A DNA stretch of 64,000 bases, from the NCBI GenBank assembly GCA_028281825.1, contig JANQJC010000047.1, forward strand, positions 1 through 64,000, given 5' to 3'. Both the position numbers and the translations under genes were made by a program. The notes under the pieces are model-generated. The model saw only the letters and a list, made by a program, of their open reading frames with translations. It was not told the origin of the DNA and did no database searches. Origin of the DNA: Flavobacteriales bacterium (lineage in GTDB: Bacteria > Bacteroidota > Bacteroidia > JANQJC01). Each line of letters starts with the position of its first letter. Within the stretch, counting starts at the first letter, position 1. Positions 1-64,000 of the stretch are shown here, one piece after another.

Positions 1-1231
1 GTACCGGAGTATAAGAACTATCCTCATCATTAAAATCTTCTGCTCTTACAAAAACATCATCTTCACGCCACCAGGCCCGGTCAAAATAGTTAGTATAAAG
101 TTTGGTTGTTCCTACAAAATTGCTGTTGAAATATTTGTTTCTTATTACATCCAATGAAAGTCTGAACACTTCAAAATTGTCATGCTCTTTTGGGTTAAAC
201 CTTGGGTTGTTCTCAAACGAATATTCAGTAAGGCCAGTGTAAGTGGCGTTTGAATTTTCGTAATTGGCATTAGCCTTGATGTAGATATCACTCTTATCAT
301 TAGGCGCTACCTTGAGTTTTATTGTTCCATTGAATTGGTCGAAATGGTTGTTATCCCTGTAGCCATCAGCACTTTTGTACAAGAACTGAAGCTCTGGGTT
401 TATTTTATCTGTGCCAAAACCACCCACCGTGGCAAATAGACTACGATAGTTGTTCTCACCAATAGTGGCCTGAACGTGCCCACCAAGATGCCTCCTAGGG
501 CGGGTGGTAATGTAGTTAATAACCCCACCCATAGTTTGAGGCCCATACTTAATAGAGCCACTGCCCTTAATCACTTCCACTTCATCCAGTCTTTCAACAG
601 GAGGATTGTAATACATATTAGAATATACATAAATGGCAGGCTGGATTGGAATACCATCCTCCAATATCAATACCCTTGAACTACGGCGTGGATTAAGCCC
701 TCTGATGCCAATACTAATACGTGAATTACCCATACCATCATCCGCAAAGCCATGAACACCGGGAATATATTGTAGCATTTCCTGCGTACCTATTGGTCTA
801 ATCAATTGTACTTCGCGGGCATCAATTTTTGTGGCTGCACCGGGCAGGTCCTTAATAGATTTAGAACGCAAACCAACTATCTCAACCCCTGTTAAATTGA
901 TGGAACCAACTTTTACATTGAAATCCAGTTCAGCAGTTTTACCAGCCTCAATGTTTACTTTTTGCGTCGTAACCTCATAGCCAATGTAGTTAACCTGAAC
1001 TTCCCTTTCCCCTGCTTCAATTGATTTGATTAAAAAGTTTCCGCTATCATCGGTAACCACTCCATTGAATTTCTTGCCATCTTCCCACCAAGAAATCGAC
1101 GCCCCAATCAATGGTTCATTAGTGCCTTCTTCAGTTACTTTACCCTTTAAAGAGCCTGATTGGGCCAAAAGTGTAATTGGGTTGATTAGCCCAACTAACA
1201 CGAGAAAGAAGTATCTAGATATAAACGCCAT
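1..1231 (-). CDS. FecA-like TonB-dependent outer-membrane receptor (C-terminus beyond window)
   Basis: Energised uptake receptor in the outer membrane. The visible 410 residues show a signal peptide ending LLAQ, a carboxypeptidase-regulatory-like beta domain (about 25-105, KGKVTEEGTNEPLIGASI), then a plug domain (about 120-240). The plug contains LEDGIPIQPA and VIKGSGSIKYGPQTMGGVIN, a pattern I associate with ferric-dicitrate (FecA-type) receptors. The start of the barrel follows, and the frame is still open at base 1. The ATG at 1231 is 7 bases after the stop of the small lipoprotein gene, so the two are probably co-transcribed from the promoter at 1503-1533. The family assignment is strong. 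The ligand (iron-citrate or another iron chelate) is inference, because the barrel is mostly missing and no fecI/fecR pair is visible. Confidence 0.9.
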   Translation of the reverse strand, partial: MAFISRYFFLVLVGLINPITLLAQSGSLKGKVTEEGTNEPLIGASISWWEDGKKFNGVVTDDSGNFLIKSIEAGEREVQVNYIGYEVTTQKVNIEAGKTAELDFNVKVGSINLTGVEIVGLRSKSIKDLPGAATKIDAREVQLIRPIGTQEMLQYIPGVHGFADDGMGNSRISIGIRGLNPRRSSRVLILEDGIPIQPAIYVYSNMYYNPPVERLDEVEVIKGSGSIKYGPQTMGGVINYITTRPRRHLGGHVQATIGENNYRSLFATVGGFGTDKINPELQFLYKSADGYRDNNHFDQFNGTIKLKVAPNDKSDIYIKANANYENSNATYTGLTEYSFENNPRFNPKEHDNFEVFRLSLDVIRNKYFNSNFVGTTKLYTNYFDRAWWREDDVFVRAEDFNDEDSSYTPV

Positions 1232-1238
1232 TTTTTAC

Positions 1239-1475
1239 TTAATACACCTCCGGATTTTGCTCATATAATGAATCAACCTCGTAGTAGCCCGGATTTGCCA
1301 AACGCATTTTACCATAGCTACCGCCACCGCTTTCTTCTGTTTCTGAAGCAGGGAGTATTGGGTCATCTTCACAGCTTGAAAGCATCGCCAATGAAACAAG
1401 CATTAAAGTAAAGGCTGTTACCTTTGGCAAGTGCTTGGTGTACTGGTTAAAACATACCCTCATTATGCTAATCAT
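1239..1475 (-). CDS. small lipoprotein encoded just upstream of the FecA-like receptor
   Basis: A 78-residue protein I do not recognise. It has a hydrophobic N-terminus (FTLMLVSLAMLSSC) with a lipobox Cys followed by EDD, then an acidic Ser/Gly linker and a short tail ending YEQNPEVY. It should be a lipid-anchored periplasmic or surface protein. ATG codons at 1475 and 1463 are both possible; the longer start is given because the promoter at 1503-1533 leaves about 23 nt of leader. It precedes a TonB receptor by 7 bases, so it may be a partner of that receptor (inference only). Its length and lipobox argue for a real gene rather than a chance reading frame. Confidence 0.65.
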   Translation of the reverse strand: MISIMRVCFNQYTKHLPKVTAFTLMLVSLAMLSSCEDDPILPASETEESGGGSYGKMRLANPGYYEVDSLYEQNPEVY

Positions 1476-1502
1476 TATTTAGATTGATTTTAAATAATGG
1501 CA

Positions 1503-1533
1503 CAAAAATAGACCCATCAAGGGCTTGACGCAA
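1503..1533 (-). promoter_or_regulatory. Bacteroidota-type promoter for the lipoprotein/FecA-like receptor pair
   Basis: Read on the minus strand, TTG (1533-1531), a 20-base spacer, then TATTTTTG (1510-1503). This fits TTG-N19-21-TAnnTTTG exactly. The expected start of transcription is near 1498, about 23 nt before the ATG. Confidence 0.7.
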
Positions 1534-1636
1534 TACCATAAAGTGGGTATATAAACGAAAAAGGTTTGTATTTGGGCTTTACTTTCTTAGTTCTTTCCCG
1601 AAAAATTGACACTTTTATAGCCCAAATTTTTCGCGA

Positions 1637-2683
1637 ATGATAGATTACTTTGATTGCAAAATAGAGCGCGTTTCTGCTCATCAGGTTGGTAACCAAGCCA
1701 ACGAGGAGAACCTGGTGGTTTCTGAAAGCCCTATTGAAATAAGCGACAACCAACTAAAAGAAGCCCTTCTTAATTACTTCGTTACGCATTTTAGTACTGA
1801 AGAATTTTTTCAGTTTGCTCCTATTGAAGGCGACCTGAATGCCAATCCTGTTTACAAGGCTGTTACCGAAATATTGGAAGACCCAAGTACTCTGCACCAG
1901 CAATCTATTGACCTTGCAGACCGCCTGTATGAGTGCCAAAACCACCCGAACATTAAAGCAGGTGATTTTTATGTAACGCTGCTAACTGATATACAATTGG
2001 ATGGTGTGCACACTAACGCCGTTGGTTTATTCAAAGCAGAAACCAAAGATTTATTCATCAAGCTGCATACCAGCACCAACTATTTTGAATTAAGCACAGA
2101 TGTAGGCACCAGAACCAGCAAGCTTGACAAAGGCTGCCTCGTGTTTAATACTAACAAGGCTTCAGGATATAAAGTATGTGTGATAGATAAATCAAACAAA
2201 ATAACTGAGGCACAATACTGGAAAGAAGAATTCTTGAATACTAAGCCCTGTAATGATGATTTTCACAACACACAAACCTTTATGAAGGTGACCAAGGATT
2301 TTGTGACCAAACAAATGCCCAAGCAGTTTGAAATGGACAAGACAGATCAGGCAGACCTACTCAACCGTTCAATAGACTTTTTCAAGAGCAACCAACAATT
2401 CAACGACCAGCAATTTGGAAACGAAATTTTTGAAGATGAGCAGGTAATCAATGCTTTCCATCGTTTTAAGAATGATTTTCAGGAAGAAAAAGAAGTAGAG
2501 TTGGCTCAAGATTTTGGAATCTCCGCCCCTGCGGTACAAAAAAACCAAAGGGTTTTTAAAAGCGTTATCAAGCTGGATAAGAATTTCCACATATACGTGC
2601 ATGGCGACAAAAAATTGATTGAACGTGGTGTGGATGAAATGGGTAGAAAGTTTTACAAAGTATATTATCACGAAGAGACTTAA
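1637..2683 (+). CDS. nucleoid-associated protein, NdpA/YejK family
   Basis: Cytoplasmic, 348 residues with no signal peptide, close to the usual length of the 37-kDa nucleoid-associated protein family (PF04245). Characteristic stretches are an N-terminal region with a conserved FF(Q)F..I segment, the central DILTDIQLDG-like strand (here LLTDIQLDG) and the C-terminal IKLDKNFHIYV followed by a G-rich YKVYY end. Family members associate with the bacterial nucleoid, but their biochemical role is poorly known. The gene is monocistronic-looking: a divergent lipoprotein gene lies upstream and a stable hairpin (2696-2714) follows 12 bases after the stop. The ATG at 1637 is the first in frame. Confidence 0.85.
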   Translation: MIDYFDCKIERVSAHQVGNQANEENLVVSESPIEISDNQLKEALLNYFVTHFSTEEFFQFAPIEGDLNANPVYKAVTEILEDPSTLHQQSIDLADRLYECQNHPNIKAGDFYVTLLTDIQLDGVHTNAVGLFKAETKDLFIKLHTSTNYFELSTDVGTRTSKLDKGCLVFNTNKASGYKVCVIDKSNKITEAQYWKEEFLNTKPCNDDFHNTQTFMKVTKDFVTKQMPKQFEMDKTDQADLLNRSIDFFKSNQQFNDQQFGNEIFEDEQVINAFHRFKNDFQEEKEVELAQDFGISAPAVQKNQRVFKSVIKLDKNFHIYVHGDKKLIERGVDEMGRKFYKVYYHEET

Positions 2684-2695
2684 ACCCCTCCTAAA

Positions 2696-2714
2696 TCCTC
2701 CCCCAAGGGGAGGA
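2696..2714 (+). terminator. GC-rich hairpin just after ndpA (possible terminator or dispersed repeat)
   Basis: Perfect 8-bp stem tcctcccc / ggggagga with a 3-base loop, 12 bases after the ndpA stop. No T-run follows. The surrounding text (cccctcctaaatcctccccc) looks like a short palindromic repeat I associate with gene ends in many Bacteroidota genomes, so it may be a dispersed element rather than an intrinsic terminator. Confidence 0.5.
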
Positions 2715-2771
2715 CTTATAGCTGCATTTTTGTATTATTTTCCACACTTTTGCAGGAAATCATACTACTAC

Positions 2772-4841
2772 ATGAGATTTTGTTTACTAATTCTTTTATT
2801 AGGTATCTGTGCTTTTAATCTAAGCGCTCAACTAAACCCTGAAAACATTACAATAGTTAGAGATAGTTTTGGGGTGCCTCATATCTACGCTCCTACTGAT
2901 GCCGAAGTGGCTTATGGGCTAGCATGGGCACATAGTGAAGACGATTTCCCCTCTATTTTTCAACTGATGCTTATTGGAAAGCACAGGCAAGGAGAGCTAT
3001 TGGGAGCAGACGGAGCCAAAACCGATTTTTTTGCCCAATACCTAAAAGCTGAAGAACGAGTAGACAAAAACTATGATAAACTGCCAGCGAGCTACCGCAA
3101 ACTGATAGAAGGCTATGCTGCTGGGGTAAATGCCTATGCGGCAGCCCATCCCAAAGAGGTGAAAGTAAAAGGTGTTTTTCCATTGACAGGAAAAGACCTC
3201 GAAAAAACCTATTCAATTGTAATTTGTGCACTAACAGGCGCACCTATGGCCATAGGAGCTGTACTTGAGGGGAAGAACTACGAGTCGGCAGTAAGTGTAG
3301 GCTCTAACGGTTTTGCTGCTAACTCCAAGTTCACAGCCGATGGGAGAACTTATTTAGTGAACGACCCACATTGGCTGATAGATGGCCCTATCACTTTTTA
3401 TGAATGCCACTTGCACAGTGATGAAGGTTGGAACATCAGTGGTGGCGTTTATCCAGGTATACCCATGCCAGCCAATGCCCTTACGCCCAACCTGGGTTGG
3501 AACCTGCCATTTAATTTTCCCGACTTGATTGATATATATGAATTGGAAATCAATCCAGAGAATAAACACCAATACAAGTTTGATGATAAGTGGCTAGACT
3601 TAGAGGTGAGGAAGATTCCCTTGAAAGTGAAGATGGGTTTCCTGAAATTGAAAGTGAAAAAGAAGGCATACTGGACGGTTTATGGCCCTGCTATTGAAAC
3701 TAATGACGGCAAAATAATGGCTACCCGCTTTGCTGCCAATCAAGAAATTGGGGCGTTGAACCAGCTTTATGAAATGGGTAAATCAAAAAACCTAAGTGAG
3801 TTTAAACAAGCTGTGAAGAATGGAAAAATGCCGCTATTCAATATCGTATATGCAGATAAAGAGGACAACATTTTTTACATCTACAAAGCGCTTATACCCA
3901 AGAGAAACCCCGACTATAATTGGCAAAAGGCCTTGCCCGGAAATACCAGCAAAACCCTTTGGACAGAATTTTTGGCTTATGAAGACCTTCCACAGGTTAC
4001 TAACCCTGAAAGTGGATACATCTACAATATGAACAGTTCACCCTATTTCTGTACTGGTGAAAACGAATGCCCCGAGCACGGGCCTTATCACAAAACAGGT
4101 GGTATTTATATTGACCCTGAAAATGACAGAAGTGTGCGTTTCCGTGAGCTGGTGGGTGGTATAGATAAAATAGACTACCCTACCTTCAAAAGCCTGAAGT
4201 ATGATATTGAATATCCTGAAAAAAGTGATGGTGCCTTTGATTTCACCTTGCAAAAAATGCAACAATTGGATAAAAAGAAATATCCTAAAATTGCTGATGC
4301 CCTTGCCCATCTTAAGGCCTGTAAACTAGATGGACACCTTGAGAACAAACATACGGCTCTCTATCTTTTTGCATTGGGATATCTGTTTGAAAAAGTGGAT
4401 GCCAACAAGAGGACTTTTATCATGAACGGCTTTCCTTATGATGAAGAATTATTTGCGGATGCAGTAGCTCACGCTAAAAAAGTGATGCTAAAGCATCATG
4501 GGAGATTGGATGTACCTTTGAGTAAAGTTCAATTCTTGGTGAGGGGCGATAAAAAAGTGGCTATCCCTGGCTTACCACAAAATCTTAACTCGGTAGAAGG
4601 GGAAGCAACTAAAGATGGTTTGATTAAAGTTTATAGAAATAGTTCCTTCCTTCAATTCGCCAAGTATAGTAAAGATGGTATTGAAGCTGAGAGTATCCAT
4701 ACCTATGGTAATTCAAAACGCCATGATAGTCAGCATTATGATGACCAAATGGAAATGCACTCTGAGTTCAAGACCAAAAAAGTGATATTTGACAAAGAGC
4801 AGGTATTAAAGAAAGCTGAGAGTATATATCATCCGCAGTGA
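2772..4841 (+). CDS. penicillin acylase family N-terminal-nucleophile hydrolase
   Basis: A 689-residue exported precursor. The signal peptide (1-19, ending NLSAQ) is followed by NITIVRDSFGVPHIYA, the family's typical first strand. The self-processing site is Gly177-Ser178-Asn179 (SVGSNGFAANS), so Ser178 would become the N-terminal nucleophile of the beta chain after excision of a spacer. LVNDPHW follows, matching the conserved NDPHL element. Members hydrolyse amide bonds of beta-lactams, acyl-homoserine lactones or other N-acyl compounds; the substrate here cannot be told from sequence. An in-frame open stretch runs upstream to 2619 inside ndpA, but the ATG at 2772 is the one that gives a signal peptide. 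The location should be periplasmic. Confidence 0.88.
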   Translation: MRFCLLILLLGICAFNLSAQLNPENITIVRDSFGVPHIYAPTDAEVAYGLAWAHSEDDFPSIFQLMLIGKHRQGELLGADGAKTDFFAQYLKAEERVDKNYDKLPASYRKLIEGYAAGVNAYAAAHPKEVKVKGVFPLTGKDLEKTYSIVICALTGAPMAIGAVLEGKNYESAVSVGSNGFAANSKFTADGRTYLVNDPHWLIDGPITFYECHLHSDEGWNISGGVYPGIPMPANALTPNLGWNLPFNFPDLIDIYELEINPENKHQYKFDDKWLDLEVRKIPLKVKMGFLKLKVKKKAYWTVYGPAIETNDGKIMATRFAANQEIGALNQLYEMGKSKNLSEFKQAVKNGKMPLFNIVYADKEDNIFYIYKALIPKRNPDYNWQKALPGNTSKTLWTEFLAYEDLPQVTNPESGYIYNMNSSPYFCTGENECPEHGPYHKTGGIYIDPENDRSVRFRELVGGIDKIDYPTFKSLKYDIEYPEKSDGAFDFTLQKMQQLDKKKYPKIADALAHLKACKLDGHLENKHTALYLFALGYLFEKVDANKRTFIMNGFPYDEELFADAVAHAKKVMLKHHGRLDVPLSKVQFLVRGDKKVAIPGLPQNLNSVEGEATKDGLIKVYRNSSFLQFAKYSKDGIEAESIHTYGNSKRHDSQHYDDQMEMHSEFKTKKVIFDKEQVLKKAESIYHPQ

Positions 4842-4885
4842 AATCTTACACGGCTTTTGCAAAATACTATAACACATTTTTCCGT

Positions 4886-4893
4886 TAGCTTTG
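4886..4893 (+). promoter_or_regulatory. -7 box upstream of the arylsulfotransferase-like gene
   Basis: TAGCTTTG matches TAnnTTTG. Transcription would begin near 4898, about 21 nt before the ATG. The nearest TTG is 26 bases upstream, so the -33 box is poor. Confidence 0.4.
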
Positions 4894-4918
4894 TGACCTT
4901 TGACTGAAATCATTTCCC

Positions 4919-6580
4919 ATGAGATTCCTAATTCTTATATCCTTTCTGAGCATTGTATTTTCACTAACTGGTTATGGACAAACTGTAGGCTTAATGCAGT
5001 ATGGCCAAGGCACTGAAGATGGATATGTGTTATTTGCACCCTTGTCTTCTACTTATACCTACCTGATAGATAATTGTGGAAGGGAAATAAATACCTGGCA
5101 AAGTAATCAAAGCCCAGGTGCCTCTGTTTACCTTCTAGAGAATGGTAAGCTACTGAGAACTGGTAAAACAAATAATCAAAATTTTACTGCCGGTGGTGCA
5201 GGTGGAATTATTGAGATTTTAGATTGGAACAGCAATGTAGAGTGGACTTACACTATCTCAGATAGTACACAAAGGCAACACCATGATGTAGAATACCTGC
5301 CCAATGGAAATATACTAGCCATAGTTTGGGATTTAAAAACCGAGTTGGAATGCATACAAGCCGGCAGAGATACCAGTACTGTACCCGGTGAGTTATGGCC
5401 TGAAAAAATCATTGAGATAAGACCGATAGGCATTGATAGTGCTGAGATTGTCTGGGAATGGCATGCCTGGGACCATCTCGTTCAGGATTTTGATAGCACC
5501 AGAAACAACTATGGTGTTATCGCTGACCATCCAGAGCTTATTGATGCCAACTACCTGGGCACACCAGCCGTAAGCAACTCAGATTGGTTGCATGTAAATG
5601 CAATAGCCTACAACCCTATTTTTGATCAAATAGTTATGAGTAACCACCGCTTTGATGAAATATGGGTAATTGACCATAGTACCACTACTATTGAGGCTTC
5701 AGGGCATACTGGAGGAAACTCTGGTAAAGGAGGGGATATACTCTATCGCTATGGTAACCCGCAAACCTATGACCGAGGCACTGCCAATGACAGGGTACTT
5801 TTCAATCAGCACAACCCCAATTGGATACCACCAGGCTTGCCTGGAGAAGGTGATATCATTATTTTTAATAATGGAGAAAACGGACCAAATGCTTACTCTA
5901 CAATTGACCAAATTACACCACCTATTGATGGCAATGGCGACTACAACTTGACTGGACAAACATTTGGCCCATCAGCCTTAACCTGGCAATACGCAGCCTC
6001 GCCATTGAATAGTTTTTTCTCAAGCAATGTATCAGGAGCGCAGCGCTTGCCTAGTGGAAACACGATTATCTGTGAAGGAGCCAATGGTCGGTTTTTTGAA
6101 GTTGATTCTTTAGGAAACATGGTTTGGGAATATGTAAACCCCATCAATCAAAATGGCCCTATTCAGCAAGGTGGAATTGTAAATGGAAATAGTGTATTCA
6201 GATGCACAAAGTATCCAGAAGATTACACCGGCCTTAATGGCCAGGACCTAACACCAGGTGATCCATTGGAGCTTAACCCCACTCAAACCACTTGCAGCAT
6301 TATTACCCAAACCGAAGCCAGTAGTCTAATAGAGGAAACCAAGATTAGTGTTTACCCTAACCCCGCAAAGGGTGTATTAACAGTGGAACGCCCTACTAAT
6401 CATGGGGTATTGCAAGTAACTATATATGACATAAGCGGCAAGCAGCTAGCAAATAGAACACTTGCCAGTGGAAATTATAGGATGATGATAGACCTTGCCA
6501 GCTACCCTGCTGGTTTATATTCAATAAAACTTAGCAATGGGTATGACACCCAAGCCTCAATGTTTTCTGTGATTAAGTAA
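4919..6580 (+). CDS. arylsulfotransferase-like (ASST) propeller protein with T9SS type A sorting domain
   Basis: A 553-residue secreted protein: signal peptide (1-20, GYGQ), a beta-propeller of the arylsulfotransferase type, and a C-terminal T9SS type A domain (about 475-553: VYPNPAKGVLTVE, YDISGKQL, YPAGLYSIKL). Propeller signatures are HHDVEYLPNGNIL and QHNPNWIPPG...GDIIIFNNG, which match the family's repeated H-D/N...LPNGN blocks; those histidines lie where ASST enzymes bind or carry sulfate. Family enzymes move sulfate between phenolic compounds, but many relatives in this phylum are untested. Export by the T9SS would put it on the cell surface or outside. It is convergent with the response regulator gene, with only 3 bases between the stops. 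Confidence 0.82.
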   Translation: MRFLILISFLSIVFSLTGYGQTVGLMQYGQGTEDGYVLFAPLSSTYTYLIDNCGREINTWQSNQSPGASVYLLENGKLLRTGKTNNQNFTAGGAGGIIEILDWNSNVEWTYTISDSTQRQHHDVEYLPNGNILAIVWDLKTELECIQAGRDTSTVPGELWPEKIIEIRPIGIDSAEIVWEWHAWDHLVQDFDSTRNNYGVIADHPELIDANYLGTPAVSNSDWLHVNAIAYNPIFDQIVMSNHRFDEIWVIDHSTTTIEASGHTGGNSGKGGDILYRYGNPQTYDRGTANDRVLFNQHNPNWIPPGLPGEGDIIIFNNGENGPNAYSTIDQITPPIDGNGDYNLTGQTFGPSALTWQYAASPLNSFFSSNVSGAQRLPSGNTIICEGANGRFFEVDSLGNMVWEYVNPINQNGPIQQGGIVNGNSVFRCTKYPEDYTGLNGQDLTPGDPLELNPTQTTCSIITQTEASSLIEETKISVYPNPAKGVLTVERPTNHGVLQVTIYDISGKQLANRTLASGNYRMMIDLASYPAGLYSIKLSNGYDTQASMFSVIK

Positions 6581-6583
6581 GTA

Positions 6584-7252
6584 TTACTCTGGAGTGATGA
6601 TATTCTCCTTGATGGCGTATACCACTACACCTGCGGTATTGTTTACGCCCAACTTGGCCATTATATTCTTGCGATGGGTACCAACTGTATGAGTGCTCAA
6701 AAATAGCTTATCCCCTATTTGCTTATTAGAATATCCTGAGGCTATTAATCTGATGATATCTACCTCACGGCTGGATATCTTCATGGGCTCACAACAACTT
6801 GCCACCAAATTGATATCCACTTTGTTTTTGTCCTTATTCATCAAAGAACTTATAATCTTGCCACAGAAGAAGTTTTCACCCTTAGCTGTTGAATAAATAG
6901 CCTCTACTACCTCATCGCGGTCGCAATCTTTAAGGATATAACCCGTAATACCCGATTCTATGGCTTTAAGCATGCCACCTTGAGATACATAGGTGGTTAT
7001 TGCCAACACCTTTGCTTCAGGCCTTTTCTCAAGCACATTTTTGATATCCTCTACCCTGAACTCAGTAGAACCAAAGTCGATGATAAGCAAATCAGGGCTT
7101 ACTTCCTCCAGCATTTCATTTAGCTCAATGCTATTAGAAACTTCACCAACAAATTCCAAATCTTCAGCACCATTGATAATGGCTTTGAAACCTTCCTTAA
7201 CGATGAAATTGTTATCAGCCAGAAGTACCTTTATATTACTGGATGCGATCAT
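6584..7252 (-). CDS. NarL/FixJ-type response regulator, LuxR DNA-binding domain
   Basis: A 222-residue two-domain regulator. The receiver domain (about 7-125) has phosphoacceptor Asp59 (LLIIDFG), Thr86/Thr87 and Lys108 (YILKDC). The acidic pocket is D13-N14 rather than two acidic residues, which may weaken Mg binding. The LuxR helix-turn-helix is at about 155-218 (ISSREVDIIRLIASGYSNKQIGDKL.LSTHTVGTHRKNIMAKLG). No sensor kinase is adjacent, so its signal is unknown. A TAACTTTG box lies at 7264-7257, so close that the mRNA may start at or next to the ATG. It is the last gene on this strand before the convergent sulfotransferase-like gene. Confidence 0.92.
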   Translation of the reverse strand: MIASSNIKVLLADNNFIVKEGFKAIINGAEDLEFVGEVSNSIELNEMLEEVSPDLLIIDFGSTEFRVEDIKNVLEKRPEAKVLAITTYVSQGGMLKAIESGITGYILKDCDRDEVVEAIYSTAKGENFFCGKIISSLMNKDKNKVDINLVASCCEPMKISSREVDIIRLIASGYSNKQIGDKLFLSTHTVGTHRKNIMAKLGVNNTAGVVVYAIKENIITPE

Positions 7253-7256
7253 GCTG

Positions 7257-7264
7257 CAAAGTTA
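7257..7264 (-). promoter_or_regulatory. -7 box of the response regulator gene
   Basis: TAACTTTG on the minus strand, matching TAnnTTTG. It sits only 5 bases before the ATG, so the predicted transcript is leaderless or nearly so. Confidence 0.4.
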
Positions 7265-7288
7265 TTTAGAATTAGTTTAAATAACGAA

Positions 7289-8197
7289 TCATATTTCAAC
7301 TGTTAGCCCGTCATAAGCAGCAATAGTATTTTCAAACACCGCCTGAGACTCCTTAAGTAGCTCATCTGTCTGCTTATATCGGGATGAATAATGACCTATC
7401 ATCAGCTTCTCCACTTGCGCTTTTTTGGCTATCTCAGCTGCCTGACTGGTAGTGGTGTGAAAGGTTTGCTCCGCCCGCTTAGCCAGGTTATTCATAAAAG
7501 TGGATTCATGATATAGCAAATCCACTCCTTTGACATACTTAGCCACCGACGGGTCATAAATAGTATCTGAACAAAAGGCATATGACTTTGGCGGCGTACC
7601 CACATGGGTAAGCTCATCATTAGTTATCACCTCTCCCTTTTCAGTGGTGAAGTCTGCCCCTTCTCTTATCTCTCTTATACTTTCTATTGGAATATTATAC
7701 TGCTTTATTTTTTCTTTCTTGATGTTTCTTGACCTCGGCGCCTCATCAAAACGGAAGCCCCAGCATGGTATCCGATGTGTGAGTGGGAAACTTTTGACTA
7801 TTAATGAATTTGTTTCCAATATTATGTTTTCTCCTGGCTCAAGAAAATGATAAGTGATTGGAAACTTTAATTCAGTACCTGAATGTTTCCATTGGGTTTG
7901 CAGTATCTCTTGCAAGGGTTCAGGGCAATAGATATGCATCATGGCGGTGCGTCCTACCAAGTGTAAAGACGACAAATAGCCCATCAAGCCAAGGTAATGG
8001 TCGCCATGTAGGTGGCTAATAAATATATGGTTTATCCTGTGGCCTTTGACCCTAAATTTAGCCATTTGCATTTGAGTACCTTCTCCACAGTCTATCAAAA
8101 AAAACCGCTCATGCACATTAAGTACCTGAGCGGTTGGATTTCTCTGACTGGTTGGAGTAGCAGAACCACATCCAAGGATAGTCAGTTTTAAAGCCAT
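7289..8197 (-). CDS. rnz: ribonuclease Z
   Basis: tRNA 3'-end endonuclease of the metallo-beta-lactamase fold, 302 residues, the normal length for the short bacterial form. The N-terminus LTILGCGSATPTSQRNPTAQ is typical. Zinc motif SHLHGDH gives His62, His64, Asp66 and His67; further ligands are expected at His141-equivalent (FPLTHRI), Asp (FCSDTIYD) and the C-terminal GHYSSRY histidine. The exosite arm lies at about 155-195. Its ATG overlaps the stop of the preceding T9SS cargo gene by one base (TAATG), so it is probably translated from the cargo transcript. An 8-T run occurs in the coding strand near residue 33 without disturbing the frame. Confidence 0.96.
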   Translation of the reverse strand: MALKLTILGCGSATPTSQRNPTAQVLNVHERFFLIDCGEGTQMQMAKFRVKGHRINHIFISHLHGDHYLGLMGYLSSLHLVGRTAMMHIYCPEPLQEILQTQWKHSGTELKFPITYHFLEPGENIILETNSLIVKSFPLTHRIPCWGFRFDEAPRSRNIKKEKIKQYNIPIESIREIREGADFTTEKGEVITNDELTHVGTPPKSYAFCSDTIYDPSVAKYVKGVDLLYHESTFMNNLAKRAEQTFHTTTSQAAEIAKKAQVEKLMIGHYSSRYKQTDELLKESQAVFENTIAAYDGLTVEI

Positions 8198-9033
8198 TAT
8201 TTTCCTGAAACAATCATTCTTTTAGTGAATGATTTCTCACCATTTGAAACAGTAAAGAAATAAGCACCCGCACTAAAGTCTTCTGCGTTAAGGTTAATTA
8301 CATTAACACCAGCTTCAGCCTCGATAGTGTTAGCAAATACTTGCTTACCTAATACATCAAACACTTTGAATTCAACATCAGCAGGAACTGGAGTTGAAAA
8401 CTTAATGATTGAATTTCTTTTGAATGGGTTTGGTACATTTTGAATAACGTCAAAAGTAGCAGTATTTAGCTCAAGAATTGAATTACCACCGCCAGCCGTT
8501 TGAAGCGCGTATGGACCCCCATCAAGAGCTTGAGGAGCTCTAGGTAAATCAAAATTGCCGGCACCAGGAACTGATAACTGACCTGGGAAAGAAACAGGCA
8601 AAGAACCAATAACAGGCACACTAATATCACCTGAACCTGAAGTAAGTGATTCTATCGCTACGTTAGTAGAACCATTTGAGTTTGTTGGAGTTCCACTGAT
8701 AGTAAGTACACCTGTGGCGCCACCAAGATAGATACCTGTTCCATTATCAAAAGATGCACTAAGACCAGCAGGCAAACCCGTTACAGTAAACCTTACTGTA
8801 TCGACTGTAGCGTCAAAAGGAGGAATAGAAACAGGAAGTCCGCCCAAACCAAGTGCGGCAGGGTCAATTGTTACAGTGGTGGGAACGTCAATGTCAATGG
8901 TTTCACTATATGCTGTTCCAACAGTATAATCAGGCAATGCACCAGAACCAGGAGTAAAAGGGTTTGATGTTTGCGCGAAGACTGCTGCAGACATGATTAA
9001 TAGGGAACCTAGAGAAAGTAAAAGTTTTTTCAT
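8197..9033 (-). CDS. T9SS type A cargo protein, paralogue 3 (cysteine-free)
   Basis: A 278-residue secreted protein of unknown function. It has a signal peptide (1-20, AVFAQ), then an Ig-like region (about 45-160) with GLPAGLSASFDNGTGIYLGGATGVLTISGTP, which resembles putative-Ig (He_PIG) domains. The C-terminal T9SS sorting domain is at about 195-278 (NVPNPFKRNSIIKFSTP, VFDVLGKQVF, GAYFFTVSNGEKSFTKRMIV). It is the third of three tandem paralogues; the four cysteines shared by the other two are absent here. The middle region is Gly/Pro/Ser-rich. Its stop overlaps the rnz start. Confidence 0.8.
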   Translation of the reverse strand: MKKLLLSLGSLLIMSAAVFAQTSNPFTPGSGALPDYTVGTAYSETIDIDVPTTVTIDPAALGLGGLPVSIPPFDATVDTVRFTVTGLPAGLSASFDNGTGIYLGGATGVLTISGTPTNSNGSTNVAIESLTSGSGDISVPVIGSLPVSFPGQLSVPGAGNFDLPRAPQALDGGPYALQTAGGGNSILELNTATFDVIQNVPNPFKRNSIIKFSTPVPADVEFKVFDVLGKQVFANTIEAEAGVNVINLNAEDFSAGAYFFTVSNGEKSFTKRMIVSGK

Positions 9034-9061
9034 TTTTGTTTGATTATTTATTTGTTTGCTC

Positions 9062-9069
9062 CAAAGATA
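9062..9069 (-). promoter_or_regulatory. -7 box upstream of cargo paralogue 3
   Basis: TATCTTTG on the minus strand, about 29 bases before the ATG. It follows the terminator of paralogue 2, so this gene and rnz may have their own transcript. Confidence 0.4.
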
Positions 9070-9113
9070 TTAAGACTAATTGAATATCAGTATGACTTTT
9101 GTTAGTATTCAGA

Positions 9114-9142
9114 AAAAGAGCCTTGAAAATCAAGGCTCTTTT
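9114..9142 (-). terminator. intrinsic terminator after cargo paralogue 2
   Basis: A 12-bp stem (aaaagagccttg / caaggctctttt) with a 5-base loop. On the minus strand the 3' arm ends in a T-run. Confidence 0.8.
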
Positions 9143-9171
9143 AATATAGATTTTATACTATTACCAAGTGC

Positions 9172-9933
9172 CTATTTGATGACCATTCTCTTGGTTAGTG
9201 TAGTAGTACCGTCACTTAGAGAGTAGATATAGACACCTGCCGGATATTCAGCGACAAACTCAAATTGGTTTACACCCCGCTCCGCATCTATCTTTTCATC
9301 TCTTACAATCTCACCTAATACGTTATACACTTTGAACTCAATCGTTTTATTAGCATCTGAAGAGAAACTGATAAGTGTCGACTTATCAAAAGGGTTAGGA
9401 TAGTTTTGACCCAGGTCAAACTTGTTAAGGCTTAAACCATCTTCGATACCAACATCACCAACAATAATTTCGTACTCACCAAATGGCAAAGAACCTGCTT
9501 GTTCTGTAGCTACCGAGCCACCTAATGCTGTTCCGTAAAAAGTCACCATTACAGTGATAGGGTAAGTACCGTCAGGGTCAGTTATTGTTCCAGACACATC
9601 TATGCAACCTGTTTCCAATGCATCGTAAAAGCAATCTGCATTGCTACAGGCAAAACTTAAACCACCTGGTAATCCAGTGATATCATCAAATGATATGCTA
9701 TCAATTTGTGCATCCACTGGAAAACCTTGAAATTCTACAGTAGTATCTGAAGGCACCTTGAACATAAACACTTGCGAATATGCCACACCCATATCGCCTG
9801 GAGCCAGGGGACTTCCTGGCTCGGGAGTAAACCCTGGTGGGGTTGTATTTGGGTCAGGAGGGGTACATTGCGCCATCGCAACACCTGCTGATAACACAAA
9901 ACTAAATACGAAAAGGAGTAATTTTTTATTCAT
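9172..9933 (-). CDS. T9SS type A cargo protein, paralogue 2
   Basis: 253 residues: signal peptide (1-21, VAMAQ), a proline-rich segment (CTPPDPNTTPPGFTPEPG), then an Ig-like domain containing GLPGGLSFACSNADCFYDALETGCIDVSGTI, whose cysteines could form disulfides. A T9SS type A domain (about 170-253: NYPNPFDKSTLISFSS, VYNVLGEIV, YPAGVYIYSLSDG...TKRMVIK) ends the protein. It has the same length and layout as paralogue 1 downstream-adjacent at 10038-10799, showing tandem duplication. The function is unknown; export to the surface is predicted. It is bounded by its own -7 box and a strong terminator, so each cargo gene looks separately transcribed. Confidence 0.82.
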   Translation of the reverse strand: MNKKLLLFVFSFVLSAGVAMAQCTPPDPNTTPPGFTPEPGSPLAPGDMGVAYSQVFMFKVPSDTTVEFQGFPVDAQIDSISFDDITGLPGGLSFACSNADCFYDALETGCIDVSGTITDPDGTYPITVMVTFYGTALGGSVATEQAGSLPFGEYEIIVGDVGIEDGLSLNKFDLGQNYPNPFDKSTLISFSSDANKTIEFKVYNVLGEIVRDEKIDAERGVNQFEFVAEYPAGVYIYSLSDGTTTLTKRMVIK

Positions 9934-9962
9934 ACCTTATTTGTTAATTTTTGATTAAGTTT

Positions 9963-9970
9963 CAAATTTA
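9963..9970 (-). promoter_or_regulatory. -7 box of cargo paralogue 2
   Basis: TAAATTTG on the minus strand, 30 bases before the ATG and just after the terminator of paralogue 1. Confidence 0.4.
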
Positions 9971-9985
9971 AGAAAATAATCTAAC

Positions 9986-10015
9986 AAAAAAGCCACCCAA
10001 TTGGGTGGCTTTTTT
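9986..10015 (-). terminator. intrinsic terminator after cargo paralogue 1
   Basis: A perfect 30-base palindrome (aaaaaagccacccaa and its complement) followed by T on the minus strand, 22 bases after the stop codon of paralogue 1. Confidence 0.85.
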
Positions 10016-10037
10016 GTGTGTTATTGATGTGTAAAAC

Positions 10038-10799
10038 CTATCTGCCAGCAATAACCATTCTCTTAGTGTAAGCTTTTTCACCGTTGCTTACAGTGTACAT
10101 GTAAACACCTGGAGAGTGAGAAAGAGCGTTGAATACGAATTTATTCATACCAACTTCTGACATTGCTTTCTCTTGGTAAACCACTTTACCTAGCACGTCA
10201 AATACTGTCAACTCAACTTCTTCATTAATAGGAGTAGAATAGTTGATAGTGGTTGTTCCCTCAAATGGGTTAGGAACGTTTTGACCTACCTGGAATTCGT
10301 TAGTATTGAATACTTCAGTAACACCAACAGGCATAGCAACAATTTTGTAACCTTCTACAGTAGTAGCAGGGCCATCAAAATCACCGATAAGGCTATGGTA
10401 TACGTTTGGAGTTACATGCACAACCAGGTCGTAAGTAGCTTCTGTAGTTAAAGCCGGACCTGAAAGCAGGATACAACCAGTGCCACCGCCAGGGAACTTA
10501 CAATCAGATGGATTACAAGCATAGGTAAAACCAGCAGGTAAACCTTCCACAGAGTCAGCAAGGAAATAGTTAATATCCAAAGTAAGTGTACCGAAACCAG
10601 GAACATCAGTGGTTGTATCATTAGGCATTACAATTTGGATAACAGTGCTGTAAGATAGTCCAATGTACGCAGGTGGTAAATTTTCTAGCGTGTCAGGATA
10701 GATACCTACCTCAGTCTCTGAAGTTGGTGTACATTGAGCAATTGCAGCTGAAACACCAAAGATTGCAACTACAAATAAAGAAAGTAACTTTTTCATCAT
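10038..10799 (-). CDS. T9SS type A cargo protein, paralogue 1
   Basis: 253 residues: signal peptide (1-21, AAIAQ), Ig-like domain with GLPAGFTYACNPSDCKFPGGGTGCILLSGP (three cysteines matching paralogue 2, plus CTP right after the signal peptide), and a T9SS type A domain (about 168-253: NVPNPFEGTTTINYSTP, VFDVLGKVVYQE, SPGVYMYTVSNGEKAYTKRMVI). The role is unknown; a cell-surface or secreted location is expected. ATG codons at 10799 and 10796 are both usable. It lies directly after the STAS gene. No perfect -7 box is seen upstream, only TATCTTTA-like text. Confidence 0.82.
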   Translation of the reverse strand: MMKKLLSLFVVAIFGVSAAIAQCTPTSETEVGIYPDTLENLPPAYIGLSYSTVIQIVMPNDTTTDVPGFGTLTLDINYFLADSVEGLPAGFTYACNPSDCKFPGGGTGCILLSGPALTTEATYDLVVHVTPNVYHSLIGDFDGPATTVEGYKIVAMPVGVTEVFNTNEFQVGQNVPNPFEGTTTINYSTPINEEVELTVFDVLGKVVYQEKAMSEVGMNKFVFNALSHSPGVYMYTVSNGEKAYTKRMVIAGR

Positions 10800-10850
10800 A
10801 AGATTAAATTAAAGATTAAACATTTAAGGTATAAAGATACGAAATTAAAA

Positions 10851-11222
10851 TTATTCATCATCTAAATCGCGCTCTACTTCTTCCATATGAACAAGGTCAA
10901 CACTCTCCTCAAGAGTAGGCGCGATATTAAGTATAGTGTCTAGTTGAGAAATGGATATGAGCTTCATTACAGACCGTTGCAAACCCGTGAGCACAAATGT
11001 GCCGCCTGCATTCTTGCAAAGCCTGTTGGCAACCAAGATTGCGCTTAGCCCTGAAGAGTCGCAGTAGCGGGTCTCAGTAAGGTCTATTATCAGATTTTTA
11101 AATCCTTCAGAATTCAACACAACCAACTCTGACTTTAGGCCTGGAGATATATGGCTGTCTAATTTTTCTGATTTTACGCTTATTAAAGCGTACTTATCTT
11201 TTTTGTCAACTTCGAAATTCAT
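10851..11222 (-). CDS. STAS-domain anti-sigma factor antagonist-like protein
   Basis: A 123-residue cytoplasmic protein spanning one STAS domain (about 1-108). The conserved motif YCDSSGLSAIL places Ser56/Ser57 where SpoIIAA-type proteins are phosphorylated, so partner switching with a kinase or phosphatase is possible. The tail (MEEVERDLDDE) is acidic. No anti-sigma kinase is adjacent. I recall STAS genes next to rnz and pyrB/pyrR in other Bacteroidota; here three cargo genes separate it from rnz. It has its own -7 box (11250-11243), so it is not strictly dependent on the pyr promoter. Confidence 0.88.
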   Translation of the reverse strand: MNFEVDKKDKYALISVKSEKLDSHISPGLKSELVVLNSEGFKNLIIDLTETRYCDSSGLSAILVANRLCKNAGGTFVLTGLQRSVMKLISISQLDTILNIAPTLEESVDLVHMEEVERDLDDE

Positions 11223-11242
11223 CTGTTTTTTGGATGTTTAAG

Positions 11243-11250
11243 CAAAAGTA
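11243..11250 (-). promoter_or_regulatory. -7 box of the STAS gene
   Basis: TACTTTTG on the minus strand. The predicted transcript starts about 16 nt before the ATG. Confidence 0.4.
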
Positions 11251-11290
11251 GGAATATTTTTTTCAAGTTGCACCCTGCATAAAAAAGTAA

Positions 11291-12235
11291 TTAACCACCA
11301 ATTGTTGATTTTCCTGATAAGAGATAAAGCACCGCCATCCGTATGGCTACCCCATTCTCTACCTGTTGAAGGATGATAGACTGCCCTGAGTCCGCTACAT
11401 CGCTGGTTATTTCCACTCCCCTATTGATGGGGCCTGGATGCATAATTGTAATTTCTTTACCTAGTGAATCGAGGAGTTGCTTATTTACTCCATACATCAT
11501 GGTGTATTCCCTCAATGACGGGAAATATTTGATGTCCTGACGCTCCAGTTGTATGCGAAGCATATTTGCTACATCACACCATTCCAAGGCTTTTCTTAGG
11601 TTATGCTCCACTTTTACATTGAGTGCACTAATGTGTTTAGGTATCAATGTAGTTGGCCCGCATACCATCACTTCGGCACCTAACCTGTGCAAGCAGTATA
11701 TGTTGGATATTGCTACCCTTGAGTGCAAAATATCCCCCACTATCACTACTTTTTTGCCTTTGAGGTGCGGGACATCAAACTTTCTGGTGATGGAATAAGC
11801 ATCTAAAAGTGCCTGTGTTGGGTGCTCATGAGCACCATCTCCGGCATTGATGATTTTAGACTTGACATGCTTAGCCAGGAACATACTCGCCCCCGGGTTA
11901 GGGTGACGCATCACCACCATGTCTACCTTCATGGCCAGGATGTTGTTCACGGTGTCAATCAGTGTCTCTCCCTTGCTCACTGAGGATGAAGAGGCCGAAA
12001 AATTCACAACATCGGCACTGAGTCGTTTCTCCGCTAATTCAAATGAAAGCCTGGTGCGGGTAGAGTTCTCAAAAAACACATTGGCAATAGTTGTATCCTG
12101 CAACGAAGGCACCTTACGGATGGGCTGTTGCAATACCTTCTTAAAATAGTCGGCGGTAGAAAGAATAAGCTCGATATCTCCCTTGGTGAGGTATTTAATT
12201 CCTAGCAGGTGATCTACGCTGAGCTTTTTCTCCAT
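11291..12235 (-). CDS. pyrB: aspartate carbamoyltransferase, catalytic chain
   Basis: Second step of pyrimidine synthesis: carbamoyl phosphate plus aspartate to carbamoyl aspartate. 314 residues, normal length. Visible active-site motifs are FENSTRTR (Ser58-Arg62, carbamoyl-phosphate loop), the 80s loop SSSSVSKGET, HPTQ (138-141) and HPGPINRG (about 271-278). It starts one base after the pyrR stop, so the two are translationally linked. No pyrI regulatory-chain gene is nearby, consistent with a PyrR-linked rather than an enterobacterial arrangement. Confidence 0.97.
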   Translation of the reverse strand: MEKKLSVDHLLGIKYLTKGDIELILSTADYFKKVLQQPIRKVPSLQDTTIANVFFENSTRTRLSFELAEKRLSADVVNFSASSSSVSKGETLIDTVNNILAMKVDMVVMRHPNPGASMFLAKHVKSKIINAGDGAHEHPTQALLDAYSITRKFDVPHLKGKKVVIVGDILHSRVAISNIYCLHRLGAEVMVCGPTTLIPKHISALNVKVEHNLRKALEWCDVANMLRIQLERQDIKYFPSLREYTMMYGVNKQLLDSLGKEITIMHPGPINRGVEITSDVADSGQSIILQQVENGVAIRMAVLYLLSGKSTIGG

Positions 12236-12236
12236 A

Positions 12237-12788
12237 TTACTTTTTTACTGTATGTAGCTTTACACAATCTTTTCCTTCGGTCTCCTTCCACTCTACTGAA
12301 ACTCTCTCGCTAAGTGATGTATTGACCATTTTACCTGTATAGTTGGGCATGATAGGCAGGTGCCTTGTATAGCGCCTATCAATCAACACCAGTAACTCTA
12401 CCAGCTGTGGCCTACCAAATGCCAGCAGTGCGTCCATACTGGCGCGCACACTGCGACCTGTGAAAAGCACATCATCTACCAAAATCACCTTTAGGTTTTC
12501 TACATTAAAGTTGAGTTCGGTTACATCTGGTATGCGTGGCGTTTCCCTTGTGCGGAAGTCATCCCTAAAGAAGGTGGCATCCAGGGCGCCGTGGCGAATA
12601 TTTTTGTTGCCAGTCATTTTTGCCAGTTCTTCATGTATGCGTTTAGACACATAGACCCCACGGGGTTGAAGACCCACAATAGCTGAATTGGCAAAATCAT
12701 CGTGATTTTCGATTAACTGGTAGCAAAGCCTGTTGATGGTTAGCTCAAGCTGTTTGCTATCTAATATGACACGTGGCTTGTCAGGCAT
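12237..12788 (-). CDS. pyrR: bifunctional pyr operon regulator / uracil phosphoribosyltransferase PyrR
   Basis: 183 residues with a phosphoribosyltransferase fold. The PRPP-binding motif VILVDDVLFTGRS is at 101-113, and AIVGLQPRGVYVSKRI at about 37-51 is the PyrR-type segment. Known homologues bind pyr mRNA to cause attenuation and have weak UPRTase activity. It is followed after one base by pyrB. The predicted transcript (-7 box 12806-12799) has only about 6 nt of leader, too short for an RNA attenuator, so classical PyrR control of its own operon is doubtful here. Confidence 0.95.
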   Translation of the reverse strand: MPDKPRVILDSKQLELTINRLCYQLIENHDDFANSAIVGLQPRGVYVSKRIHEELAKMTGNKNIRHGALDATFFRDDFRTRETPRIPDVTELNFNVENLKVILVDDVLFTGRSVRASMDALLAFGRPQLVELLVLIDRRYTRHLPIMPNYTGKMVNTSLSERVSVEWKETEGKDCVKLHTVKK

Positions 12789-12798
12789 AATCGAGGGT

Positions 12799-12806
12799 CA
12801 AATATA
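12799..12806 (-). promoter_or_regulatory. -7 box of pyrR-pyrB
   Basis: TATATTTG on the minus strand. The leader would be about 6 nt. Confidence 0.45.
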
Positions 12807-12892
12807 CTTGTTCTTTATACATTATATGTATGGTATGGATATTTTTGGATAAAAATGTTCTTTTTCCACTTCTTTTTCTTTCCAAATTCAAA

Positions 12893-12927
12893 AAAAAAGT
12901 CCCGCCGCGCTAACGGGGGACTTTTTT
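12893..12927 (-). terminator. intrinsic terminator of rpsA
   Basis: An inverted repeat aaaaaagtccc / gggacttttt-type arms around a GC-rich loop, 19 bases after the rpsA stop. The A-run on the plus strand gives a T-run on the transcript. Confidence 0.75.
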
Positions 12928-12945
12928 CTGGAAATATCAGGTTGC

Positions 12946-15084
12946 TTATTCAGCATCTTCGTCTTTTGACTTTTTACCTTTCTTTTCACTTTCTTCTAAT
13001 TGTGATTTCAATTGAGATAATGCGTCCAAATCACCTAGGGTGGTTTTTTCGATATTATCTTTCATTTTCTTCACAGCTTTGCTCGTGCTCTTAGCAGCAG
13101 CTCTTCTTTGCTTAGTTTCTTCAACTTTAGCTTCGTGAGCTACATCTTCAAATATACGGCTGTGCGAAACGATGATTTTCTTTTGGTCCTTGTTAAACTC
13201 AAGGATTTTGAAATCCAGTGTTTCATCTACTTCAGCTTGCTTGCCGTCTTCTTTATTAAGATGCTTTTTAGGAGCAAAACCTTCCATACCGTACGGTAAT
13301 GAAACTACACCACCTTTATCGTTCTTCTCGGTAATAGTACCTTGATGAACTGAGTCGATAGTGAAGATTTCCTCGAACACATCCCATGGATTTTCTTCCA
13401 ATTGTTTGTGGCCAAGGCTTAGTTTGCGGTTCTCAACATCGATATCAAGTACTACAATCTCCATATCATCACCCACGTTGCAGAACTCAGCAGGATGCTT
13501 CACTTTCTTAGACCAAGATAGGTCGCTGATGTGAACCAAACCGTCTACACCTTCTTCCAACTCTACGAATACACCAAAGTTGGTAAAGTTCATCACTTTA
13601 CCAGTGTGCTGGCTACCTACGGGATATTTAGTTGTGATATCTGTCCATGGATCTGGTGCCAATTGCTTGATACCCAATGACATTTTTCTCTCTTCTCTAT
13701 CAAGTGTCAATACCTGAGCCTCAACCTCGTCGCCTACCTTAAGGAAGTCCGAAGCGCTGCGCAAGTGCTGTGACCATGACATTTCAGAAACGTGGATGAG
13801 ACCTTCAACGCCAGGAGCTACTTCAACAAAAGCACCGTAGTCAGCAAGAACCACTACTTTACCTTTCACATTGTCGCCCACTTTAAGTTCGGTATCCAAT
13901 TTCTCCCATGGGTGTTCAGTCAATTGCTTAAGACCGAGGGCAATTCTTTTCTTGTCATCATCAAAGTCAAGGATAACCACATTGATTTTCTCATCCAGGG
14001 TAACGATTTCCTCTGGGTGGTTGATGCGTCCCCAAGATAAATCAGTGATGTGAATAAGTCCGTCCACACCTCCAAGGTCAACGAATACACCGTAAGAAGT
14101 GATATTCTTAACAGTGCCTTCAAGGATTTGACCTTTCTCCAGTTTGCTGATGATTTCTTTCTTCTGTTGCTCAAGCTCTTCCTGGATAAGTGCCTTGTGA
14201 GATACAACCACGTTTTTAAACTCGTTGTTGATTTTCACCACTTTGAACTCCATTTGCTTGCCAACATACATATCGTAGTCGCGGATAGGCTTCACATCAA
14301 TTTGCGAACCTGGCAAGAAGGCTTCGATACCGAATACATCGGCAATCAAACCACCTTTTGTGCGGCACTTGATGTAACCTGTGATTACCTCATCGTTATC
14401 AAGGGCCTTATTCACACGCTCCCAAGAGCGAAGTGCGCGAGCCTTTTTGTGAGATAGGATAAGCTGTCCGTCTTTGTCTTCTTGTTTCTCAACATACACT
14501 TCCAGTTCGTCGCCTACTGCGATATCAGGATTGTATCGTAATTCAGACAAAGGAATAACACCCTCACTCTTGTAGCCGATGTTTACCAAAAGATCTTTTT
14601 TGGTTTTGGCCACTACCTTGCCATCCAATACTTCGTGGTCGGCAATCGACTTAAGGGTTTCTTCGTAAACTTTATCCAGCCTTTCTTTTTCAGCGGCTGT
14701 ATACTGCTCACCTTTTTTGCTGATAGCACTCCAGTCAAAGTCTTCTAACTTTGGGTTAACGTTAACCGAAGGTGCTGGCTTAGTAGGCTCTGATTTTGTG
14801 GGTTCAGGTTTAGTTGGCTCAGACTTTTCAGTCTTGGCTTCTTTTTTTTCTGCCTTTTCTGCTTTGGCTTCTTCTTTAGCCTCAGCAACAGGAGCCTCTT
14901 CTACTTTCTCCCCGGTTTCAGCAACTACTTCTTCAACTTTTTCTTCTGTTTTTTCTGATTCTTCAGCAGCTTCAGTGCTTTCTTCAGTTGTAGCAGTCTC
15001 TTCGGTTTGAGTTTCTTCTGCTTTTACTTCCTCAGCAGTTGTTGTTTCTTCTACTTCGGTTTCTTTGGCTTTTTTTTCTGCCAT
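12946..15084 (-). CDS. rpsA: 30S ribosomal protein S1 with long acidic N-terminal extension
   Basis: Six S1 RNA-binding repeats occupy about residues 150-655: domains 3-5 are the most typical (ITSYGVFVDLGGVDGLIHITDLSW, ADYGAFVEVAPGVEGLIHVSEMSW, TNFGVFVELEEGVDGLVHISDLSW), while 1, 2 and 6 are more divergent, as usual. Unusually, residues 1-115 are low-complexity: Glu/Thr/Ala/Lys-rich, then near-repeats SEPTKPEPTKSEPTKPAPS. The C-terminus (about 665-712) is also charged. At 712 residues it is well above the 550-600 I expect. S1 delivers mRNA to the 30S subunit. It is monocistronic, with its own -7 box, a leader of about 105 nt and a terminator. Confidence 0.95.
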   Translation of the reverse strand: MAEKKAKETEVEETTTAEEVKAEETQTEETATTEESTEAAEESEKTEEKVEEVVAETGEKVEEAPVAEAKEEAKAEKAEKKEAKTEKSEPTKPEPTKSEPTKPAPSVNVNPKLEDFDWSAISKKGEQYTAAEKERLDKVYEETLKSIADHEVLDGKVVAKTKKDLLVNIGYKSEGVIPLSELRYNPDIAVGDELEVYVEKQEDKDGQLILSHKKARALRSWERVNKALDNDEVITGYIKCRTKGGLIADVFGIEAFLPGSQIDVKPIRDYDMYVGKQMEFKVVKINNEFKNVVVSHKALIQEELEQQKKEIISKLEKGQILEGTVKNITSYGVFVDLGGVDGLIHITDLSWGRINHPEEIVTLDEKINVVILDFDDDKKRIALGLKQLTEHPWEKLDTELKVGDNVKGKVVVLADYGAFVEVAPGVEGLIHVSEMSWSQHLRSASDFLKVGDEVEAQVLTLDREERKMSLGIKQLAPDPWTDITTKYPVGSQHTGKVMNFTNFGVFVELEEGVDGLVHISDLSWSKKVKHPAEFCNVGDDMEIVVLDIDVENRKLSLGHKQLEENPWDVFEEIFTIDSVHQGTITEKNDKGGVVSLPYGMEGFAPKKHLNKEDGKQAEVDETLDFKILEFNKDQKKIIVSHSRIFEDVAHEAKVEETKQRRAAAKSTSKAVKKMKDNIEKTTLGDLDALSQLKSQLEESEKKGKKSKDEDAE

Positions 15085-15189
15085 TGTGTGTAATTTGTAT
15101 CATGTTCTTCCAGCTGAGACCATGAGTTGTTTAACTTGCCCTATTGACGCTGGTTTCGGGCTGTTTTTATAGCGCCTTTTTCAAAAGCG
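15085..15189 (-). promoter_or_regulatory. long 5' leader of rpsA (candidate autoregulatory region)
   Basis: About 105 nt lie between the predicted transcription start and the ATG. Short complementary segments (GCCC/GGGC and CCAGC/GCTGG on the minus strand) allow alternative folds. S1 is known to repress its own translation in Escherichia coli; a similar role here is inference. An internal out-of-context ATG (CTCATGGTC) also occurs. Confidence 0.4.
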
Positions 15190-15193
15190 GGTG

Positions 15194-15201
15194 CAAATGT
15201 A
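15194..15201 (-). promoter_or_regulatory. -7 box of rpsA
   Basis: TACATTTG on the minus strand, a perfect TAnnTTTG match. No clear TTG is found 19-21 bases upstream. Confidence 0.45.
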
Positions 15202-15339
15202 ATGATTTTTCTTTAGAAATACTAGATTATAGTACAGAGATTTGAGTATTGAGACTAAATAACATGGCTATATTGTTAAATTGTCATATTGCTACCTTCT
15301 CCGGTGTTTCATTCAAAACGTGAAGAATATTCAAAGTTT

Positions 15340-15380
15340 AACCACAGAGAGCACAAAGTAGGCACAGAGAACACAGAGAA
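15340..15380 (+). repeat. cacagag-rich dispersed repeat unit
   Basis: Contains cacagaga or acacagag four times (accacagagagcacaaag, then ggcacagagaacacagagaa). Similar text is common between genes in Bacteroidota, from memory. An inverted diverged relative lies at 15871-15900. Confidence 0.5.
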
Positions 15381-15389
15381 TTGTACATG

Positions 15390-15416
15390 TGTCATTCTGA
15401 GCGGAGCGAAGAATCT
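15390..15416 (+). repeat. gtcattctgagcggagcgaa-type dispersed repeat
   Basis: I recognise this short sequence (ending gaagaatct) as a widely dispersed intergenic repeat in several bacterial groups. Recognition is from memory only. A related form is at 25416-25450. Confidence 0.5.
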
Positions 15417-15480
15417 ATTACTACTTTTTGCTTTACAAATTACACCCCCTACTTCTTAGTCTATCTCTTGCGCTAGTGTT

Positions 15481-15503
15481 CAATCACCCCTTTGGGGTGA
15501 TTG
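15481..15503. repeat. perfect hairpin, 10-bp stem
   Basis: caatcacccc, loop ttt, ggggtgattg. No T-run follows on either strand, so a terminator is unlikely. Confidence 0.6.
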
Positions 15504-15573
15504 GTAACTTGCTGTTTGGGATAAAATAATTTGTGGGGGTGTTTCTTCAATACTTTTTGCTTGAATTACTTCA

Positions 15574-15603
15574 AACTTTCTTTTGCATGCCCAAAAGAAA
15601 GTT
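15574..15603. repeat. hairpin at the head of a GC-rich repeat element
   Basis: A 12-bp stem (aactttcttttg / caaaagaaagtt) with a 6-base loop, followed by caaagaaaaaggcacc and a GC-rich stretch to about 15740. The combination of a ctttcttttg palindrome and a following ggcacc block resembles a mobile or dispersed intergenic element seen in many genomes, from memory. Confidence 0.45.
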
Positions 15604-15829
15604 ACAAAGAAAAAGGCACCACGAAAACCAACCTCTGCGTTCGCTTGCACATAAGCCAACGCCACTTGGTTGCTGCTCACTGCGCGGTTCGCGCTTTTCT
15701 TGGACGCCCATCACACGCGGCGGGTTTTTAACCAGTATTCTTAAAGCTTCTGTATTTATTCGCATGACACAATTTATTAATTCTGTCAACGAATTATCTA
15801 ATTTCTACAGCAATGACGGTATAGATTTT

Positions 15830-15850
15830 GAGATCGCGGGTTTGCGACCG
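15830..15850. repeat. gatcgcgggtttgcgacc imperfect palindromic unit
   Basis: The tgcgaccg / agatcgcggg text is an imperfect palindrome with a dispersed-repeat look, followed by a tgaatcgtgaat direct duplication. Confidence 0.35.
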
Positions 15851-15870
15851 TGAATCGTGAATGGTAATAT

Positions 15871-15900
15871 ATTCTCTGCGCTCTTTGCGCGCTTTGCGGT
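15871..15900 (-). repeat. inverted relative of the 15340-15380 unit
   Basis: On the minus strand this reads accgcaaagcgcgcaaagag then cgcagagaat, a diverged version of accacagagagcacaaag with the opposite orientation. The two copies bracket about 490 bases. Confidence 0.4.
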
Positions 15901-15914
15901 TATCTTCTCTTTCC

Positions 15915-15934
15915 AGACGCAAGATTTTGCGTCT
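15915..15934. repeat. agacgcaa palindrome
   Basis: An 8-bp stem agacgcaa / ttgcgtct with loop gatt, followed by ctaca. I recognise this as a common dispersed palindrome (agacgcaa...ttgcgtctctac), from memory. Confidence 0.5.
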
Positions 15935-15974
15935 CTACAGTATATATTCTGGCTTCTGGCTTCTCTCTTTTGTC

Positions 15975-15982
15975 TATCTTTG
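15975..15982 (+). promoter_or_regulatory. -7 box of ispH
   Basis: TATCTTTG, 24 bases before the ATG, with a predicted leader of about 20 nt. Confidence 0.45.
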
Positions 15983-16006
15983 CAAAGCAATAAGTGACGA
16001 GGGAGA

Positions 16007-17236
16007 ATGAAAACGTTTAACATACCACAGTTTTACAGGTCGGGCATTATAGGTGCCATTAAAAATGCCCGCAAAGGGGATGACCCGCGCAAGAAGGATT
16101 TTACCCCTACCCTGCTTGACTTTGGGCCTGTACGTTTTTACATCGCCCGCCATTTTGGTTTTTGTTATGGTGTGGAAAATGCCATTGAAATCAGTTATCG
16201 CGCGATTGAAGAAAACCCTGGCAAGCGCATTTTTTTGCTTAGCCAGATGATACACAATCCTGAAGTGAATGCCGACTTGCGAAGCCGTGGTATCCGTTTT
16301 ATCATGGATACCGAAGGGAACCAGTTTATTGAATGGAGTGAGTTAAAACCCGAGGACGTAGTTATCATTCCTGCCTTTGGTACTACTATTGAAATTGAGA
16401 ACAAACTGAATGAAATAGGTATTGAGGTGCAAACCTACAACACTACCTGCCCTTTTGTGGAGAGGGTGTGGAAGAAAAGTGAAAAACTGGGCAAGGAAAA
16501 TTACACCATTATTATACATGGTAAACAAAACCATGAGGAGACCAGGGCTACTTTTTCGCATAGTAAGGAGAATGCGCCCTCACTAGTAGTAAGGAATATT
16601 GAGGAAACGAAAATATTGAGTGATTTTATACTAGGAAAAAGGCCGGCTGAAGATTTTGACAGCTACTTTAAGGTGCATTATAGTAATGGTTTTGATATGG
16701 AACGCGACCTGCAACGCATTGGCGTAGTGAACCAAACTACCATGCTTGCCACAGAAACCCAGCAAATAGCGGATTACCTGAAAAATGTGATGATTGAGAA
16801 GTATGGCGAGGAAAACATCAAAGACCATTTTGCCGATACCCGCGATACATTGTGCTATGCCACCAATGATAACCAACAGGCTACCTATGGCCTATTAGAG
16901 CAAAGTGCTGACCTGGCTATAGTAGTGGGTGGGTATAATAGTTCTAACACTTCTCATTTGGTAGAGTTGTGTGAAACGAAATTTCCCACTTATTTCATCA
17001 ATACTGAAAGGGAAATAGAATCAAATACGTTGATTAATCATTTTAACTTCCATACGCAAAAGCGCATTAGCACTGATAATTTCTTGCCTAGAAAGGATAT
17101 AGTAAACATAGTTCTCACCAGTGGCGCTTCCTGCCCTGATGCTGTTGTAGATGCAGTGCTCAAGAAGCTACTTTCTTTCTTCCCCTCAGCCAGCGAGGTA
17201 GAAGAAGCCTTGAATAAGGCGATTACCCCTGCTTAA
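16007..17236 (+). CDS. ispH: 4-hydroxy-3-methylbut-2-enyl diphosphate reductase, long form
   Basis: Last enzyme of the MEP isoprenoid pathway, making IPP and DMAPP with an iron-sulfur cluster. 409 residues, like the long cyanobacterial/plastid type rather than the 310-residue enterobacterial type. The three cluster cysteines are Cys53 (GFCYGVENAI), Cys148 (NTTCPFVERVW) and Cys283 (DTLCYATNDNQQA). The catalytic Glu region TRATFSH and SSNTSHL are present. The N-terminal ~40 residues precede the catalytic core. ispE at 52004 confirms that the MEP route is used. The gene is single, and faces the convergent TonB receptor gene. Confidence 0.96.
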   Translation: MKTFNIPQFYRSGIIGAIKNARKGDDPRKKDFTPTLLDFGPVRFYIARHFGFCYGVENAIEISYRAIEENPGKRIFLLSQMIHNPEVNADLRSRGIRFIMDTEGNQFIEWSELKPEDVVIIPAFGTTIEIENKLNEIGIEVQTYNTTCPFVERVWKKSEKLGKENYTIIIHGKQNHEETRATFSHSKENAPSLVVRNIEETKILSDFILGKRPAEDFDSYFKVHYSNGFDMERDLQRIGVVNQTTMLATETQQIADYLKNVMIEKYGEENIKDHFADTRDTLCYATNDNQQATYGLLEQSADLAIVVGGYNSSNTSHLVELCETKFPTYFINTEREIESNTLINHFNFHTQKRISTDNFLPRKDIVNIVLTSGASCPDAVVDAVLKKLLSFFPSASEVEEALNKAITPA

Positions 17237-17367
17237 TTACAATAATACGTGTGCACTAAGTTGTAAATTGGGTGTACAATATAATTTATTTACAAAGTAA
17301 ACAAAGTTTTGTCGAGACCCTCAAGGGACTCACGGAAAATCTTAGTCGCTGAATAACATCGTATATT

Positions 17368-19755
17368 TTACCAATCCACTATTACTCCCAGACTTGGGAT
17401 GACGGTGCCACTGGTATTGTCAATTAGCCTGGTTTGGTAGCTTGTTGGGTCGTTGGGGTCTTCAACGGGCATACCATTGCTATCCCTTACTACATCAAGG
17501 TTTTTAGGTAGTTGGGCCATAAAACCATAAGCGTTTTGTATATCGAAATACAAGTTCAATGACCACTTTTTGAAGAAGTACTTTTTGTCTATTCTCATAT
17601 CCAACTGGTGTACCGCTGGCAGCCTTTGTGAATTTAACCGGTTGTAGTCCAGCAATCCAAAGCCATTCAAGTCCCATACTTCCCTGCGCGATGAAAGGGC
17701 TATGTCTATTGGGGTGTAGGGCGTTCCTGCGGAAAAGCGCCATTTAACACCCAATTCCCAGTTCTTTTTGAATTTCTTACCACCAGTGAGGCTTACTATG
17801 TGTTGGTTATCCCACGCTGATGGAACGTATTCACCATTTTTGTCTTTGAACTCGCTGCGCACCAAGGTGTAGGCTACAATGCCATAAAAGCCTTTAAATA
17901 ACTTTTGTTGTGCCAAAAATTCAGCACCATAAGTCCTCCCCTCCGAAGTAGACACTGCAGGCTCATTACCTATCACTCCAAAATCCCCTCCCAGGTTGGC
18001 TAGTGAGATGCTATCGGTAGTAAGGAAGGGGTAATTATCATAAATCTTGTAAAAGCCCTCTATACTTATTTTGGCATTGCTACCGCTGTTATACTCCAAA
18101 CCAGCTACTGCGTGGTCACTGGTGATGTAACTTACTTTATTGTCCCTATTTACCAATCTCCCTGTATTGTCCCTATAACCCAGCACGGTATAGGCCGGTG
18201 CCTGATAATACCTACCTATATTGGCATTGATACTAAACCTTTCGCTTATCATATACGATGCTGAAAACCTGGGTGAAAACTGGTCAATAGGATTGCTGGT
18301 AACGCTATTGTAGTCCATACCATCCACTCTAAAACCGAAGCTCAATGATAGCAGGTTACTGAAAAAGCCTCTACTCACTTGAGCAAATGCACCATACTTA
18401 TTGAAGTCTAATTCTGAGTCACTATCAATTGAAAAGTTCTCACCAGTCGGTAGGGTAATTACATTAAATGTTGAATTGAGGTAGGTTGCAAACTCATAGT
18501 TCACACCATAGTTGATTCTCCATCCGTTGCTGCGAATGTTATCTTCTATCCTTAGCTTATTCTCAATCTCTTGCGACCTGTAATCCAGTATTTTATTGGC
18601 TTCTGAGCTATAGTCATTACCTAAGTATTTGAATGCCCTGTTGTTCAGGTGGTTTCTACTTACCACCACATTGCTATAGCCTACCTTGCGAAAGTGAGTA
18701 TAGTTAGCTCCAATAGTATAATTCCATTGAGTGTTTTCAGGCAGTGTGTTAAGGATGTATCGTTGTTCCTCCGTTTCATTGGCATCCAGGTTGAGCTCAA
18801 AATCATCTATTGCTGCCAAGCCAATTATGGTCAATTGGTTCTTATCATCAAACTCTATTTTGTTCTTTAGTTGGAAATCATTGTAGATAGGCAAGAATGG
18901 TAACTCCAATGCCTTAAAGAGAAATTGCAGGTATGACCTTCTTGCGGAAAACATAAAGGTGTTTTTCTCAGTGATAGGTCCTTCTATTGTTAGCCCAAAA
19001 TCTGTAGCACCAATGGTGATGTTTCCTCCTATCCTATCTGTGCGAGGGTCTTTCTGCTTGAACTCGAAGACACTACTCAAAGCATTGCCTCTATTAGAAG
19101 GAAAGGCACCTGAATAAAAGTCCACCTCCCTAATGAAGTTTACATTTATCATACCCACTGGCCCACCTGACGCACCTTGCGTTGCAAAGTGATTGATATT
19201 GGGCACTTCTACTCCATCCAAATAAAATCGGTTTTCATTGGGTGCCCCACCCCTTATGATGATGTCATTCCTAAATGAAACCGTGGTTGCTACTCCTGGC
19301 AAAGATTGTATCACCCTGGAGATATCTCTGTTACCCCCTGGGTTCCGCTCAATTTCACTCACTCCAATATTCCTAAGAGATACTGGGCTCTCCTGTGTCT
19401 TACTGAAAGGTGAAGCCTTTACAGTAACTGCCTTGAGTTCTGTAGTATTAGCTTCTAAAGCTATGTCCAGTTCTACCGGTTTATTGTTGGTTACCTGCAC
19501 TTCATATATCACCTTGCTTTTGTAACCAACAAATGATACTTCAATATTGTACAATTCTGGTTCAAGGCCATTTATCTCAAAATTACCATCTATATCTGTA
19601 GTGCCTCCCAATGAGGTGTTTTGTAGCAACACATTGGCAAAAGGCACTGGTTCGTTATTCCCAGCTTCAAAAACACGCCCTTTGATAGTTCCATTTTGAG
19701 CCGATACCCAGCTTGAAAGTAATATAACAAACAGTAAAAAAAATATTCTTTTCAT
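17368..19755 (-). CDS. TonB-dependent receptor with carboxypeptidase-regulatory-like domain
   Basis: 795-residue outer-membrane protein: signal peptide (1-19, VSAQ), carboxypeptidase-regulatory-like domain (about 22-110, IKGRVFEAGNNEPVPFANVLL), plug domain (about 125-235, SRVIQSLPGVATTVSFRNDIIIRGGAPNENRFYLDGVEVP) and a 22-strand-type barrel to the C-terminal Trp (LGVIVDW). No SusD partner is adjacent, so it is not part of a glycan-utilisation locus as seen here. The substrate is unknown. Promoter 19779-19811 has both boxes and leaves a leader of about 19 nt. Confidence 0.9.
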   Translation of the reverse strand: MKRIFFLLFVILLSSWVSAQNGTIKGRVFEAGNNEPVPFANVLLQNTSLGGTTDIDGNFEINGLEPELYNIEVSFVGYKSKVIYEVQVTNNKPVELDIALEANTTELKAVTVKASPFSKTQESPVSLRNIGVSEIERNPGGNRDISRVIQSLPGVATTVSFRNDIIIRGGAPNENRFYLDGVEVPNINHFATQGASGGPVGMINVNFIREVDFYSGAFPSNRGNALSSVFEFKQKDPRTDRIGGNITIGATDFGLTIEGPITEKNTFMFSARRSYLQFLFKALELPFLPIYNDFQLKNKIEFDDKNQLTIIGLAAIDDFELNLDANETEEQRYILNTLPENTQWNYTIGANYTHFRKVGYSNVVVSRNHLNNRAFKYLGNDYSSEANKILDYRSQEIENKLRIEDNIRSNGWRINYGVNYEFATYLNSTFNVITLPTGENFSIDSDSELDFNKYGAFAQVSRGFFSNLLSLSFGFRVDGMDYNSVTSNPIDQFSPRFSASYMISERFSINANIGRYYQAPAYTVLGYRDNTGRLVNRDNKVSYITSDHAVAGLEYNSGSNAKISIEGFYKIYDNYPFLTTDSISLANLGGDFGVIGNEPAVSTSEGRTYGAEFLAQQKLFKGFYGIVAYTLVRSEFKDKNGEYVPSAWDNQHIVSLTGGKKFKKNWELGVKWRFSAGTPYTPIDIALSSRREVWDLNGFGLLDYNRLNSQRLPAVHQLDMRIDKKYFFKKWSLNLYFDIQNAYGFMAQLPKNLDVVRDSNGMPVEDPNDPTSYQTRLIDNTSGTVIPSLGVIVDW

Positions 19756-19778
19756 ACGTTTTTCTCTATACCTCTCAG

Positions 19779-19811
19779 CAAATGTAATTGTGAATACTAT
19801 CTATCACCAAA
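19779..19811 (-). promoter_or_regulatory. Bacteroidota-type promoter of the TonB receptor gene
   Basis: On the minus strand, TTTG (19811-19808), a 21-base spacer, then TACATTTG (19786-19779). Confidence 0.7.
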
Positions 19812-19992
19812 CATATTTAGGTGAGCTACAACCACCAATCGGTAAACTGACAATTAAAATCGGTGAATTTTTAACAACCTAAGCCCTTCTAACAGGAAAT
19901 AGGATTATTTGTTCTATATAACATAGCTATTCGGCTAAATTAATACTAAGTCAATTACCTCAATATCTATTTTAGTAGTGCTCTAGGAAACG

Positions 19993-20700
19993 ATGGGTGA
20001 GAAAGAAGATTGTTTATTTAGAAAGATAGAAAGATTGGAAGAAAAAGAGATGAAAAGGTTCCTGGAGCCGACTTACTTCGTTGATAGTAATAATCCAGAC
20101 GTGATTGCCTTTGCAAAGAAGCACACGGAGGGCGCTACCACTGATAAAGAAAAAGCTATTAAACTGTACTATGCTGTGAGGGACGGTTTCCGCTATGACC
20201 CTTACAATGTAGACCTTCGCCCACAAGAGCTGACAGCAAGTGCAGTATTGAATCGTGGCTCTGGCTATTGCGTGGAAAAAGCCAACCTACTGGGTGCAAC
20301 TGCCCGTGCAGTAGGCATCCCCAGTCGCTTTGCCTTTTTTGATGTAAAAAACCACTTGTCCACAGATAAACTGATTAAATTCCTGAGAAGTGATGTGTTT
20401 GTTTTTCATGGCTTGGTGGAACTCTACATAAACGGCAAATGGGTAAAAGCAACACCGGCATTTAATATTGAACTTTGTGAAAAATTCAATGTACCAGCCT
20501 TGGAGTTTGATGGCGAGCACGACTCCATGTTCCAGCAATATGACGGCAGTGGCAACAACTTTATGGATTATAGGAAAGAATATGGATACTTCCACGATAT
20601 ACCGAGGGCTACATTTATATTCTCATTAAAGGAAAACTACCCGCACCTGTTTGATGGAAGTGTGTCCGAGGAAGAATTTTCGATATTGAAGGCGGTTTAG
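19993..20700 (+). CDS. transglutaminase-like domain protein
   Basis: 235 residues, no signal peptide, so probably cytoplasmic. The papain-like transglutaminase core has Cys93 in RGSGYCVEKANLLGATARAVGIPSRF and His139 in FHGLVELYINGKWVKATPAFN; the third catalytic position would fall at the TPAFN segment, where this subfamily lacks the usual Asp. Such proteins are likely cysteine peptidases or amide-bond enzymes, and their targets are unknown. A second ATG at 20050 (MKRFLEPTYF) is an equally good start, because the first 19 residues are charged and unlike the core. It is convergent with the gluzincin gene, 8 bases apart. Confidence 0.82.
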   Translation: MGEKEDCLFRKIERLEEKEMKRFLEPTYFVDSNNPDVIAFAKKHTEGATTDKEKAIKLYYAVRDGFRYDPYNVDLRPQELTASAVLNRGSGYCVEKANLLGATARAVGIPSRFAFFDVKNHLSTDKLIKFLRSDVFVFHGLVELYINGKWVKATPAFNIELCEKFNVPALEFDGEHDSMFQQYDGSGNNFMDYRKEYGYFHDIPRATFIFSLKENYPHLFDGSVSEEEFSILKAV

Positions 20701-20708
20701 TGAGTGTC

Positions 20709-21839
20709 TTATTTAGTCTTTAGATATTTCAAAATCTCTTTCTGTAAAGCCTTATCTAGGTACTTTGGCTCAACCATTAAAAGTTCACAAAGCACTTTTT
20801 TCAACTCATTATCCCCTTGCGGGGTATCCAGCAATCTTTTAACAGAGTTAAGCCCCCCCTTATCGTAGACCATCTGACAAACAATTGCTCCCGTGGCATA
20901 ATACGCATTGAATTGCCAACCCCACTTTCTACTTAGGATATCATCAAAAGTTACCGTATCATTCTCAGCTAAGTTTTCTGCAAGTGTGACAGCCATTTCT
21001 TCAAATTGCTTCTGATTAGCCCCACCAATCCACGTTGCGAATCCCTCTTCTACTATCCAATGTCTTTTTTTATCTTCAACTATTAGGTGGATAAACTCAT
21101 GTGGATACCACTCAGAAGCCAAACCACTTAATAAAATCCTTTTGTCATTTAGGCCCTTTCCTGTGGTATAACCAGCAAAGAAAAAATCGAATCCAAGCAA
21201 TTTCCCTAATTCATCTCCGCTTGTTGTGATGTAAAAATCAAATGGTTTCCAATCTGGAAATTGAAATTTTGAAACAATACTATCACAAAACCTATTGGCT
21301 TTCTGCGCCAACGCCTCATTAAACTGATGTTCATGTGAGTAAATAAAGTTTATCTTACCAATAGTTTTCCTATCCCAACTCTTGGTTATAATTGGCAAAG
21401 CATTTTTCAACTTCCATGCGCCATTTTCCTTAACTGCATGCAACCTGGTAATACACCAGGGATTATATTTTCTATACATCCCTTCCATTCCATCGGCATT
21501 AAAGAGTGTTCTTATTGCATAACTGTCCCCCTCTTTTTCTATTGACAATATGGTTGGTTTATAATTCGCCAAAAGATGCGCAGACGGCATTTGGTACATA
21601 GAAGACCGGGTGAAATCAAAATCTTCGTATTTCTTTTTTTCCTCCTCGTTCCAATATGGGTTGTCGTATATACTATCTGGCTTGGAGGTTAAATAATTAA
21701 CCCACAAGGTTACAATCTCTTTGATTTCTTGTTTGGTAGTATCAACACGGGAGTGTATTGTCAAATCGATAGTTGGAGCTTGTGCATACGCTTGGGGCCA
21801 TATAAATAGAGCCATTAAAAGAAAAGAAACTTGTTTCAT
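20709..21839 (-). CDS. secreted gluzincin-like protein (HExxH...E), function unknown
   Basis: 376 residues from the ATG at 21839, which gives a clean signal peptide (1-20, QAYAQ); an upstream GTG would add 11 residues ahead of it. The first 150 residues look like an NTF2/SnoaL-type region (conserved WKLKNA), followed by a metallopeptidase-like domain: HEFIH (247-251) and Glu265 in VEEGFATW, about 13 residues after the motif, as in MA-clan peptidases. Zinc peptidase activity is inference; the family is unrecognised. It is 76 bases downstream of kdsC on the same strand and could share its transcript. A run of seven C occurs in frame. Confidence 0.65.
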   Translation of the reverse strand: MKQVSFLLMALFIWPQAYAQAPTIDLTIHSRVDTTKQEIKEIVTLWVNYLTSKPDSIYDNPYWNEEEKKKYEDFDFTRSSMYQMPSAHLLANYKPTILSIEKEGDSYAIRTLFNADGMEGMYRKYNPWCITRLHAVKENGAWKLKNALPIITKSWDRKTIGKINFIYSHEHQFNEALAQKANRFCDSIVSKFQFPDWKPFDFYITTSGDELGKLLGFDFFFAGYTTGKGLNDKRILLSGLASEWYPHEFIHLIVEDKKRHWIVEEGFATWIGGANQKQFEEMAVTLAENLAENDTVTFDDILSRKWGWQFNAYYATGAIVCQMVYDKGGLNSVKRLLDTPQGDNELKKVLCELLMVEPKYLDKALQKEILKYLKTK

Positions 21840-21915
21840 AACTATGATGTATCGTGGTATTACTGAACGCACAATATATAACCTAATTCCAAAACAGCTA
21901 AGGTATTAAAGGCTT

Positions 21916-22440
21916 CTACCAAGCAAAAGCCTCACCATCCATCCACTTGCCTTGCACACGCATTACCTGCTCGATTACGTCGCGCACGCTGCCGTGACCG
22001 CCATTGTGCGGTGAGATATAAATACAGATATCCTTGATATCTTGCGCAGCATCATTGGGGCAAGTAGGCACTCCTACCCGTTTTAGAGTATGATAATCAG
22101 GGATATCATCGCCCATGTAAAGTACGTGCCCTGGATTAATGTCATAGGCTTCCAGGTATTCTTCCAGCACTTCCAATTTACTATCAGCTTTCAGGTGTAT
22201 GTCCTTCACCCCAAGGTTTTGGAAACGCTTTCTCACAGCCTCAGAGCTACCACCCGTTATGATACAAAAATTGTAACCTTTCTTTACCGCCAGTTGCGTC
22301 GCATACCCATCCTTGATATTTGCATTGCGCACAGCCTCGCCATTGGGCATCAATAATACACTACCATCGGTATATACACCATCCACATCAAACACAAAGG
22401 TGGTGACATCTTTCAAACGTTCTTTGAAGTTCTTTTCCAT
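21916..22440 (-). CDS. kdsC: 3-deoxy-D-manno-octulosonate 8-phosphate phosphatase, KdsC type
   Basis: 174 residues, tetrameric C0-type HAD phosphatase with no cap domain. Motif I is FVFDVDGVYTDG (Asp18 nucleophile, Asp20 acid/base), motif II is IITGG and motif IV is YMGDDIPD. Length and GVYTDG fit KdsC, which releases phosphate from Kdo-8-phosphate for lipopolysaccharide synthesis. Its ATG overlaps the stop of the acyl-CoA reductase gene by one base (TAATG). HAD proteins are versatile, so a related sugar phosphatase is possible, but the match is good. Confidence 0.9.
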   Translation of the reverse strand: MEKNFKERLKDVTTFVFDVDGVYTDGSVLLMPNGEAVRNANIKDGYATQLAVKKGYNFCIITGGSSEAVRKRFQNLGVKDIHLKADSKLEVLEEYLEAYDINPGHVLYMGDDIPDYHTLKRVGVPTCPNDAAQDIKDICIYISPHNGGHGSVRDVIEQVMRVQGKWMDGEAFAW

Positions 22441-23477
22441 TAGCCGGCTTTTGCTGTTTGCAATTCTAGTAAAAATTTAATCGTATCCACACCATCGGCA
22501 TAGTCCCATAGTTCAGGTTCTTGGGCCTTTCCAAACGGCAAAAATTCCTTACCTATCACACATTGTATCTCTTCTCTCTTGGCATCTAATTCACCTTTTA
22601 GGTCCTCAGGGTTGCCATAGTACTCATAATGGATAGTAGAAACTGGAGATGCCATTGCTTTGTCTTCCTTCATTAGCAAAAAGCCACTGTCTAAATGTTG
22701 GTCTCGGTTCACCAGGTAGATGGCTTTATTGTAATCATAATTATTGCCATACTTCTTATGATTCGCAATATCACTATACACTTCAATGGCCTTGAAAAAA
22801 GTATCAAAATTGTACATATTGGGCAAATACATTTTTGATACATTTCTACATCCAAGCCCAAAATAGCGGAAGATATCCTTCCCCAAGTGCAACAACTCTT
22901 CTTCAGTTTCATCGCCACCCAATACTGCAACAGAGTTTCTATTCTTCCTGATAATATGGGGGTATTTCCCAAAATAGTACTCAAAATACCTTGAAGTATT
23001 ATTACTACCCGTCGCAATAATGGCATCAAAATCCTTTAAACGTCCATCTGCCATCACCACTTGGTCAATAAATGCAGGCTCTATCTCAAATAACTTGCCT
23101 AAAGTCAATGGTATCAGCCTGTCATCATCATTGGAGAACTTCACTACTGCGGTATTACCAGTAACCAATACACTCAACAAATCATGAAAACCAACCATGG
23201 GGATGTTACCAGCCATCACTATACCTACTTTTATCGGCACAGCACTCTCAGAAATATCATATTCTGCAAGCCATTGGTTGAGTTTTTCCGCTGTTAAACT
23301 CTCCCCCCAGGCGGCAATTGCGTTTCGCACATTTTCTTCCGTAAACCAGCCATTATAGTGGTTCACAAGGTTTATCATTTGCTCTAGTTTATCATCCTCA
23401 CCTTGGGGTGTTTTATACTTTACCAACTCACTACCCAAAGCTATCAAGGCTTCTATTCTTCTTTCCTTTTCCATCAT
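22440..23477 (-). CDS. acyl-CoA reductase, LuxC-like
   Basis: 345 residues, aldehyde-dehydrogenase-like fold of the LuxC type (PF05893). PIKVGIVMAGNIPMVGFHDLLSVLVTGNTAVVKFS is the cofactor-binding part, and Cys210 in FGLGCRNVSKMYLP is the expected catalytic thiol. LuxC reduces fatty acyl groups to aldehydes in luminous bacteria; no other lux genes are present, so the role here is probably lipid-related and unknown. It is divergent from a ferredoxin gene, with both -7 boxes in the 123-base gap, and translationally coupled to kdsC. Two adjacent ATG codons could each start it. Confidence 0.88.
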   Translation of the reverse strand: MMEKERRIEALIALGSELVKYKTPQGEDDKLEQMINLVNHYNGWFTEENVRNAIAAWGESLTAEKLNQWLAEYDISESAVPIKVGIVMAGNIPMVGFHDLLSVLVTGNTAVVKFSNDDDRLIPLTLGKLFEIEPAFIDQVVMADGRLKDFDAIIATGSNNTSRYFEYYFGKYPHIIRKNRNSVAVLGGDETEEELLHLGKDIFRYFGLGCRNVSKMYLPNMYNFDTFFKAIEVYSDIANHKKYGNNYDYNKAIYLVNRDQHLDSGFLLMKEDKAMASPVSTIHYEYYGNPEDLKGELDAKREEIQCVIGKEFLPFGKAQEPELWDYADGVDTIKFLLELQTAKAG

Positions 23478-23491
23478 TTTGTTTGATACAG

Positions 23492-23499
23492 CAAAGGTA
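23492..23499 (-). promoter_or_regulatory. -7 box of the acyl-CoA reductase gene
   Basis: TACCTTTG on the minus strand, with a predicted leader of about 10 nt. Confidence 0.45.
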
Positions 23500-23560
23500 A
23501 TACATTAGAGGTTGGGGAAAAGTAAAGCTTTTTACCCGAACCTTTCTTTTGCTTTATCGT

Positions 23561-23568
23561 TATATTTG
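23561..23568 (+). promoter_or_regulatory. -7 box of the ferredoxin gene
   Basis: TATATTTG, with a predicted leader of about 28 nt. Confidence 0.45.
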
Positions 23569-23600
23569 TGCAATAATTTAAACACAAAAAGCGAAAGACT

Positions 23601-23951
23601 ATGTCTATAGTAATTACTGACGAATGTATCAATTGCGGCGCTTGTGAACCAGAGTGCCCAAATAATGCAATATATGAAGGGGGAATGGAATGGAGATTTT
23701 CTGATGGTACTGAAGCCAAGGGAAATTACAAGGCATTTAGCGGAATGGAAGCTGATGCCGACGCCACCCAAGAGCCTATCTCAATGGATATATATTATAT
23801 AGTTCCTGATAAATGTACTGAATGTATGGGCTTTCACGATGAGCCACAATGTGCTGCCGTTTGCCCGGTAGACTGCTGCGTGGACGACCCAGACCACCCA
23901 AATAGTGAGGAAGAAAATCTTTGGAAAAAGGCTTCACTACATGGTGAGTAA
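23601..23951 (+). CDS. 2[4Fe-4S] ferredoxin, Alvin-like
   Basis: 116 residues. The first cluster ligands are Cys9, Cys12, Cys15 (CINCGAC) and Cys19 (ECP); the second set is Cys72, Cys75, Cys84 and Cys88 ([18 protein letters not shown]), with the longer spacing of Allochromatium-type ferredoxins, and Cys92/Cys93 follow. A 50-residue acidic insertion separates the halves. It is a low-potential electron carrier whose partner is unknown; its divergent neighbour, an acyl-CoA reductase, uses NADPH in known homologues, so a direct pairing is only a suggestion. A strong terminator follows. Confidence 0.93.
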
Positions 23952-23970
23952 ATAATGACACTAATCCCTA

Positions 23971-24000
23971 AAAAGCCCTTCAGAATTCTGAAGGGCTTTT
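23971..24000 (+). terminator. intrinsic terminator after the ferredoxin gene
   Basis: A perfect 30-base palindrome (aaaagcccttcagaa and its complement) ending in a T-run, 20 bases after the stop. Confidence 0.85.
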
Positions 24001-24125
24001 TGCTTGTGGTTCCTCCTAAATATTCCAGATTTTACAAACAAACAAGCTCATTAAGGGTTATCATTATAAGGTCAGTTATTTTCTAAATTATTTCACAAAA
24101 AAGATACCTAGCGTGGAGCAATTAC

Positions 24126-24133
24126 TACCTTTG
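24126..24133 (+). promoter_or_regulatory. -7 box of the NDH-2 gene
   Basis: TACCTTTG, with a predicted leader of about 13 nt. Confidence 0.45.
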
Positions 24134-24150
24134 ACATGAATTATTGAAGC

Positions 24151-25413
24151 ATGGAAGATAAAACCAAAGTTCTCATTGTGGGAGCAGGTTTTGGAGGGAT
24201 AGCCCTCGCTAAGAAACTTAGCAGGAATAAGAATTTCGAGGTTGTTCTTATTGACAAACACAACTACCACACTTTTCAACCTTTATTATACCAAGTAGCA
24301 ACGGGAGGGCTTGAGCCAGATAGCATAGCCTATCCTATTCGTCGTATCTTCAGGGGACACAAAAATTTCCATTTCCGCATGGCAGAAGTAACCAAAGTGC
24401 TGCCCGAGGAAAATACCATTGAGACCAACATAGGTAAAATGGATTATGACTTTCTGGTATTGGCCATGGGTAGCCAAAGTAACTTCTTCAATTTCGAGAC
24501 ACAAAAAGAGCAATTCATGGCAATGAAAACAGTACCCGATGCCCTGGACATGCGTAGCTTCATCATGCAAAATTTGGAGAAAGCTACTGTTAAAATGGGA
24601 AATAAACACGAGCAAGCTATCATTAACATGGCTATTGTAGGTGGTGGCCCAACGGGCGTTGAATTAGCAGGCTCATTAGCTGAAATGAAGCATTACGTTT
24701 TGCCTAAGGATTTCCCTGAATTAGACACATCAAAACTCAATATTTACCTGTTTGAAGCTGCACCAAGACTATTAGCAGCCATGTCTGAAGATTCTTCAAA
24801 AGCATCGCTAAAATACCTCAAGAAATTAGGCGTTCATGTATACCTTAATGCCATGGTAAGTGGCTATGATGGCAAAAACATTACCCTCAAATCGGGAGAA
24901 AAGTTCCAATCAGAAACTGTCATTTGGACAGCAGGAGTTAAAGGCAATGTAATTGAAGGTATCAATAAGAAAGCCATACAGGCTGGTAACCGCATGAAGG
25001 TAAACCGTTATAACCAAATAGAAAGCCATGAAAACATCTTCGCTATTGGTGATGTAGCCCTCATGTTTACTGAGCGCTACCCTAAGGGGCATCCGCAAGT
25101 AGCACCCACGGCAATCCAACATGGTGAACACCTGGCCAAGAACCTGATTCGTAAAATGAATGGCAAACAAATGCTGCAGTTCAAGTACTTTGACAAAGGC
25201 AGCATGGCTACCGTAGGTCGACTAAAAGCCGTAGTTGACCTTCCCGGCTATAAGTTCCAGGGCATGTTTGCTTGGTGGGTATGGATGTTCGTTCACCTGA
25301 TGTCACTCGTTGGCTTCCGCAATAAGGTCATCGCCTTTTTTGACTGGTCTTATAACTACTTCACTTACGACAGACCGTTAGGCTTGATTATTAGACCGTT
25401 TAGGAGAAAGTAA
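24151..25413 (+). CDS. type II NADH:quinone oxidoreductase (NDH-2)
   Basis: 420 residues, FAD-dependent, non-proton-pumping. The FAD-binding Rossmann motif is GAGFGGIALAKKL (11-23), followed by the NDH-2 signature HNYHTFQPLLYQVATGGL. The NADH-binding motif is IVGGGPTGVELAGSLAE (about 163-179), and FAIGDVAL with VAPTAIQHG marks the second FAD site and quinone region. The C-terminus (FAWWVWMFVHLMSLVGFRNKVIAFFDWSYNYFTYDRPLGLIIR) is an amphipathic or membrane segment typical of membrane-attached NDH-2. It would feed electrons from NADH to menaquinone. Confidence 0.92.
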   Translation: MEDKTKVLIVGAGFGGIALAKKLSRNKNFEVVLIDKHNYHTFQPLLYQVATGGLEPDSIAYPIRRIFRGHKNFHFRMAEVTKVLPEENTIETNIGKMDYDFLVLAMGSQSNFFNFETQKEQFMAMKTVPDALDMRSFIMQNLEKATVKMGNKHEQAIINMAIVGGGPTGVELAGSLAEMKHYVLPKDFPELDTSKLNIYLFEAAPRLLAAMSEDSSKASLKYLKKLGVHVYLNAMVSGYDGKNITLKSGEKFQSETVIWTAGVKGNVIEGINKKAIQAGNRMKVNRYNQIESHENIFAIGDVALMFTERYPKGHPQVAPTAIQHGEHLAKNLIRKMNGKQMLQFKYFDKGSMATVGRLKAVVDLPGYKFQGMFAWWVWMFVHLMSLVGFRNKVIAFFDWSYNYFTYDRPLGLIIRPFRRK

Positions 25414-25415
25414 AA

Positions 25416-25450
25416 CGTCATCGCAAGCGAAATGAAGTGAAAGTCGCTCT
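25416..25450 (+). repeat. cgtcatcgcaagcgaaatga-type dispersed repeat
   Basis: Lies between two convergent genes. It resembles, from memory, the common cgtcattgcgagcgaa... intergenic repeat and is akin to the unit at 15390-15416. It is followed by a ctctcc/ggaggg imperfect hairpin. Confidence 0.45.
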
Positions 25451-25468
25451 CCAGGAGGGAGAAGGCAC

Positions 25469-27889
25469 CTAAAAAGTAATCCTCACAGTACCTAGGATGT
25501 TCCTACCAGCAGCTACAATACCTGAAGAATAAGGCCTGTAACGACGGTCTAGAATATTCTCCACACCAGCTACCAATTGCAAGTAATCGGTAACGTGATA
25601 GCTCGCTTTAAAATTAAGTGTATACCACCCTGGTGAATGCGGATTACCATTCTCGTCTATGGCATATAAATGAGGCTTGCCCTGCTCTTCCACAGCTAAG
25701 TCTGTATTAGCAATCTCCCCATTATATACACCATAGAAATCCAACAGCAAGCGTTCGCGTTGATAGGTTACACGTGTAATCCCAAACCAGGGAGCAGCAT
25801 GGCGCAACGGTGAAACGGTGCCATCTTCCAGTTCTTCCTCACCTTTTTGATAACTATAACGCGAGGAAATTCCAAAACCAGCAGGTAGTTTTATTTCCAA
25901 GCCAGCTTGTACACCATACACATTGGCTTCAGCCGCATTCTGTATGGCTTGCACCTGGCTTAACTCACCATCATACACTATGCTATCCTGTCCATTCAAT
26001 TGGTAATTACGGCGAACCATCGCGCTCTGCAAAATCGTATAGAAACCCGTCACATCAATCTTGATAGCATTGGCGATGGTCTTCACTATCCCAACCTCAC
26101 CATTGTAGGCATACTCAGACTCCAAGTCAGGATTGGGCACAACCACAGAGCCAGGCTCGGAGTCAAATACCTTACCTATATCGTCAATATTAGGAGCACG
26201 GAAACCTGTCGACGCATTCAAATTGATTTGCCATGTCGGGTTTGGACGATAAACGATACCAGCACTTCCCGTTAATGCACCAGTATTCAAACTGGCATTT
26301 GTAAATGGAAATGGGAAAAAGGTGGTATCAAAACTTGTTTCAACCATCACTTGATTGTACCTGGCCCCAAATTGCAATGTCACCTTCTTTCCAGCTAAAT
26401 ATCGATAACTGACATAAGCCGCAAAAGAATTCCAGGTGGAACCGTCAGGGTAACGGGTGCTGATAGCTTCAGTTTCTCCGGTCTGTACATTCTCCCCTTC
26501 AGCCATTGAACCAATGTTATTAAGCAAGGCTTCCAAACCATAGAAAACATGATGCTTCTCATTACTGGTCTTGCTAAAATCAAGGTTAGCAGACATCACA
26601 TCCACATTCTCCGTCCTACGGTCAAGTAAACTCTTACCAAAACTCCTATTGTGTCGACTCTCCTCAAAGTTTTGATACGCCAAAGTCAAGCGGGCATTAT
26701 CATACACCTTGCAATCCGCATTGTGCTCGATGGCAAGTGAGTTCATCATCCACTTTTGTGGACCATAATACCACTCTCCATCTCTCAGGCTGCCATTTCT
26801 GTATTGTATCAATCTATCATAGCGCGGATAATCCGTTGTTGTTGAATAATGAAAGCTATACACAAAGTTCCAATTCTCATTCGGGCTAAAGCGGAGTTTT
26901 TGCATCACATTCACTTGACTATATGCCGTTGGTACTTGCAACAACGAATCTGGGTTTGGCACTACAGTATCCTGCCCATTAATTTGGGTGACATACTCCG
27001 ACCTTAGGTACTCACCAGGACCTACACTACCCATTTTTAGGTCATCAAAATCGGTGTAGGTAGCACTGGTCACCCATGCCCACTTTGTACCTCCTACATT
27101 GATATCAAAATGGCCTGTCTTCTCAAAGTTGGCCGAAGCAAAACGCAAGGCTGCACTCCCTTTCACCAATGGCTTATCTGTTAATGATAACTTAGGTGAG
27201 ATTGTATGAAAATCCATTACACCACCTATCGCATCACTTCCGTAAATCACAGAACCCGGGCCAAAAATCACTTCAGCTTCTTCAGTTGCTAATGGATCTA
27301 GTGATATCACGTTTTGCAAGTTTCCACTGCGGAAGATGGCGTTGTTCATACGTACACCATCCACAGTAATCAAAACCCTGTTGGCTGCAAAGCCTCGTAT
27401 CATGGGGCTACCCCCACCCATCTGGCTTTTCTGGATATACACCTCGCCTGTATTCCCCAACATGTCAGCAGCCGTTTGCGGCATTTGCATCACCACTTCC
27501 TTAGGTTTAATACTTGTTATTTTGTTGGGAACATTCCGTTTCTCTTGCTCCCACTTGGTAGCTGAAACAACCACTGTATTTAGTGAAAGGCCAGCCTCCT
27601 CAAGGTATATATTAAAACCAGACTGGCTAAGAGAGTCGTAACTGGCTACATAATCTTTATAGCCAACCAACCTAACTTTGATACTATCCACTCCCTTAAA
27701 AGCTGATATATCCACATGACCTTTAGCATCGGTTACAGCAGTGGCTTCAGGGTTTTTACTATAAAGTGTCACCAACTCCAAAGGCTGGTAACTTATTTTG
27801 TCTTTTACCGTTGCTATTTGTGCAAAACCTATTTGCACAATAAAAACAGTCAATAATAATGTTCTAAGGCAATTTTTCAGGAGTCTCAT
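25469..27889 (-). CDS. TonB-dependent receptor of the heme/hemoglobin receptor type
   Basis: 806 residues: signal peptide (1-23, IGFAQ), short carboxypeptidase-regulatory-like domain (about 25-95), plug (about 115-230) with GGGSPMIRGFAANRVLITV, DGVRMNNAIFRSGNLQNVIS and FGPGSVIYGSDAIGGVMDF, patterns of the hemoglobin/transferrin/lactoferrin receptor family, then a barrel ending in Phe. The barrel has the FRAP (GFRAPNID) and NPDL boxes of heme receptors, but no histidine between them. Heme or a related chelate is the best guess. No hmuY or heme-transport genes are adjacent. A TACATTTG box at 27907-27900 gives a very short leader. Confidence 0.88.
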   Translation of the reverse strand: MRLLKNCLRTLLLTVFIVQIGFAQIATVKDKISYQPLELVTLYSKNPEATAVTDAKGHVDISAFKGVDSIKVRLVGYKDYVASYDSLSQSGFNIYLEEAGLSLNTVVVSATKWEQEKRNVPNKITSIKPKEVVMQMPQTAADMLGNTGEVYIQKSQMGGGSPMIRGFAANRVLITVDGVRMNNAIFRSGNLQNVISLDPLATEEAEVIFGPGSVIYGSDAIGGVMDFHTISPKLSLTDKPLVKGSAALRFASANFEKTGHFDINVGGTKWAWVTSATYTDFDDLKMGSVGPGEYLRSEYVTQINGQDTVVPNPDSLLQVPTAYSQVNVMQKLRFSPNENWNFVYSFHYSTTTDYPRYDRLIQYRNGSLRDGEWYYGPQKWMMNSLAIEHNADCKVYDNARLTLAYQNFEESRHNRSFGKSLLDRRTENVDVMSANLDFSKTSNEKHHVFYGLEALLNNIGSMAEGENVQTGETEAISTRYPDGSTWNSFAAYVSYRYLAGKKVTLQFGARYNQVMVETSFDTTFFPFPFTNASLNTGALTGSAGIVYRPNPTWQINLNASTGFRAPNIDDIGKVFDSEPGSVVVPNPDLESEYAYNGEVGIVKTIANAIKIDVTGFYTILQSAMVRRNYQLNGQDSIVYDGELSQVQAIQNAAEANVYGVQAGLEIKLPAGFGISSRYSYQKGEEELEDGTVSPLRHAAPWFGITRVTYQRERLLLDFYGVYNGEIANTDLAVEEQGKPHLYAIDENGNPHSPGWYTLNFKASYHVTDYLQLVAGVENILDRRYRPYSSGIVAAGRNILGTVRITF

Positions 27890-27899
27890 AACAAGAAGG

Positions 27900-27907
27900 C
27901 AAATGTA
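27900..27907 (-). promoter_or_regulatory. -7 box of the heme-type TonB receptor gene
   Basis: TACATTTG on the minus strand. A possible TTG lies 23 bases upstream, slightly too far. The predicted leader is about 6 nt. Confidence 0.45.
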
Positions 27908-27921
27908 AGGGTTTCACAATT

Positions 27922-30900
27922 CTATCGTATCAACTCCACAAAACCTTTTTCTTCTATTTTTCTACCATCTTGACCAACCGCGGTTACTATATAGTAATAC
28001 GTCCCTGAGTTCAGAGTCTGTCCGCTCAGGCTTTTGCCATCCCACCCCTCATTAATGTCTTTCCACTCATACACCTTATACCCCCATCTGTTAAATATCT
28101 GTGCTTTGAAATCCGTTAAGAAGTACCCCTCAATCACCATTTCTTCGTTGTAATTATCCCCATTTGGAGTAAACACGCTAGGTATAGTCACATCGGTAGG
28201 TGGAGAGACTTCTATTTCTAAATACATAGTATCCAAACAGCCGTGTTCGTTCTCTCCAATTAGTGTAATGGTATAAATACCATGTTCCTCATAGGTATGA
28301 GTTTGGTCTCCGCTCAATTGGCTGGCAGCCGTTGTTCCATCACCAAAATCCCAGTAACTGTAATCTACCCCCAGCGAAGTATTCATAAACAATACTTCCT
28401 CACCGGCATATATCACTTCAGGGTCATCATCCAGGGAAACTTGTGGCCCTGGATAGAAGGGCACTATCACTTGTATAGGTGCAGTCTCACACCCACCTGC
28501 CGATGCTGTTACCCAAAACGTATCTGTTTCTGTTGGTAATATAGTCAAGTTGGCGCCAGTTGTTATCACGTTATTCAAACCCATGTCATTATACCAGGTG
28601 ATTTGCCCTATCCCATTGGTTTGTATGTTATTGACCATATCACCTTGGCATAAAGTATCTTGCTCATTCACGGTTGGCTCACTTGGAGAATCGATAATCA
28701 GGATTAAAGCGAAAGCGGTTGCATCACAAGTTCCATTATTATACCTGTACTGAACATTTCTTGGACCCGGAATACCTATGGATGGGTCAAACTCCCCTGT
28801 TTGACCATTCACCACACCATTACCAAACCAAGTACCACCCGCCGGTGAGCCTTCAAAAACCACATTTCCCGCTGATTGACATATTGTGTCAGGAATGTCG
28901 ATTATTTCAACAGTCGGAGCTTCTTCTACCACAATATCAATGGTATCGGCATCCGAACAAGCACCTGAGATAGTGTAAATAATCTCATGTGTACCCACAC
29001 CAGCACTTGGCGGATTGAAATACCCTAAACTATTTGTTATTCCTTGCCCTTGCCAGGTTCCACCTAATGGAGTTGCCTGAAGATAAAATCCCTGGTCATT
29101 ATCACATTTAGGACTTATTTGGGTCAGGTTGATATTAACCGCAGGCACTACAGTAACGGTTATAGTATCTCTATTTACACAAAACTGATTACTCAACTCA
29201 TAAATTATCTCGTGTTCACCCGCACCTGCTGTTACAGGGTCAAACTCACCAGCAGATGAATTGATGATGCCACTTCCTAGCCATGTACCCCCACTTAATG
29301 CAGATGTAAAATTGAAAGGTGATTCTGATATGCAATAAGCCAAATCTGAGGTCGTAATAGTTGGGTCGGGAACAGGCAGTACTTCTATACTTATTGTATC
29401 TCTGTCGCCACACGCACTGCCTATACGATAAATAACCTCATGTAAACCTACTCCAGCCTCTGACGGGTCAAACAGATTACTGGTTGAGTCTGGCATTCCC
29501 ACACTGGTCCAAAAACCACCTAAATCATTGGAAACAAGCGGGAAAGGGACATCCAACAGGCACATACTATCAGGGTAATTGATAAGACTGGCATCAAAAG
29601 CTGAATCGACATAAATGGTAGTTGTATCCGAATCATTGCAATCCCCAAAAGAGCGATGGATTACTTCATGAGCCCCAACTCCTGCCACGTTAGCATCAAA
29701 AATCCCCAAATTCTGGTTAGTAATTCCAGTCCCCGACCAAATACCACCTTGTGTTACCGATGGTAACAAAAGCGGCAAGTCTGTGGGACAAAAAGCATCC
29801 ACAGGGAGTATGGTTGCATCTGCTGTAGTTCCACCCACTACAATGCAGTAAGTCTGTGTTCTACTGCCTTCATAAGGGCAATATCCATCCCTTATCAATA
29901 CATCAAAGCAATAGGGTGTAGAACTGGTATCTTGCACTTCAGGCGTCCAACAGAAATTACCCACAGGATGGCTATCTGGCGAAATGGTGAAAGTTGCATC
30001 ACCTAAAGTAATCCCTTCGTTCCACGTCATGGTCAAGGCCTGTCCGCTATCAGCATCATAACTAAAAATATCCATACACACTTCTGTACCTGCGCAAGTG
30101 GTATCAAAAAACACGTTAGAGCCATTAACACCACTCAATTCTGGATTTTCATTATCACAGCTCAAAATATTGAAGCGCATATCCCTCATGGTACCTCCTA
30201 TCAGTTGCCCACCTCGGTATTCCTCTATCAATAGCGCTAATACCCCTGTAAACTGGGTATCAGGATTCATACAAAGCAAGCCAGTCTCAGGGTCAACAAA
30301 CACATTAGGGGTAGATGGTAAAGGGTTTTGCGCCGTCCAAATGCTATCAAAAATTACAGGCACACTATTATATCCCAAGGGGTCAACCAAACTATAAACC
30401 AATGAATCGCCATCTATTTCAGTCTGCCCTTGCACAAAGCAATAGGTATCACCAGCGCAGATATAATCCACAGGTGGATTGGAAAACGAAGGAGAGCTAT
30501 TGCAGCCAATGGTATTATCCAGGTTAGCTTCTATACACATCCACTCTCCTGGCTCAATATTATCAGCTATCACACGGGTGTTATAGCAGAAACGCAAATT
30601 CCAGTCATTACAATAAGCTGGTAAAATCAAAGTATCGCTAAAGAGCAATCGTTTTACTCCCGGCACGGTGCCACCATAGCAACTCAAAAGTAGATTAGGA
30701 CACACAGGCACAGTAATTACATCAGGCGGCACGCCATCCATATCCAAATATATCTGCTCACCGCATGATTGTGAAGTCACATTCACCGTTACTTCTAATG
30801 GTATTTGTGGCTCCTGGCAGTCCCAATACATCGCCACAAACACCTCATAGGTAGTATCGTTTATACATCGGTAATAGATATCACCTGCTGCTACATTGCC

Positions 30901-30987
30901 CTGCGCATAGCTCTCACGAGGGATAAATGACACCAATAAGGTTAAAACTAAAAAGTAAAAAAGGGCGCGATGCGTTCTTGCCTGCAT
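27922..30987 (-). CDS. large secreted protein with tandem repeats, PKD domain and T9SS type B sorting domain
   Basis: 1021 residues. After a signal peptide (1-29, ESYAQ) there is a cysteine-rich N-terminal half (about 30-390). Then about five tandem units of 75-80 residues follow (about 395-790), each with the pattern GGxWxGxGIxN...GxFDPxxAGVGxHEIIY...C.DxDTI. A PKD domain comes next (about 860-935, WDFGDGTT) and a C-terminal type B (gliding motility-associated) domain (about 940-1021: IPSVFTPNGDNYNEEMVIEG, IFNRWGYKVYEW, GWDGK). It should be exported by the T9SS and act at the cell surface, perhaps in adhesion. It sits head to head with the four-helix membrane protein gene. A TATTTTTG box lies 6 bases before the ATG. 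Confidence 0.85.
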   Translation of the reverse strand: MQARTHRALFYFLVLTLLVSFIPRESYAQGNVAAGDIYYRCINDTTYEVFVAMYWDCQEPQIPLEVTVNVTSQSCGEQIYLDMDGVPPDVITVPVCPNLLLSCYGGTVPGVKRLLFSDTLILPAYCNDWNLRFCYNTRVIADNIEPGEWMCIEANLDNTIGCNSSPSFSNPPVDYICAGDTYCFVQGQTEIDGDSLVYSLVDPLGYNSVPVIFDSIWTAQNPLPSTPNVFVDPETGLLCMNPDTQFTGVLALLIEEYRGGQLIGGTMRDMRFNILSCDNENPELSGVNGSNVFFDTTCAGTEVCMDIFSYDADSGQALTMTWNEGITLGDATFTISPDSHPVGNFCWTPEVQDTSSTPYCFDVLIRDGYCPYEGSRTQTYCIVVGGTTADATILPVDAFCPTDLPLLLPSVTQGGIWSGTGITNQNLGIFDANVAGVGAHEVIHRSFGDCNDSDTTTIYVDSAFDASLINYPDSMCLLDVPFPLVSNDLGGFWTSVGMPDSTSNLFDPSEAGVGLHEVIYRIGSACGDRDTISIEVLPVPDPTITTSDLAYCISESPFNFTSALSGGTWLGSGIINSSAGEFDPVTAGAGEHEIIYELSNQFCVNRDTITVTVVPAVNINLTQISPKCDNDQGFYLQATPLGGTWQGQGITNSLGYFNPPSAGVGTHEIIYTISGACSDADTIDIVVEEAPTVEIIDIPDTICQSAGNVVFEGSPAGGTWFGNGVVNGQTGEFDPSIGIPGPRNVQYRYNNGTCDATAFALILIIDSPSEPTVNEQDTLCQGDMVNNIQTNGIGQITWYNDMGLNNVITTGANLTILPTETDTFWVTASAGGCETAPIQVIVPFYPGPQVSLDDDPEVIYAGEEVLFMNTSLGVDYSYWDFGDGTTAASQLSGDQTHTYEEHGIYTITLIGENEHGCLDTMYLEIEVSPPTDVTIPSVFTPNGDNYNEEMVIEGYFLTDFKAQIFNRWGYKVYEWKDINEGWDGKSLSGQTLNSGTYYYIVTAVGQDGRKIEEKGFVELIR

Positions 30988-30992
30988 AAAGG

Positions 30993-31000
30993 CAAAAATA
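30993..31000 (-). promoter_or_regulatory. -7 box of the 1021-residue surface protein gene
   Basis: TATTTTTG on the minus strand, so near the ATG that a leaderless mRNA is predicted. Confidence 0.4.
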
Positions 31001-31040
31001 TTGATTTAGTTGGGATTCAGAATTTCTTGACAATGTATCT

Positions 31041-31048
31041 TACTTTTG
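31041..31048 (+). promoter_or_regulatory. -7 box of the four-helix membrane protein gene
   Basis: TACTTTTG. It supports the ATG at 31063 rather than an in-frame ATG at 30970 that would lie upstream of the promoter. Confidence 0.45.
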
Positions 31049-31062
31049 GGAAAATTTCAGCT

Positions 31063-31527
31063 ATGTATCATCCCCTACTTGTCACACACTCTTTCTTCCG
31101 TTGGTTAGTTTTAGCCAGCCTGCTTTTTGCGCTATATAGGTCTTACACAGGTTGGTTGGGCAAAAAGCCGTTCAACAAGTTAGATAACACCACTAGGATT
31201 ATAACTTCTACCATAGTTCATATTCAATTACTTTTGGGTTTAGCGCTTTACTTCATAAGCCCTATTGTGCAATATTTCCTTAACAACTTTAAAGAAGGAA
31301 TGGCTCAGCGCGAAATACGTTTCTTTGGGATGGAACATATCACTATGATGCTCTTAGGGATTATTCTCATCACCATAGGTTCCGCCAAAGCCAAACGCAA
31401 AGAAGATAACGTTCAGAAACACAAAACCATTGCCATTTGGTTTACTATTGGCCTATTGGTAATTCTTTCTTCTATCCCCTGGGCTTTCTCGCCGTTAATA
31501 AGTAGGCCTTGGTTTAGGTGGTTTTAA
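31063..31527 (+). CDS. four-helix integral membrane protein, function unknown
   Basis: 154 residues with four predicted membrane helices: about 5-25 (THSFFRWLVLASLLFALYRSY), 43-65 (IITSTIVHIQLLLGLALYFISP), 88-108 (FGMEHITMMLLGIILITIGSAKA) and 122-145 (IAIWFTIGLLVILSSIPWAF). Conserved-looking His residues in helices 1-3 (THSFFRW, VHIQ, MEHIT) could bind metal or heme. I recall homologues in this phylum being labelled cytochrome b, but have no proof of heme binding. The ATG at 31063 was chosen because of the promoter and because the extension to 30970 overlaps the divergent gene. It overlaps the convergent VWA gene by 4 bases. Confidence 0.75.
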   Translation: MYHPLLVTHSFFRWLVLASLLFALYRSYTGWLGKKPFNKLDNTTRIITSTIVHIQLLLGLALYFISPIVQYFLNNFKEGMAQREIRFFGMEHITMMLLGIILITIGSAKAKRKEDNVQKHKTIAIWFTIGLLVILSSIPWAFSPLISRPWFRWF

Positions 31528-32726
31528 GCAGTTTGGTTCACCACTTTCTTATTCAGTAAACTCTTCATGGTGTTTTGTATACCAGCTATCGTCGCTGGGA
31601 ACATCCTGTTTTCCATCACTTCCTTTATCATAGCTGTTGTTTGGAAATAATTCCATGATTGCTCAGGATTGGGGTTAATCCAGGCTACATGCTTAAAATG
31701 GTCTTTTACCTTTTGCAGCCACTCCACTCCAGTAAGGCTATTCTCAAATTCCACCGAGCCACCTGATGAAAGCAATTCATATGGTGACATGGCAGCATCA
31801 CCAACAAATATCACTTTATAGTCCCTGTTGTACTTATGCAGTAATTCCAAGGTTGGTGTCCTATCATTCCAACGCCTGCGATTGTCCTTCCACACATAGT
31901 CATACAAACAGTTATGGAAGTAGTAATATTCCAAGTGCTTAAACTCCGTCTTAGCTGATGAAAACAATTTGGAACAAGTATAAATATGGTCATCCATGGA
32001 GCCACCGATATCCATCAGCATCAACACCTTCACACGGTTCTCTTTCGATGGAACCATTTCCAAATCTAGTATCCCAGCGTTCTTTGAAGTCTTGTTAATT
32101 GTCTCATCAATATCCAGTTCTTCAGCATGGCCTTCGCGAGTAAAAACTCTTAATCGCTTCAAAGCCAATTTGATATTTCGGGTATTGAGTTCCTGCTTAT
32201 CATCCAGGTTCACAAATTCCCGCTTATCCCAAACTTTAATAGCACTTCTATTCCTGCTTCCTTCTTGTCCTATGCGATAACCTTCAGGGTTATAGCCATT
32301 AGCACCAAAGGGCGATGTGCCACCAGTGCCAATCCACCTATTACCACCTTCGTGCCTTTCTTTCTGTTGTTCCATCAACTCCTCAAAGCGCTTCCGTAAA
32401 GCTTCTGGTCCACCCATAGCTTCTATCATCGCCTTTTCTTCCTCTGTGAGGAACTTCTCCAAATTCTTTCGCAACCACTCCTCTGGGATATTAGCCATTT
32501 TAGCTTCACTGATGAATTGCATCCCCTTGAAGTAGTGCCCAAAAAGCTGGTCAAACTTATCCAACTGCGCTTCATGCTTCACAAACACACTGCGGGAAAG
32601 AGAATAGAAATCTTCCACGCTATAATTTGCTAGGCCTTTTTGCATAGCTTCCAATAGCGTAAGGTGTTCCCGTAAACTCACAGGCAAACCCTCTTTTTTC
32701 AATAAAAGGAAGAAATCTAAAAACAT
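31524..32726 (-). CDS. VWA-domain protein, CoxE-like
   Basis: 400 residues, no signal peptide. The N-terminal helical part (about 1-125) is followed by a Gly-rich linker and a von Willebrand A domain (about 232-390), with MIDAS motif Asp239-Ile-Gly-Gly-Ser243 (LMLMDIGGSMDDHI) and IFVGDAAMSPYE where the third metal ligand is expected. CoxE-like proteins usually work with a MoxR-type AAA+ ATPase to insert metals or remodel complexes; no such ATPase gene is in the window. It follows the 132-residue membrane protein gene on the same strand and may belong to the mtaB transcript. Confidence 0.85.
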   Translation of the reverse strand: MFLDFFLLLKKEGLPVSLREHLTLLEAMQKGLANYSVEDFYSLSRSVFVKHEAQLDKFDQLFGHYFKGMQFISEAKMANIPEEWLRKNLEKFLTEEEKAMIEAMGGPEALRKRFEELMEQQKERHEGGNRWIGTGGTSPFGANGYNPEGYRIGQEGSRNRSAIKVWDKREFVNLDDKQELNTRNIKLALKRLRVFTREGHAEELDIDETINKTSKNAGILDLEMVPSKENRVKVLMLMDIGGSMDDHIYTCSKLFSSAKTEFKHLEYYYFHNCLYDYVWKDNRRRWNDRTPTLELLHKYNRDYKVIFVGDAAMSPYELLSSGGSVEFENSLTGVEWLQKVKDHFKHVAWINPNPEQSWNYFQTTAMIKEVMENRMFPATIAGIQNTMKSLLNKKVVNQTA

Positions 32727-32751
32727 ATCTAGTCTACGCTTCTCTTTTTAA

Positions 32752-33150
32752 TCATTTATTAGCCTTCTTAAGATAAATTTCAGGAAAATCTTTATCCTTA
32801 ATTTTCAAATCTTTCCTAATTGCTTTGACAAGTTTAGTCAAATATTCATCATGTATTTTACTTTCTTGACCTACTGCTTTCTCTTCATAGGTAAGCATTT
32901 CTCTAATTACTTCTTCACTTGCTATTAGAAATAACTTATCTCGTGCAAATACATATTGTTTCACACTTTCCTTATCACTCTCACTTGCAGCCAAGTTATG
33001 CAAAGCTTCAAGATATAATATGTAATGTTGCTCCCTTAGTTTTCTCGTCTGTAAAATAATGCTATTCTTATTCGCCAACCATGCTCCTACAATTGAAACA
33101 ATTATGGCCGAAATAGCACCTAGCAATGAGATTAATAATGACGTATCCAT
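32752..33150 (-). CDS. small membrane-anchored protein, unknown
   Basis: 132 residues from the ATG at 33150; an upstream TTG would add 7 polar residues. One N-terminal membrane helix (about 3-25, LLISLLGAISAIIVSIVGAWLA), then a charged helical cytoplasmic region (KNSIILQTRKLREQHYILYLEALHNLA...). The layout resembles small phage- or defence-associated membrane proteins, but nothing specific is recognised. It lies between mtaB (24 bases) and the VWA gene (25 bases), so it is probably in one transcript with them. Its A+T content looks higher than its neighbours'. Confidence 0.6.
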   Translation of the reverse strand: MDTSLLISLLGAISAIIVSIVGAWLANKNSIILQTRKLREQHYILYLEALHNLAASESDKESVKQYVFARDKLFLIASEEVIREMLTYEEKAVGQESKIHDEYLTKLVKAIRKDLKIKDKDFPEIYLKKANK

Positions 33151-33174
33151 TTGATTGGATTGATTGAACAAGGA

Positions 33175-34497
33175 TTAAACCAAAGCCATCTCAAAGGTAC
33201 AAGAATAAACGCCTTTTGCATCCATCTCATCCAGCTTTACGTTGACCAACCCATTTACTAGCGTATCATTAAAAGGTGTCTTCACCTTCACGTAATTCTC
33301 AGTAAAGCCATACATCTCACCCTCTTTTTCCTCTTGTTCAAATAGTACGGTAAACTCTTTACCCGCTTGCTGCTCGTAGAATAATCTTTTCTTTTTCTCA
33401 CTTAGGATAGTAAGCATCTTATTGCGTTTCTTGCGCTCACCCACGGGCACTGTCTCCTTTAAACGAACCGCAGTTGTATTGGGTCTTTCTGAATAAGTGA
33501 ATACATGCAAGTAGGATACTGGTAACTCATTCAGGAAATGATAAGTCCTCAAGAACTCTTCTTCCGTTTCACCAGGAAAACCAACTATCACATCCACACC
33601 AATGCAACAATCTGGCATCAACTCTTTTATCTTTTCTACGCGGCTGTGATACAGCGCAGAGTCATACCTGCGACGCATCAATTGCAATATCTCGTCGCTG
33701 CCAGATTGCAAGGGGATATGAAAATGAGGCACAAACTTTTTAGACTGCGCCACAAAACTGATAATCTCGTCACTCAGTAAGTTAGGCTCGATAGATGATA
33801 TGCGATATCGCTCAATGCCTTCTACCTTCTCTAATTCTTGTATCAGCTGATAAAAAGTCTCCTTACTTCCTTTACCAAAGTCCCCAATGTTTACACCAGT
33901 CAACACAACTTCTTTGATACCATCCTTTACTGCTTCCTTGGCTGATTGGATAGTGTTCTCAATATTCTCACTTCTACTCCTACCCCGAGCCAAAGGAATA
34001 GTGCAAAAAGCACAGAAATAGTCACAACCATCTTGCACTTTCAAAAAAGTACGTGTTCTGTCATTCGCTGAATAAGAAGGTATAAACTCTTTTACATCCT
34101 TTATCTCACAAGCATGCACTCCAGCTTCAGGTAGCTTTTCGACATTTTCAATATAGCTCAGGATATTAAATTTCTCATTCGCCCCTAATACGATATCTAC
34201 TCCTTGTATCTCCGCAATTTCATTTGGCTTCAATTGGGCGTAGCAACCAATCACAGCCACAAAGGCTTCAGGGTTATTGCGAAGGGCTTGTCTTACAGTA
34301 TTGCGGCAAGTATGGTCTGCACGGTCAGTAACTGAGCAGGTATTAATTACATACACATCGGCAGCCTCACTGAACTCAACCTTCTCAAAATCTTGTTTTT
34401 CAAACAGCCTTGCAATGGTTGATGTCTCAGAAAAGTTAAGCTTGCATCCCAAGGTATGGAATGCCACTCTTTTCGTATTTACTGACCTATTTTTCAT
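33175..34497 (-). CDS. mtaB: tRNA t6A37 methylthiotransferase
   Basis: 440 residues. Adds a methylthio group to t6A37 in ANN-decoding tRNAs. UPF0004 domain with Cys18, Cys54 and Cys85 for the auxiliary cluster (FHTLGCKLN, INTCSVTDRA, VIGCYAQLKP), a radical-SAM core with Cys158, Cys162 and Cys165 (GCDYFCAFCTIPLARG), and a C-terminal TRAM domain (about 375-438). TxGCKxN with the SVTxxAD segment marks the MtaB rather than the MiaB or RimO branch. The ATG at 34497 was chosen because a TTG three codons earlier overlaps the -7 box. Confidence 0.95.
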   Translation of the reverse strand: MKNRSVNTKRVAFHTLGCKLNFSETSTIARLFEKQDFEKVEFSEAADVYVINTCSVTDRADHTCRNTVRQALRNNPEAFVAVIGCYAQLKPNEIAEIQGVDIVLGANEKFNILSYIENVEKLPEAGVHACEIKDVKEFIPSYSANDRTRTFLKVQDGCDYFCAFCTIPLARGRSRSENIENTIQSAKEAVKDGIKEVVLTGVNIGDFGKGSKETFYQLIQELEKVEGIERYRISSIEPNLLSDEIISFVAQSKKFVPHFHIPLQSGSDEILQLMRRRYDSALYHSRVEKIKELMPDCCIGVDVIVGFPGETEEEFLRTYHFLNELPVSYLHVFTYSERPNTTAVRLKETVPVGERKKRNKMLTILSEKKKRLFYEQQAGKEFTVLFEQEEKEGEMYGFTENYVKVKTPFNDTLVNGLVNVKLDEMDAKGVYSCTFEMALV

Positions 34498-34503
34498 GAA
34501 GGG

Positions 34504-34511
34504 CAAAGATA
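34504..34511 (-). promoter_or_regulatory. -7 box of mtaB
   Basis: TATCTTTG on the minus strand. Only a few bases separate the predicted transcription start from the ATG. Confidence 0.4.
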
Positions 34512-34560
34512 CGTAATAAGGCGCTATATCAGGAAAGTGATTAGATGAGCGACCCTACGA

Positions 34561-35016
34561 TTAAAAATCCTTCATTCTTCTATCCATTTGCTTCTTCACA
34601 TCGCGTTCTTTAATGCTTTCACGCTTATCATAGAGCTTCTTACCCTTAGCTAGGGCAATCTCTAGCTTGGCATACCCTTTATCACTGATAAAAAGTTTTG
34701 TAGCAATTAGCGTTATCCCCTGGTCTTTCAACTTACCTTCCAGTTTGCGTATCTCCCTCTTTTGGAGTAATAGCTTTCTATCTCTTTTTGGCTCATGGTT
34801 GTTATAAGAGGCTTCGGTATAAGGGGCTATATGCATGTTCTTCACCCAAAGCTCTCCATTCTTAAAAAAGCAGTGGGCACCAGCCAAATCAACTTGCTTT
34901 TGGCGCACGCTTTTAATCTCACTACCTGTCAATTGAATACCTGCTACATATGTATCAATAAAGGCATACTCAAAAGAAGCCCGCTTATTCTTTGCAATAG
35001 TTTCTCGCTGTGACAT
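34561..35016 (-). CDS. smpB: SsrA-binding protein SmpB
   Basis: 151 residues, full length. Partner of tmRNA in rescuing stalled ribosomes. Typical stretches: AFIDTYVAGIQLTGSEIKSVRQKQVDLAGAHC, WVKNMHIAPY, HEPKRDRKLLL, and the helical basic tail KLYDKRESIKERDVKKQMDRRMKDF, which mimics the codon-anticodon duplex. It starts 8 bases after the rel stop, so it is most likely expressed from the rel promoter. The tmRNA gene is not in this window. Confidence 0.97.
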   Translation of the reverse strand: MSQRETIAKNKRASFEYAFIDTYVAGIQLTGSEIKSVRQKQVDLAGAHCFFKNGELWVKNMHIAPYTEASYNNHEPKRDRKLLLQKREIRKLEGKLKDQGITLIATKLFISDKGYAKLEIALAKGKKLYDKRESIKERDVKKQMDRRMKDF

Positions 35017-35024
35017 AGCTTTCG

Positions 35025-37259
35025 TTATACGGTAGTAATCCTCTCAACGGTTTTCACACCCTTGGCTTTCTTCAGGTTTTTGATGAGATTAGTAAGGTGG
35101 GCAGTATCATGCACATAAACCATAATAGTCCCATCAAAAATACCATCATGGCTATCAAAACTGATGGAACGCATATTCACATGGAGTTCGTTTGAAATCA
35201 CCTTAGTTATGTTGTTCACAATACCCATATCGTCAATACCAGTGACTTTTATACCTGCCAAAAACGAAATGGTCTCCTGGCTAGTCCATTTGGCTTTAAC
35301 CACACGGTAGGCATAGTTTGACATCAACTGAATTGCGTTCGGACAATTGACGCGATGTATTTTAATACCGTCATTGATGGTGATAAAACCAAATACATCA
35401 TCACCCGGAATTGGATTACAGCACTTGGCTAGTGTATAATCCAACTTCTCCATATTGTCTCCAATCAGCAATTCATCCTTTCCACTGCTCTTGAAATTGG
35501 TGATTATTTCTGTGCGCTTATCATCCTGTTTCTTCTTCCCTGAAGAAATTCTGTTTTTAAAGTATTGGTACCAACTGGTCTTTTCAGATTCTTCTAAAAA
35601 GTTCTTTATTTCTTTAAAGTCCACCTTATTCTGGGCTACTAAATAGAATAAGTCTTGTGAACTCTGGACTTTATAGTACTTCTGAAGTTTTACTATGGTT
35701 TTTTCATCTGGCTGTAACTTCAGTTGCTTGAATTTTCTCTCGAATATTTCCTTACCATCATCAGCCATCTTTCGCCTTTCCTCTTTCAAAGATTGTTTAA
35801 TCTTTGTCTTGGAACGGCCTGTCACCACGTAATTCAGCCAATCTTCCTTAGGTTTTTGCTTGCTAGACGTAAGTACTTCCACCTGGTCGCCACTTTTCAA
35901 TTGATGGCTCAACGGCACCAATTTATTGTTGACTTTGGCACCAATGCAATGAGCGCCTACTTCAGAGTGAATATCAAAGGCAAAATCAAGAGCTGTGGCA
36001 TTAGCTGGCAGCTTCCTTAACTCACCTCGGGGAGTAAACACAAATATCTCATCAGCGAAAAAGTTCATCGTAAAGTCATCGATGAAATCCAAAGCACTTT
36101 GGTCAGGATTTTCCAATAACTCCCTGATTTGACCTAACCACTCATCTACATTACTCTCACCGCCAGATTTTTCTTTGTACTTCCAGTGAGCAGCAAGTCC
36201 TTTTTCAGCTATATCGTCCATTCTGCGGGTACGTATCTGTACTTCAACCCACTGGCCGCTACCACTCATTACCGTTGTATGCAATGATTCATAACCATTA
36301 GCGCGCGGGGTAGAAATCCAATCTCTTAGCCTATCCGGGCTTGGCACATAATGATCCGTTACTATCGAATATACTTTCCAGCAATCCGCTTTCTCCTGCT
36401 CAAGCGGAGTATCAATAATAATACGTATTGCAAACAAGTCATACACTTCTTCAAAAGGTATGCCTTGCTTTTTCATTTTCTTATGTATTGAATATACTGA
36501 CTTGGTCCTTCCCTTAATATCAAACTGAAAACCCTGTTCTGTAAGGCTTTCCATAATAGGAAGCGTAAATTTATTGACAAAGCGCTGCCTTTTACGCTGG
36601 GTTTCCTTCAGTTTGTTGTCTATATCTTCATACACCTCAGGTTCAGTGTACTTCAAGGCTAAGTCTTCTAACTCACTCTTAATAGCATAAAGCCCTAACC
36701 TGTGTGCCAGCGGAGCATAAAGGAAAAGTGTTTCTGAAGCTATCTTCAATTGCTTGTCGCGCCTCATACTTTCCAAAGTCCTCATGTTGTGAAGACGGTC
36801 TGCCAGCTTAATAAGAATTACCCTTACATCAGCTGCCAGTGTTAGCAGCATTTTACGGAAGTTCTCCGCCTGCATTGAGACATTAAAGTCTGACACTCCT
36901 GATATCTTGGTCAAGCCATCTACAATGGTAGCCACCTTGTCACCAAACATTCTTCTGATGTCGTTCAGTGTAATATCGGTATCTTCAACTACATCGTGTA
37001 TCAGCGCACAGGCAATAGACTTTGCTCCCAGCCCAATCTCGGTAGTTACAATTTGTGCAACCGCTAGTGGATGATAGATGTAAGGCTCCCCCGATTTGCG
37101 ACGCATATCTTTATGAGCATCCAAAGCCACATCAAAAGCCTTCCTGATGAGACGCAAATCACCCTTAGCCTCATGCTTTTTGGTTGCACGAAGTAGCTTG
37201 CGATACGCCTTCAGTATCTCTTTCTTCTCTATTTCTTCCTGTATGAGGGCTTCTTCCAT
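35025..37259 (-). CDS. bifunctional (p)ppGpp synthetase/hydrolase, Rel/SpoT family
   Basis: 744 residues from the ATG at 37259. The HD hydrolase domain is intact (IACALIHDVVEDTDIT, with HD and ED), followed by the synthetase domain (about 240-350: YSIHKKMKKQGIPFEEVYDLFAIRIII, DRLRDWISTPRANGYESLHTTV), TGS (about 400-460: IFVFTPRGELRKLPANATALDFAF), a Zn-finger/RIS region (LAKCCNPIPGDDVFGFIT) and ACT (about 675-744). Both activities are expected; the charge-switch motif reads RLRD, a conservative form of RxKD. A TTG six codons upstream is unlikely to be the start because it falls at or before the predicted transcription start. smpB follows. Confidence 0.95.
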   Translation of the reverse strand: MEEALIQEEIEKKEILKAYRKLLRATKKHEAKGDLRLIRKAFDVALDAHKDMRRKSGEPYIYHPLAVAQIVTTEIGLGAKSIACALIHDVVEDTDITLNDIRRMFGDKVATIVDGLTKISGVSDFNVSMQAENFRKMLLTLAADVRVILIKLADRLHNMRTLESMRRDKQLKIASETLFLYAPLAHRLGLYAIKSELEDLALKYTEPEVYEDIDNKLKETQRKRQRFVNKFTLPIMESLTEQGFQFDIKGRTKSVYSIHKKMKKQGIPFEEVYDLFAIRIIIDTPLEQEKADCWKVYSIVTDHYVPSPDRLRDWISTPRANGYESLHTTVMSGSGQWVEVQIRTRRMDDIAEKGLAAHWKYKEKSGGESNVDEWLGQIRELLENPDQSALDFIDDFTMNFFADEIFVFTPRGELRKLPANATALDFAFDIHSEVGAHCIGAKVNNKLVPLSHQLKSGDQVEVLTSSKQKPKEDWLNYVVTGRSKTKIKQSLKEERRKMADDGKEIFERKFKQLKLQPDEKTIVKLQKYYKVQSSQDLFYLVAQNKVDFKEIKNFLEESEKTSWYQYFKNRISSGKKKQDDKRTEIITNFKSSGKDELLIGDNMEKLDYTLAKCCNPIPGDDVFGFITINDGIKIHRVNCPNAIQLMSNYAYRVVKAKWTSQETISFLAGIKVTGIDDMGIVNNITKVISNELHVNMRSISFDSHDGIFDGTIMVYVHDTAHLTNLIKNLKKAKGVKTVERITTV

Positions 37260-37279
37260 AACTGTTTCAAACTCCAATA

Positions 37280-37287
37280 CAAAGTTA
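37280..37287 (-). promoter_or_regulatory. -7 box of rel-smpB
   Basis: TAACTTTG on the minus strand. It helps place the rel start at 37259, with a leader of about 16 nt. Confidence 0.45.
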
Positions 37288-37384
37288 GTAAATGAAATAT
37301 GTAATTTATAACTCGATTATTTCCATTTTTTTCATTCGTTTTCTCACTTCACCATTGTTTTGTAATTTCGACTAAAACTAGGGT

Positions 37385-39127
37385 ATGTATTTTAAAGGGT
37401 TACCGCTTTTTCTTTTTACGCTTTTAGCATTAATCTCATCTGCGCAAGAGAATATGTTATCCACCAATCCTTTGGCAGAACAAATCATGCTGGGTAATTA
37501 TAGCCCTGCTAACTATCAGGCTACTACAATCATCAATCATCCTGATGATATCATTTCACACATAAATAACGAGGTGAACCCAGATTCTGTTCACTCCTAT
37601 CTACTCACCCTTAGTAGCTTCTACACCAGGCATACAGCATCAGATACCATGTCACAAGACACAGGTATTGGCGCTGCCAGAAGATGGGCTTACACCAAGT
37701 TTCAGGGTTTTAGTCAAAATGCGGAAAACCGCTTAGTGGTTTCTTACCTTCAATTTGACACCGTTATATGTTCGATGGCTCAACACAGAAACATTTTTGC
37801 AGTGCTTCCAGGAATGCAAACTGAAGACCCATCGGTCATTATAATTGAAGCACATATAGATAGCCGTTGCGAAAGCAGATGTGATTCGGCTTGCCAAGCC
37901 AATGGTATGGAAGATAACGGAAGTGGTTCAGCCTTGGTGCTGGAGTTGGCTCGTACTATGTCGCAACTCAGTTTCGACCATACCATAGTCTTTATGCTTA
38001 CCATTGGCGAAGAACAAGGTCTATTCGGCGCTCAAGCCTTTGCAGAATATGCGGTTGAAAAAGGAATTGAGATAAAAGCTGTACTCAATAATGATATAGT
38101 AGGTGGTATCATCTGTGGAGAAACTTCTTCCTCTCCTTCCTGCCCTGGCTTAAATCATGTGGATAGCACACAAGTTCGTTTGTTCTCGCAAGGCAGTTAC
38201 AACTCCAAGAACAAAGGCTTGGCGCGTTTTGTAAAGCTAGAATACGAAGAGGAGTTATTGCCAATAGTAGATGTCCCAATGCAGCTCACCATCATGAGTG
38301 CCGAAGACAGAATAGGGCGCGGTGGCGACCATATTCCTTTCAGGCGCAAAGGGTTTCCTGCTATCCGTTTTACTTCTGCCAATGAACACGGAAATGCTGA
38401 TAGTGATAACCCTAATTACCACGATAGACAACATACCACAGACGATATACTGGGAATAGATACAGATAACGATATGGTGATTGATAGCTTTTTTGTTGAT
38501 TTCAATTACCTATGTCGAAATTCTGTCATCAATGGAGTTGCAGCAGGCATGATAGGTATTGGTCCTGAAGTTCCAGAATTCAACGCCTATAATGGGGGAA
38601 GTGAAAATATCCTCATTGACATCATGAACGAAAACCCTTATGACACCTACCGAGTTGGTGTTCGCCTGAGCAATAGCAACCACGATTTTGATACCATTTT
38701 TACCATCTACAATGTTCAGGAAACAGTACATCCAGCGCCATCCAATCTCTATTACGTAAGTGTTGCTTCAGTAGATAGCAATGGCATTGAAAGCTGCTTC
38801 TCGAGAGAATACCTAATAAATGTTTCCAACGATATTGACGAGATAGAACAACCTAAAGGTTTATCGCTTCTTCAAAATAACCCTAACCCTTTTGATGAAG
38901 CCACAACCATCTCAGTATTGGTGGATAAACCAACCAGTTACCAAAAAGCCTTTATCGTAATCAGGGATTTACAGGGTAAATTAGTCAAGCAACTCCCCAT
39001 GCAATTGGAACAAGGAATTAATGATGTACTTTATTTCCATGGCTATAACGCCACAGGCACTTACATCTATTCACTGGAAATAGATGGAAAAGTAATTGAA
39101 AGTAAGCGGATGATTTTTGCCTTTTAA
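37385..39127 (+). CDS. secreted M28 family zinc peptidase with T9SS type A sorting domain
   Basis: 580 residues: signal peptide (1-21, LISSAQ), a propeptide-like region (22-115), an M28 catalytic domain (about 118-400) and a T9SS type A domain (about 495-580: LLQNNPNPFDEATTISV, IRDLQGKLVKQL, TGTYIYSLEIDGK). Zinc ligands and catalytic residues: His157 (EAHIDSR), Asp177 (MEDNGSGSA), Glu209 (catalytic) and Glu210 (GEEQG), Asp237 (NNDIVGG) and a later His (RQHTTDD). A Cys-rich loop (CESRCDSAC) after His157 and CGETSSSPSCP may be disulfide-bonded. It should be a surface or extracellular aminopeptidase. It overlaps the convergent fahA by 4 bases. Confidence 0.9.
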   Translation: MYFKGLPLFLFTLLALISSAQENMLSTNPLAEQIMLGNYSPANYQATTIINHPDDIISHINNEVNPDSVHSYLLTLSSFYTRHTASDTMSQDTGIGAARRWAYTKFQGFSQNAENRLVVSYLQFDTVICSMAQHRNIFAVLPGMQTEDPSVIIIEAHIDSRCESRCDSACQANGMEDNGSGSALVLELARTMSQLSFDHTIVFMLTIGEEQGLFGAQAFAEYAVEKGIEIKAVLNNDIVGGIICGETSSSPSCPGLNHVDSTQVRLFSQGSYNSKNKGLARFVKLEYEEELLPIVDVPMQLTIMSAEDRIGRGGDHIPFRRKGFPAIRFTSANEHGNADSDNPNYHDRQHTTDDILGIDTDNDMVIDSFFVDFNYLCRNSVINGVAAGMIGIGPEVPEFNAYNGGSENILIDIMNENPYDTYRVGVRLSNSNHDFDTIFTIYNVQETVHPAPSNLYYVSVASVDSNGIESCFSREYLINVSNDIDEIEQPKGLSLLQNNPNPFDEATTISVLVDKPTSYQKAFIVIRDLQGKLVKQLPMQLEQGINDVLYFHGYNATGTYIYSLEIDGKVIESKRMIFAF

Positions 39128-40395
39128 GTAGCTGGCAATACCTTACCAGTCACTTCGCCGAAACCAATACGAACACCATTTTTCTCGGCATAGCCACGCA
39201 TAATCACAGTATCGCCATCATTGATAAACTTACGCTCACTACCGTCAGGCATGGCTATAGGCTTGCTACCGCGCCATGTCAACTCTAGCATTGAGCCGTA
39301 ACTCTCAGGTGTTGGCCCTGAAATAGTACCACTAGCACACATATCACCAATTTGCATGTTACAGCCGTTCACAGTATGGTGAGCCAACTGCTGCGCCATA
39401 TTCCAATACATGTACTTGAAGTTAGAGTTGCAAACGGCTTTCTCTTCGCCGTTTTCAGGCTTGATAGCCACTTCAAGGTTAATATCATAATTCTTCTCAC
39501 CCTCAAACTTCAAATAAGGTAATGGTTCTGGGTCTTGAATAGGCCCCGCCGTCTTAAAAGGCTGCAGTGCATCCAAGGTTACTATCCATGGTGAAACCGA
39601 AGAAGCAAAGTTCTTAGCCAGGAAAGGCCCTAATGGCACATACTCCCACTTTTGTATATCCCTCGCCGACCAATCATTGAAAAGCACCATTCCGAAAATA
39701 TGGTCTTCAGCATCTTTGGTGCTTACACTATTACCTAGCACATTTCCCTTGCCTACTACAAAAGCCATTTCCAACTCAAAATCGAGCAACCTGCTAGGTC
39801 CAAAATTGGGTTTATCAGCATCAGGTGCAATAGTTTGCCCTTTAGGGCGGCGAATATCCGTTCCTGAAATCACAATTGAAGAAGCCCTGCCATGATATCC
39901 CACGGGTATATGCAACCAGTTGGGCAATAATGCATTATCTGGGTCACGGAACATGGTTCCAACATTAGTAGCATGTTCTTTACTAGAATAAAAATCGGTG
40001 TAATCATTCACCTTCACAGGCATGTGCATTTGCACTGCCGATTGCCCCAATAGTACCAGCCGCCTGTCTTCCATATTGTCCCTTAGTTCAGGATTGCTAT
40101 CTCTTAATAGCTCAGATATCCTCTGACGCAGAGCCCTCCAAACAGGCTGACCTAACGCAATCAGGTCATTCAGGTATTTGCTTTCAAAAATAGATTGACT
40201 AATATCCAACTTGGATAAATAACCCAACTTGTTCAAAGTCGCTAAATCCAAGACATTTTCACCAATAGCTACTCCTATTCTTGAACCATTATCACCACTT
40301 GTAAAAATACCAAATGGTAGGTTCTGTATTGGGAAATCACTATCATCGAGTACTTCTACCCATGTCTTTAAATTGGGGTCGTTAGCTTCAATCAT
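39124..40395 (-). CDS. fahA: fumarylacetoacetase
   Basis: 423 residues, last step of tyrosine degradation, splitting fumarylacetoacetate into fumarate and acetoacetate. Characteristic segments: DYTDFYSSKEHATNVGTMFRDPDNALLPNWLHIPVGYHGRASSI in the active-site region, LDFELEMAFVVGKGN (metal-binding Glu), MVLFNDWSARDIQKWEYVPLGPFLAKNF (metal-binding Asp) and GDMCASGTISGP. Length equals that of eukaryotic and bacterial enzymes. It is the last gene of the run that begins at accA, 19 bases after the SGNH lipoprotein. Other tyrosine-degradation genes are not in the window. Confidence 0.97.
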   Translation of the reverse strand: MIEANDPNLKTWVEVLDDSDFPIQNLPFGIFTSGDNGSRIGVAIGENVLDLATLNKLGYLSKLDISQSIFESKYLNDLIALGQPVWRALRQRISELLRDSNPELRDNMEDRRLVLLGQSAVQMHMPVKVNDYTDFYSSKEHATNVGTMFRDPDNALLPNWLHIPVGYHGRASSIVISGTDIRRPKGQTIAPDADKPNFGPSRLLDFELEMAFVVGKGNVLGNSVSTKDAEDHIFGMVLFNDWSARDIQKWEYVPLGPFLAKNFASSVSPWIVTLDALQPFKTAGPIQDPEPLPYLKFEGEKNYDINLEVAIKPENGEEKAVCNSNFKYMYWNMAQQLAHHTVNGCNMQIGDMCASGTISGPTPESYGSMLELTWRGSKPIAMPDGSERKFINDGDTVIMRGYAEKNGVRIGFGEVTGKVLPAT

Positions 40396-40414
40396 TCTGT
40401 TTCAAACTATTTAA

Positions 40415-41470
40415 TTACTTATATTGTTCCATTATCTCATTAGCCATCACCTTATGCCCTTTGTGGTTGATATGCAGGTCTGCCTTCCAATACAGTTCTT
40501 CATCGGCCTTTCGCAATGGCTCACGCATATCTATAAAGTGTATCTTCTTTGCATTTAGCCACTGTATTGTCCTATCAATCAAAGCCTCGTTTTCCTTAAT
40601 ATCAGCATCTGTAAATTTCATTATTTGGTAGGCGGTATCAATTCGTGTACTATCCAATTCAGGTTCAACATCTAGCTTGGTAGGCACTAACACCACCATA
40701 AAGTCAATATTATTACTGTCACAGTATACCTTTATGTTATCCAAGTACCTGTGAGTCACGTTCAAAGCGGTATCTCTGTAAGCAGGATAGCTTTTGAAAA
40801 ACTTCACCTGGTTCATCAATTGTCCTGTAAAACCAGGCATAGTCTCATCCAATTCCCACAAATCATAATAATAACTCTCAGTTCTCTCTGGCACTTTCAT
40901 CCTTCCATTCTCAGCTTCAATTCTCACAGCATCCATATAGTCATTTCCAGTATATAGCGCAACTATAAAAGCATCTGGCTTTAAGTTGCTGTAATATTTC
41001 AGGCAGCCCCAATAATTTTGAGGCCCATAATAACCGTTACCAGCATTTAGAAACTCTAATTTCTTACCCTCTGAAATAGTAAAACCCACACTATCTTCAA
41101 TCACATTAGGGAAAGACTCTGAATTATGTATGACACCATCAGCATGCGAGTCGCCAGTTACCAACACCCTATACACACCATCAGGTTTTTCTTCTTGAGT
41201 ATCATTATCCTCCCTCAACCCAAGATTATTAGTCTGCTGAATAATCACCCCTGATGGGTGTTCAGGCCATTTAAATTCCCTTTTGGCATTAGGCTGATGA
41301 ATATGCCCAGCAATAGATTTAGCCACATAGTAATTGCTTTCAGTTTCACCAAAATGAGGTTTTAAGGCTTCAGGGTTTTCAAGTGCTGTTTCATGCTTTA
41401 CTCCCAAGTTGCATGAACTTACCAATGCAACCAATCCAATTACTAATAATCCAATTTTGCTTCTATTCAT
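40415..41470 (-). CDS. SGNH/GDSL-hydrolase-like lipoprotein
   Basis: 351 residues. Lipobox LVSSC with Cys20. The hydrolase fold shows block I VTGDSHADG (Ser108 nucleophile), Gly in GNGYYGPQNY (block II), LYTGND (Asn of block III) and the C-terminal ADLHINHKGHKV, giving the Asp/His dyad of block V. It should be an esterase or acyl/acetyl hydrolase held in the periplasm or on the outer membrane. The substrate is unknown. Its ATG overlaps the stop of the lpxH-like gene by one base. Confidence 0.82.
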   Translation of the reverse strand: MNRSKIGLLVIGLVALVSSCNLGVKHETALENPEALKPHFGETESNYYVAKSIAGHIHQPNAKREFKWPEHPSGVIIQQTNNLGLREDNDTQEEKPDGVYRVLVTGDSHADGVIHNSESFPNVIEDSVGFTISEGKKLEFLNAGNGYYGPQNYWGCLKYYSNLKPDAFIVALYTGNDYMDAVRIEAENGRMKVPERTESYYYDLWELDETMPGFTGQLMNQVKFFKSYPAYRDTALNVTHRYLDNIKVYCDSNNIDFMVVLVPTKLDVEPELDSTRIDTAYQIMKFTDADIKENEALIDRTIQWLNAKKIHFIDMREPLRKADEELYWKADLHINHKGHKVMANEIMEQYK

Positions 41471-42219
41471 TATCCCTCAAATTTTTTGAGTTCCAAATTT
41501 TCACCATCAAACACCCCATAAGTAAATAGAGTTACCCAATCACCCAAATTGATATACCTGGCGCCGTCCCCTACTTTTATATCCAACGATAAATGACGAT
41601 GCCCAAAAATAAAGTAATCTATAGGCCCTTCTTTCTTCAAGTAATCTTCAGCAAAAAGGTACAACCACTCTTTATCATTGCCATGGAATACTTCTTCTCC
41701 ATTAGCAATTCTGCTTCTTCTCGACCAATAGTTGGCTAAGCCAATCCCAAAATTGGGGTGTAATCTAGCAAACAACCATTGACATAATGGATTCGCAAAT
41801 ACCCTCTTGATTAGCTTATAACCGTAATCACCTGGCCCCAACCCATCACCGTGACCAATGAAAAACTTCTTGCCGTTATACTCTTTTACTATTGGCTCTC
41901 TATACAATTTCACTCCTATTTCTTCCTCCAAATAGCCAAATTGCCACATGTCGTGATTACCGATAAACACGTGCAATGGAAGACCAGAGTCCGCTATCTC
42001 TGCCATCTTACCCAGCAAACGGGTGTATCCTCTTGGCACAACGGTTTTATATTCAAACCAAAAATCAAAAATGTCACCCACAAGGTAAATCTCCCTGGCA
42101 TCATCCTTCACGCTATCCAACCATCGGATAATCTTCTTTTCTCTTTCCAAACTCTTTTCCCTATTGGGTATACCCAAATGAAAGTCTGAAACAAAATATA
42201 TTTTATCTCTATCTGCCAA
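41470..42219 (-). CDS. UDP-2,3-diacylglucosamine diphosphatase-like metallophosphatase
   Basis: 249 residues, LpxH-type calcineurin-like phosphoesterase. Metal-binding blocks in order: SDFHLG (Asp12, His14), VGDIFDFWFEY, IGNHDMWQFGYL, FIGHGDGLGPGD and FGHRHLSLDIKV. LpxH hydrolyses UDP-2,3-diacylglucosamine to lipid X in lipid A synthesis; the GDGLGPGD block fits the Bacteroidota LpxH group. The only possible start before the first metal motif is a TTG at 42219, since a stop codon lies two codons upstream. It starts 15 bases after the M1 peptidase gene. Confidence 0.85.
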   Translation of the reverse strand: MADRDKIYFVSDFHLGIPNREKSLEREKKIIRWLDSVKDDAREIYLVGDIFDFWFEYKTVVPRGYTRLLGKMAEIADSGLPLHVFIGNHDMWQFGYLEEEIGVKLYREPIVKEYNGKKFFIGHGDGLGPGDYGYKLIKRVFANPLCQWLFARLHPNFGIGLANYWSRRSRIANGEEVFHGNDKEWLYLFAEDYLKKEGPIDYFIFGHRHLSLDIKVGDGARYINLGDWVTLFTYGVFDGENLELKKFEG

Positions 42220-42234
42220 GGCTTAGCGAAACTA

Positions 42235-45200
42235 TTACAAGTCTAGGTTTCTAATGGCACTTATAGGGTTAAGCTTGCTCAGATTTAAGGTGAACCTAAT
42301 CTGTTGAATGTACTTTGGAGTATTCAATTCAACTGCATCTTTAATATTCTCTGACATAAAAATGGGAAAGTACACTTCACACACACCAGCTATTATAGGA
42401 ACTGATACCCCAGCATCAAACAAGAATGCTTGAGAACCCGGGAAAGCACTTTGTGCATTGGCATAAGTACCCACATCAACCCAAACATTCAGGGGTAGCT
42501 TTTTCAATATTGATGACTTTAGATTCAAAGCTACTAGCCAGTTAGATGTCTGCCCCACAGGCGAATATACCTTAAAGCCACCATCTGTTTCAGTAAGCTG
42601 CTGTGAGAAGATTTCGTCCGTTTCATAACGCCCCAAGTACACTTCATCAAACATATAGTCTTGATAACCGCGTTGCCCACTCATACGAAAACGGTAACGC
42701 CCAGGCTGCTCCCTGCGAAAGAAGTTACCCCCAAACACACGAATATCAAGCCCTTTATTCTTGCCTTTATAAGTTATTTCGTATTTTCCTTCTATTGAGC
42801 TCTTTAGGAACCCTTCACCTTGCTGCACGTTCACTACTACACTAAAAGGATTTAGTTTCCTGTTATTAATCCAATATTGGGTAAAATCATTTACGGCATA
42901 ACTAATATCCTCCTTATTGAAAACATCATTTACGGCATCATAAACCTGGGTTTCCATGGATACCATCACATAACGATACCTGAATGACTGCCTCAAACTA
43001 CTTCTCTCGCTCGGCTTCCTGATGTCAATTTTCAATTCAGGCTTAATCACCATATAATTTAGCCCATCTAAATTATTGGAGTAGCCATATCTTGAACCCG
43101 ATACACCAATCCTTACCTTCTCTAAGAATGAAGCGCCAGGTAATATACTGTAGCCCATGTTTACATGCCCTGCTATGTCAGGATGCCCCGTAGCGAACAT
43201 TGGATTAAGGATATAGTCAAATCTGGTATTGGGCAATAAATCATTATAAAAAGCCAAGCCTAGCATAGTCTTGTTGTAGTTATTCCAACCAATAGTCGGT
43301 GCCCAAAAAATTTGTGTACGTTGCTCTCTCTCCAACCTGGCTAAAAAACGAAAGCTTAAGGGCTCCACTTGCCTGAACAAGCCTTTGGTTCTTATGGAAT
43401 TGTTTTTCCTATTAAACTCGGGCAAGTCAGCATGTCTATCCACCACTATGCGGTCATAATCTCCCTTGGGTACCACTATTCTTCTTTTCCCTTCAAAGCC
43501 TTCATACCAATTAGACTGCACCGTTGAGTCACCCTTTACCAATGAAACAGGAACCGGGCCATTTACCCTTCCCTTATTCTTTAATTTAACAATCAATGAG
43601 TCACCCATACTTGAAACACCGCTCATCTTATAATCAACACGCTTGGTTGTGGGTAACATTTCATCGAAAAACCACTTGAGGCTATCACCTGTTTCTTTTA
43701 CAAACAGCTCTTCAAAATCTTCTGGCTGTGGATGTTTGAATTTCCACTCATCAAAGTACTTATGCATAATCCTATCAAACTCCTCCTGCCCAATATATGC
43801 AGCCATATACTCCAGCGCTAGTGGAGTTTTAGAATATACAATCCCAAAGTAATTTATCTGGGTATATTGCGCTGCAGGATAGTCAATGGGTTGGTCTTGG
43901 TTTTTCCTCGCAGGGAAAAGATATCCTAATGTATTCAAGTGTTTTAATGGATACCTGTCGATTTCAAATTTCGCAGCCAGTTTCTCTGCATTACCACCAC
44001 CAAAATAGCTCGCCAAAGTAGCCTTTGGATATTTGGTTTCCATATAGCGTGCCTCATAATATGAGTTAATCCCCTCGTCCATCCATGGGTGTATGCGCTC
44101 ATTGGTACCAAAAATGCCGTAGAACCAATTATGCCCCACCTCATGCATAATCACTGTTTCCAATTGCTGCGCTGTGCCAGATGTGCCGATAATTGTAATA
44201 TTAGGGTATTCCATGCCACCGCCAGCACTCAAAGCACCATCAACAGCTGTTACATGACTGTATGGATAGTCACCTACCCATTTCGAGTAGTAGTAAACAG
44301 CATCGTTGATATACTCTATCGAGTTTTTCCAAAGGTGTGCCTCATTATTCAGAAACATAGCCCAAGTAGTTACTTTTCTGCCTGAACCATCCAACTCAAC
44401 TTCACCTTTCAATACATGCCAACGCTTATCAGCAAACCATGCAAAATCATGTACGTCTGATTGTTTATAGCGTAGTGTTTTTTTCACCTTTGATGATGGT
44501 GGAAAAGATTTGTCATCAGGAAAAGTGTCCATCTTGGCAGTTCTCTCAGCCAACTCATTCAGCCAAGCTAGTTCATCTTCTCCCCCAACTAAATCACCAG
44601 TGGCCCCCACTACATAGTTCTTCGGCAGAGTAATACTCACATCATACGAACCATATTCAGAATAAAACTCCCCTTGGTTGAGATAAGGCATGGCATTCCA
44701 GCCATTTTTATCATATACTGCAGGCTTTGGATACCATTGAGTGATTTGGTATGACTCTCCCATATGCCCGAGCCTTGAAAAATACCCGGCAGGAATTTTA
44801 ACCCGAAATGGTGTAGTGATGGTTACTTTTCCGCCTGGTGGTATCGATTCTTTCAATTGTAAATAACCTACGTCATTATAGTTCTCGCTTGCAATTAATT
44901 CTATTTTTTCTCCGTCAACTTGAAACTTCAGTTTATCTATATATCCTCTCTCTTCAGGGGTTGAATAATGAAATTTGAGATTGCCATTTTCCACAAATTG
45001 CTTGGCCAAGGCAGAGTTATCATTCATATAGGCATTGGGCCACAGGTGCATCCATATTTCTCTTAAGTGGTTGGGCGAGTTGTTAATATATTCGATACTA
45101 ATATCACCTTCCAATTCATGTTTACGGTCATCCAACTCCACATTAATGGTGTAGTTGACTTCTTGTTGCCAGTATTTATCCTGTGCAAACAGTAATGTTG

Positions 45201-45264
45201 GAATGAGAAATAAAATTACAGTTAAGGAGGTAGTTATTTGTATTACTAGGGTGCGTTTGGTCAC
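42235..45264 (-). CDS. M1 family zinc metallopeptidase (aminopeptidase N-like)
   Basis: 1009 residues. Signal peptide 1-28 (TLLFAQ), an N-terminal beta domain (about 35-225), then a thermolysin-like catalytic domain: GGGMEYPNIT (about 348-357, variant of GAMEN), zinc motif HEVGH (374-378) and Glu397 in WMDEGINSYYE. The C-terminal 450 residues form a beta-rich region with many alternating strands. No ATG precedes the signal peptide, and a stop codon lies upstream, so a GTG at 45264 is the likely start. The location should be periplasmic or outer membrane. It is part of the long minus-strand run. Confidence 0.92.
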   Translation of the reverse strand: MTKRTLVIQITTSLTVILFLIPTLLFAQDKYWQQEVNYTINVELDDRKHELEGDISIEYINNSPNHLREIWMHLWPNAYMNDNSALAKQFVENGNLKFHYSTPEERGYIDKLKFQVDGEKIELIASENYNDVGYLQLKESIPPGGKVTITTPFRVKIPAGYFSRLGHMGESYQITQWYPKPAVYDKNGWNAMPYLNQGEFYSEYGSYDVSITLPKNYVVGATGDLVGGEDELAWLNELAERTAKMDTFPDDKSFPPSSKVKKTLRYKQSDVHDFAWFADKRWHVLKGEVELDGSGRKVTTWAMFLNNEAHLWKNSIEYINDAVYYYSKWVGDYPYSHVTAVDGALSAGGGMEYPNITIIGTSGTAQQLETVIMHEVGHNWFYGIFGTNERIHPWMDEGINSYYEARYMETKYPKATLASYFGGGNAEKLAAKFEIDRYPLKHLNTLGYLFPARKNQDQPIDYPAAQYTQINYFGIVYSKTPLALEYMAAYIGQEEFDRIMHKYFDEWKFKHPQPEDFEELFVKETGDSLKWFFDEMLPTTKRVDYKMSGVSSMGDSLIVKLKNKGRVNGPVPVSLVKGDSTVQSNWYEGFEGKRRIVVPKGDYDRIVVDRHADLPEFNRKNNSIRTKGLFRQVEPLSFRFLARLEREQRTQIFWAPTIGWNNYNKTMLGLAFYNDLLPNTRFDYILNPMFATGHPDIAGHVNMGYSILPGASFLEKVRIGVSGSRYGYSNNLDGLNYMVIKPELKIDIRKPSERSSLRQSFRYRYVMVSMETQVYDAVNDVFNKEDISYAVNDFTQYWINNRKLNPFSVVVNVQQGEGFLKSSIEGKYEITYKGKNKGLDIRVFGGNFFRREQPGRYRFRMSGQRGYQDYMFDEVYLGRYETDEIFSQQLTETDGGFKVYSPVGQTSNWLVALNLKSSILKKLPLNVWVDVGTYANAQSAFPGSQAFLFDAGVSVPIIAGVCEVYFPIFMSENIKDAVELNTPKYIQQIRFTLNLSKLNPISAIRNLDL

Positions 45265-45292
45265 TATGTTTTGTTTTGGTCAATAATTGGGT

Positions 45293-46405
45293 TTAAGAAC
45301 CGAATATTTCTGCTAATTTTTCTTCAAGAGATGGGCCACGAAGCCCTTTGGCAATAATTATCCCATCCTTATCGACTAGATAGGTCATAGGTATGCTTTG
45401 TAAATCATAAGTTTTCACAAAAGATGAATTCCAAAATGCTAGCTCGCTGCCATGCTTCCAGTCCAATTTATCTTGTTGTATAGCTTCCTTCCATGCTTCT
45501 TTGCTTTTGTCTAATGAAACCCCAAATATCTCAAAGCCCTTGTCTTTATACTCTTGGTACACTCTAACCACATTGGGGTTTTCAACACGACAAGGTCCAC
45601 ACCACGATGCCCAAAAATCAATCAATACGACTTTACCCTTGAAATCAGAGAGCTTTATTGGATTGTCCTCAATATCTTTTAATACCAAATCGGGTGCCTC
45701 GGTCCCAACAGCTAGCCTTTTTAGGTCATTAACTCTTGCTCTAAAACTCTTTACATACTCCAAATCAGGATATTCTTGCTCAAGAGCATCAGCTACTTCT
45801 ATATATGTGTTGATATATTGATTGTGATCAAGCATTTCAATTACGCTCAAAGTCACCAATGAACTCTTATTAGCATTTATAAACTCACTAATAAAAGTAG
45901 TCTGCTCATTGGCTTTATTCATTAACTGCTCTCGCTTCTCATTAATAACATCAACATTGGCTCCCGATTGCTGGGCCATGTAAAAAGCTTTGTTTAAAGA
46001 ATCGATAGTAACGGATGATTGGGCTAAGAATCGATTGATTTCCAACAATTTCTCAGAACCTTTAGAACCCGTCACTGTATAGGTGGTTGGCAAACTCGAT
46101 GCATCGCCTGTTACTTCTATCTTTTGGGCATTAGAGTCCAGTAATAAAGGGATGTAGTTGTTCTTCGCCAAACGAAGCCTGTAAAAACCAATTCCTTTAA
46201 GTTCTGTTACCAGCTTAAACTCACCATTTTCATCTATCCTCACTGAGTCAATCGGTGTAATTTTTCTGGATGACAAATGCTCAAAAACTATAGTTTGCGC
46301 CTTGGTATTCTCAAGCTTTCCGGTAGCAACAAACCCGCTGTCCTCGCAAGACATTAAAGTAATGCTTATCAGGAGAACTATAATCAACAAATTGTTTAAT
46401 CTCAT
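45293..46405 (-). CDS. TlpA/ResA-like thioredoxin-fold lipoprotein with N-terminal DUF4369-like domain
   Basis: 370 residues from the ATG at 46405, one base after the gatB stop; a TTG upstream would overlap gatB. Lipobox LMSC with Cys20. The N-terminal beta domain (about 25-115) matches the region often found in Bacteroidota thioredoxin lipoproteins, then a helical middle and a thioredoxin domain (about 233-370) with redox motif WASWCGPC (Cys269, Cys272) and cis-Pro in SIPMTYL. It probably reduces or isomerises disulfides in periplasmic proteins. Confidence 0.9.
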   Translation of the reverse strand: MRLNNLLIIVLLISITLMSCEDSGFVATGKLENTKAQTIVFEHLSSRKITPIDSVRIDENGEFKLVTELKGIGFYRLRLAKNNYIPLLLDSNAQKIEVTGDASSLPTTYTVTGSKGSEKLLEINRFLAQSSVTIDSLNKAFYMAQQSGANVDVINEKREQLMNKANEQTTFISEFINANKSSLVTLSVIEMLDHNQYINTYIEVADALEQEYPDLEYVKSFRARVNDLKRLAVGTEAPDLVLKDIEDNPIKLSDFKGKVVLIDFWASWCGPCRVENPNVVRVYQEYKDKGFEIFGVSLDKSKEAWKEAIQQDKLDWKHGSELAFWNSSFVKTYDLQSIPMTYLVDKDGIIIAKGLRGPSLEEKLAEIFGS

Positions 46406-46406
46406 T

Positions 46407-47858
46407 TCAGTCTTGTTTTTCAAGATACTTAACTACTAACTGGTTGGCAACCTTTGGGTCTGCCTTTCCTCTGGAAAGTCTCATCACTTCACCCATAAAT
46501 AATCCCACCAAACCTTTCTTACCACTCCTATACTCAGCTACCTTATCCGGAAATTTTGCAATAGCCTGTTCAACCAAACTCTCAATCTCACTGCTATCAC
46601 TCACCTGTATCAAGTTATTCTCTTCTGCAATTTGTGAAGGAGACTTTTCAGGTATCTCAACCAAAATTGGAAATAACTTCTGTGAAGCTACACTAAAACT
46701 CACCTTACCTTCATCCACCATACTAATTATTTGAGCTATTTGCTCTGGCTTGAAAGACAAGTCATCCACATGTAGGGCATTCTCATTCAGATAGGATTTA
46801 ACAGGACCCATAATCCAGTTAGCAGCAGCTTTGTAATTGTTAGTGTATTGCAATAGTTCCTCAAAGTAAAGCGCTATCGGCTTGGATTCTGTTAATACAC
46901 CGGCATCATACTCACTCAATCCATACTCATTCACATACCTATGAAAAAGCTCCCTAGGTAAGGCTGGCATTCCAGCCTTAATGGTATCAATAAATACCTG
47001 GTTAACTATCACAGGCTGTAAATCAGGCTCTGGGAAATAGCGGTAGTCATTAGCCATTTCTTTACTTCTCAGGGTGAAGGTAGTGCCACGCACAGCATCA
47101 AAGCTGCGTGTTTCCTGACCAAACTCTTCCCCCTTTTCCACCAACTCTATTTGCCTTTCTATCTCGTGTTCAATAGCCCTTTGCACATTGCGGATGGAAT
47201 TCATGTTCTTCACTTCCACCTTGGTACCAAACTCTTTAGCTCCCTTTAACCTTACAGAGATATTCGCATCACAACGCATACTACCTTCCTCCATATTGCC
47301 ATCACAAATATCAAGGTAACGAACCAAGCGACGTACTTCAGATAAAAACCTGAATGCTTCATCTGAACTACGAATATCTGGTTCAGTAACCAATTCCAAA
47401 AGTGGCACACCTGCGCGATTCAGGTCTATCAATGAGTCAAATGGGTCTTGGTCGTGCATACTTTTACCAGCATCTTCCTCCATGTGTATGCGGGTAAGGT
47501 TGATATCCTTCTCCGTACCATCTTCCAGAGTAACAGTTACTTTACCACCATTGCATATTGGAGTATCATCTTGAGTTATTTGATAACCCTTTGGTAAGTC
47601 TGCATAGAAATAGTTTTTACGGGCATACCTATTCACTTCCCTAATATCAGATTTACAAGCCAAACCCAACTTAACAGCATACTCAATATGCTTTTTATTT
47701 ACCATGGGCAAAGTACCTGGGTGCCCTAAAGAAATTACACTAACATTAGTATTAGGCATCACACCAAACTCGGTCGAATCTGATGAATAAGCCTTACTTT
47801 TTGTAAGTAGTTGTATATGTATTTCAAGCCCTATTACGGCTTCATATTTATCAAGCAT
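46407..47858 (-). CDS. gatB: Asp-tRNA(Asn)/Glu-tRNA(Gln) amidotransferase subunit B
   Basis: 483 residues from the ATG at 47858 (MLDKYEAVIGLEIHIQL, the usual GatB N-terminus). Kinase-like core with LGHPGTLPMVN, YFYADLPKGYQITQ, IHMEEDAGKS, DLNRAGVPLLELVTEPD and SMRCDANISVR, then the helical YqeY-like C-terminal domain. It transfers an amide to mischarged tRNA in the GatCAB complex; gatA and gatC are elsewhere. It starts 13 bases after accA. Confidence 0.97.
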   Translation of the reverse strand: MLDKYEAVIGLEIHIQLLTKSKAYSSDSTEFGVMPNTNVSVISLGHPGTLPMVNKKHIEYAVKLGLACKSDIREVNRYARKNYFYADLPKGYQITQDDTPICNGGKVTVTLEDGTEKDINLTRIHMEEDAGKSMHDQDPFDSLIDLNRAGVPLLELVTEPDIRSSDEAFRFLSEVRRLVRYLDICDGNMEEGSMRCDANISVRLKGAKEFGTKVEVKNMNSIRNVQRAIEHEIERQIELVEKGEEFGQETRSFDAVRGTTFTLRSKEMANDYRYFPEPDLQPVIVNQVFIDTIKAGMPALPRELFHRYVNEYGLSEYDAGVLTESKPIALYFEELLQYTNNYKAAANWIMGPVKSYLNENALHVDDLSFKPEQIAQIISMVDEGKVSFSVASQKLFPILVEIPEKSPSQIAEENNLIQVSDSSEIESLVEQAIAKFPDKVAEYRSGKKGLVGLFMGEVMRLSRGKADPKVANQLVVKYLEKQD

Positions 47859-47871
47859 TCCCTTTTCTGCT

Positions 47872-48834
47872 TTATTTTTTACCTTCTTCAAAAACACCCA
47901 TCTCACTAAACTTATTTATCCTCTCTTTTATTCTATCTGAAGGCTTTAGGTCATCCAACTCAGCTAGTTGTTTCAATATCTCTTTCTTGACATTAGCAAA
48001 AGTCTTATCGTAATCAGTATGCGCACCACCAACTGGCTCCTTAATGATGCCGTCTATCAACTTATTGCTTAACATGTCGGGCGCTGTTAGCTTTAAGGCA
48101 TTTGCGGCTTGCTCTTTATAATCCCAGCTTCTCCATAGTATGGATGAACACGATTCAGGGCTAATCACGGAATACCATGTATTCTCCAACATCAGCACCC
48201 TATCACCAATGCCAATGCCCAACGCACCACCTGAAGCACCTTCACCAATAACGATGCATATCACAGGCACCTTTAACTTCATCATTTCAAACAAGTTGCG
48301 TGCTATTGCCTCGCCTTGCCCACGTTCTTCAGCTTCTACTCCTGGGTATGCTCCAGGGGTATCAATCAAAGTCACAACAGGTTTATTAAACTTTTCTGCA
48401 AGCTTCATCAAGCGCAATGCCTTGCGATATCCTTCAGGGTTAGCCATCCCAAAATTACGGTACTGGCGCATCTTGGTGTTGATACCCTTTTGTTGCCCTA
48501 TGAACATCACTGTCCTACCATCAATGGTACCAAAACCACCTACCATTGCCTTATCATCCTTAACTGTGCAGTCACCATGCAATTCCACAAAATTGCCTTC
48601 ACTTAATGCCTTGATGTAAGCTAAAGTATAAGGCCTATCGGGGTGACGTGATACCTGCACCTTTTGCCACGGAGTAAGGTCGCTGTATATCTCCTTTCTG
48701 GCTTTCTTTATTTTAGCTTCAAGGTTCTTGATATTATCACTCATATCCACCTTGCCTTTGGCATGGGTTTGCTGAGCTTTTTCTAGCTGTTCATACAGCT
48801 CTTGTATGGGTTTTTCAAAATCCAGAAAAGCCAT
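47872..48834 (-). CDS. accA: acetyl-CoA carboxylase carboxyltransferase subunit alpha
   Basis: 320 residues, full length. First committed step of fatty acid synthesis, pairing with AccD. Motifs: [90 protein letters not shown] and [19 protein letters not shown]. It heads a tight minus-strand series down to fahA with gaps of 28 bases or less, so it is the likely promoter-proximal gene; a near-consensus box (TACCTTCG) lies just upstream. Confidence 0.97.
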
Positions 48835-48937
48835 CTTTTTAGTGCTTTTTTGAATTGGCGAAGGTAAGATTTATTTTTAGAGAACTAATGAAGTCAATGA
48901 ATGATACATAATCAATTAGTATTCTATAATATCATCA

Positions 48938-50539
48938 TTATTCTTCCTTTCCATATTCCTTCACTCCAGCTTTTTTAAGAGCCCTTATGTGACCATCATT
49001 ATCATCATGCATCTTATTATACCTCTTTCTTAGAACTTCTGTGTCTATTACCTTAAGATATATGCTTAATCTACAATGCTCTATCCATCGTTCAATTAAA
49101 TGTAAAGTTTCTGGCTTTATTTTGAAATTTTCCGTTCCATCGGTTATTATATACATTTTAAAACTCTCATAATCATTCCACTTTTTTTCAAGCAAGGTAA
49201 GTGCCTTTTCAATGGCTTTATCAAGTGTTGAAAGTCTATTTACATCTAAAGGCTTAAACTCATGAAAATAACCACTTTGATTCTTAACACGATATGCACC
49301 AATAACTCCCTTCGGATAGTTTAATTCGATTCTAGGCACAAGGGTATCTGAAAGAATTATTTCGTTGCGTATTTTCTCCAATTCAATCCATCTCTTTGGT
49401 TCATAATAATACATTGAAGGAGTACTATCTAAAACAAATAGATTAAAAAGGTGCCCTAATGGCGCGCAGTGCGCATTCTCATCCATCAATTCACAATCAA
49501 TCCTCTCAACACCCTTACTATGGCTAAGGAATAAAGTATCCCCTAGGGTTAGTAATTTATATGGCTCATCGGTTAGGTTTAGTATTGACTTGTCACTATG
49601 AAAAGCACCAGTTGTGAGATTATATCTGGACAACCCAGAGTTTCTTGAAATTATCCATATATATTGATTGATCTTTTTCATATCAAACACTTTGTCTAAA
49701 AAAGGATAATCGCAGCAGGGCAATTTTTTTACAGGCCTCCATTTTTTATTTGAAAACTCTATCAAACCACCCATGGCACACAATAAATACTCGCTTTTCT
49801 CTTGGTTTGAGGGAATCACAATAGCGGATGTAATTGTACTTTTAGCTCTGTTGAGTCTTTTTATTTTATACTTAGTAAACTCTTTTTCGCTCTTTTCTTT
49901 GTTGTTATCTTTGTTTTTTGATGAAAACAGTTTGTACTTTGGTTTTAATCTAAAAACCCCATCGTCACAAACTATAATTTGAGATTTTTGAAACTCATAT
50001 AAACTATAAAAATCACCTTGACCATAGTACCCCCTAACATCCATATAATCAACTTCAATTTCCTTTCTTGAAGGATAAAATTCACTCTTTTCACACTCAA
50101 ACAATCCTCTATTAGTGCATATGTACATCTTAGTATGTTTACTGAAATAAACTGAATTAACAATTACTGAGTTAATTACTTTATCTGGATATTTAAAGTT
50201 TATCCTAGTTGTATCTACGCTATTGTCTTCATTATACCAAGTAATTCTCATCGATGTTGTGATTGCAAATGGAGGGAGGTTGCCACTATTCACCATATTA
50301 CCATGATTATAATATACATAATCCATCCCAGGTTCCTCTATTAACCAGTCAATCTCGTCGAGAGTGTCAGCACTTTTCATAATCCCGCCTGAAACACCAA
50401 AAAAGACTTCACTTCCTTGTGGCATTGTAAAACTAGCGTATAAAGAGCTAACAGGTTTATATATCCAATTCTGGCTAATGCAAATAAAAGGGGTTAGGAT
50501 GCAAAACTCTAACATCAGAAGAAGTAGTTTAATCAACAT
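48938..50539 (-). CDS. secreted protein with possible beta-propeller and C-terminal VWA domain, unknown
   Basis: 533 residues from the ATG at 50539. N-terminal hydrophobic signal (about 1-23). Residues about 25-360 contain repeated short beta-strand blocks with aromatic or Gly turns (e.g. SKHTKMYICTNRGLFEC, KSQIIVCDDGVFRLK, KSEYLLCAMGGLIEF, NQYIWIISRNSGLSRY, GDTLFLSHSKGVERI), which suggest a propeller. A von Willebrand A domain follows (about 365-505) with a complete MIDAS: Asp371-x-Thr373-x-Ser375 (VLDSTPSM), Thr438 (RLSTLDKA) and Asp467 (IITDGTEN). I know no family with this pairing. It is the last gene of a three-gene cassette, 10 bases after the coiled-coil gene. Confidence 0.7.
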   Translation of the reverse strand: MLIKLLLLMLEFCILTPFICISQNWIYKPVSSLYASFTMPQGSEVFFGVSGGIMKSADTLDEIDWLIEEPGMDYVYYNHGNMVNSGNLPPFAITTSMRITWYNEDNSVDTTRINFKYPDKVINSVIVNSVYFSKHTKMYICTNRGLFECEKSEFYPSRKEIEVDYMDVRGYYGQGDFYSLYEFQKSQIIVCDDGVFRLKPKYKLFSSKNKDNNKEKSEKEFTKYKIKRLNRAKSTITSAIVIPSNQEKSEYLLCAMGGLIEFSNKKWRPVKKLPCCDYPFLDKVFDMKKINQYIWIISRNSGLSRYNLTTGAFHSDKSILNLTDEPYKLLTLGDTLFLSHSKGVERIDCELMDENAHCAPLGHLFNLFVLDSTPSMYYYEPKRWIELEKIRNEIILSDTLVPRIELNYPKGVIGAYRVKNQSGYFHEFKPLDVNRLSTLDKAIEKALTLLEKKWNDYESFKMYIITDGTENFKIKPETLHLIERWIEHCRLSIYLKVIDTEVLRKRYNKMHDDNDGHIRALKKAGVKEYGKEE

Positions 50540-50549
50540 CAAAATAGAG

Positions 50550-51476
50550 TTATAAACTAAACTTACTTTTCGTCATAAACATTAGATATAATTCTTTATC
50601 CGCATCACTATTACCTGAAGTTGTAGGAGTTATCTCTACTCGGTATTTCTTTCCTCTTTTGAGCCATTTTCGACGATTTGTATTTTTGAAATCATATCCA
50701 AATCGGCTTTTAGCAAAGCTTGTCGGTTTAGCATCAACTCCTTCATTCACTGGCTGCTTTGAATTATTATCAATTAAACTAATACCAAATATCCCAGAGA
50801 AATTCAAATCACATGTCTCAAATTCAACTCTTATTATGTCTAACCTTTTTGGATTAAAGTCATTTTTCTCTTTCAAGTTAATCCACATCTTATTTCTACC
50901 CCGCTTATAATACCCCAACAATTTAAAAGAGCTGTTCATACATTCAGAACGAGATTCCATTAACTCCTTTTTAGTCTTTTCTAAAGCATCTTGCAATGAA
51001 TCATTTGTTCTGGCACTTTTCTCTAATTTATACTTAAACATCACAAGCTCTTGCTTCAGTTCCACTATTTCTATTCTAGCATTGCTTAGCTCATCTTTAC
51101 AATTGTTCAGATTTTCTCGAAGAGCATCCATTTCATCCCCTAACATACTTATCAAATCTTCTTTATAAAGTATGATACCTATTAAACTGTCTTGTTTCCT
51201 TCTATGCTTATCTATTTGATAATTCAGACCAGCGATTTCCTTTTCATGTATTAATCTTTCATTTTTAAACTCACCACCCAATGTGAAGTATTTCTCTTTC
51301 CACTCAGTCACCTGATCCAATAGCTCATCTCTATCTTGAGTTATCTCACCTCTTGTCAAATAATCTGCAGCGGACTTGATACTTTCATTAATATCAATCA
51401 TCTGAGCAGCAACCTCCTTAACAAATAGAAGTTGGATAAACAGTAGAATAATATATTTGAATCTATGTGTGCTCAT
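50550..51476 (-). CDS. periplasmic coiled-coil protein of the three-gene cassette, unknown
   Basis: 308 residues. Signal peptide 1-25 (EVAAQ). A long coiled coil runs from about 45 to 185 (heptad-rich: HEKEIAGLNYQIDKHRRKQDSL, DALRENLNNCKDELSNARIEIVELKQEL, NDSLQDALEKTKKELMESRSEC). A compact C-terminal domain (about 190-305) has alternating beta strands (DIIRVEFETCDLNFSGIFGISLID, YRVEITPTTSGNSDADKELYLMFM). Its ATG overlaps the stop of the upstream gene by 4 bases, so translation is coupled. The A+T content is visibly higher than in accA or ispE. No family is recognised. Confidence 0.68.
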   Translation of the reverse strand: MSTHRFKYIILLFIQLLFVKEVAAQMIDINESIKSAADYLTRGEITQDRDELLDQVTEWKEKYFTLGGEFKNERLIHEKEIAGLNYQIDKHRRKQDSLIGIILYKEDLISMLGDEMDALRENLNNCKDELSNARIEIVELKQELVMFKYKLEKSARTNDSLQDALEKTKKELMESRSECMNSSFKLLGYYKRGRNKMWINLKEKNDFNPKRLDIIRVEFETCDLNFSGIFGISLIDNNSKQPVNEGVDAKPTSFAKSRFGYDFKNTNRRKWLKRGKKYRVEITPTTSGNSDADKELYLMFMTKSKFSL

Positions 51477-51847
51477 TCACTTAAAATTGCTTCCGATTTC
51501 TCAACAAGATTATCTAGTTTCTTATTAGCTTTTTCAAAAATTGCTTCATTACAACCATGCTTATTAAATTCTCTTAAATAATCCACTCCTATTGCTTCAT
51601 GTGCCCTTTGATTAGCTTGAATTAAGTTGACTTCAAACGGATCTGAACTTCGTGAAATTAGCTCTGTAAAAATCGTCTGTTGATCCTGATATCTGCTTTC
51701 AAAATCATTTATACACCTCTTGGAGGGATTAACCCAATCAATTATTAATATTACCAAAATATTGACAATTACTGCTGAAACTATTGCGTAGACAAAGCCT
51801 TTTAATAATTTCTTTCCAAACTCTTTGTTAATATTTACCACTGCCAT
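51473..51847 (-). CDS. small membrane-anchored protein heading the three-gene cassette, unknown
   Basis: 124 residues. A positively charged N-terminus (KEFGKKLLKG) then one membrane helix (about 17-37, FVYAIVSAVIVNILVILIIDW), so the C-terminal 85 residues should face the periplasm. That part is helical, with Cys44 and Cys99 that might form a disulfide. There are no enzyme motifs. It is first in the cassette, 40 nt after the predicted transcription start, and overlaps the coiled-coil gene (ATGA). Confidence 0.65.
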   Translation of the reverse strand: MAVVNINKEFGKKLLKGFVYAIVSAVIVNILVILIIDWVNPSKRCINDFESRYQDQQTIFTELISRSSDPFEVNLIQANQRAHEAIGVDYLREFNKHGCNEAIFEKANKKLDNLVEKSEAILSE

Positions 51848-51891
51848 TATTTCAATTAAGGTTTATTAAGAAAAACAACAATAAACAATAA

Positions 51892-51922
51892 CAAAAATAT
51901 GCAAGTTTTTATTATTCACAAA
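51892..51922 (-). promoter_or_regulatory. Bacteroidota-type promoter of the three-gene cassette
   Basis: On the minus strand, TTTG (51922-51919), a 19-base spacer, then TATTTTTG (51899-51892). Both boxes and the spacing are consensus. No second promoter is seen within the cassette. Confidence 0.7.
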
Positions 51923-52003
51923 TTTTGTTGATTCTTGTTTATTAAATTACAAGGATTATTATAAGTTATATGAATTACACTTACTTTGTATCAAGATAGC
52001 GTC

Positions 52004-52825
52004 ATGATAACCTTCCCAAACTGTAAAATAAATATTGGCCTTAACATTACTGAGAGCAGGGACGATGGTTTCCACAACTTGGAAACCGTGTTTTACCCAC
52101 TTCCTTTTAGTGATGGACTGGAGATAACACAAGACAAAGGTAGTAAAGCTGGTAGTGTCGTCTTCTCCCATTCAGGCTTAAAGATTAATGGCAATGATGA
52201 GAATAATCTTTGCCTTAGGGCCTATAGATTGCTTGAGAAAGAGCACAAATTACCGGCTATCAAAATGCATTTGCATAAGACCATACCTATGGGTGCAGGC
52301 TTGGGTGGTGGCTCATCAGACGGGGCGTTTACCCTGAAAATGCTGAATGAAATATTCAGTTTGGGCCTCTCTCAAGAAGACTTGATGGGTTATGCACGCC
52401 AGTTGGGAAGCGATTGTGCTTTCTTTTTAGAAAACAAACCTACTTTCGCTTATGAAAAAGGTGATTATTTCAAACCAACCGAACTTGACCTAAGCGGGTA
52501 TTGGCTGGTATTGACAAAACCTGATATACATGTCAATACAAGTGAAGCTTATGCCGCCATTAAGCCCAAGCAACCAGAGAAAAGTCTCCAAGAGTTGATT
52601 AAGACACCTGTTGAAAGCTGGCAAGGCAACATTATTAACGATTTCGAGGCGTCTATGAGTAAGAAGTATGAACCGATAGGCAGACTGATTAACCTGTTGA
52701 AAGACTTAGGTGGAAAATACGTTGCAATGAGTGGCAGTGGCTCAGCCGTATTTAGCATATTGGAAAAAGAAGTAAGAGTAAAAGACAAACTGGGTGCCAG
52801 CCTCTTATGGACTGGTTACCTCTAA
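52004..52825 (+). CDS. ispE: 4-(cytidine 5'-diphospho)-2-C-methyl-D-erythritol kinase
   Basis: 273 residues from the ATG at 52004; a TTG six codons earlier is less likely. GHMP kinase of the MEP pathway. N-terminal MITFPNCKINIGLNIT..RDDGFHNLETVFYPLPF is typical, the ATP loop is PMGAGLGGGSSDGA, and AMSGSGSAVF is the C-terminal GHMP motif. Catalytic Asp lies in QLGSDCAFFL. With ispH at 16007 it confirms non-mevalonate isoprenoid synthesis. It is divergent from the unknown cassette. Confidence 0.96.
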   Translation: MITFPNCKINIGLNITESRDDGFHNLETVFYPLPFSDGLEITQDKGSKAGSVVFSHSGLKINGNDENNLCLRAYRLLEKEHKLPAIKMHLHKTIPMGAGLGGGSSDGAFTLKMLNEIFSLGLSQEDLMGYARQLGSDCAFFLENKPTFAYEKGDYFKPTELDLSGYWLVLTKPDIHVNTSEAYAAIKPKQPEKSLQELIKTPVESWQGNIINDFEASMSKKYEPIGRLINLLKDLGGKYVAMSGSGSAVFSILEKEVRVKDKLGASLLWTGYL

Positions 52826-52884
52826 TGTTTATAATATATCACCCAAAAGAGCGTTAGGGAAACCGAAAATCCTTTTCTTTGCGA

Positions 52885-53949
52885 ATGAATATGAAATACT
52901 GGCTCTACTCTATTCTATTTCTCATAAGTCCTTTTGCCCTCCACGCTCAAACTGGGGGTAATACAACCTACGACTTCTTAGAGTTGATTAGTTCACCGCG
53001 AGTAGCAGCGTTAGGCGGCAACCTGAATTGCGTGAAGGATGACGACCTAAATCAATTTGCTGAGAACCCTGCCCTGCTCAATGAAGAAATGCACAACCAA
53101 TTGGTATTAAACTATACCAACTATTTTGCTGGGATTAATTATGGTTATGCAGCCTATTCAAGAAGCTATGATAGTATAGGGAGTTTTGCAGCAGGACTAC
53201 AATATATCAACTATGGCAATTTTACAGAAGCTGACTTGGCTGGTAATGTATTGGGTGAATTCAATGCGGGTGAATACGCTTTACACCTTGGATACTCCAA
53301 AACATGGGACTCCACATTTTCTATAGGTGTCAACCTTAAAACCATCTACTCCCAACTATATGATTTCAACTCATTGGGCTTTGCAGTGGACGTGGGTGGT
53401 ATATATCATAAGGCAGAAAGCGATTTCACGGCGGCCCTAGTAATAAGAAATGCTGGTTTCCAGGTAAAAAGCTATGTAAACGGAAACAATGAGCCGCTGC
53501 CACTGGATATACAAATTGGTATTTCGAAACGCCTTGCCCACATGCCTTTCCGTTTTTCAATCATTGCACATCACCTAAACAAACCTGATTTAAGCTACAA
53601 AGACCCAGCTCTTACTGAGACTCAAATAGACCCTCTTACTGGCGAGGAAATAGAACCGAAGAAAAGAATTGGTGATAAAATCATGAGGCATTTCATTTTC
53701 GGTGGTGAGTTTGTTCCTTCTAAAAATTTCAATATCAGAATTGGATATAACTACCTGAGAAGACAAGAACTAAAAGTTGATACAAGAACAAGCCTTGTTG
53801 GGTTTTCTTTTGGCGCAGGCATCAAAATTTCTAAATTCAAATTCAATTATGGATTGGCTAGATACCATTTGGCTGGTTCTACACATCACTTCTCTATTAG
53901 CACTAACTTAAGTGATTTCTATTCAAAATCAGAAGTATTAAATGAGTAA
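52885..53949 (+). CDS. porQ: type IX secretion system protein PorQ
   Basis: 354 residues from the ATG at 52885; a second ATG two codons later is possible. Signal peptide (about 1-22, ALHAQ), then an outer-membrane beta-barrel-type sequence with the PorQ opening YDFLELISSPRVAALGGNLNCVKDDDLNQFAENPALLN. PorQ belongs to the PorU-PorV-PorQ-PorZ attachment side of the T9SS, with a role inferred from homologues. It overlaps cmk by 8 bases, an adjacency I recall in other Bacteroidota. Seven cargo proteins in this window carry sorting domains for this system. Confidence 0.88.
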   Translation: MNMKYWLYSILFLISPFALHAQTGGNTTYDFLELISSPRVAALGGNLNCVKDDDLNQFAENPALLNEEMHNQLVLNYTNYFAGINYGYAAYSRSYDSIGSFAAGLQYINYGNFTEADLAGNVLGEFNAGEYALHLGYSKTWDSTFSIGVNLKTIYSQLYDFNSLGFAVDVGGIYHKAESDFTAALVIRNAGFQVKSYVNGNNEPLPLDIQIGISKRLAHMPFRFSIIAHHLNKPDLSYKDPALTETQIDPLTGEEIEPKKRIGDKIMRHFIFGGEFVPSKNFNIRIGYNYLRRQELKVDTRTSLVGFSFGAGIKISKFKFNYGLARYHLAGSTHHFSISTNLSDFYSKSEVLNE

Positions 53950-54649
53950 GATAACCATTGCGATAGACGGTTATTCATCCTGTGGAAAAAGCACACTTGC
54001 CAAAGAGCTGGCAGCCATATTATCTTACACTTATATCGACTCCGGTGCCATGTATCGGGCAGTTGCACTTTATGCCTTGCAAAATGGTATAATCAAAAAT
54101 GGAGAAGTAGACAAGAAGAAACTTATTGAGAACCTTGATAGAATCGATATTTCCTTTCAGTATGATAACGAGTCCCTAAAATCACATACTTATCTCAATG
54201 GTAAAAATGTGGAGAGCGAGATTCGTGAAATGCCAGTTTCAAGAATTGTGAGCAAGGTAAGCCTGATAAAAGAAGTCAGGCAGAAAATGGTTCTTATTCA
54301 ACATGAGTTGGGTAAGAAAAAAGGCGTAGTAATGGATGGCAGGGATATTGGCACAGTTGTATTCCCCGATGCCGAATTAAAGATATTCATGTGGGCAGAT
54401 GCTGAAGTACGTGCCAAAAGGCGTTTTGACGAATTAAAAGCCAAGGGCATTCAAATTACCATGGATGAAGTAAGAGAAAACCTTCGCAAGCGTGACCATG
54501 AAGATACTACCCGTGATGAAAACCCCCTAAAGCAGGCTCCTGATGCAGTGCCTATTGACAATACTTACATGACTCAGGATGAACAATTCACCATTGCCTT
54601 CAAACATGCCTTGAGAAAAATAAGCGCATTAGAGGGGAAAAAAGCTTAA
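53942..54649 (+). CDS. cmk: cytidylate kinase
   Basis: 235 residues. Phosphorylates CMP and dCMP. P-loop IDGYSSCGKSTLAKELA (about 7-23), YIDSGAMYRAVALYA (CMP-binding), VVMDGRDIGTVVFPDAELKIFMWADAEVRAKRRFDEL, and a lid region RDHEDTTRDENPLKQAPDAVPIDNT, all typical of bacterial Cmk. It overlaps the end of porQ by 8 bases, so the two are co-transcribed. Confidence 0.97.
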   Translation: MSKITIAIDGYSSCGKSTLAKELAAILSYTYIDSGAMYRAVALYALQNGIIKNGEVDKKKLIENLDRIDISFQYDNESLKSHTYLNGKNVESEIREMPVSRIVSKVSLIKEVRQKMVLIQHELGKKKGVVMDGRDIGTVVFPDAELKIFMWADAEVRAKRRFDELKAKGIQITMDEVRENLRKRDHEDTTRDENPLKQAPDAVPIDNTYMTQDEQFTIAFKHALRKISALEGKKA

Positions 54650-54718
54650 TCGCAATACTTTCAGGATAATTTCCCTATCCAAGAATATCTTCTCCTTAGT
54701 TTTATTTACTCAAAAACC

Positions 54719-54726
54719 TATATTTG
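54719..54726 (+). promoter_or_regulatory. -7 box of dnaX
   Basis: TATATTTG, with a predicted leader of about 34 nt. The -33 position reads TTAG, one mismatch from TTTG. Confidence 0.45.
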
Positions 54727-54764
54727 TCTTTCCCTATTACTTGAACGAATTACGTTGATTTCGC

Positions 54765-56642
54765 ATGCAGGATTTTATCGTTTCAGCCAGAAAATACAGA
54801 CCATCTACCTTTAACTCAGTTGTTGGCCAAGAAGCTATTACTTCTACCCTAAAGAATGCCATCAAAAACCATCATTTGGCTCAGGCATTTCTTTTTTGCG
54901 GGCCTCGTGGCGTGGGGAAAACCACCTGCGCCAGGATACTCGCAAAAACCATCAACTGTTTTAATATTGGTGACAACATAGAGGCCTGTAACACTTGCGA
55001 ATCTTGCACTTCTTTCAATCAAAATCATTCCTTCAACATTCATGAGCTAGACGCTGCATCAAACAACTCTGTAGATGACATAAGAAACCTGGTTGACCAG
55101 GTTCGCTTTGCCCCTCAAGTTGGTAAGTATAGCATCTATATCATTGATGAAGTTCACATGCTTTCACAGGCTGCTTTCAATGCTTTTTTGAAAACCTTAG
55201 AGGAGCCGCCAGCACATGCTATATTTATACTCGCAACAACTGAAAAGCACAAGATAATCCCTACCATCCTATCCCGTTGCCAGATATTTGATTTCAACAG
55301 GATAAAAATTGAGGATATAGTCGGTCACCTTGATTATGTTGCTAAAAGTGAAAACGTTGAAGCCGAACAAGACGGCTTACATGTAATTGCCCAAAAGGCA
55401 GATGGTGCATTGAGAGATGCACTATCCATGTTTGACCAAATAGTGAGCTTTGCAGGTAACAAAATCACTTATGATGATGTCATCAAGAACCTTAATGTTT
55501 TAGACTACAACTATTACTTCAGAATTACCGAGCAAATGCTTGGGAATAATATTCCTGGAGCCCTTTTAACCTTTGATGAAATACTTCAAAATGGTTTTGA
55601 TGGACACAACTTTATCAATGGCTTAGGTTCTCATTTTAGGAACCTATTAGTATGTAAAGACCCATCTACCTTACAGTTACTTGAAGTGGGACAAAATATT
55701 AAAGACCAATACCGCTCTCAAGCTCAAGCATGCTCTACTGAAATGCTATTGAAGTCTATTGATATTGCTAATCGCGCTGATGTGCAATACCGTTCTAGTA
55801 AAAACCAAAGACTACAGGTTGAAATCGCGCTGATGCAAATGTGTTCATTAGGAGTAAGCGATTGGGCTGAAAAAAAAAGTAGTGTTGTAATTAAAAAGCC
55901 AAAAGCTTCTCCTAAAGAAGATAAGGTTGAGACCAAGAGTGAAGTAGAAAAGCAAAAACCAATAGAAGTTGTAACTACTGCTGAACCTACCCAAACTATT
56001 GAAACCAAACCAGAGGCAAAACCAAAACCAACAGAAGAGCCTAATTATCAACAAGACAATGAGCCTCAAACAACAACTGCACAAGCTGAAGAACCGACTC
56101 CTTCCAGAGAGGAAGAAATAGAGAAATACAAGGAAAAAGAAGCTAAGATAAAAAGTACCATTCAGCCTAATCCTTCCCTGACTGGCTATAAGAAACAAAC
56201 TATTTCTATACATGTTGGGCAAGAACAGGCCGAAACCAACGAGAAAAATGAAGAAGTCAGGCCTACTGAAGTAACCGATTTCACCCAGGAAGAGCTTTCG
56301 ACAACCTGGCGAGAGTACGCCGAAGAAATGAAGGCACAAAATAAGACCAGCCTTTTCGTTACACTTACCAAAAATGAGCCCGAACTCACAGAAAACTACC
56401 GGATTGATTTGGCATTAGATAATTCAGCACAAGAGGAAGTGCTGACTGAAGAGAAAACCAATCTATTGGAATATCTTAGGGTTAAATTGAAGAACACAGA
56501 AATTACACTTAACTCCTTTGTGCAAAGAAATGGCAAGGAGTACAAAACTAATACCCCAAGAGACAGATACATTAAACTGGTGGAGAAAAACCCTAATTTA
56601 GACAAGCTGCGTCAACAGCTTGATCTTGATATAGACTATTAA
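54765..56642 (+). CDS. dnaX: DNA polymerase III subunits gamma/tau
   Basis: 625 residues (tau). Clamp-loader ATPase: Walker A CGPRGVGKTT (45-54), zinc cysteines Cys65, Cys75, Cys78 and Cys81, Walker B IIDEVHML (126-133), sensor 1 LATTEKHKI and the SRC motif at 170-172. Domain III ends near 365. Then comes a Glu/Lys/Pro/Thr-rich linker (about 370-480) and a C-terminal tau domain (about 500-625) expected to touch the polymerase or helicase. A run of nine A at 55870-55878 (codons 369-372) sits exactly at the core/linker boundary; a one-base slip either way meets a stop at once, so a gamma-type product of about 372 residues is possible. The M16 peptidase gene follows after 12 bases. Confidence 0.96.
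   Translation: MQDFIVSARKYRPSTFNSVVGQEAITSTLKNAIKNHHLAQAFLFCGPRGVGKTTCARILAKTINCFNIGDNIEACNTCESCTSFNQNHSFNIHELDAASNNSVDDIRNLVDQVRFAPQVGKYSIYIIDEVHMLSQAAFNAFLKTLEEPPAHAIFILATTEKHKIIPTILSRCQIFDFNRIKIEDIVGHLDYVAKSENVEAEQDGLHVIAQKADGALRDALSMFDQIVSFAGNKITYDDVIKNLNVLDYNYYFRITEQMLGNNIPGALLTFDEILQNGFDGHNFINGLGSHFRNLLVCKDPSTLQLLEVGQNIKDQYRSQAQACSTEMLLKSIDIANRADVQYRSSKNQRLQVEIALMQMCSLGVSDWAEKKSSVVIKKPKASPKEDKVETKSEVEKQKPIEVVTTAEPTQTIETKPEAKPKPTEEPNYQQDNEPQTTTAQAEEPTPSREEEIEKYKEKEAKIKSTIQPNPSLTGYKKQTISIHVGQEQAETNEKNEEVRPTEVTDFTQEELSTTWREYAEEMKAQNKTSLFVTLTKNEPELTENYRIDLALDNSAQEEVLTEEKTNLLEYLRVKLKNTEITLNSFVQRNGKEYKTNTPRDRYIKLVEKNPNLDKLRQQLDLDIDY
55870..55878 (+). other. A9 slippage/frameshift site in dnaX
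   Basis: Sequence gaaaaaaaaagtag, read in frame as GAA AAA AAA AGT. One extra A or a -1 ribosomal slip gives AAG TAG (stop at once); one lost A gives GTA GTG TTG TAA (stop after three codons). A weak cttct/agaag hairpin lies downstream. Programmed slippage at dnaX A-runs is known in Thermus and frameshifting in Escherichia coli; use here is inference. Confidence 0.6.
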
Positions 56643-56654
56643 ATCTAACATTAT

Positions 56655-59579
56655 ATGAAAACTCAATTGACAAGAATTCTTCTTGCCCTATCCTTTGTGG
56701 CAGTTTTTGTTGCATGTGGCAACGACAAAAAACAGCCTGAATTAAGCTATGAGACAGTAGATGGTGATCCACTCAATGCACGTATCTATACACTCAATAA
56801 TGGACTAAAAGTGTATATGACGGTATATAAAGATGCGCCACGCATCCAAACTTATATAGCAGTAGCAGCAGGTAGCAAAAACGACCCCAGCGATGCTACA
56901 GGGCTTGCGCACTACCTTGAACATATGCTTTTTAAAGGCACCGATAAATATGGTTCTCTGGATTATGAAAAAGAAGCCCCTCTAATAGCAAGTATCGATA
57001 GCCTTTATGAGGTTTATCGCCAAACTAAAGACGCTGGTGAAAGAAAGCGTATCTACCATATTATAGATAGTGTTTCTGGAGTAGCGGCCACTTATGCTAT
57101 TGCTAATGAATATGACAAAATGATGTCTGCCATTGGTGCAAAAGGTACCAATGCATACACCTGGGTAGAACAAACGGTGTACATGAACGATATTCCGTCC
57201 AACCAATTGGAGACTTGGTTGGATATTGAGGCCGAACGCTTTCGCAATCCGGTTTTTCGCCTCTTCCACACTGAGTTAGAAGCAGTTTACGAAGAGAAAA
57301 ACATCTCATTGGATAGTGATAACAGCAAACTGTGGGAAGCCATGTTTGCAGGTCTATTTCAGGAACATACCTACGGCACACAAACTACCATTGGTACAAT
57401 TGAACACTTGAAAAACCCATCGCTAAAGGAAATTAGGAAGTTTTATGAGAAAAACTATGTTCCAAACAACATGGCTATTTGCCTTTCAGGTGATTTCAAC
57501 CCCGACTCGACCATAAAATGGATAAGTGAGAAGTTTGGACAATTTGAGCGCAAAGCCGAGCCCGAGTTTATTGTTCCAGTTGAAAAACCAATTACACAGC
57601 CCAGAGCAAAAGAAGTTTGGGGGCCTGATGCAGAGACCATGAGTATTGGTTTCCGTTCCGCTGGATTTAGCACAAAGGATGCCCAAATTATGGAGATTGT
57701 AGATAAGCTACTCTACAATGAAAGAGCTGGTTTAATAGACCTAAACCTTAACCAAAAGCAAAAGGTAATTGAGGGATGGTCTTACCCATTGGTAATGAAA
57801 GACTATTCTTGTCATCTATTAGGAGCTAACCCAAAGCAAGGACAAGAGATGGAAGAAGTGAAAGACTTGCTTTTGAAACAACTCGATTTGATTAAAAATG
57901 GAGAATTTGAAGATTGGCTGCTTGAAGCAGTTATCAATAACATGAGGTTTGAGCAAACAAAAAGCTTTGAAGACAATGGTGACAGGGCACACGAAATGGT
58001 AAATGCTTTTGTTTTAGATATCCCATGGCAAGACTATGTAAAGCGCATTGAGCAATTATCTACCATTACCAAAGATGATGTGATAGACTTTGCTAATAGG
58101 ACATACAAGAAAGATAATTATGTTGCAGTTTATAAACGAACTGGTGAGGATAAAAACGTTGAAAAGGTAGAAAAGCCAGAGATTACTCCAGTTGAAGTAA
58201 ACCGTGAAGAACAGTCAGAATTTGTAAAATATGTCTTGGCTAATGAAGTGCAGGATATTGAACCCGTGTTTATCGATTACAACAAAGACTTGCTACAAGA
58301 CAAGTTAAGCGCAGGTACTCCCCTACTTTATAAAAAGAACGAGGAAAACCAGACGTTTACCATGTACTATGTGATTGATATGGGCAAGAACCACATGCAG
58401 GAAATTGATTTAGCCCTGCAATACCTACCCTACCTAGGTACTTCTAAACTATCACCTGAAGAGTTAAAACAAGAGTTTTATAAAATAGCGTGCTCTTATG
58501 ATGCCTACTCTTCTGATGACCAAGTTTATGTAAAGGTTTCCGGGCTTTCAGATAACTACAAAAAAGCAGTAGAGTTGTTTGAGCAGTTGTTGGCTGATGC
58601 ACAACCCAATGAAGAAGCTCTGAATAACCTAACTGCTGATATACTTAAGAAGAGAGCTGATGCTAAACTATCAAAAGAAAACATCCTATGGTATGGTATG
58701 TACAGCTATGGGATATATGGTTCTCAAAACCCATTCACTAATATCTTACCTAAAGACAAACTAACTCTGGCAACACCTGAAATGATAACAGATTTGATAA
58801 AGTCACTCACTCAATTTGAGCATAGGGTGCTTTATTATGGCTCACATCCAGTTGAAGAAGTAAAAGCTGCTCTTGATGAGTTACATGCTGCGCCTACTCA
58901 ATTTTTAGCACTTCCATCAGAAAAACTATTCGTTGAAAGGGAGACTAACGAGAACATGGTATACGTAATCAACTATGATATGAAACAGGCTGAAATACTA
59001 ATGCTATCGAAAAGCCAGCCATACAATAGTAACCTGGCTCCCCAAATCAGTATTTTTAACGAGTACTTTGGTGGCGGAATGTCATCAGTGGTATTTCAGG
59101 ATATGCGCGAATCAAAAGCTTTGGCATATGGTGTATTTTCGGCCTATCAAACACCAAAGACAAAAGATAAGTCCCATTACATCATGGCATACATCGGCAC
59201 TCAAGTCGATAAGCTACCAGAAGCCATGAAAGGAATGAATGATCTGCTCACTGACATGCCAAAAGCGGAGCTTTCTTTTAATGCATCGAAAAACGCTGTC
59301 TTACAGAAAATAAGAACTGAACGAATCACCAAGGATAAAGTGCTTTGGAATTACGAAAAGGCGAAAAAACTAGGGCTTGATTATGACATCCGTAAGGACA
59401 TTTTTAAGGCGACACCAGCCACCACACTGGGAACAGTAGAGGGTTTCTTCAACCAGAATATCAAGGGTAGAAAGTATAACATCATGGTGCTGGGAAAGAA
59501 AGAAAGCCTCGATATTGAAACCCTTAAAAAGTATGGTCCTGTTAAGTTCTTAACCCTCGAAGAAGTTTTCGGGTACTAA
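56655..59579 (+). CDS. M16 family zinc peptidase (pitrilysin-like) lipoprotein
   Basis: 974 residues with two M16 halves in one chain. Lipobox FVACG with Cys21, so membrane-anchored in the envelope. The inverted zinc motif is HYLEH (86-90), followed by a roughly 50-residue insertion (APLIASIDSLYEVYRQ...) before MSAIGAKGTNAYT and the third ligand Glu in HTELEAVYEEKN. The C-terminal half (about 530-974) lacks a second HxxEH, as normal for the inactive half, and holds GGGMSSVVFQDMRESKALAYG. It degrades peptides in the periplasm or at the surface. It follows dnaX by 12 bases and precedes the oxygenase gene by 2. Confidence 0.93.
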   Translation: MKTQLTRILLALSFVAVFVACGNDKKQPELSYETVDGDPLNARIYTLNNGLKVYMTVYKDAPRIQTYIAVAAGSKNDPSDATGLAHYLEHMLFKGTDKYGSLDYEKEAPLIASIDSLYEVYRQTKDAGERKRIYHIIDSVSGVAATYAIANEYDKMMSAIGAKGTNAYTWVEQTVYMNDIPSNQLETWLDIEAERFRNPVFRLFHTELEAVYEEKNISLDSDNSKLWEAMFAGLFQEHTYGTQTTIGTIEHLKNPSLKEIRKFYEKNYVPNNMAICLSGDFNPDSTIKWISEKFGQFERKAEPEFIVPVEKPITQPRAKEVWGPDAETMSIGFRSAGFSTKDAQIMEIVDKLLYNERAGLIDLNLNQKQKVIEGWSYPLVMKDYSCHLLGANPKQGQEMEEVKDLLLKQLDLIKNGEFEDWLLEAVINNMRFEQTKSFEDNGDRAHEMVNAFVLDIPWQDYVKRIEQLSTITKDDVIDFANRTYKKDNYVAVYKRTGEDKNVEKVEKPEITPVEVNREEQSEFVKYVLANEVQDIEPVFIDYNKDLLQDKLSAGTPLLYKKNEENQTFTMYYVIDMGKNHMQEIDLALQYLPYLGTSKLSPEELKQEFYKIACSYDAYSSDDQVYVKVSGLSDNYKKAVELFEQLLADAQPNEEALNNLTADILKKRADAKLSKENILWYGMYSYGIYGSQNPFTNILPKDKLTLATPEMITDLIKSLTQFEHRVLYYGSHPVEEVKAALDELHAAPTQFLALPSEKLFVERETNENMVYVINYDMKQAEILMLSKSQPYNSNLAPQISIFNEYFGGGMSSVVFQDMRESKALAYGVFSAYQTPKTKDKSHYIMAYIGTQVDKLPEAMKGMNDLLTDMPKAELSFNASKNAVLQKIRTERITKDKVLWNYEKAKKLGLDYDIRKDIFKATPATTLGTVEGFFNQNIKGRKYNIMVLGKKESLDIETLKKYGPVKFLTLEEVFGY

Positions 59580-59581
59580 CT

Positions 59582-60577
59582 ATGGACCTAAATATTCCGG
59601 TTATTGATGTTAGTTCTCTCCGGGTTTCTGATGCCGGAAATAGCGTCGATTTAATTGCCATGCAAATAAGCAAAGCCTGCCAGGAGCATGGTTTCTTTTA
59701 TATTAAAGGTCATGGTGTGGATGTAAATCTGCAGCGAGAGCTAGAAGTAAAAAGTCACCAGTTTTTCGCGTTACCGGAGGAAGAGAAAATGAAAATCTAC
59801 ATGAAACTGGGTGGAAAGGCGTGGCGTGGTTTTTTTCCCATTGGCGATGAGTTGACTTCTGGCAAACCTGATATTAAAGAGGGTATTTACTTTGGCACTG
59901 AGTTAGACACCGACCATCCCAAAGTGAAGTCTGGGATACTCTTGCATGGCCCAAACCTATTTCCTGAAAAGCCTGAAGGTTTTAAAGAGCTTATTATAGA
60001 TTATATGGAGCAGGTTACTCAAGTCGGGCATTTGGTAATGAAGGGTATTGCCCTTAGTTTGGGGTTAGATTCAAATTATTTCCATGATAGATACACCAAA
60101 GACCCATTAGTACTATTCCGCATTTTTCATTACCCCTATCAATCGCCAACCAATGATGAGCTTTGGGGTGTTGGGGAACACACTGACTATGGGCTCTTAA
60201 CTATACTCAAACAAGACGGAAACGGTGGATTGCAAGTAAAATCAAAGGGACAATGGATTGATGCTCCACCATTAGAAAACACCTTTATCTGCAACATTGG
60301 AGATATGCTTGATAAAATGACAGGTGGATTATACCGTTCAACTCCACATCGGGTATTAAATACTTCAGGTAAAAACCGTCTTTCTTTTCCTCTTTTCTTT
60401 GACCCTGGATTTGATACTACACCTCAGAGAATCAAGAATATCGACACAAGTACTATTGATGATTATGAAGACAGATGGGATAAAGAGAGCGTTCACGAGT
60501 TTAGCGGAACTTATGGGGATTACATCATAGGTAAGGTATCGAAAGTATTTCCCGAACTGGAAAAGAGAGTATTATAA
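59582..60577 (+). CDS. 2-oxoglutarate/Fe(II) oxygenase, isopenicillin N synthase-like family
   Basis: 331 residues, cytoplasmic. N-terminal DIOX_N-type region (about 5-115, IPVIDVSSL...QISKACQEHGFFYIKGHGV). Iron ligands His200 and Asp202 (GEHTDYGLLTIL) and His256 (STPHRV), and Arg266 for the 2-oxoglutarate carboxylate (NRLSFPLFF). The family covers plant- and fungus-like oxidases of small molecules; the bacterial substrates are mostly unknown. True isopenicillin N synthase activity is unlikely without ACV synthetase nearby. It starts two bases after the M16 gene and is convergent with the adhesin gene. Confidence 0.88.
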   Translation: MDLNIPVIDVSSLRVSDAGNSVDLIAMQISKACQEHGFFYIKGHGVDVNLQRELEVKSHQFFALPEEEKMKIYMKLGGKAWRGFFPIGDELTSGKPDIKEGIYFGTELDTDHPKVKSGILLHGPNLFPEKPEGFKELIIDYMEQVTQVGHLVMKGIALSLGLDSNYFHDRYTKDPLVLFRIFHYPYQSPTNDELWGVGEHTDYGLLTILKQDGNGGLQVKSKGQWIDAPPLENTFICNIGDMLDKMTGGLYRSTPHRVLNTSGKNRLSFPLFFDPGFDTTPQRIKNIDTSTIDDYEDRWDKESVHEFSGTYGDYIIGKVSKVFPELEKRVL

Positions 60578-60580
60578 AGC

Positions 60581-63500
60581 TTACCTCAATAGGGTAACTA
60601 TCCCCTTATATGCTTTTTCCCGCCCCGAGATATCCTCCAGAATAATCTTGTAGGTATAGATATCCTGTTTCACTTCTAAGCCAGAATTATTCAAAGTGCC
60701 ATTCCAGCCGTTGTCAATGTCCCAGGTGGTGAATACCTGCTGCCCCCACCTATTGAATATAGACATCTTGAACTTAGTAATACCAGTTCCTCTGGCGAAG
60801 AATTTATCATTGACACCATCACTATTGGGAGTAAAGGCCTCTGGGATAAAAAGCGTAATTACAGGATCAATCACCACAATATCTTCAATAGTATCAGTGC
60901 AATCAAAGTCATTAATAGCTATCAATTCCACCACATAAGTACCTGAGTCCAAATACTCATGTTCTGGGTCTTGTTGTGATGAAATTATATCATCTCCAAA
61001 GCTCCATGCCCACTCGGTGGCACCACTAGATTCGTCTGTAAATTCAATTACTGGGTCAAACAAAGTAGTAGGTTGTGGGCCAAATGAAAAGGCAGCTTTT
61101 GGTTTCGGGAAAACTGTAATAGCATCTGCAAGTGTTAATACCGAGGTACAACCTTCTAACGAGGTAACCGTTAATGTTACATCATAGCTACCCTGCTGAA
61201 TATAGGTGTAATTAGGCGCTGTAGAACTAATCGGATCCCCCACTCCAATATCCCACACACGCGACGCTATCACTGAACTACCTGGAATAGTACTCAAATC
61301 TACAAACTGAACATTCAAGGGCTGACAACCCGAAATGACATCCGAAGTAAAATCAACCTCAGGTAAAGGATATACTTGCACCTCGTGGGATATTTGGTCA
61401 ATACATCCCTCGTCAGAAGTAACAGTCATAGTGGCAACATAAACCCCATAATCAGCATATAGATTGCTTGGGTTATCTCCAGATCCTGAATTACCATCAC
61501 CGAAATCCCAATTCACTGAGACTAGAGTTCCACTACTCAACTGGGTTAAGTTCTCAAAATCTGTAGGGTTTTCAGCACAAACTGTTGTATTGTCAAATTC
61601 AGCCACAGGCATAGCATGCACAGTAACAGGATAACTCACTGTTGCACTGCAAGAATTAGGCGTAGTTACTGTTAAAATTGCTGTAAATTGCCCCTCTTGT
61701 ACATATTGATTTGTTGGATTTTGAGATGATGATGGTGAGCTATTGTCTCCAAAATCCCAAGCCCAGGTAGAGATTATATCACCACTAACCGAGCTACCGT
61801 CTGTGAATTGAGTAGGTGTGCCAAAACACTCGGTTGTAACTGTAAAATCAGCTATAGGATATGGATGTACGTTCACATCTTGCTCAATAAAATCACTACA
61901 ACCTTCAGGTGAAGTTACTGTAAGCCCCACCGTATAAGTTCCATATGTAGAGTAAGAATGTGATGGATGCTCAGTGCCACTGCTATTTGAATCACCGAAA
62001 TCCCAAGCCCATATGTCAATATTCCCAACTGAAATACTACTAGTACTGGTAAATACAACGTCATCTGTCTCACAGGCTTCTACAAATGTAAAGCCAGCTA
62101 CAGGGTTGGTACTTATTATAACAGGCAGTGTGACTGAAGAAACACAACTTCTATCAGTAGTCACTAACAGTGTAACGTCATACTGGTCTGCATTTGCATA
62201 AGTATGAGAAGGACTCGTTAGAGTAGAGAAGTTATTGTCATCAAAATCCCAATCCCAATTGGTAATGGTGCCTGAACTCACTTGTGATAAGTCTGTAAAA
62301 TCTGTAGTAGCTCCTAAGCAAAGGTCAGGAGCGGAAAACATCGCTTGAGGCAATGGAAATACTTCAACTTGATAGCTTTGGCTTGCCGAGCACCCATCAG
62401 CCGAAGTAACTGCCAGGTCTACATTTTTTAAGCCATCAGTAGCGAAAGCATAATTTGGGTTCTGAGCAGTTGAACTTGACTCGCCATTATTAAAGTCCCA
62501 TGCCCACGAATTAATCGTTCCGCTTGAGATAGCAGACTGGTCCTGAAAGGAGTTTGGAGTATCCAAACATTCATCTGTAAATGTAAAGTCAGCGACTGGT
62601 TGTGGATAAACCGTCACCACTTCGGTTGTTGAGTTGGTACATCCACCAGTGGCAGTAACTGTTAACGTTACATTATAATTCCCCTCTAATCCATAAGTAT
62701 GATTTGGGTCTTGCAAGGCAGAACTATTATTATCCCCAAAGTCCCAAGCGTGTGTAGCTATTGTTCCGAATGTGGATGTTGATTGGTCTGAAAACTGGGT
62801 AGCCGTTCCTAAACACTCAGTTGTAGCATCAAAGGCGGCTGTTGGTAAGGGATTTACAGTTACTTGTATATCATCTGTGCCTTGACATCCATTGGCGTCA
62901 GTGACTGTAAGGGTATAAGTGGTAGTTAAAGCTGGAGTTGCCACGGGGTTAGCAATATTAGGGTCACTTAAACCTGTTGCAGGGCTCCATGAGTACGTTG
63001 TTCCACCTGAACCCAAAAGGTTGGCTGCATCACCATCACAAATAGATACATCAACTCCCGCACTGGCATTGGCAGGAGCAGTAATTGTAATCTGATAATT
63101 AGAACTGGCAGTACATCCATTGATATCCGTCACTGTCAGGTCAACTGTATAAATCCCCCCGGTGGTGTAAGTATGAGTTGGATTTTGAAGATTGGAGCTA
63201 TTACCATCCCCAAAGGTCCAATTCCATGATGCTATGGGCCCAAGCGTACTTATTGAGTTGTCAGTGAATTGTATTGGAGTACCAGCACAAGCATTAGCAG
63301 TGCTGCTATTAAACTGCGGTACTATCCCTACGCAAAACCTATGTTCATTTCTTGCACCACCAGTACCCGCAGTAAAACCCCAATATACATTGGAATTACC
63401 ACCAAAAATGTTGGTAATCATATCATAGTTTTGGGTTAAGCGCAACTGACCATCAAAATAAACCAATACACTTGTGAAATTGGGGTCCCACACTACCCTT

Positions 63501-64000
63501 AATTGGTGCCAGGCACCATCTTCCACATTACCAGAAGTTGCACTCATTTGCACAGGACCAACCAGAGTATTGGGGCTACCATGATTAACATCTCCATTCC
63601 TAATGATTGCAATATGGTCTACCCCTGGGTCATTGGTGTTTTGATAAGTATCCATCTCAACTGCCCAAGAGGGTGAAATACCCGCAAAACCCATACCTCC
63701 ACCTCCACCACCTACAGTAGTGCTAATAGGTTGTAACACAAAGCCAATACCATCAGCACCACCATCATTGGTGCCAAAATACACATCGAAAATAAAGTCA
63801 AATGAATTATGCAGGTTTATCTGGTTTAAATTCCAAACAGAACCCGATTGACTATTGGCATCAGGAGTTAGCCTATAACAATTACAACTTATCTGAGTGG
63901 CATTACCATTAATTGCATATTGCGCCAATGCGACACTGGGAGCAAAGGCAAATGCCACCAAAAACACCACCCAACCAAACACGCGAAATATTTCTATCGA
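60581..64000 (-). CDS. large surface protein: lectin-like domain, nine PKD domains, T9SS type B sorting domain (5' end at window edge)
   Basis: At least 1133 residues; the frame is still open at base 64000, so the start may lie outside (a GTG at 63982 is the only visible candidate). A signal peptide (VVFLVAFAFAPSVALAQ) is followed by an L-type (legume-like) lectin region (about 22-225, with FDFIFDVYFGTNDGGADGIGFVLQ and WAVEMDTYQNTNDPGVDHIAI). Nine PKD repeats and one Ig-like repeat follow (about 226-1035, mostly with WDFGD and C...C pairs). The end is a type B domain (about 1040-1133: IPEAFTPNSDGVNDKFF, MSIFNRWGQQVF, GWNGT). It is probably a long carbohydrate-binding surface adhesin exported by the T9SS. 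Confidence 0.88.
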   Translation of the reverse strand, partial: SIEIFRVFGWVVFLVAFAFAPSVALAQYAINGNATQISCNCYRLTPDANSQSGSVWNLNQINLHNSFDFIFDVYFGTNDGGADGIGFVLQPISTTVGGGGGGMGFAGISPSWAVEMDTYQNTNDPGVDHIAIIRNGDVNHGSPNTLVGPVQMSATSGNVEDGAWHQLRVVWDPNFTSVLVYFDGQLRLTQNYDMITNIFGGNSNVYWGFTAGTGGARNEHRFCVGIVPQFNSSTANACAGTPIQFTDNSISTLGPIASWNWTFGDGNSSNLQNPTHTYTTGGIYTVDLTVTDINGCTASSNYQITITAPANASAGVDVSICDGDAANLLGSGGTTYSWSPATGLSDPNIANPVATPALTTTYTLTVTDANGCQGTDDIQVTVNPLPTAAFDATTECLGTATQFSDQSTSTFGTIATHAWDFGDNNSSALQDPNHTYGLEGNYNVTLTVTATGGCTNSTTEVVTVYPQPVADFTFTDECLDTPNSFQDQSAISSGTINSWAWDFNNGESSSTAQNPNYAFATDGLKNVDLAVTSADGCSASQSYQVEVFPLPQAMFSAPDLCLGATTDFTDLSQVSSGTITNWDWDFDDNNFSTLTSPSHTYANADQYDVTLLVTTDRSCVSSVTLPVIISTNPVAGFTFVEACETDDVVFTSTSSISVGNIDIWAWDFGDSNSSGTEHPSHSYSTYGTYTVGLTVTSPEGCSDFIEQDVNVHPYPIADFTVTTECFGTPTQFTDGSSVSGDIISTWAWDFGDNSSPSSSQNPTNQYVQEGQFTAILTVTTPNSCSATVSYPVTVHAMPVAEFDNTTVCAENPTDFENLTQLSSGTLVSVNWDFGDGNSGSGDNPSNLYADYGVYVATMTVTSDEGCIDQISHEVQVYPLPEVDFTSDVISGCQPLNVQFVDLSTIPGSSVIASRVWDIGVGDPISSTAPNYTYIQQGSYDVTLTVTSLEGCTSVLTLADAITVFPKPKAAFSFGPQPTTLFDPVIEFTDESSGATEWAWSFGDDIISSQQDPEHEYLDSGTYVVELIAINDFDCTDTIEDIVVIDPVITLFIPEAFTPNSDGVNDKFFARGTGITKFKMSIFNRWGQQVFTTWDIDNGWNGTLNNSGLEVKQDIYTYKIILEDISGREKAYKGIVTLLR

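Follow-up and report, generated by a model that had tools for sequence, protein, structure and literature searches.

In the membrane complex of the Bacteroidota type VI secretion system (T6SSiii), TssR is a periplasmic protein with a VWA domain, and TssQ and TssO are elongated helical proteins with a single transmembrane segment (PMC10781749). VWA domains are also found in force transducers, where the domain is tethered by a transmembrane segment and encoded beside tolQ-like genes for TolQ-like motors (PMC12204202), and they occur in conflict systems (PMC7159879). The locus described here is a cassette of three adjoining minus-strand genes (51847-48938) in a stretch of 64,000 nucleotides from a Flavobacteriales bacterium, which is referred to below as the window. 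It lies between ispE on the plus strand and accA on the minus strand, and it would encode a membrane protein, a coiled-coil protein, and a protein that combines a propeller with a VWA domain. No description of such a trio was found in the literature.

Gene 1 (51473-51847) is an ORF of 124 aa, gene 2 (50550-51476) is an ORF of 308 aa, and gene 3 (48938-50539) encodes 533 aa counted from its ATG. The stop-free stretches of genes 3, 2, and 1 are 544, 308, and 124 codons, respectively, and the longest such stretch in 1000 Markov resamples of the cassette DNA was 128 codons; in all three genes the G+C content was at its maximum at codon position 1. The stop-free stretches, set against the Markov resamples, and the position-1 peak establish that these are genuine coding genes. 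The preliminary description had pointed out an ATGA overlap and a gap of 10 bases between the genes; both are present in the sequence, and the promoter that it placed at 51892-51922 on the minus strand, in a 138-bp intergenic gap, fits the Bacteroidetes consensus (TTTG-N19-TATTTTTG). This pattern was matched 4 times in the window against an expectation of 2.4, and therefore what gives this promoter its weight is that it lies 45 bases upstream of the start codon of gene 1. No terminator was found 3' of gene 3 on the same strand and the start codon of accA is about 100 bases downstream of gene 3, so that read-through is possible and transcripts from the cassette may continue into accA. The identities of accA, gatB, ispE, porQ, cmk, and dnaX in the window were confirmed by NCBIfam, and thus the cassette is indeed flanked by two housekeeping genes. 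An Rfam search of the window gave no matches.

The G+C contents of the three cassette genes, 33.3, 32.7, and 31.2%, are the three lowest among the 43 genes of the window, the next lowest being 37.6%. The cassette is therefore A+T-rich as had been proposed, but the value of 57% given earlier for accA came from one unrepresentative line and does not hold, the whole-gene values being 42.6% for accA and 41.8% for ispE. The deviation of the cassette in codon use is moderate (z about 3) and below that of several other window genes, and for this reason a foreign origin is not provable from codon use alone. The genes at 12946-15084 and 10038-10799 deviate more than the cassette, with z values of 8.1 and 6.5, respectively, and are not low in G+C.

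The survey of the accA-ispE junction started from ispE, with which loci were recovered in 80 named records and 69 Bacteroidota genomes. In 118 loci accA was outside the recovered stretch and these are uninformative in either direction. In 29 relatives, all of them genomes from outside the order of the window organism, accA lies directly beside ispE in divergent orientation, with a median gap of 112 bp, and the gap is less than 300 bp in 26 of them; in two further loci the two genes are in tandem. The short junction is common to genomes from many families, whereas the divergent intergenic region of the window (48835-52003) is expanded by the cassette to 3,169 bp. One relative (L105) carries gatB, accA, ispE, porQ, and cmk with a gap of 104 bp between accA and ispE, which is the order of the window minus the cassette. 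The porQ gene, whose product PorQ belongs to type IX secretion (T9SS), is at 52879-53949 in the window, and in L105 it is likewise found between ispE and cmk. Larger gaps, containing unrelated sequence, were seen in 3 of the 29 relatives: a 61-aa ORF in L096 (junction at 874-1492), a 155-aa ORF for a secreted protein in L169 (junction at 3849-4491), and a 322-aa ORF for an oxidoreductase-like protein in L185 (junction at 1939-3020). These ORFs are also unrelated to each other, and because they occur there the junction seems to tolerate insertions. Given the short gap in 26 of 29 relatives and the flanks of L105, it is most likely that the short arrangement is ancestral and that the cassette was inserted later. 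Repeats flanking the cassette were short and imperfect and none was convincing as a target-site duplication.

Protein searches with each of the three genes in 395 genomes of the class Bacteroidia gave no homologue, and neither did searches with gene 3 and the C-terminal domain of gene 2 in 396 genomes of the phylum. No homologue of the cassette was found in a protein search of the order of the nearest relatives, none of genes 2 and 3 in a plasmid collection and in viral contigs, and none of gene 3 in a phage collection. When genome contigs were scanned for gene 3 by an exact short-peptide method, which detects close relatives only, there was no match. Some apparent matches were discarded: the one in L004 fell by chance on sequence that is unrelated, the one in L003 was a transposase fragment, and L007 seems to carry that element too. 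No paralogue of gene 3 was found in its own genome, and the six other VWA loci of that genome have a layout that differs from that of the cassette. The missing homologues mean that no relative is detectable at the given sensitivity and sampling, and they do not mean that the cassette is unique. Taken with the short, empty junction in relatives and the lowest G+C of the window, they bear out the earlier suggestion of an acquired system, and acquisition is the best-supported reading of the origin of the cassette.

Gene 1 has a single transmembrane segment by hydropathy (about residues 14-42) followed by about 80 residues that by inspection look helical, and its product is probably an inner-membrane anchor with the N-terminus inside. 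It has exactly two cysteines (residues 45 and 99), and as both follow the transmembrane segment a disulfide would be allowed if that part is periplasmic. It had no family matches in Pfam, NCBIfam, PADLOC, and PHROGs, and in the same collections gene 2 gave only coiled-coil noise, so that none of the three products is accounted for by a curated family. Gene 2 has a Sec signal peptide (..VAA/QM) by hydropathy and, from its heptad periodicity, a coiled coil at about residues 78-187. Its C-terminal domain (about 185-308) was modelled by single-sequence AF2 as all-beta with eight strands, at a low confidence (pLDDT 54), and the similarity of this model to CBM35-like jelly rolls in Foldseek was non-significant (best E 0.054). 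Gene 3 also has a Sec signal peptide (..CIS/QN), which is its sole hydrophobic segment. With one transmembrane segment and two Sec signal peptides, the prediction that all three products leave the cytoplasm or sit in the membrane is supported. Inspection of the secreted gene 2 and gene 3 proteins revealed no lipobox, and no T9SS C-terminal sorting domain was matched in them by Pfam or NCBIfam. The surface sensor that had been considered is therefore not supported, and a periplasmic rather than a surface location is favoured for both proteins.

The MIDAS residues D371, T373, S375, T438, and D467 that had been listed for gene 3 are all at these positions. The spacing pattern of the motif was met by 1 of 20000 shuffles, although the pattern was written after the protein had been inspected. 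With a home-built profile, made from the VWA domains of relatives, the domain at residues 356-533 scored 8.3 compared to 6.4 for the best of 2000 shuffles, and it outscored all control proteins of the window; its hhalign probability against VWA was 5-12%. The region at about residues 25-350 gave weak matches to Reg_prop proteins, and among the weak matches outside the VWA domain are four long ORFs, all of them Reg_prop by Pfam, three from other genomes and one from its own genome. The latter place (L091, on contig C78 near 87839) encodes a hybrid sensor with Reg_prop, Y_Y_Y, and histidine kinase domains; apart from gene 3 itself, it is the sole locus of the genome with weak similarity (E 0.08) to the gene 3 propeller. 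A small Reg_prop profile ranked gene 3 above 500 shuffles, but this profile is not independent because its locus was found with gene 3 as the query. In hmmscan against Pfam neither VWA nor Reg_prop was reported for gene 3, and its similarity to the Reg_prop repeat (PF07494) is sub-threshold, with no repeat above the cut-off. The single-sequence AF2 model of gene 3 (pLDDT 37) was too poor for use. As the formal thresholds were not reached, the VWA domain is assigned by motif and ranking and not by a curated model. The combination of a propeller with a VWA domain that had been proposed is thus kept for its consistent weak signals, while as a family assignment it falls below Pfam reporting; most likely gene 3 consists of a Reg_prop-like propeller and a divergent C-terminal VWA domain that both lie below formal family cut-offs.

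Our tentative proposal is that the trio is an inserted, lineage-restricted operon that encodes a periplasmic assembly for binding or sensing, made metal-dependent by the VWA domain. By comparison with relatives, the operon would have entered an ancestrally short divergent junction, and from the pattern match it would be transcribed toward accA from a Bacteroidetes-type promoter of its own. Gene 1 would anchor the assembly in the inner membrane with its tail in the periplasm, gene 2 would be a coiled-coil strut that spans the periplasm and ends in a beta-sandwich, and gene 3 would be soluble in the periplasm and use its propeller and MIDAS-containing VWA domain to bind a protein or a glycan in a metal-dependent manner. 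Since no catalytic domain is recognisable, the cassette may act by binding, and the role of a sensor, a scaffold, or a tether would suit it better than that of an enzyme or a toxin. We infer from the operon structure only that the three products belong to one system and form one complex. A more specific form of this proposal, which we consider doubtful, is that they make up a stand-alone trans-periplasmic complex of an undescribed kind, with an anchor, a strut, and a propeller-VWA head, that has spread horizontally among rare Bacteroidota and is not part of a secretion machine. Should the three products indeed form a complex, this would be a periplasmic assembly built on a VWA domain and working independently of T6SS, Bat, and Tol-type motors, and the clean placement of the cassette in a junction that is otherwise short would offer a defined before-and-after comparison for finding its role.

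It is unlikely that these are three unrelated orphan genes, acquired jointly or one after another, with no joint function. The junctions of L096, L169, and L185 do hold unrelated single ORFs, but the tight overlap and spacing, the single promoter, the matching G+C, and the targeting of all three products to the envelope speak against this; if the trio is not a complex, it would be another orphan cassette. Adhesion is a frequent role of VWA domains whose MIDAS is complete. With this and the nearby T9SS gene porQ in mind, gene 3 could be a surface adhesin that crosses the outer membrane, binds cells or matrix, and is held by the coiled-coil protein, but given that Pfam and NCBIfam scans gave no sorting domain, that inspection showed no lipobox, and that the operon has no outer-membrane barrel, we regard this as quite unlikely. 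Similarly improbable is that the operon is old in its own order, through vertical descent or through loss elsewhere, and was not recently acquired; the scope of the survey, with every compared genome from another order, would permit this, but the short junction across many families and the anomalous G+C do not fit it. The suggestion of a defence or conflict module at the envelope has in its favour that the cassette is acquired, A+T-rich, and lineage-restricted and that VWA domains are known from conflict systems (PMC7159879). It was not borne out, as PADLOC-DB models gave only the coiled-coil noise in gene 2, no effector domain (nuclease, NTPase, protease, or pore) was recognised, and the immediate neighbours include no defence genes; the lack of a recognisable catalytic domain argues in particular against a toxin or a nuclease-type module, and we hold this explanation to be still less probable. 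Least probable of all is that the cassette is related to the T6SSiii membrane complex as a diverged or repurposed form of it, with TssO/TssQ-like helical anchors and a TssR-like VWA protein, for although TssR and TssQ/TssO have such properties (PMC10781749) and hhalign sets the first-strand/MIDAS segments of TssR (L124, L125) and gene 3 opposite each other, that alignment is non-significant (P 0.27), the N-terminal domain differs, no further T6SS genes adjoin the cassette, the TssR family (PF17643) has no match in gene 3 or its genome, and the reading is largely refuted by the missing sheath (VipB/TssC), for which that genome, 96% complete, gave no match.

Compared to known systems, the proposed assembly shares with BatA/BatB a VWA domain in the bacterial envelope and differs from them in architecture and context; a separate pair of adjacent VWA genes on contig C61 of the same genome is presumably BatA/BatB. 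It also shares an envelope VWA domain with the vWA force transducers (PMC12204202), but gene 3 is soluble and has no adjoining motor gene. The cassette was rejected as a TM-tethered transducer of this kind, as the hydrophobic segment of gene 3 is its signal peptide and the neighbours are accA and ispE. The weak matches of the propeller region are to the periplasmic Reg_prop propellers of hybrid two-component systems, from which gene 3 differs in that it has no kinase, Y_Y_Y, or output domain, is fused to a VWA domain, and is below the Pfam threshold. As a Bacteroidota T6SS membrane complex proper the cassette was rejected, TssR and the sheath being missing from the genome. By analogy, its closest functional counterpart nevertheless appears to be the T6SSiii membrane complex TssNQOPR, with which it has in common one or more single-TM helical anchors and a periplasmic VWA protein encoded in one locus (PMC10781749), the difference being that gene 3 has a propeller where TssR has its D1/D3 domains. 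With low confidence as to function, the cassette can thus be placed as a variant of the envelope VWA systems.
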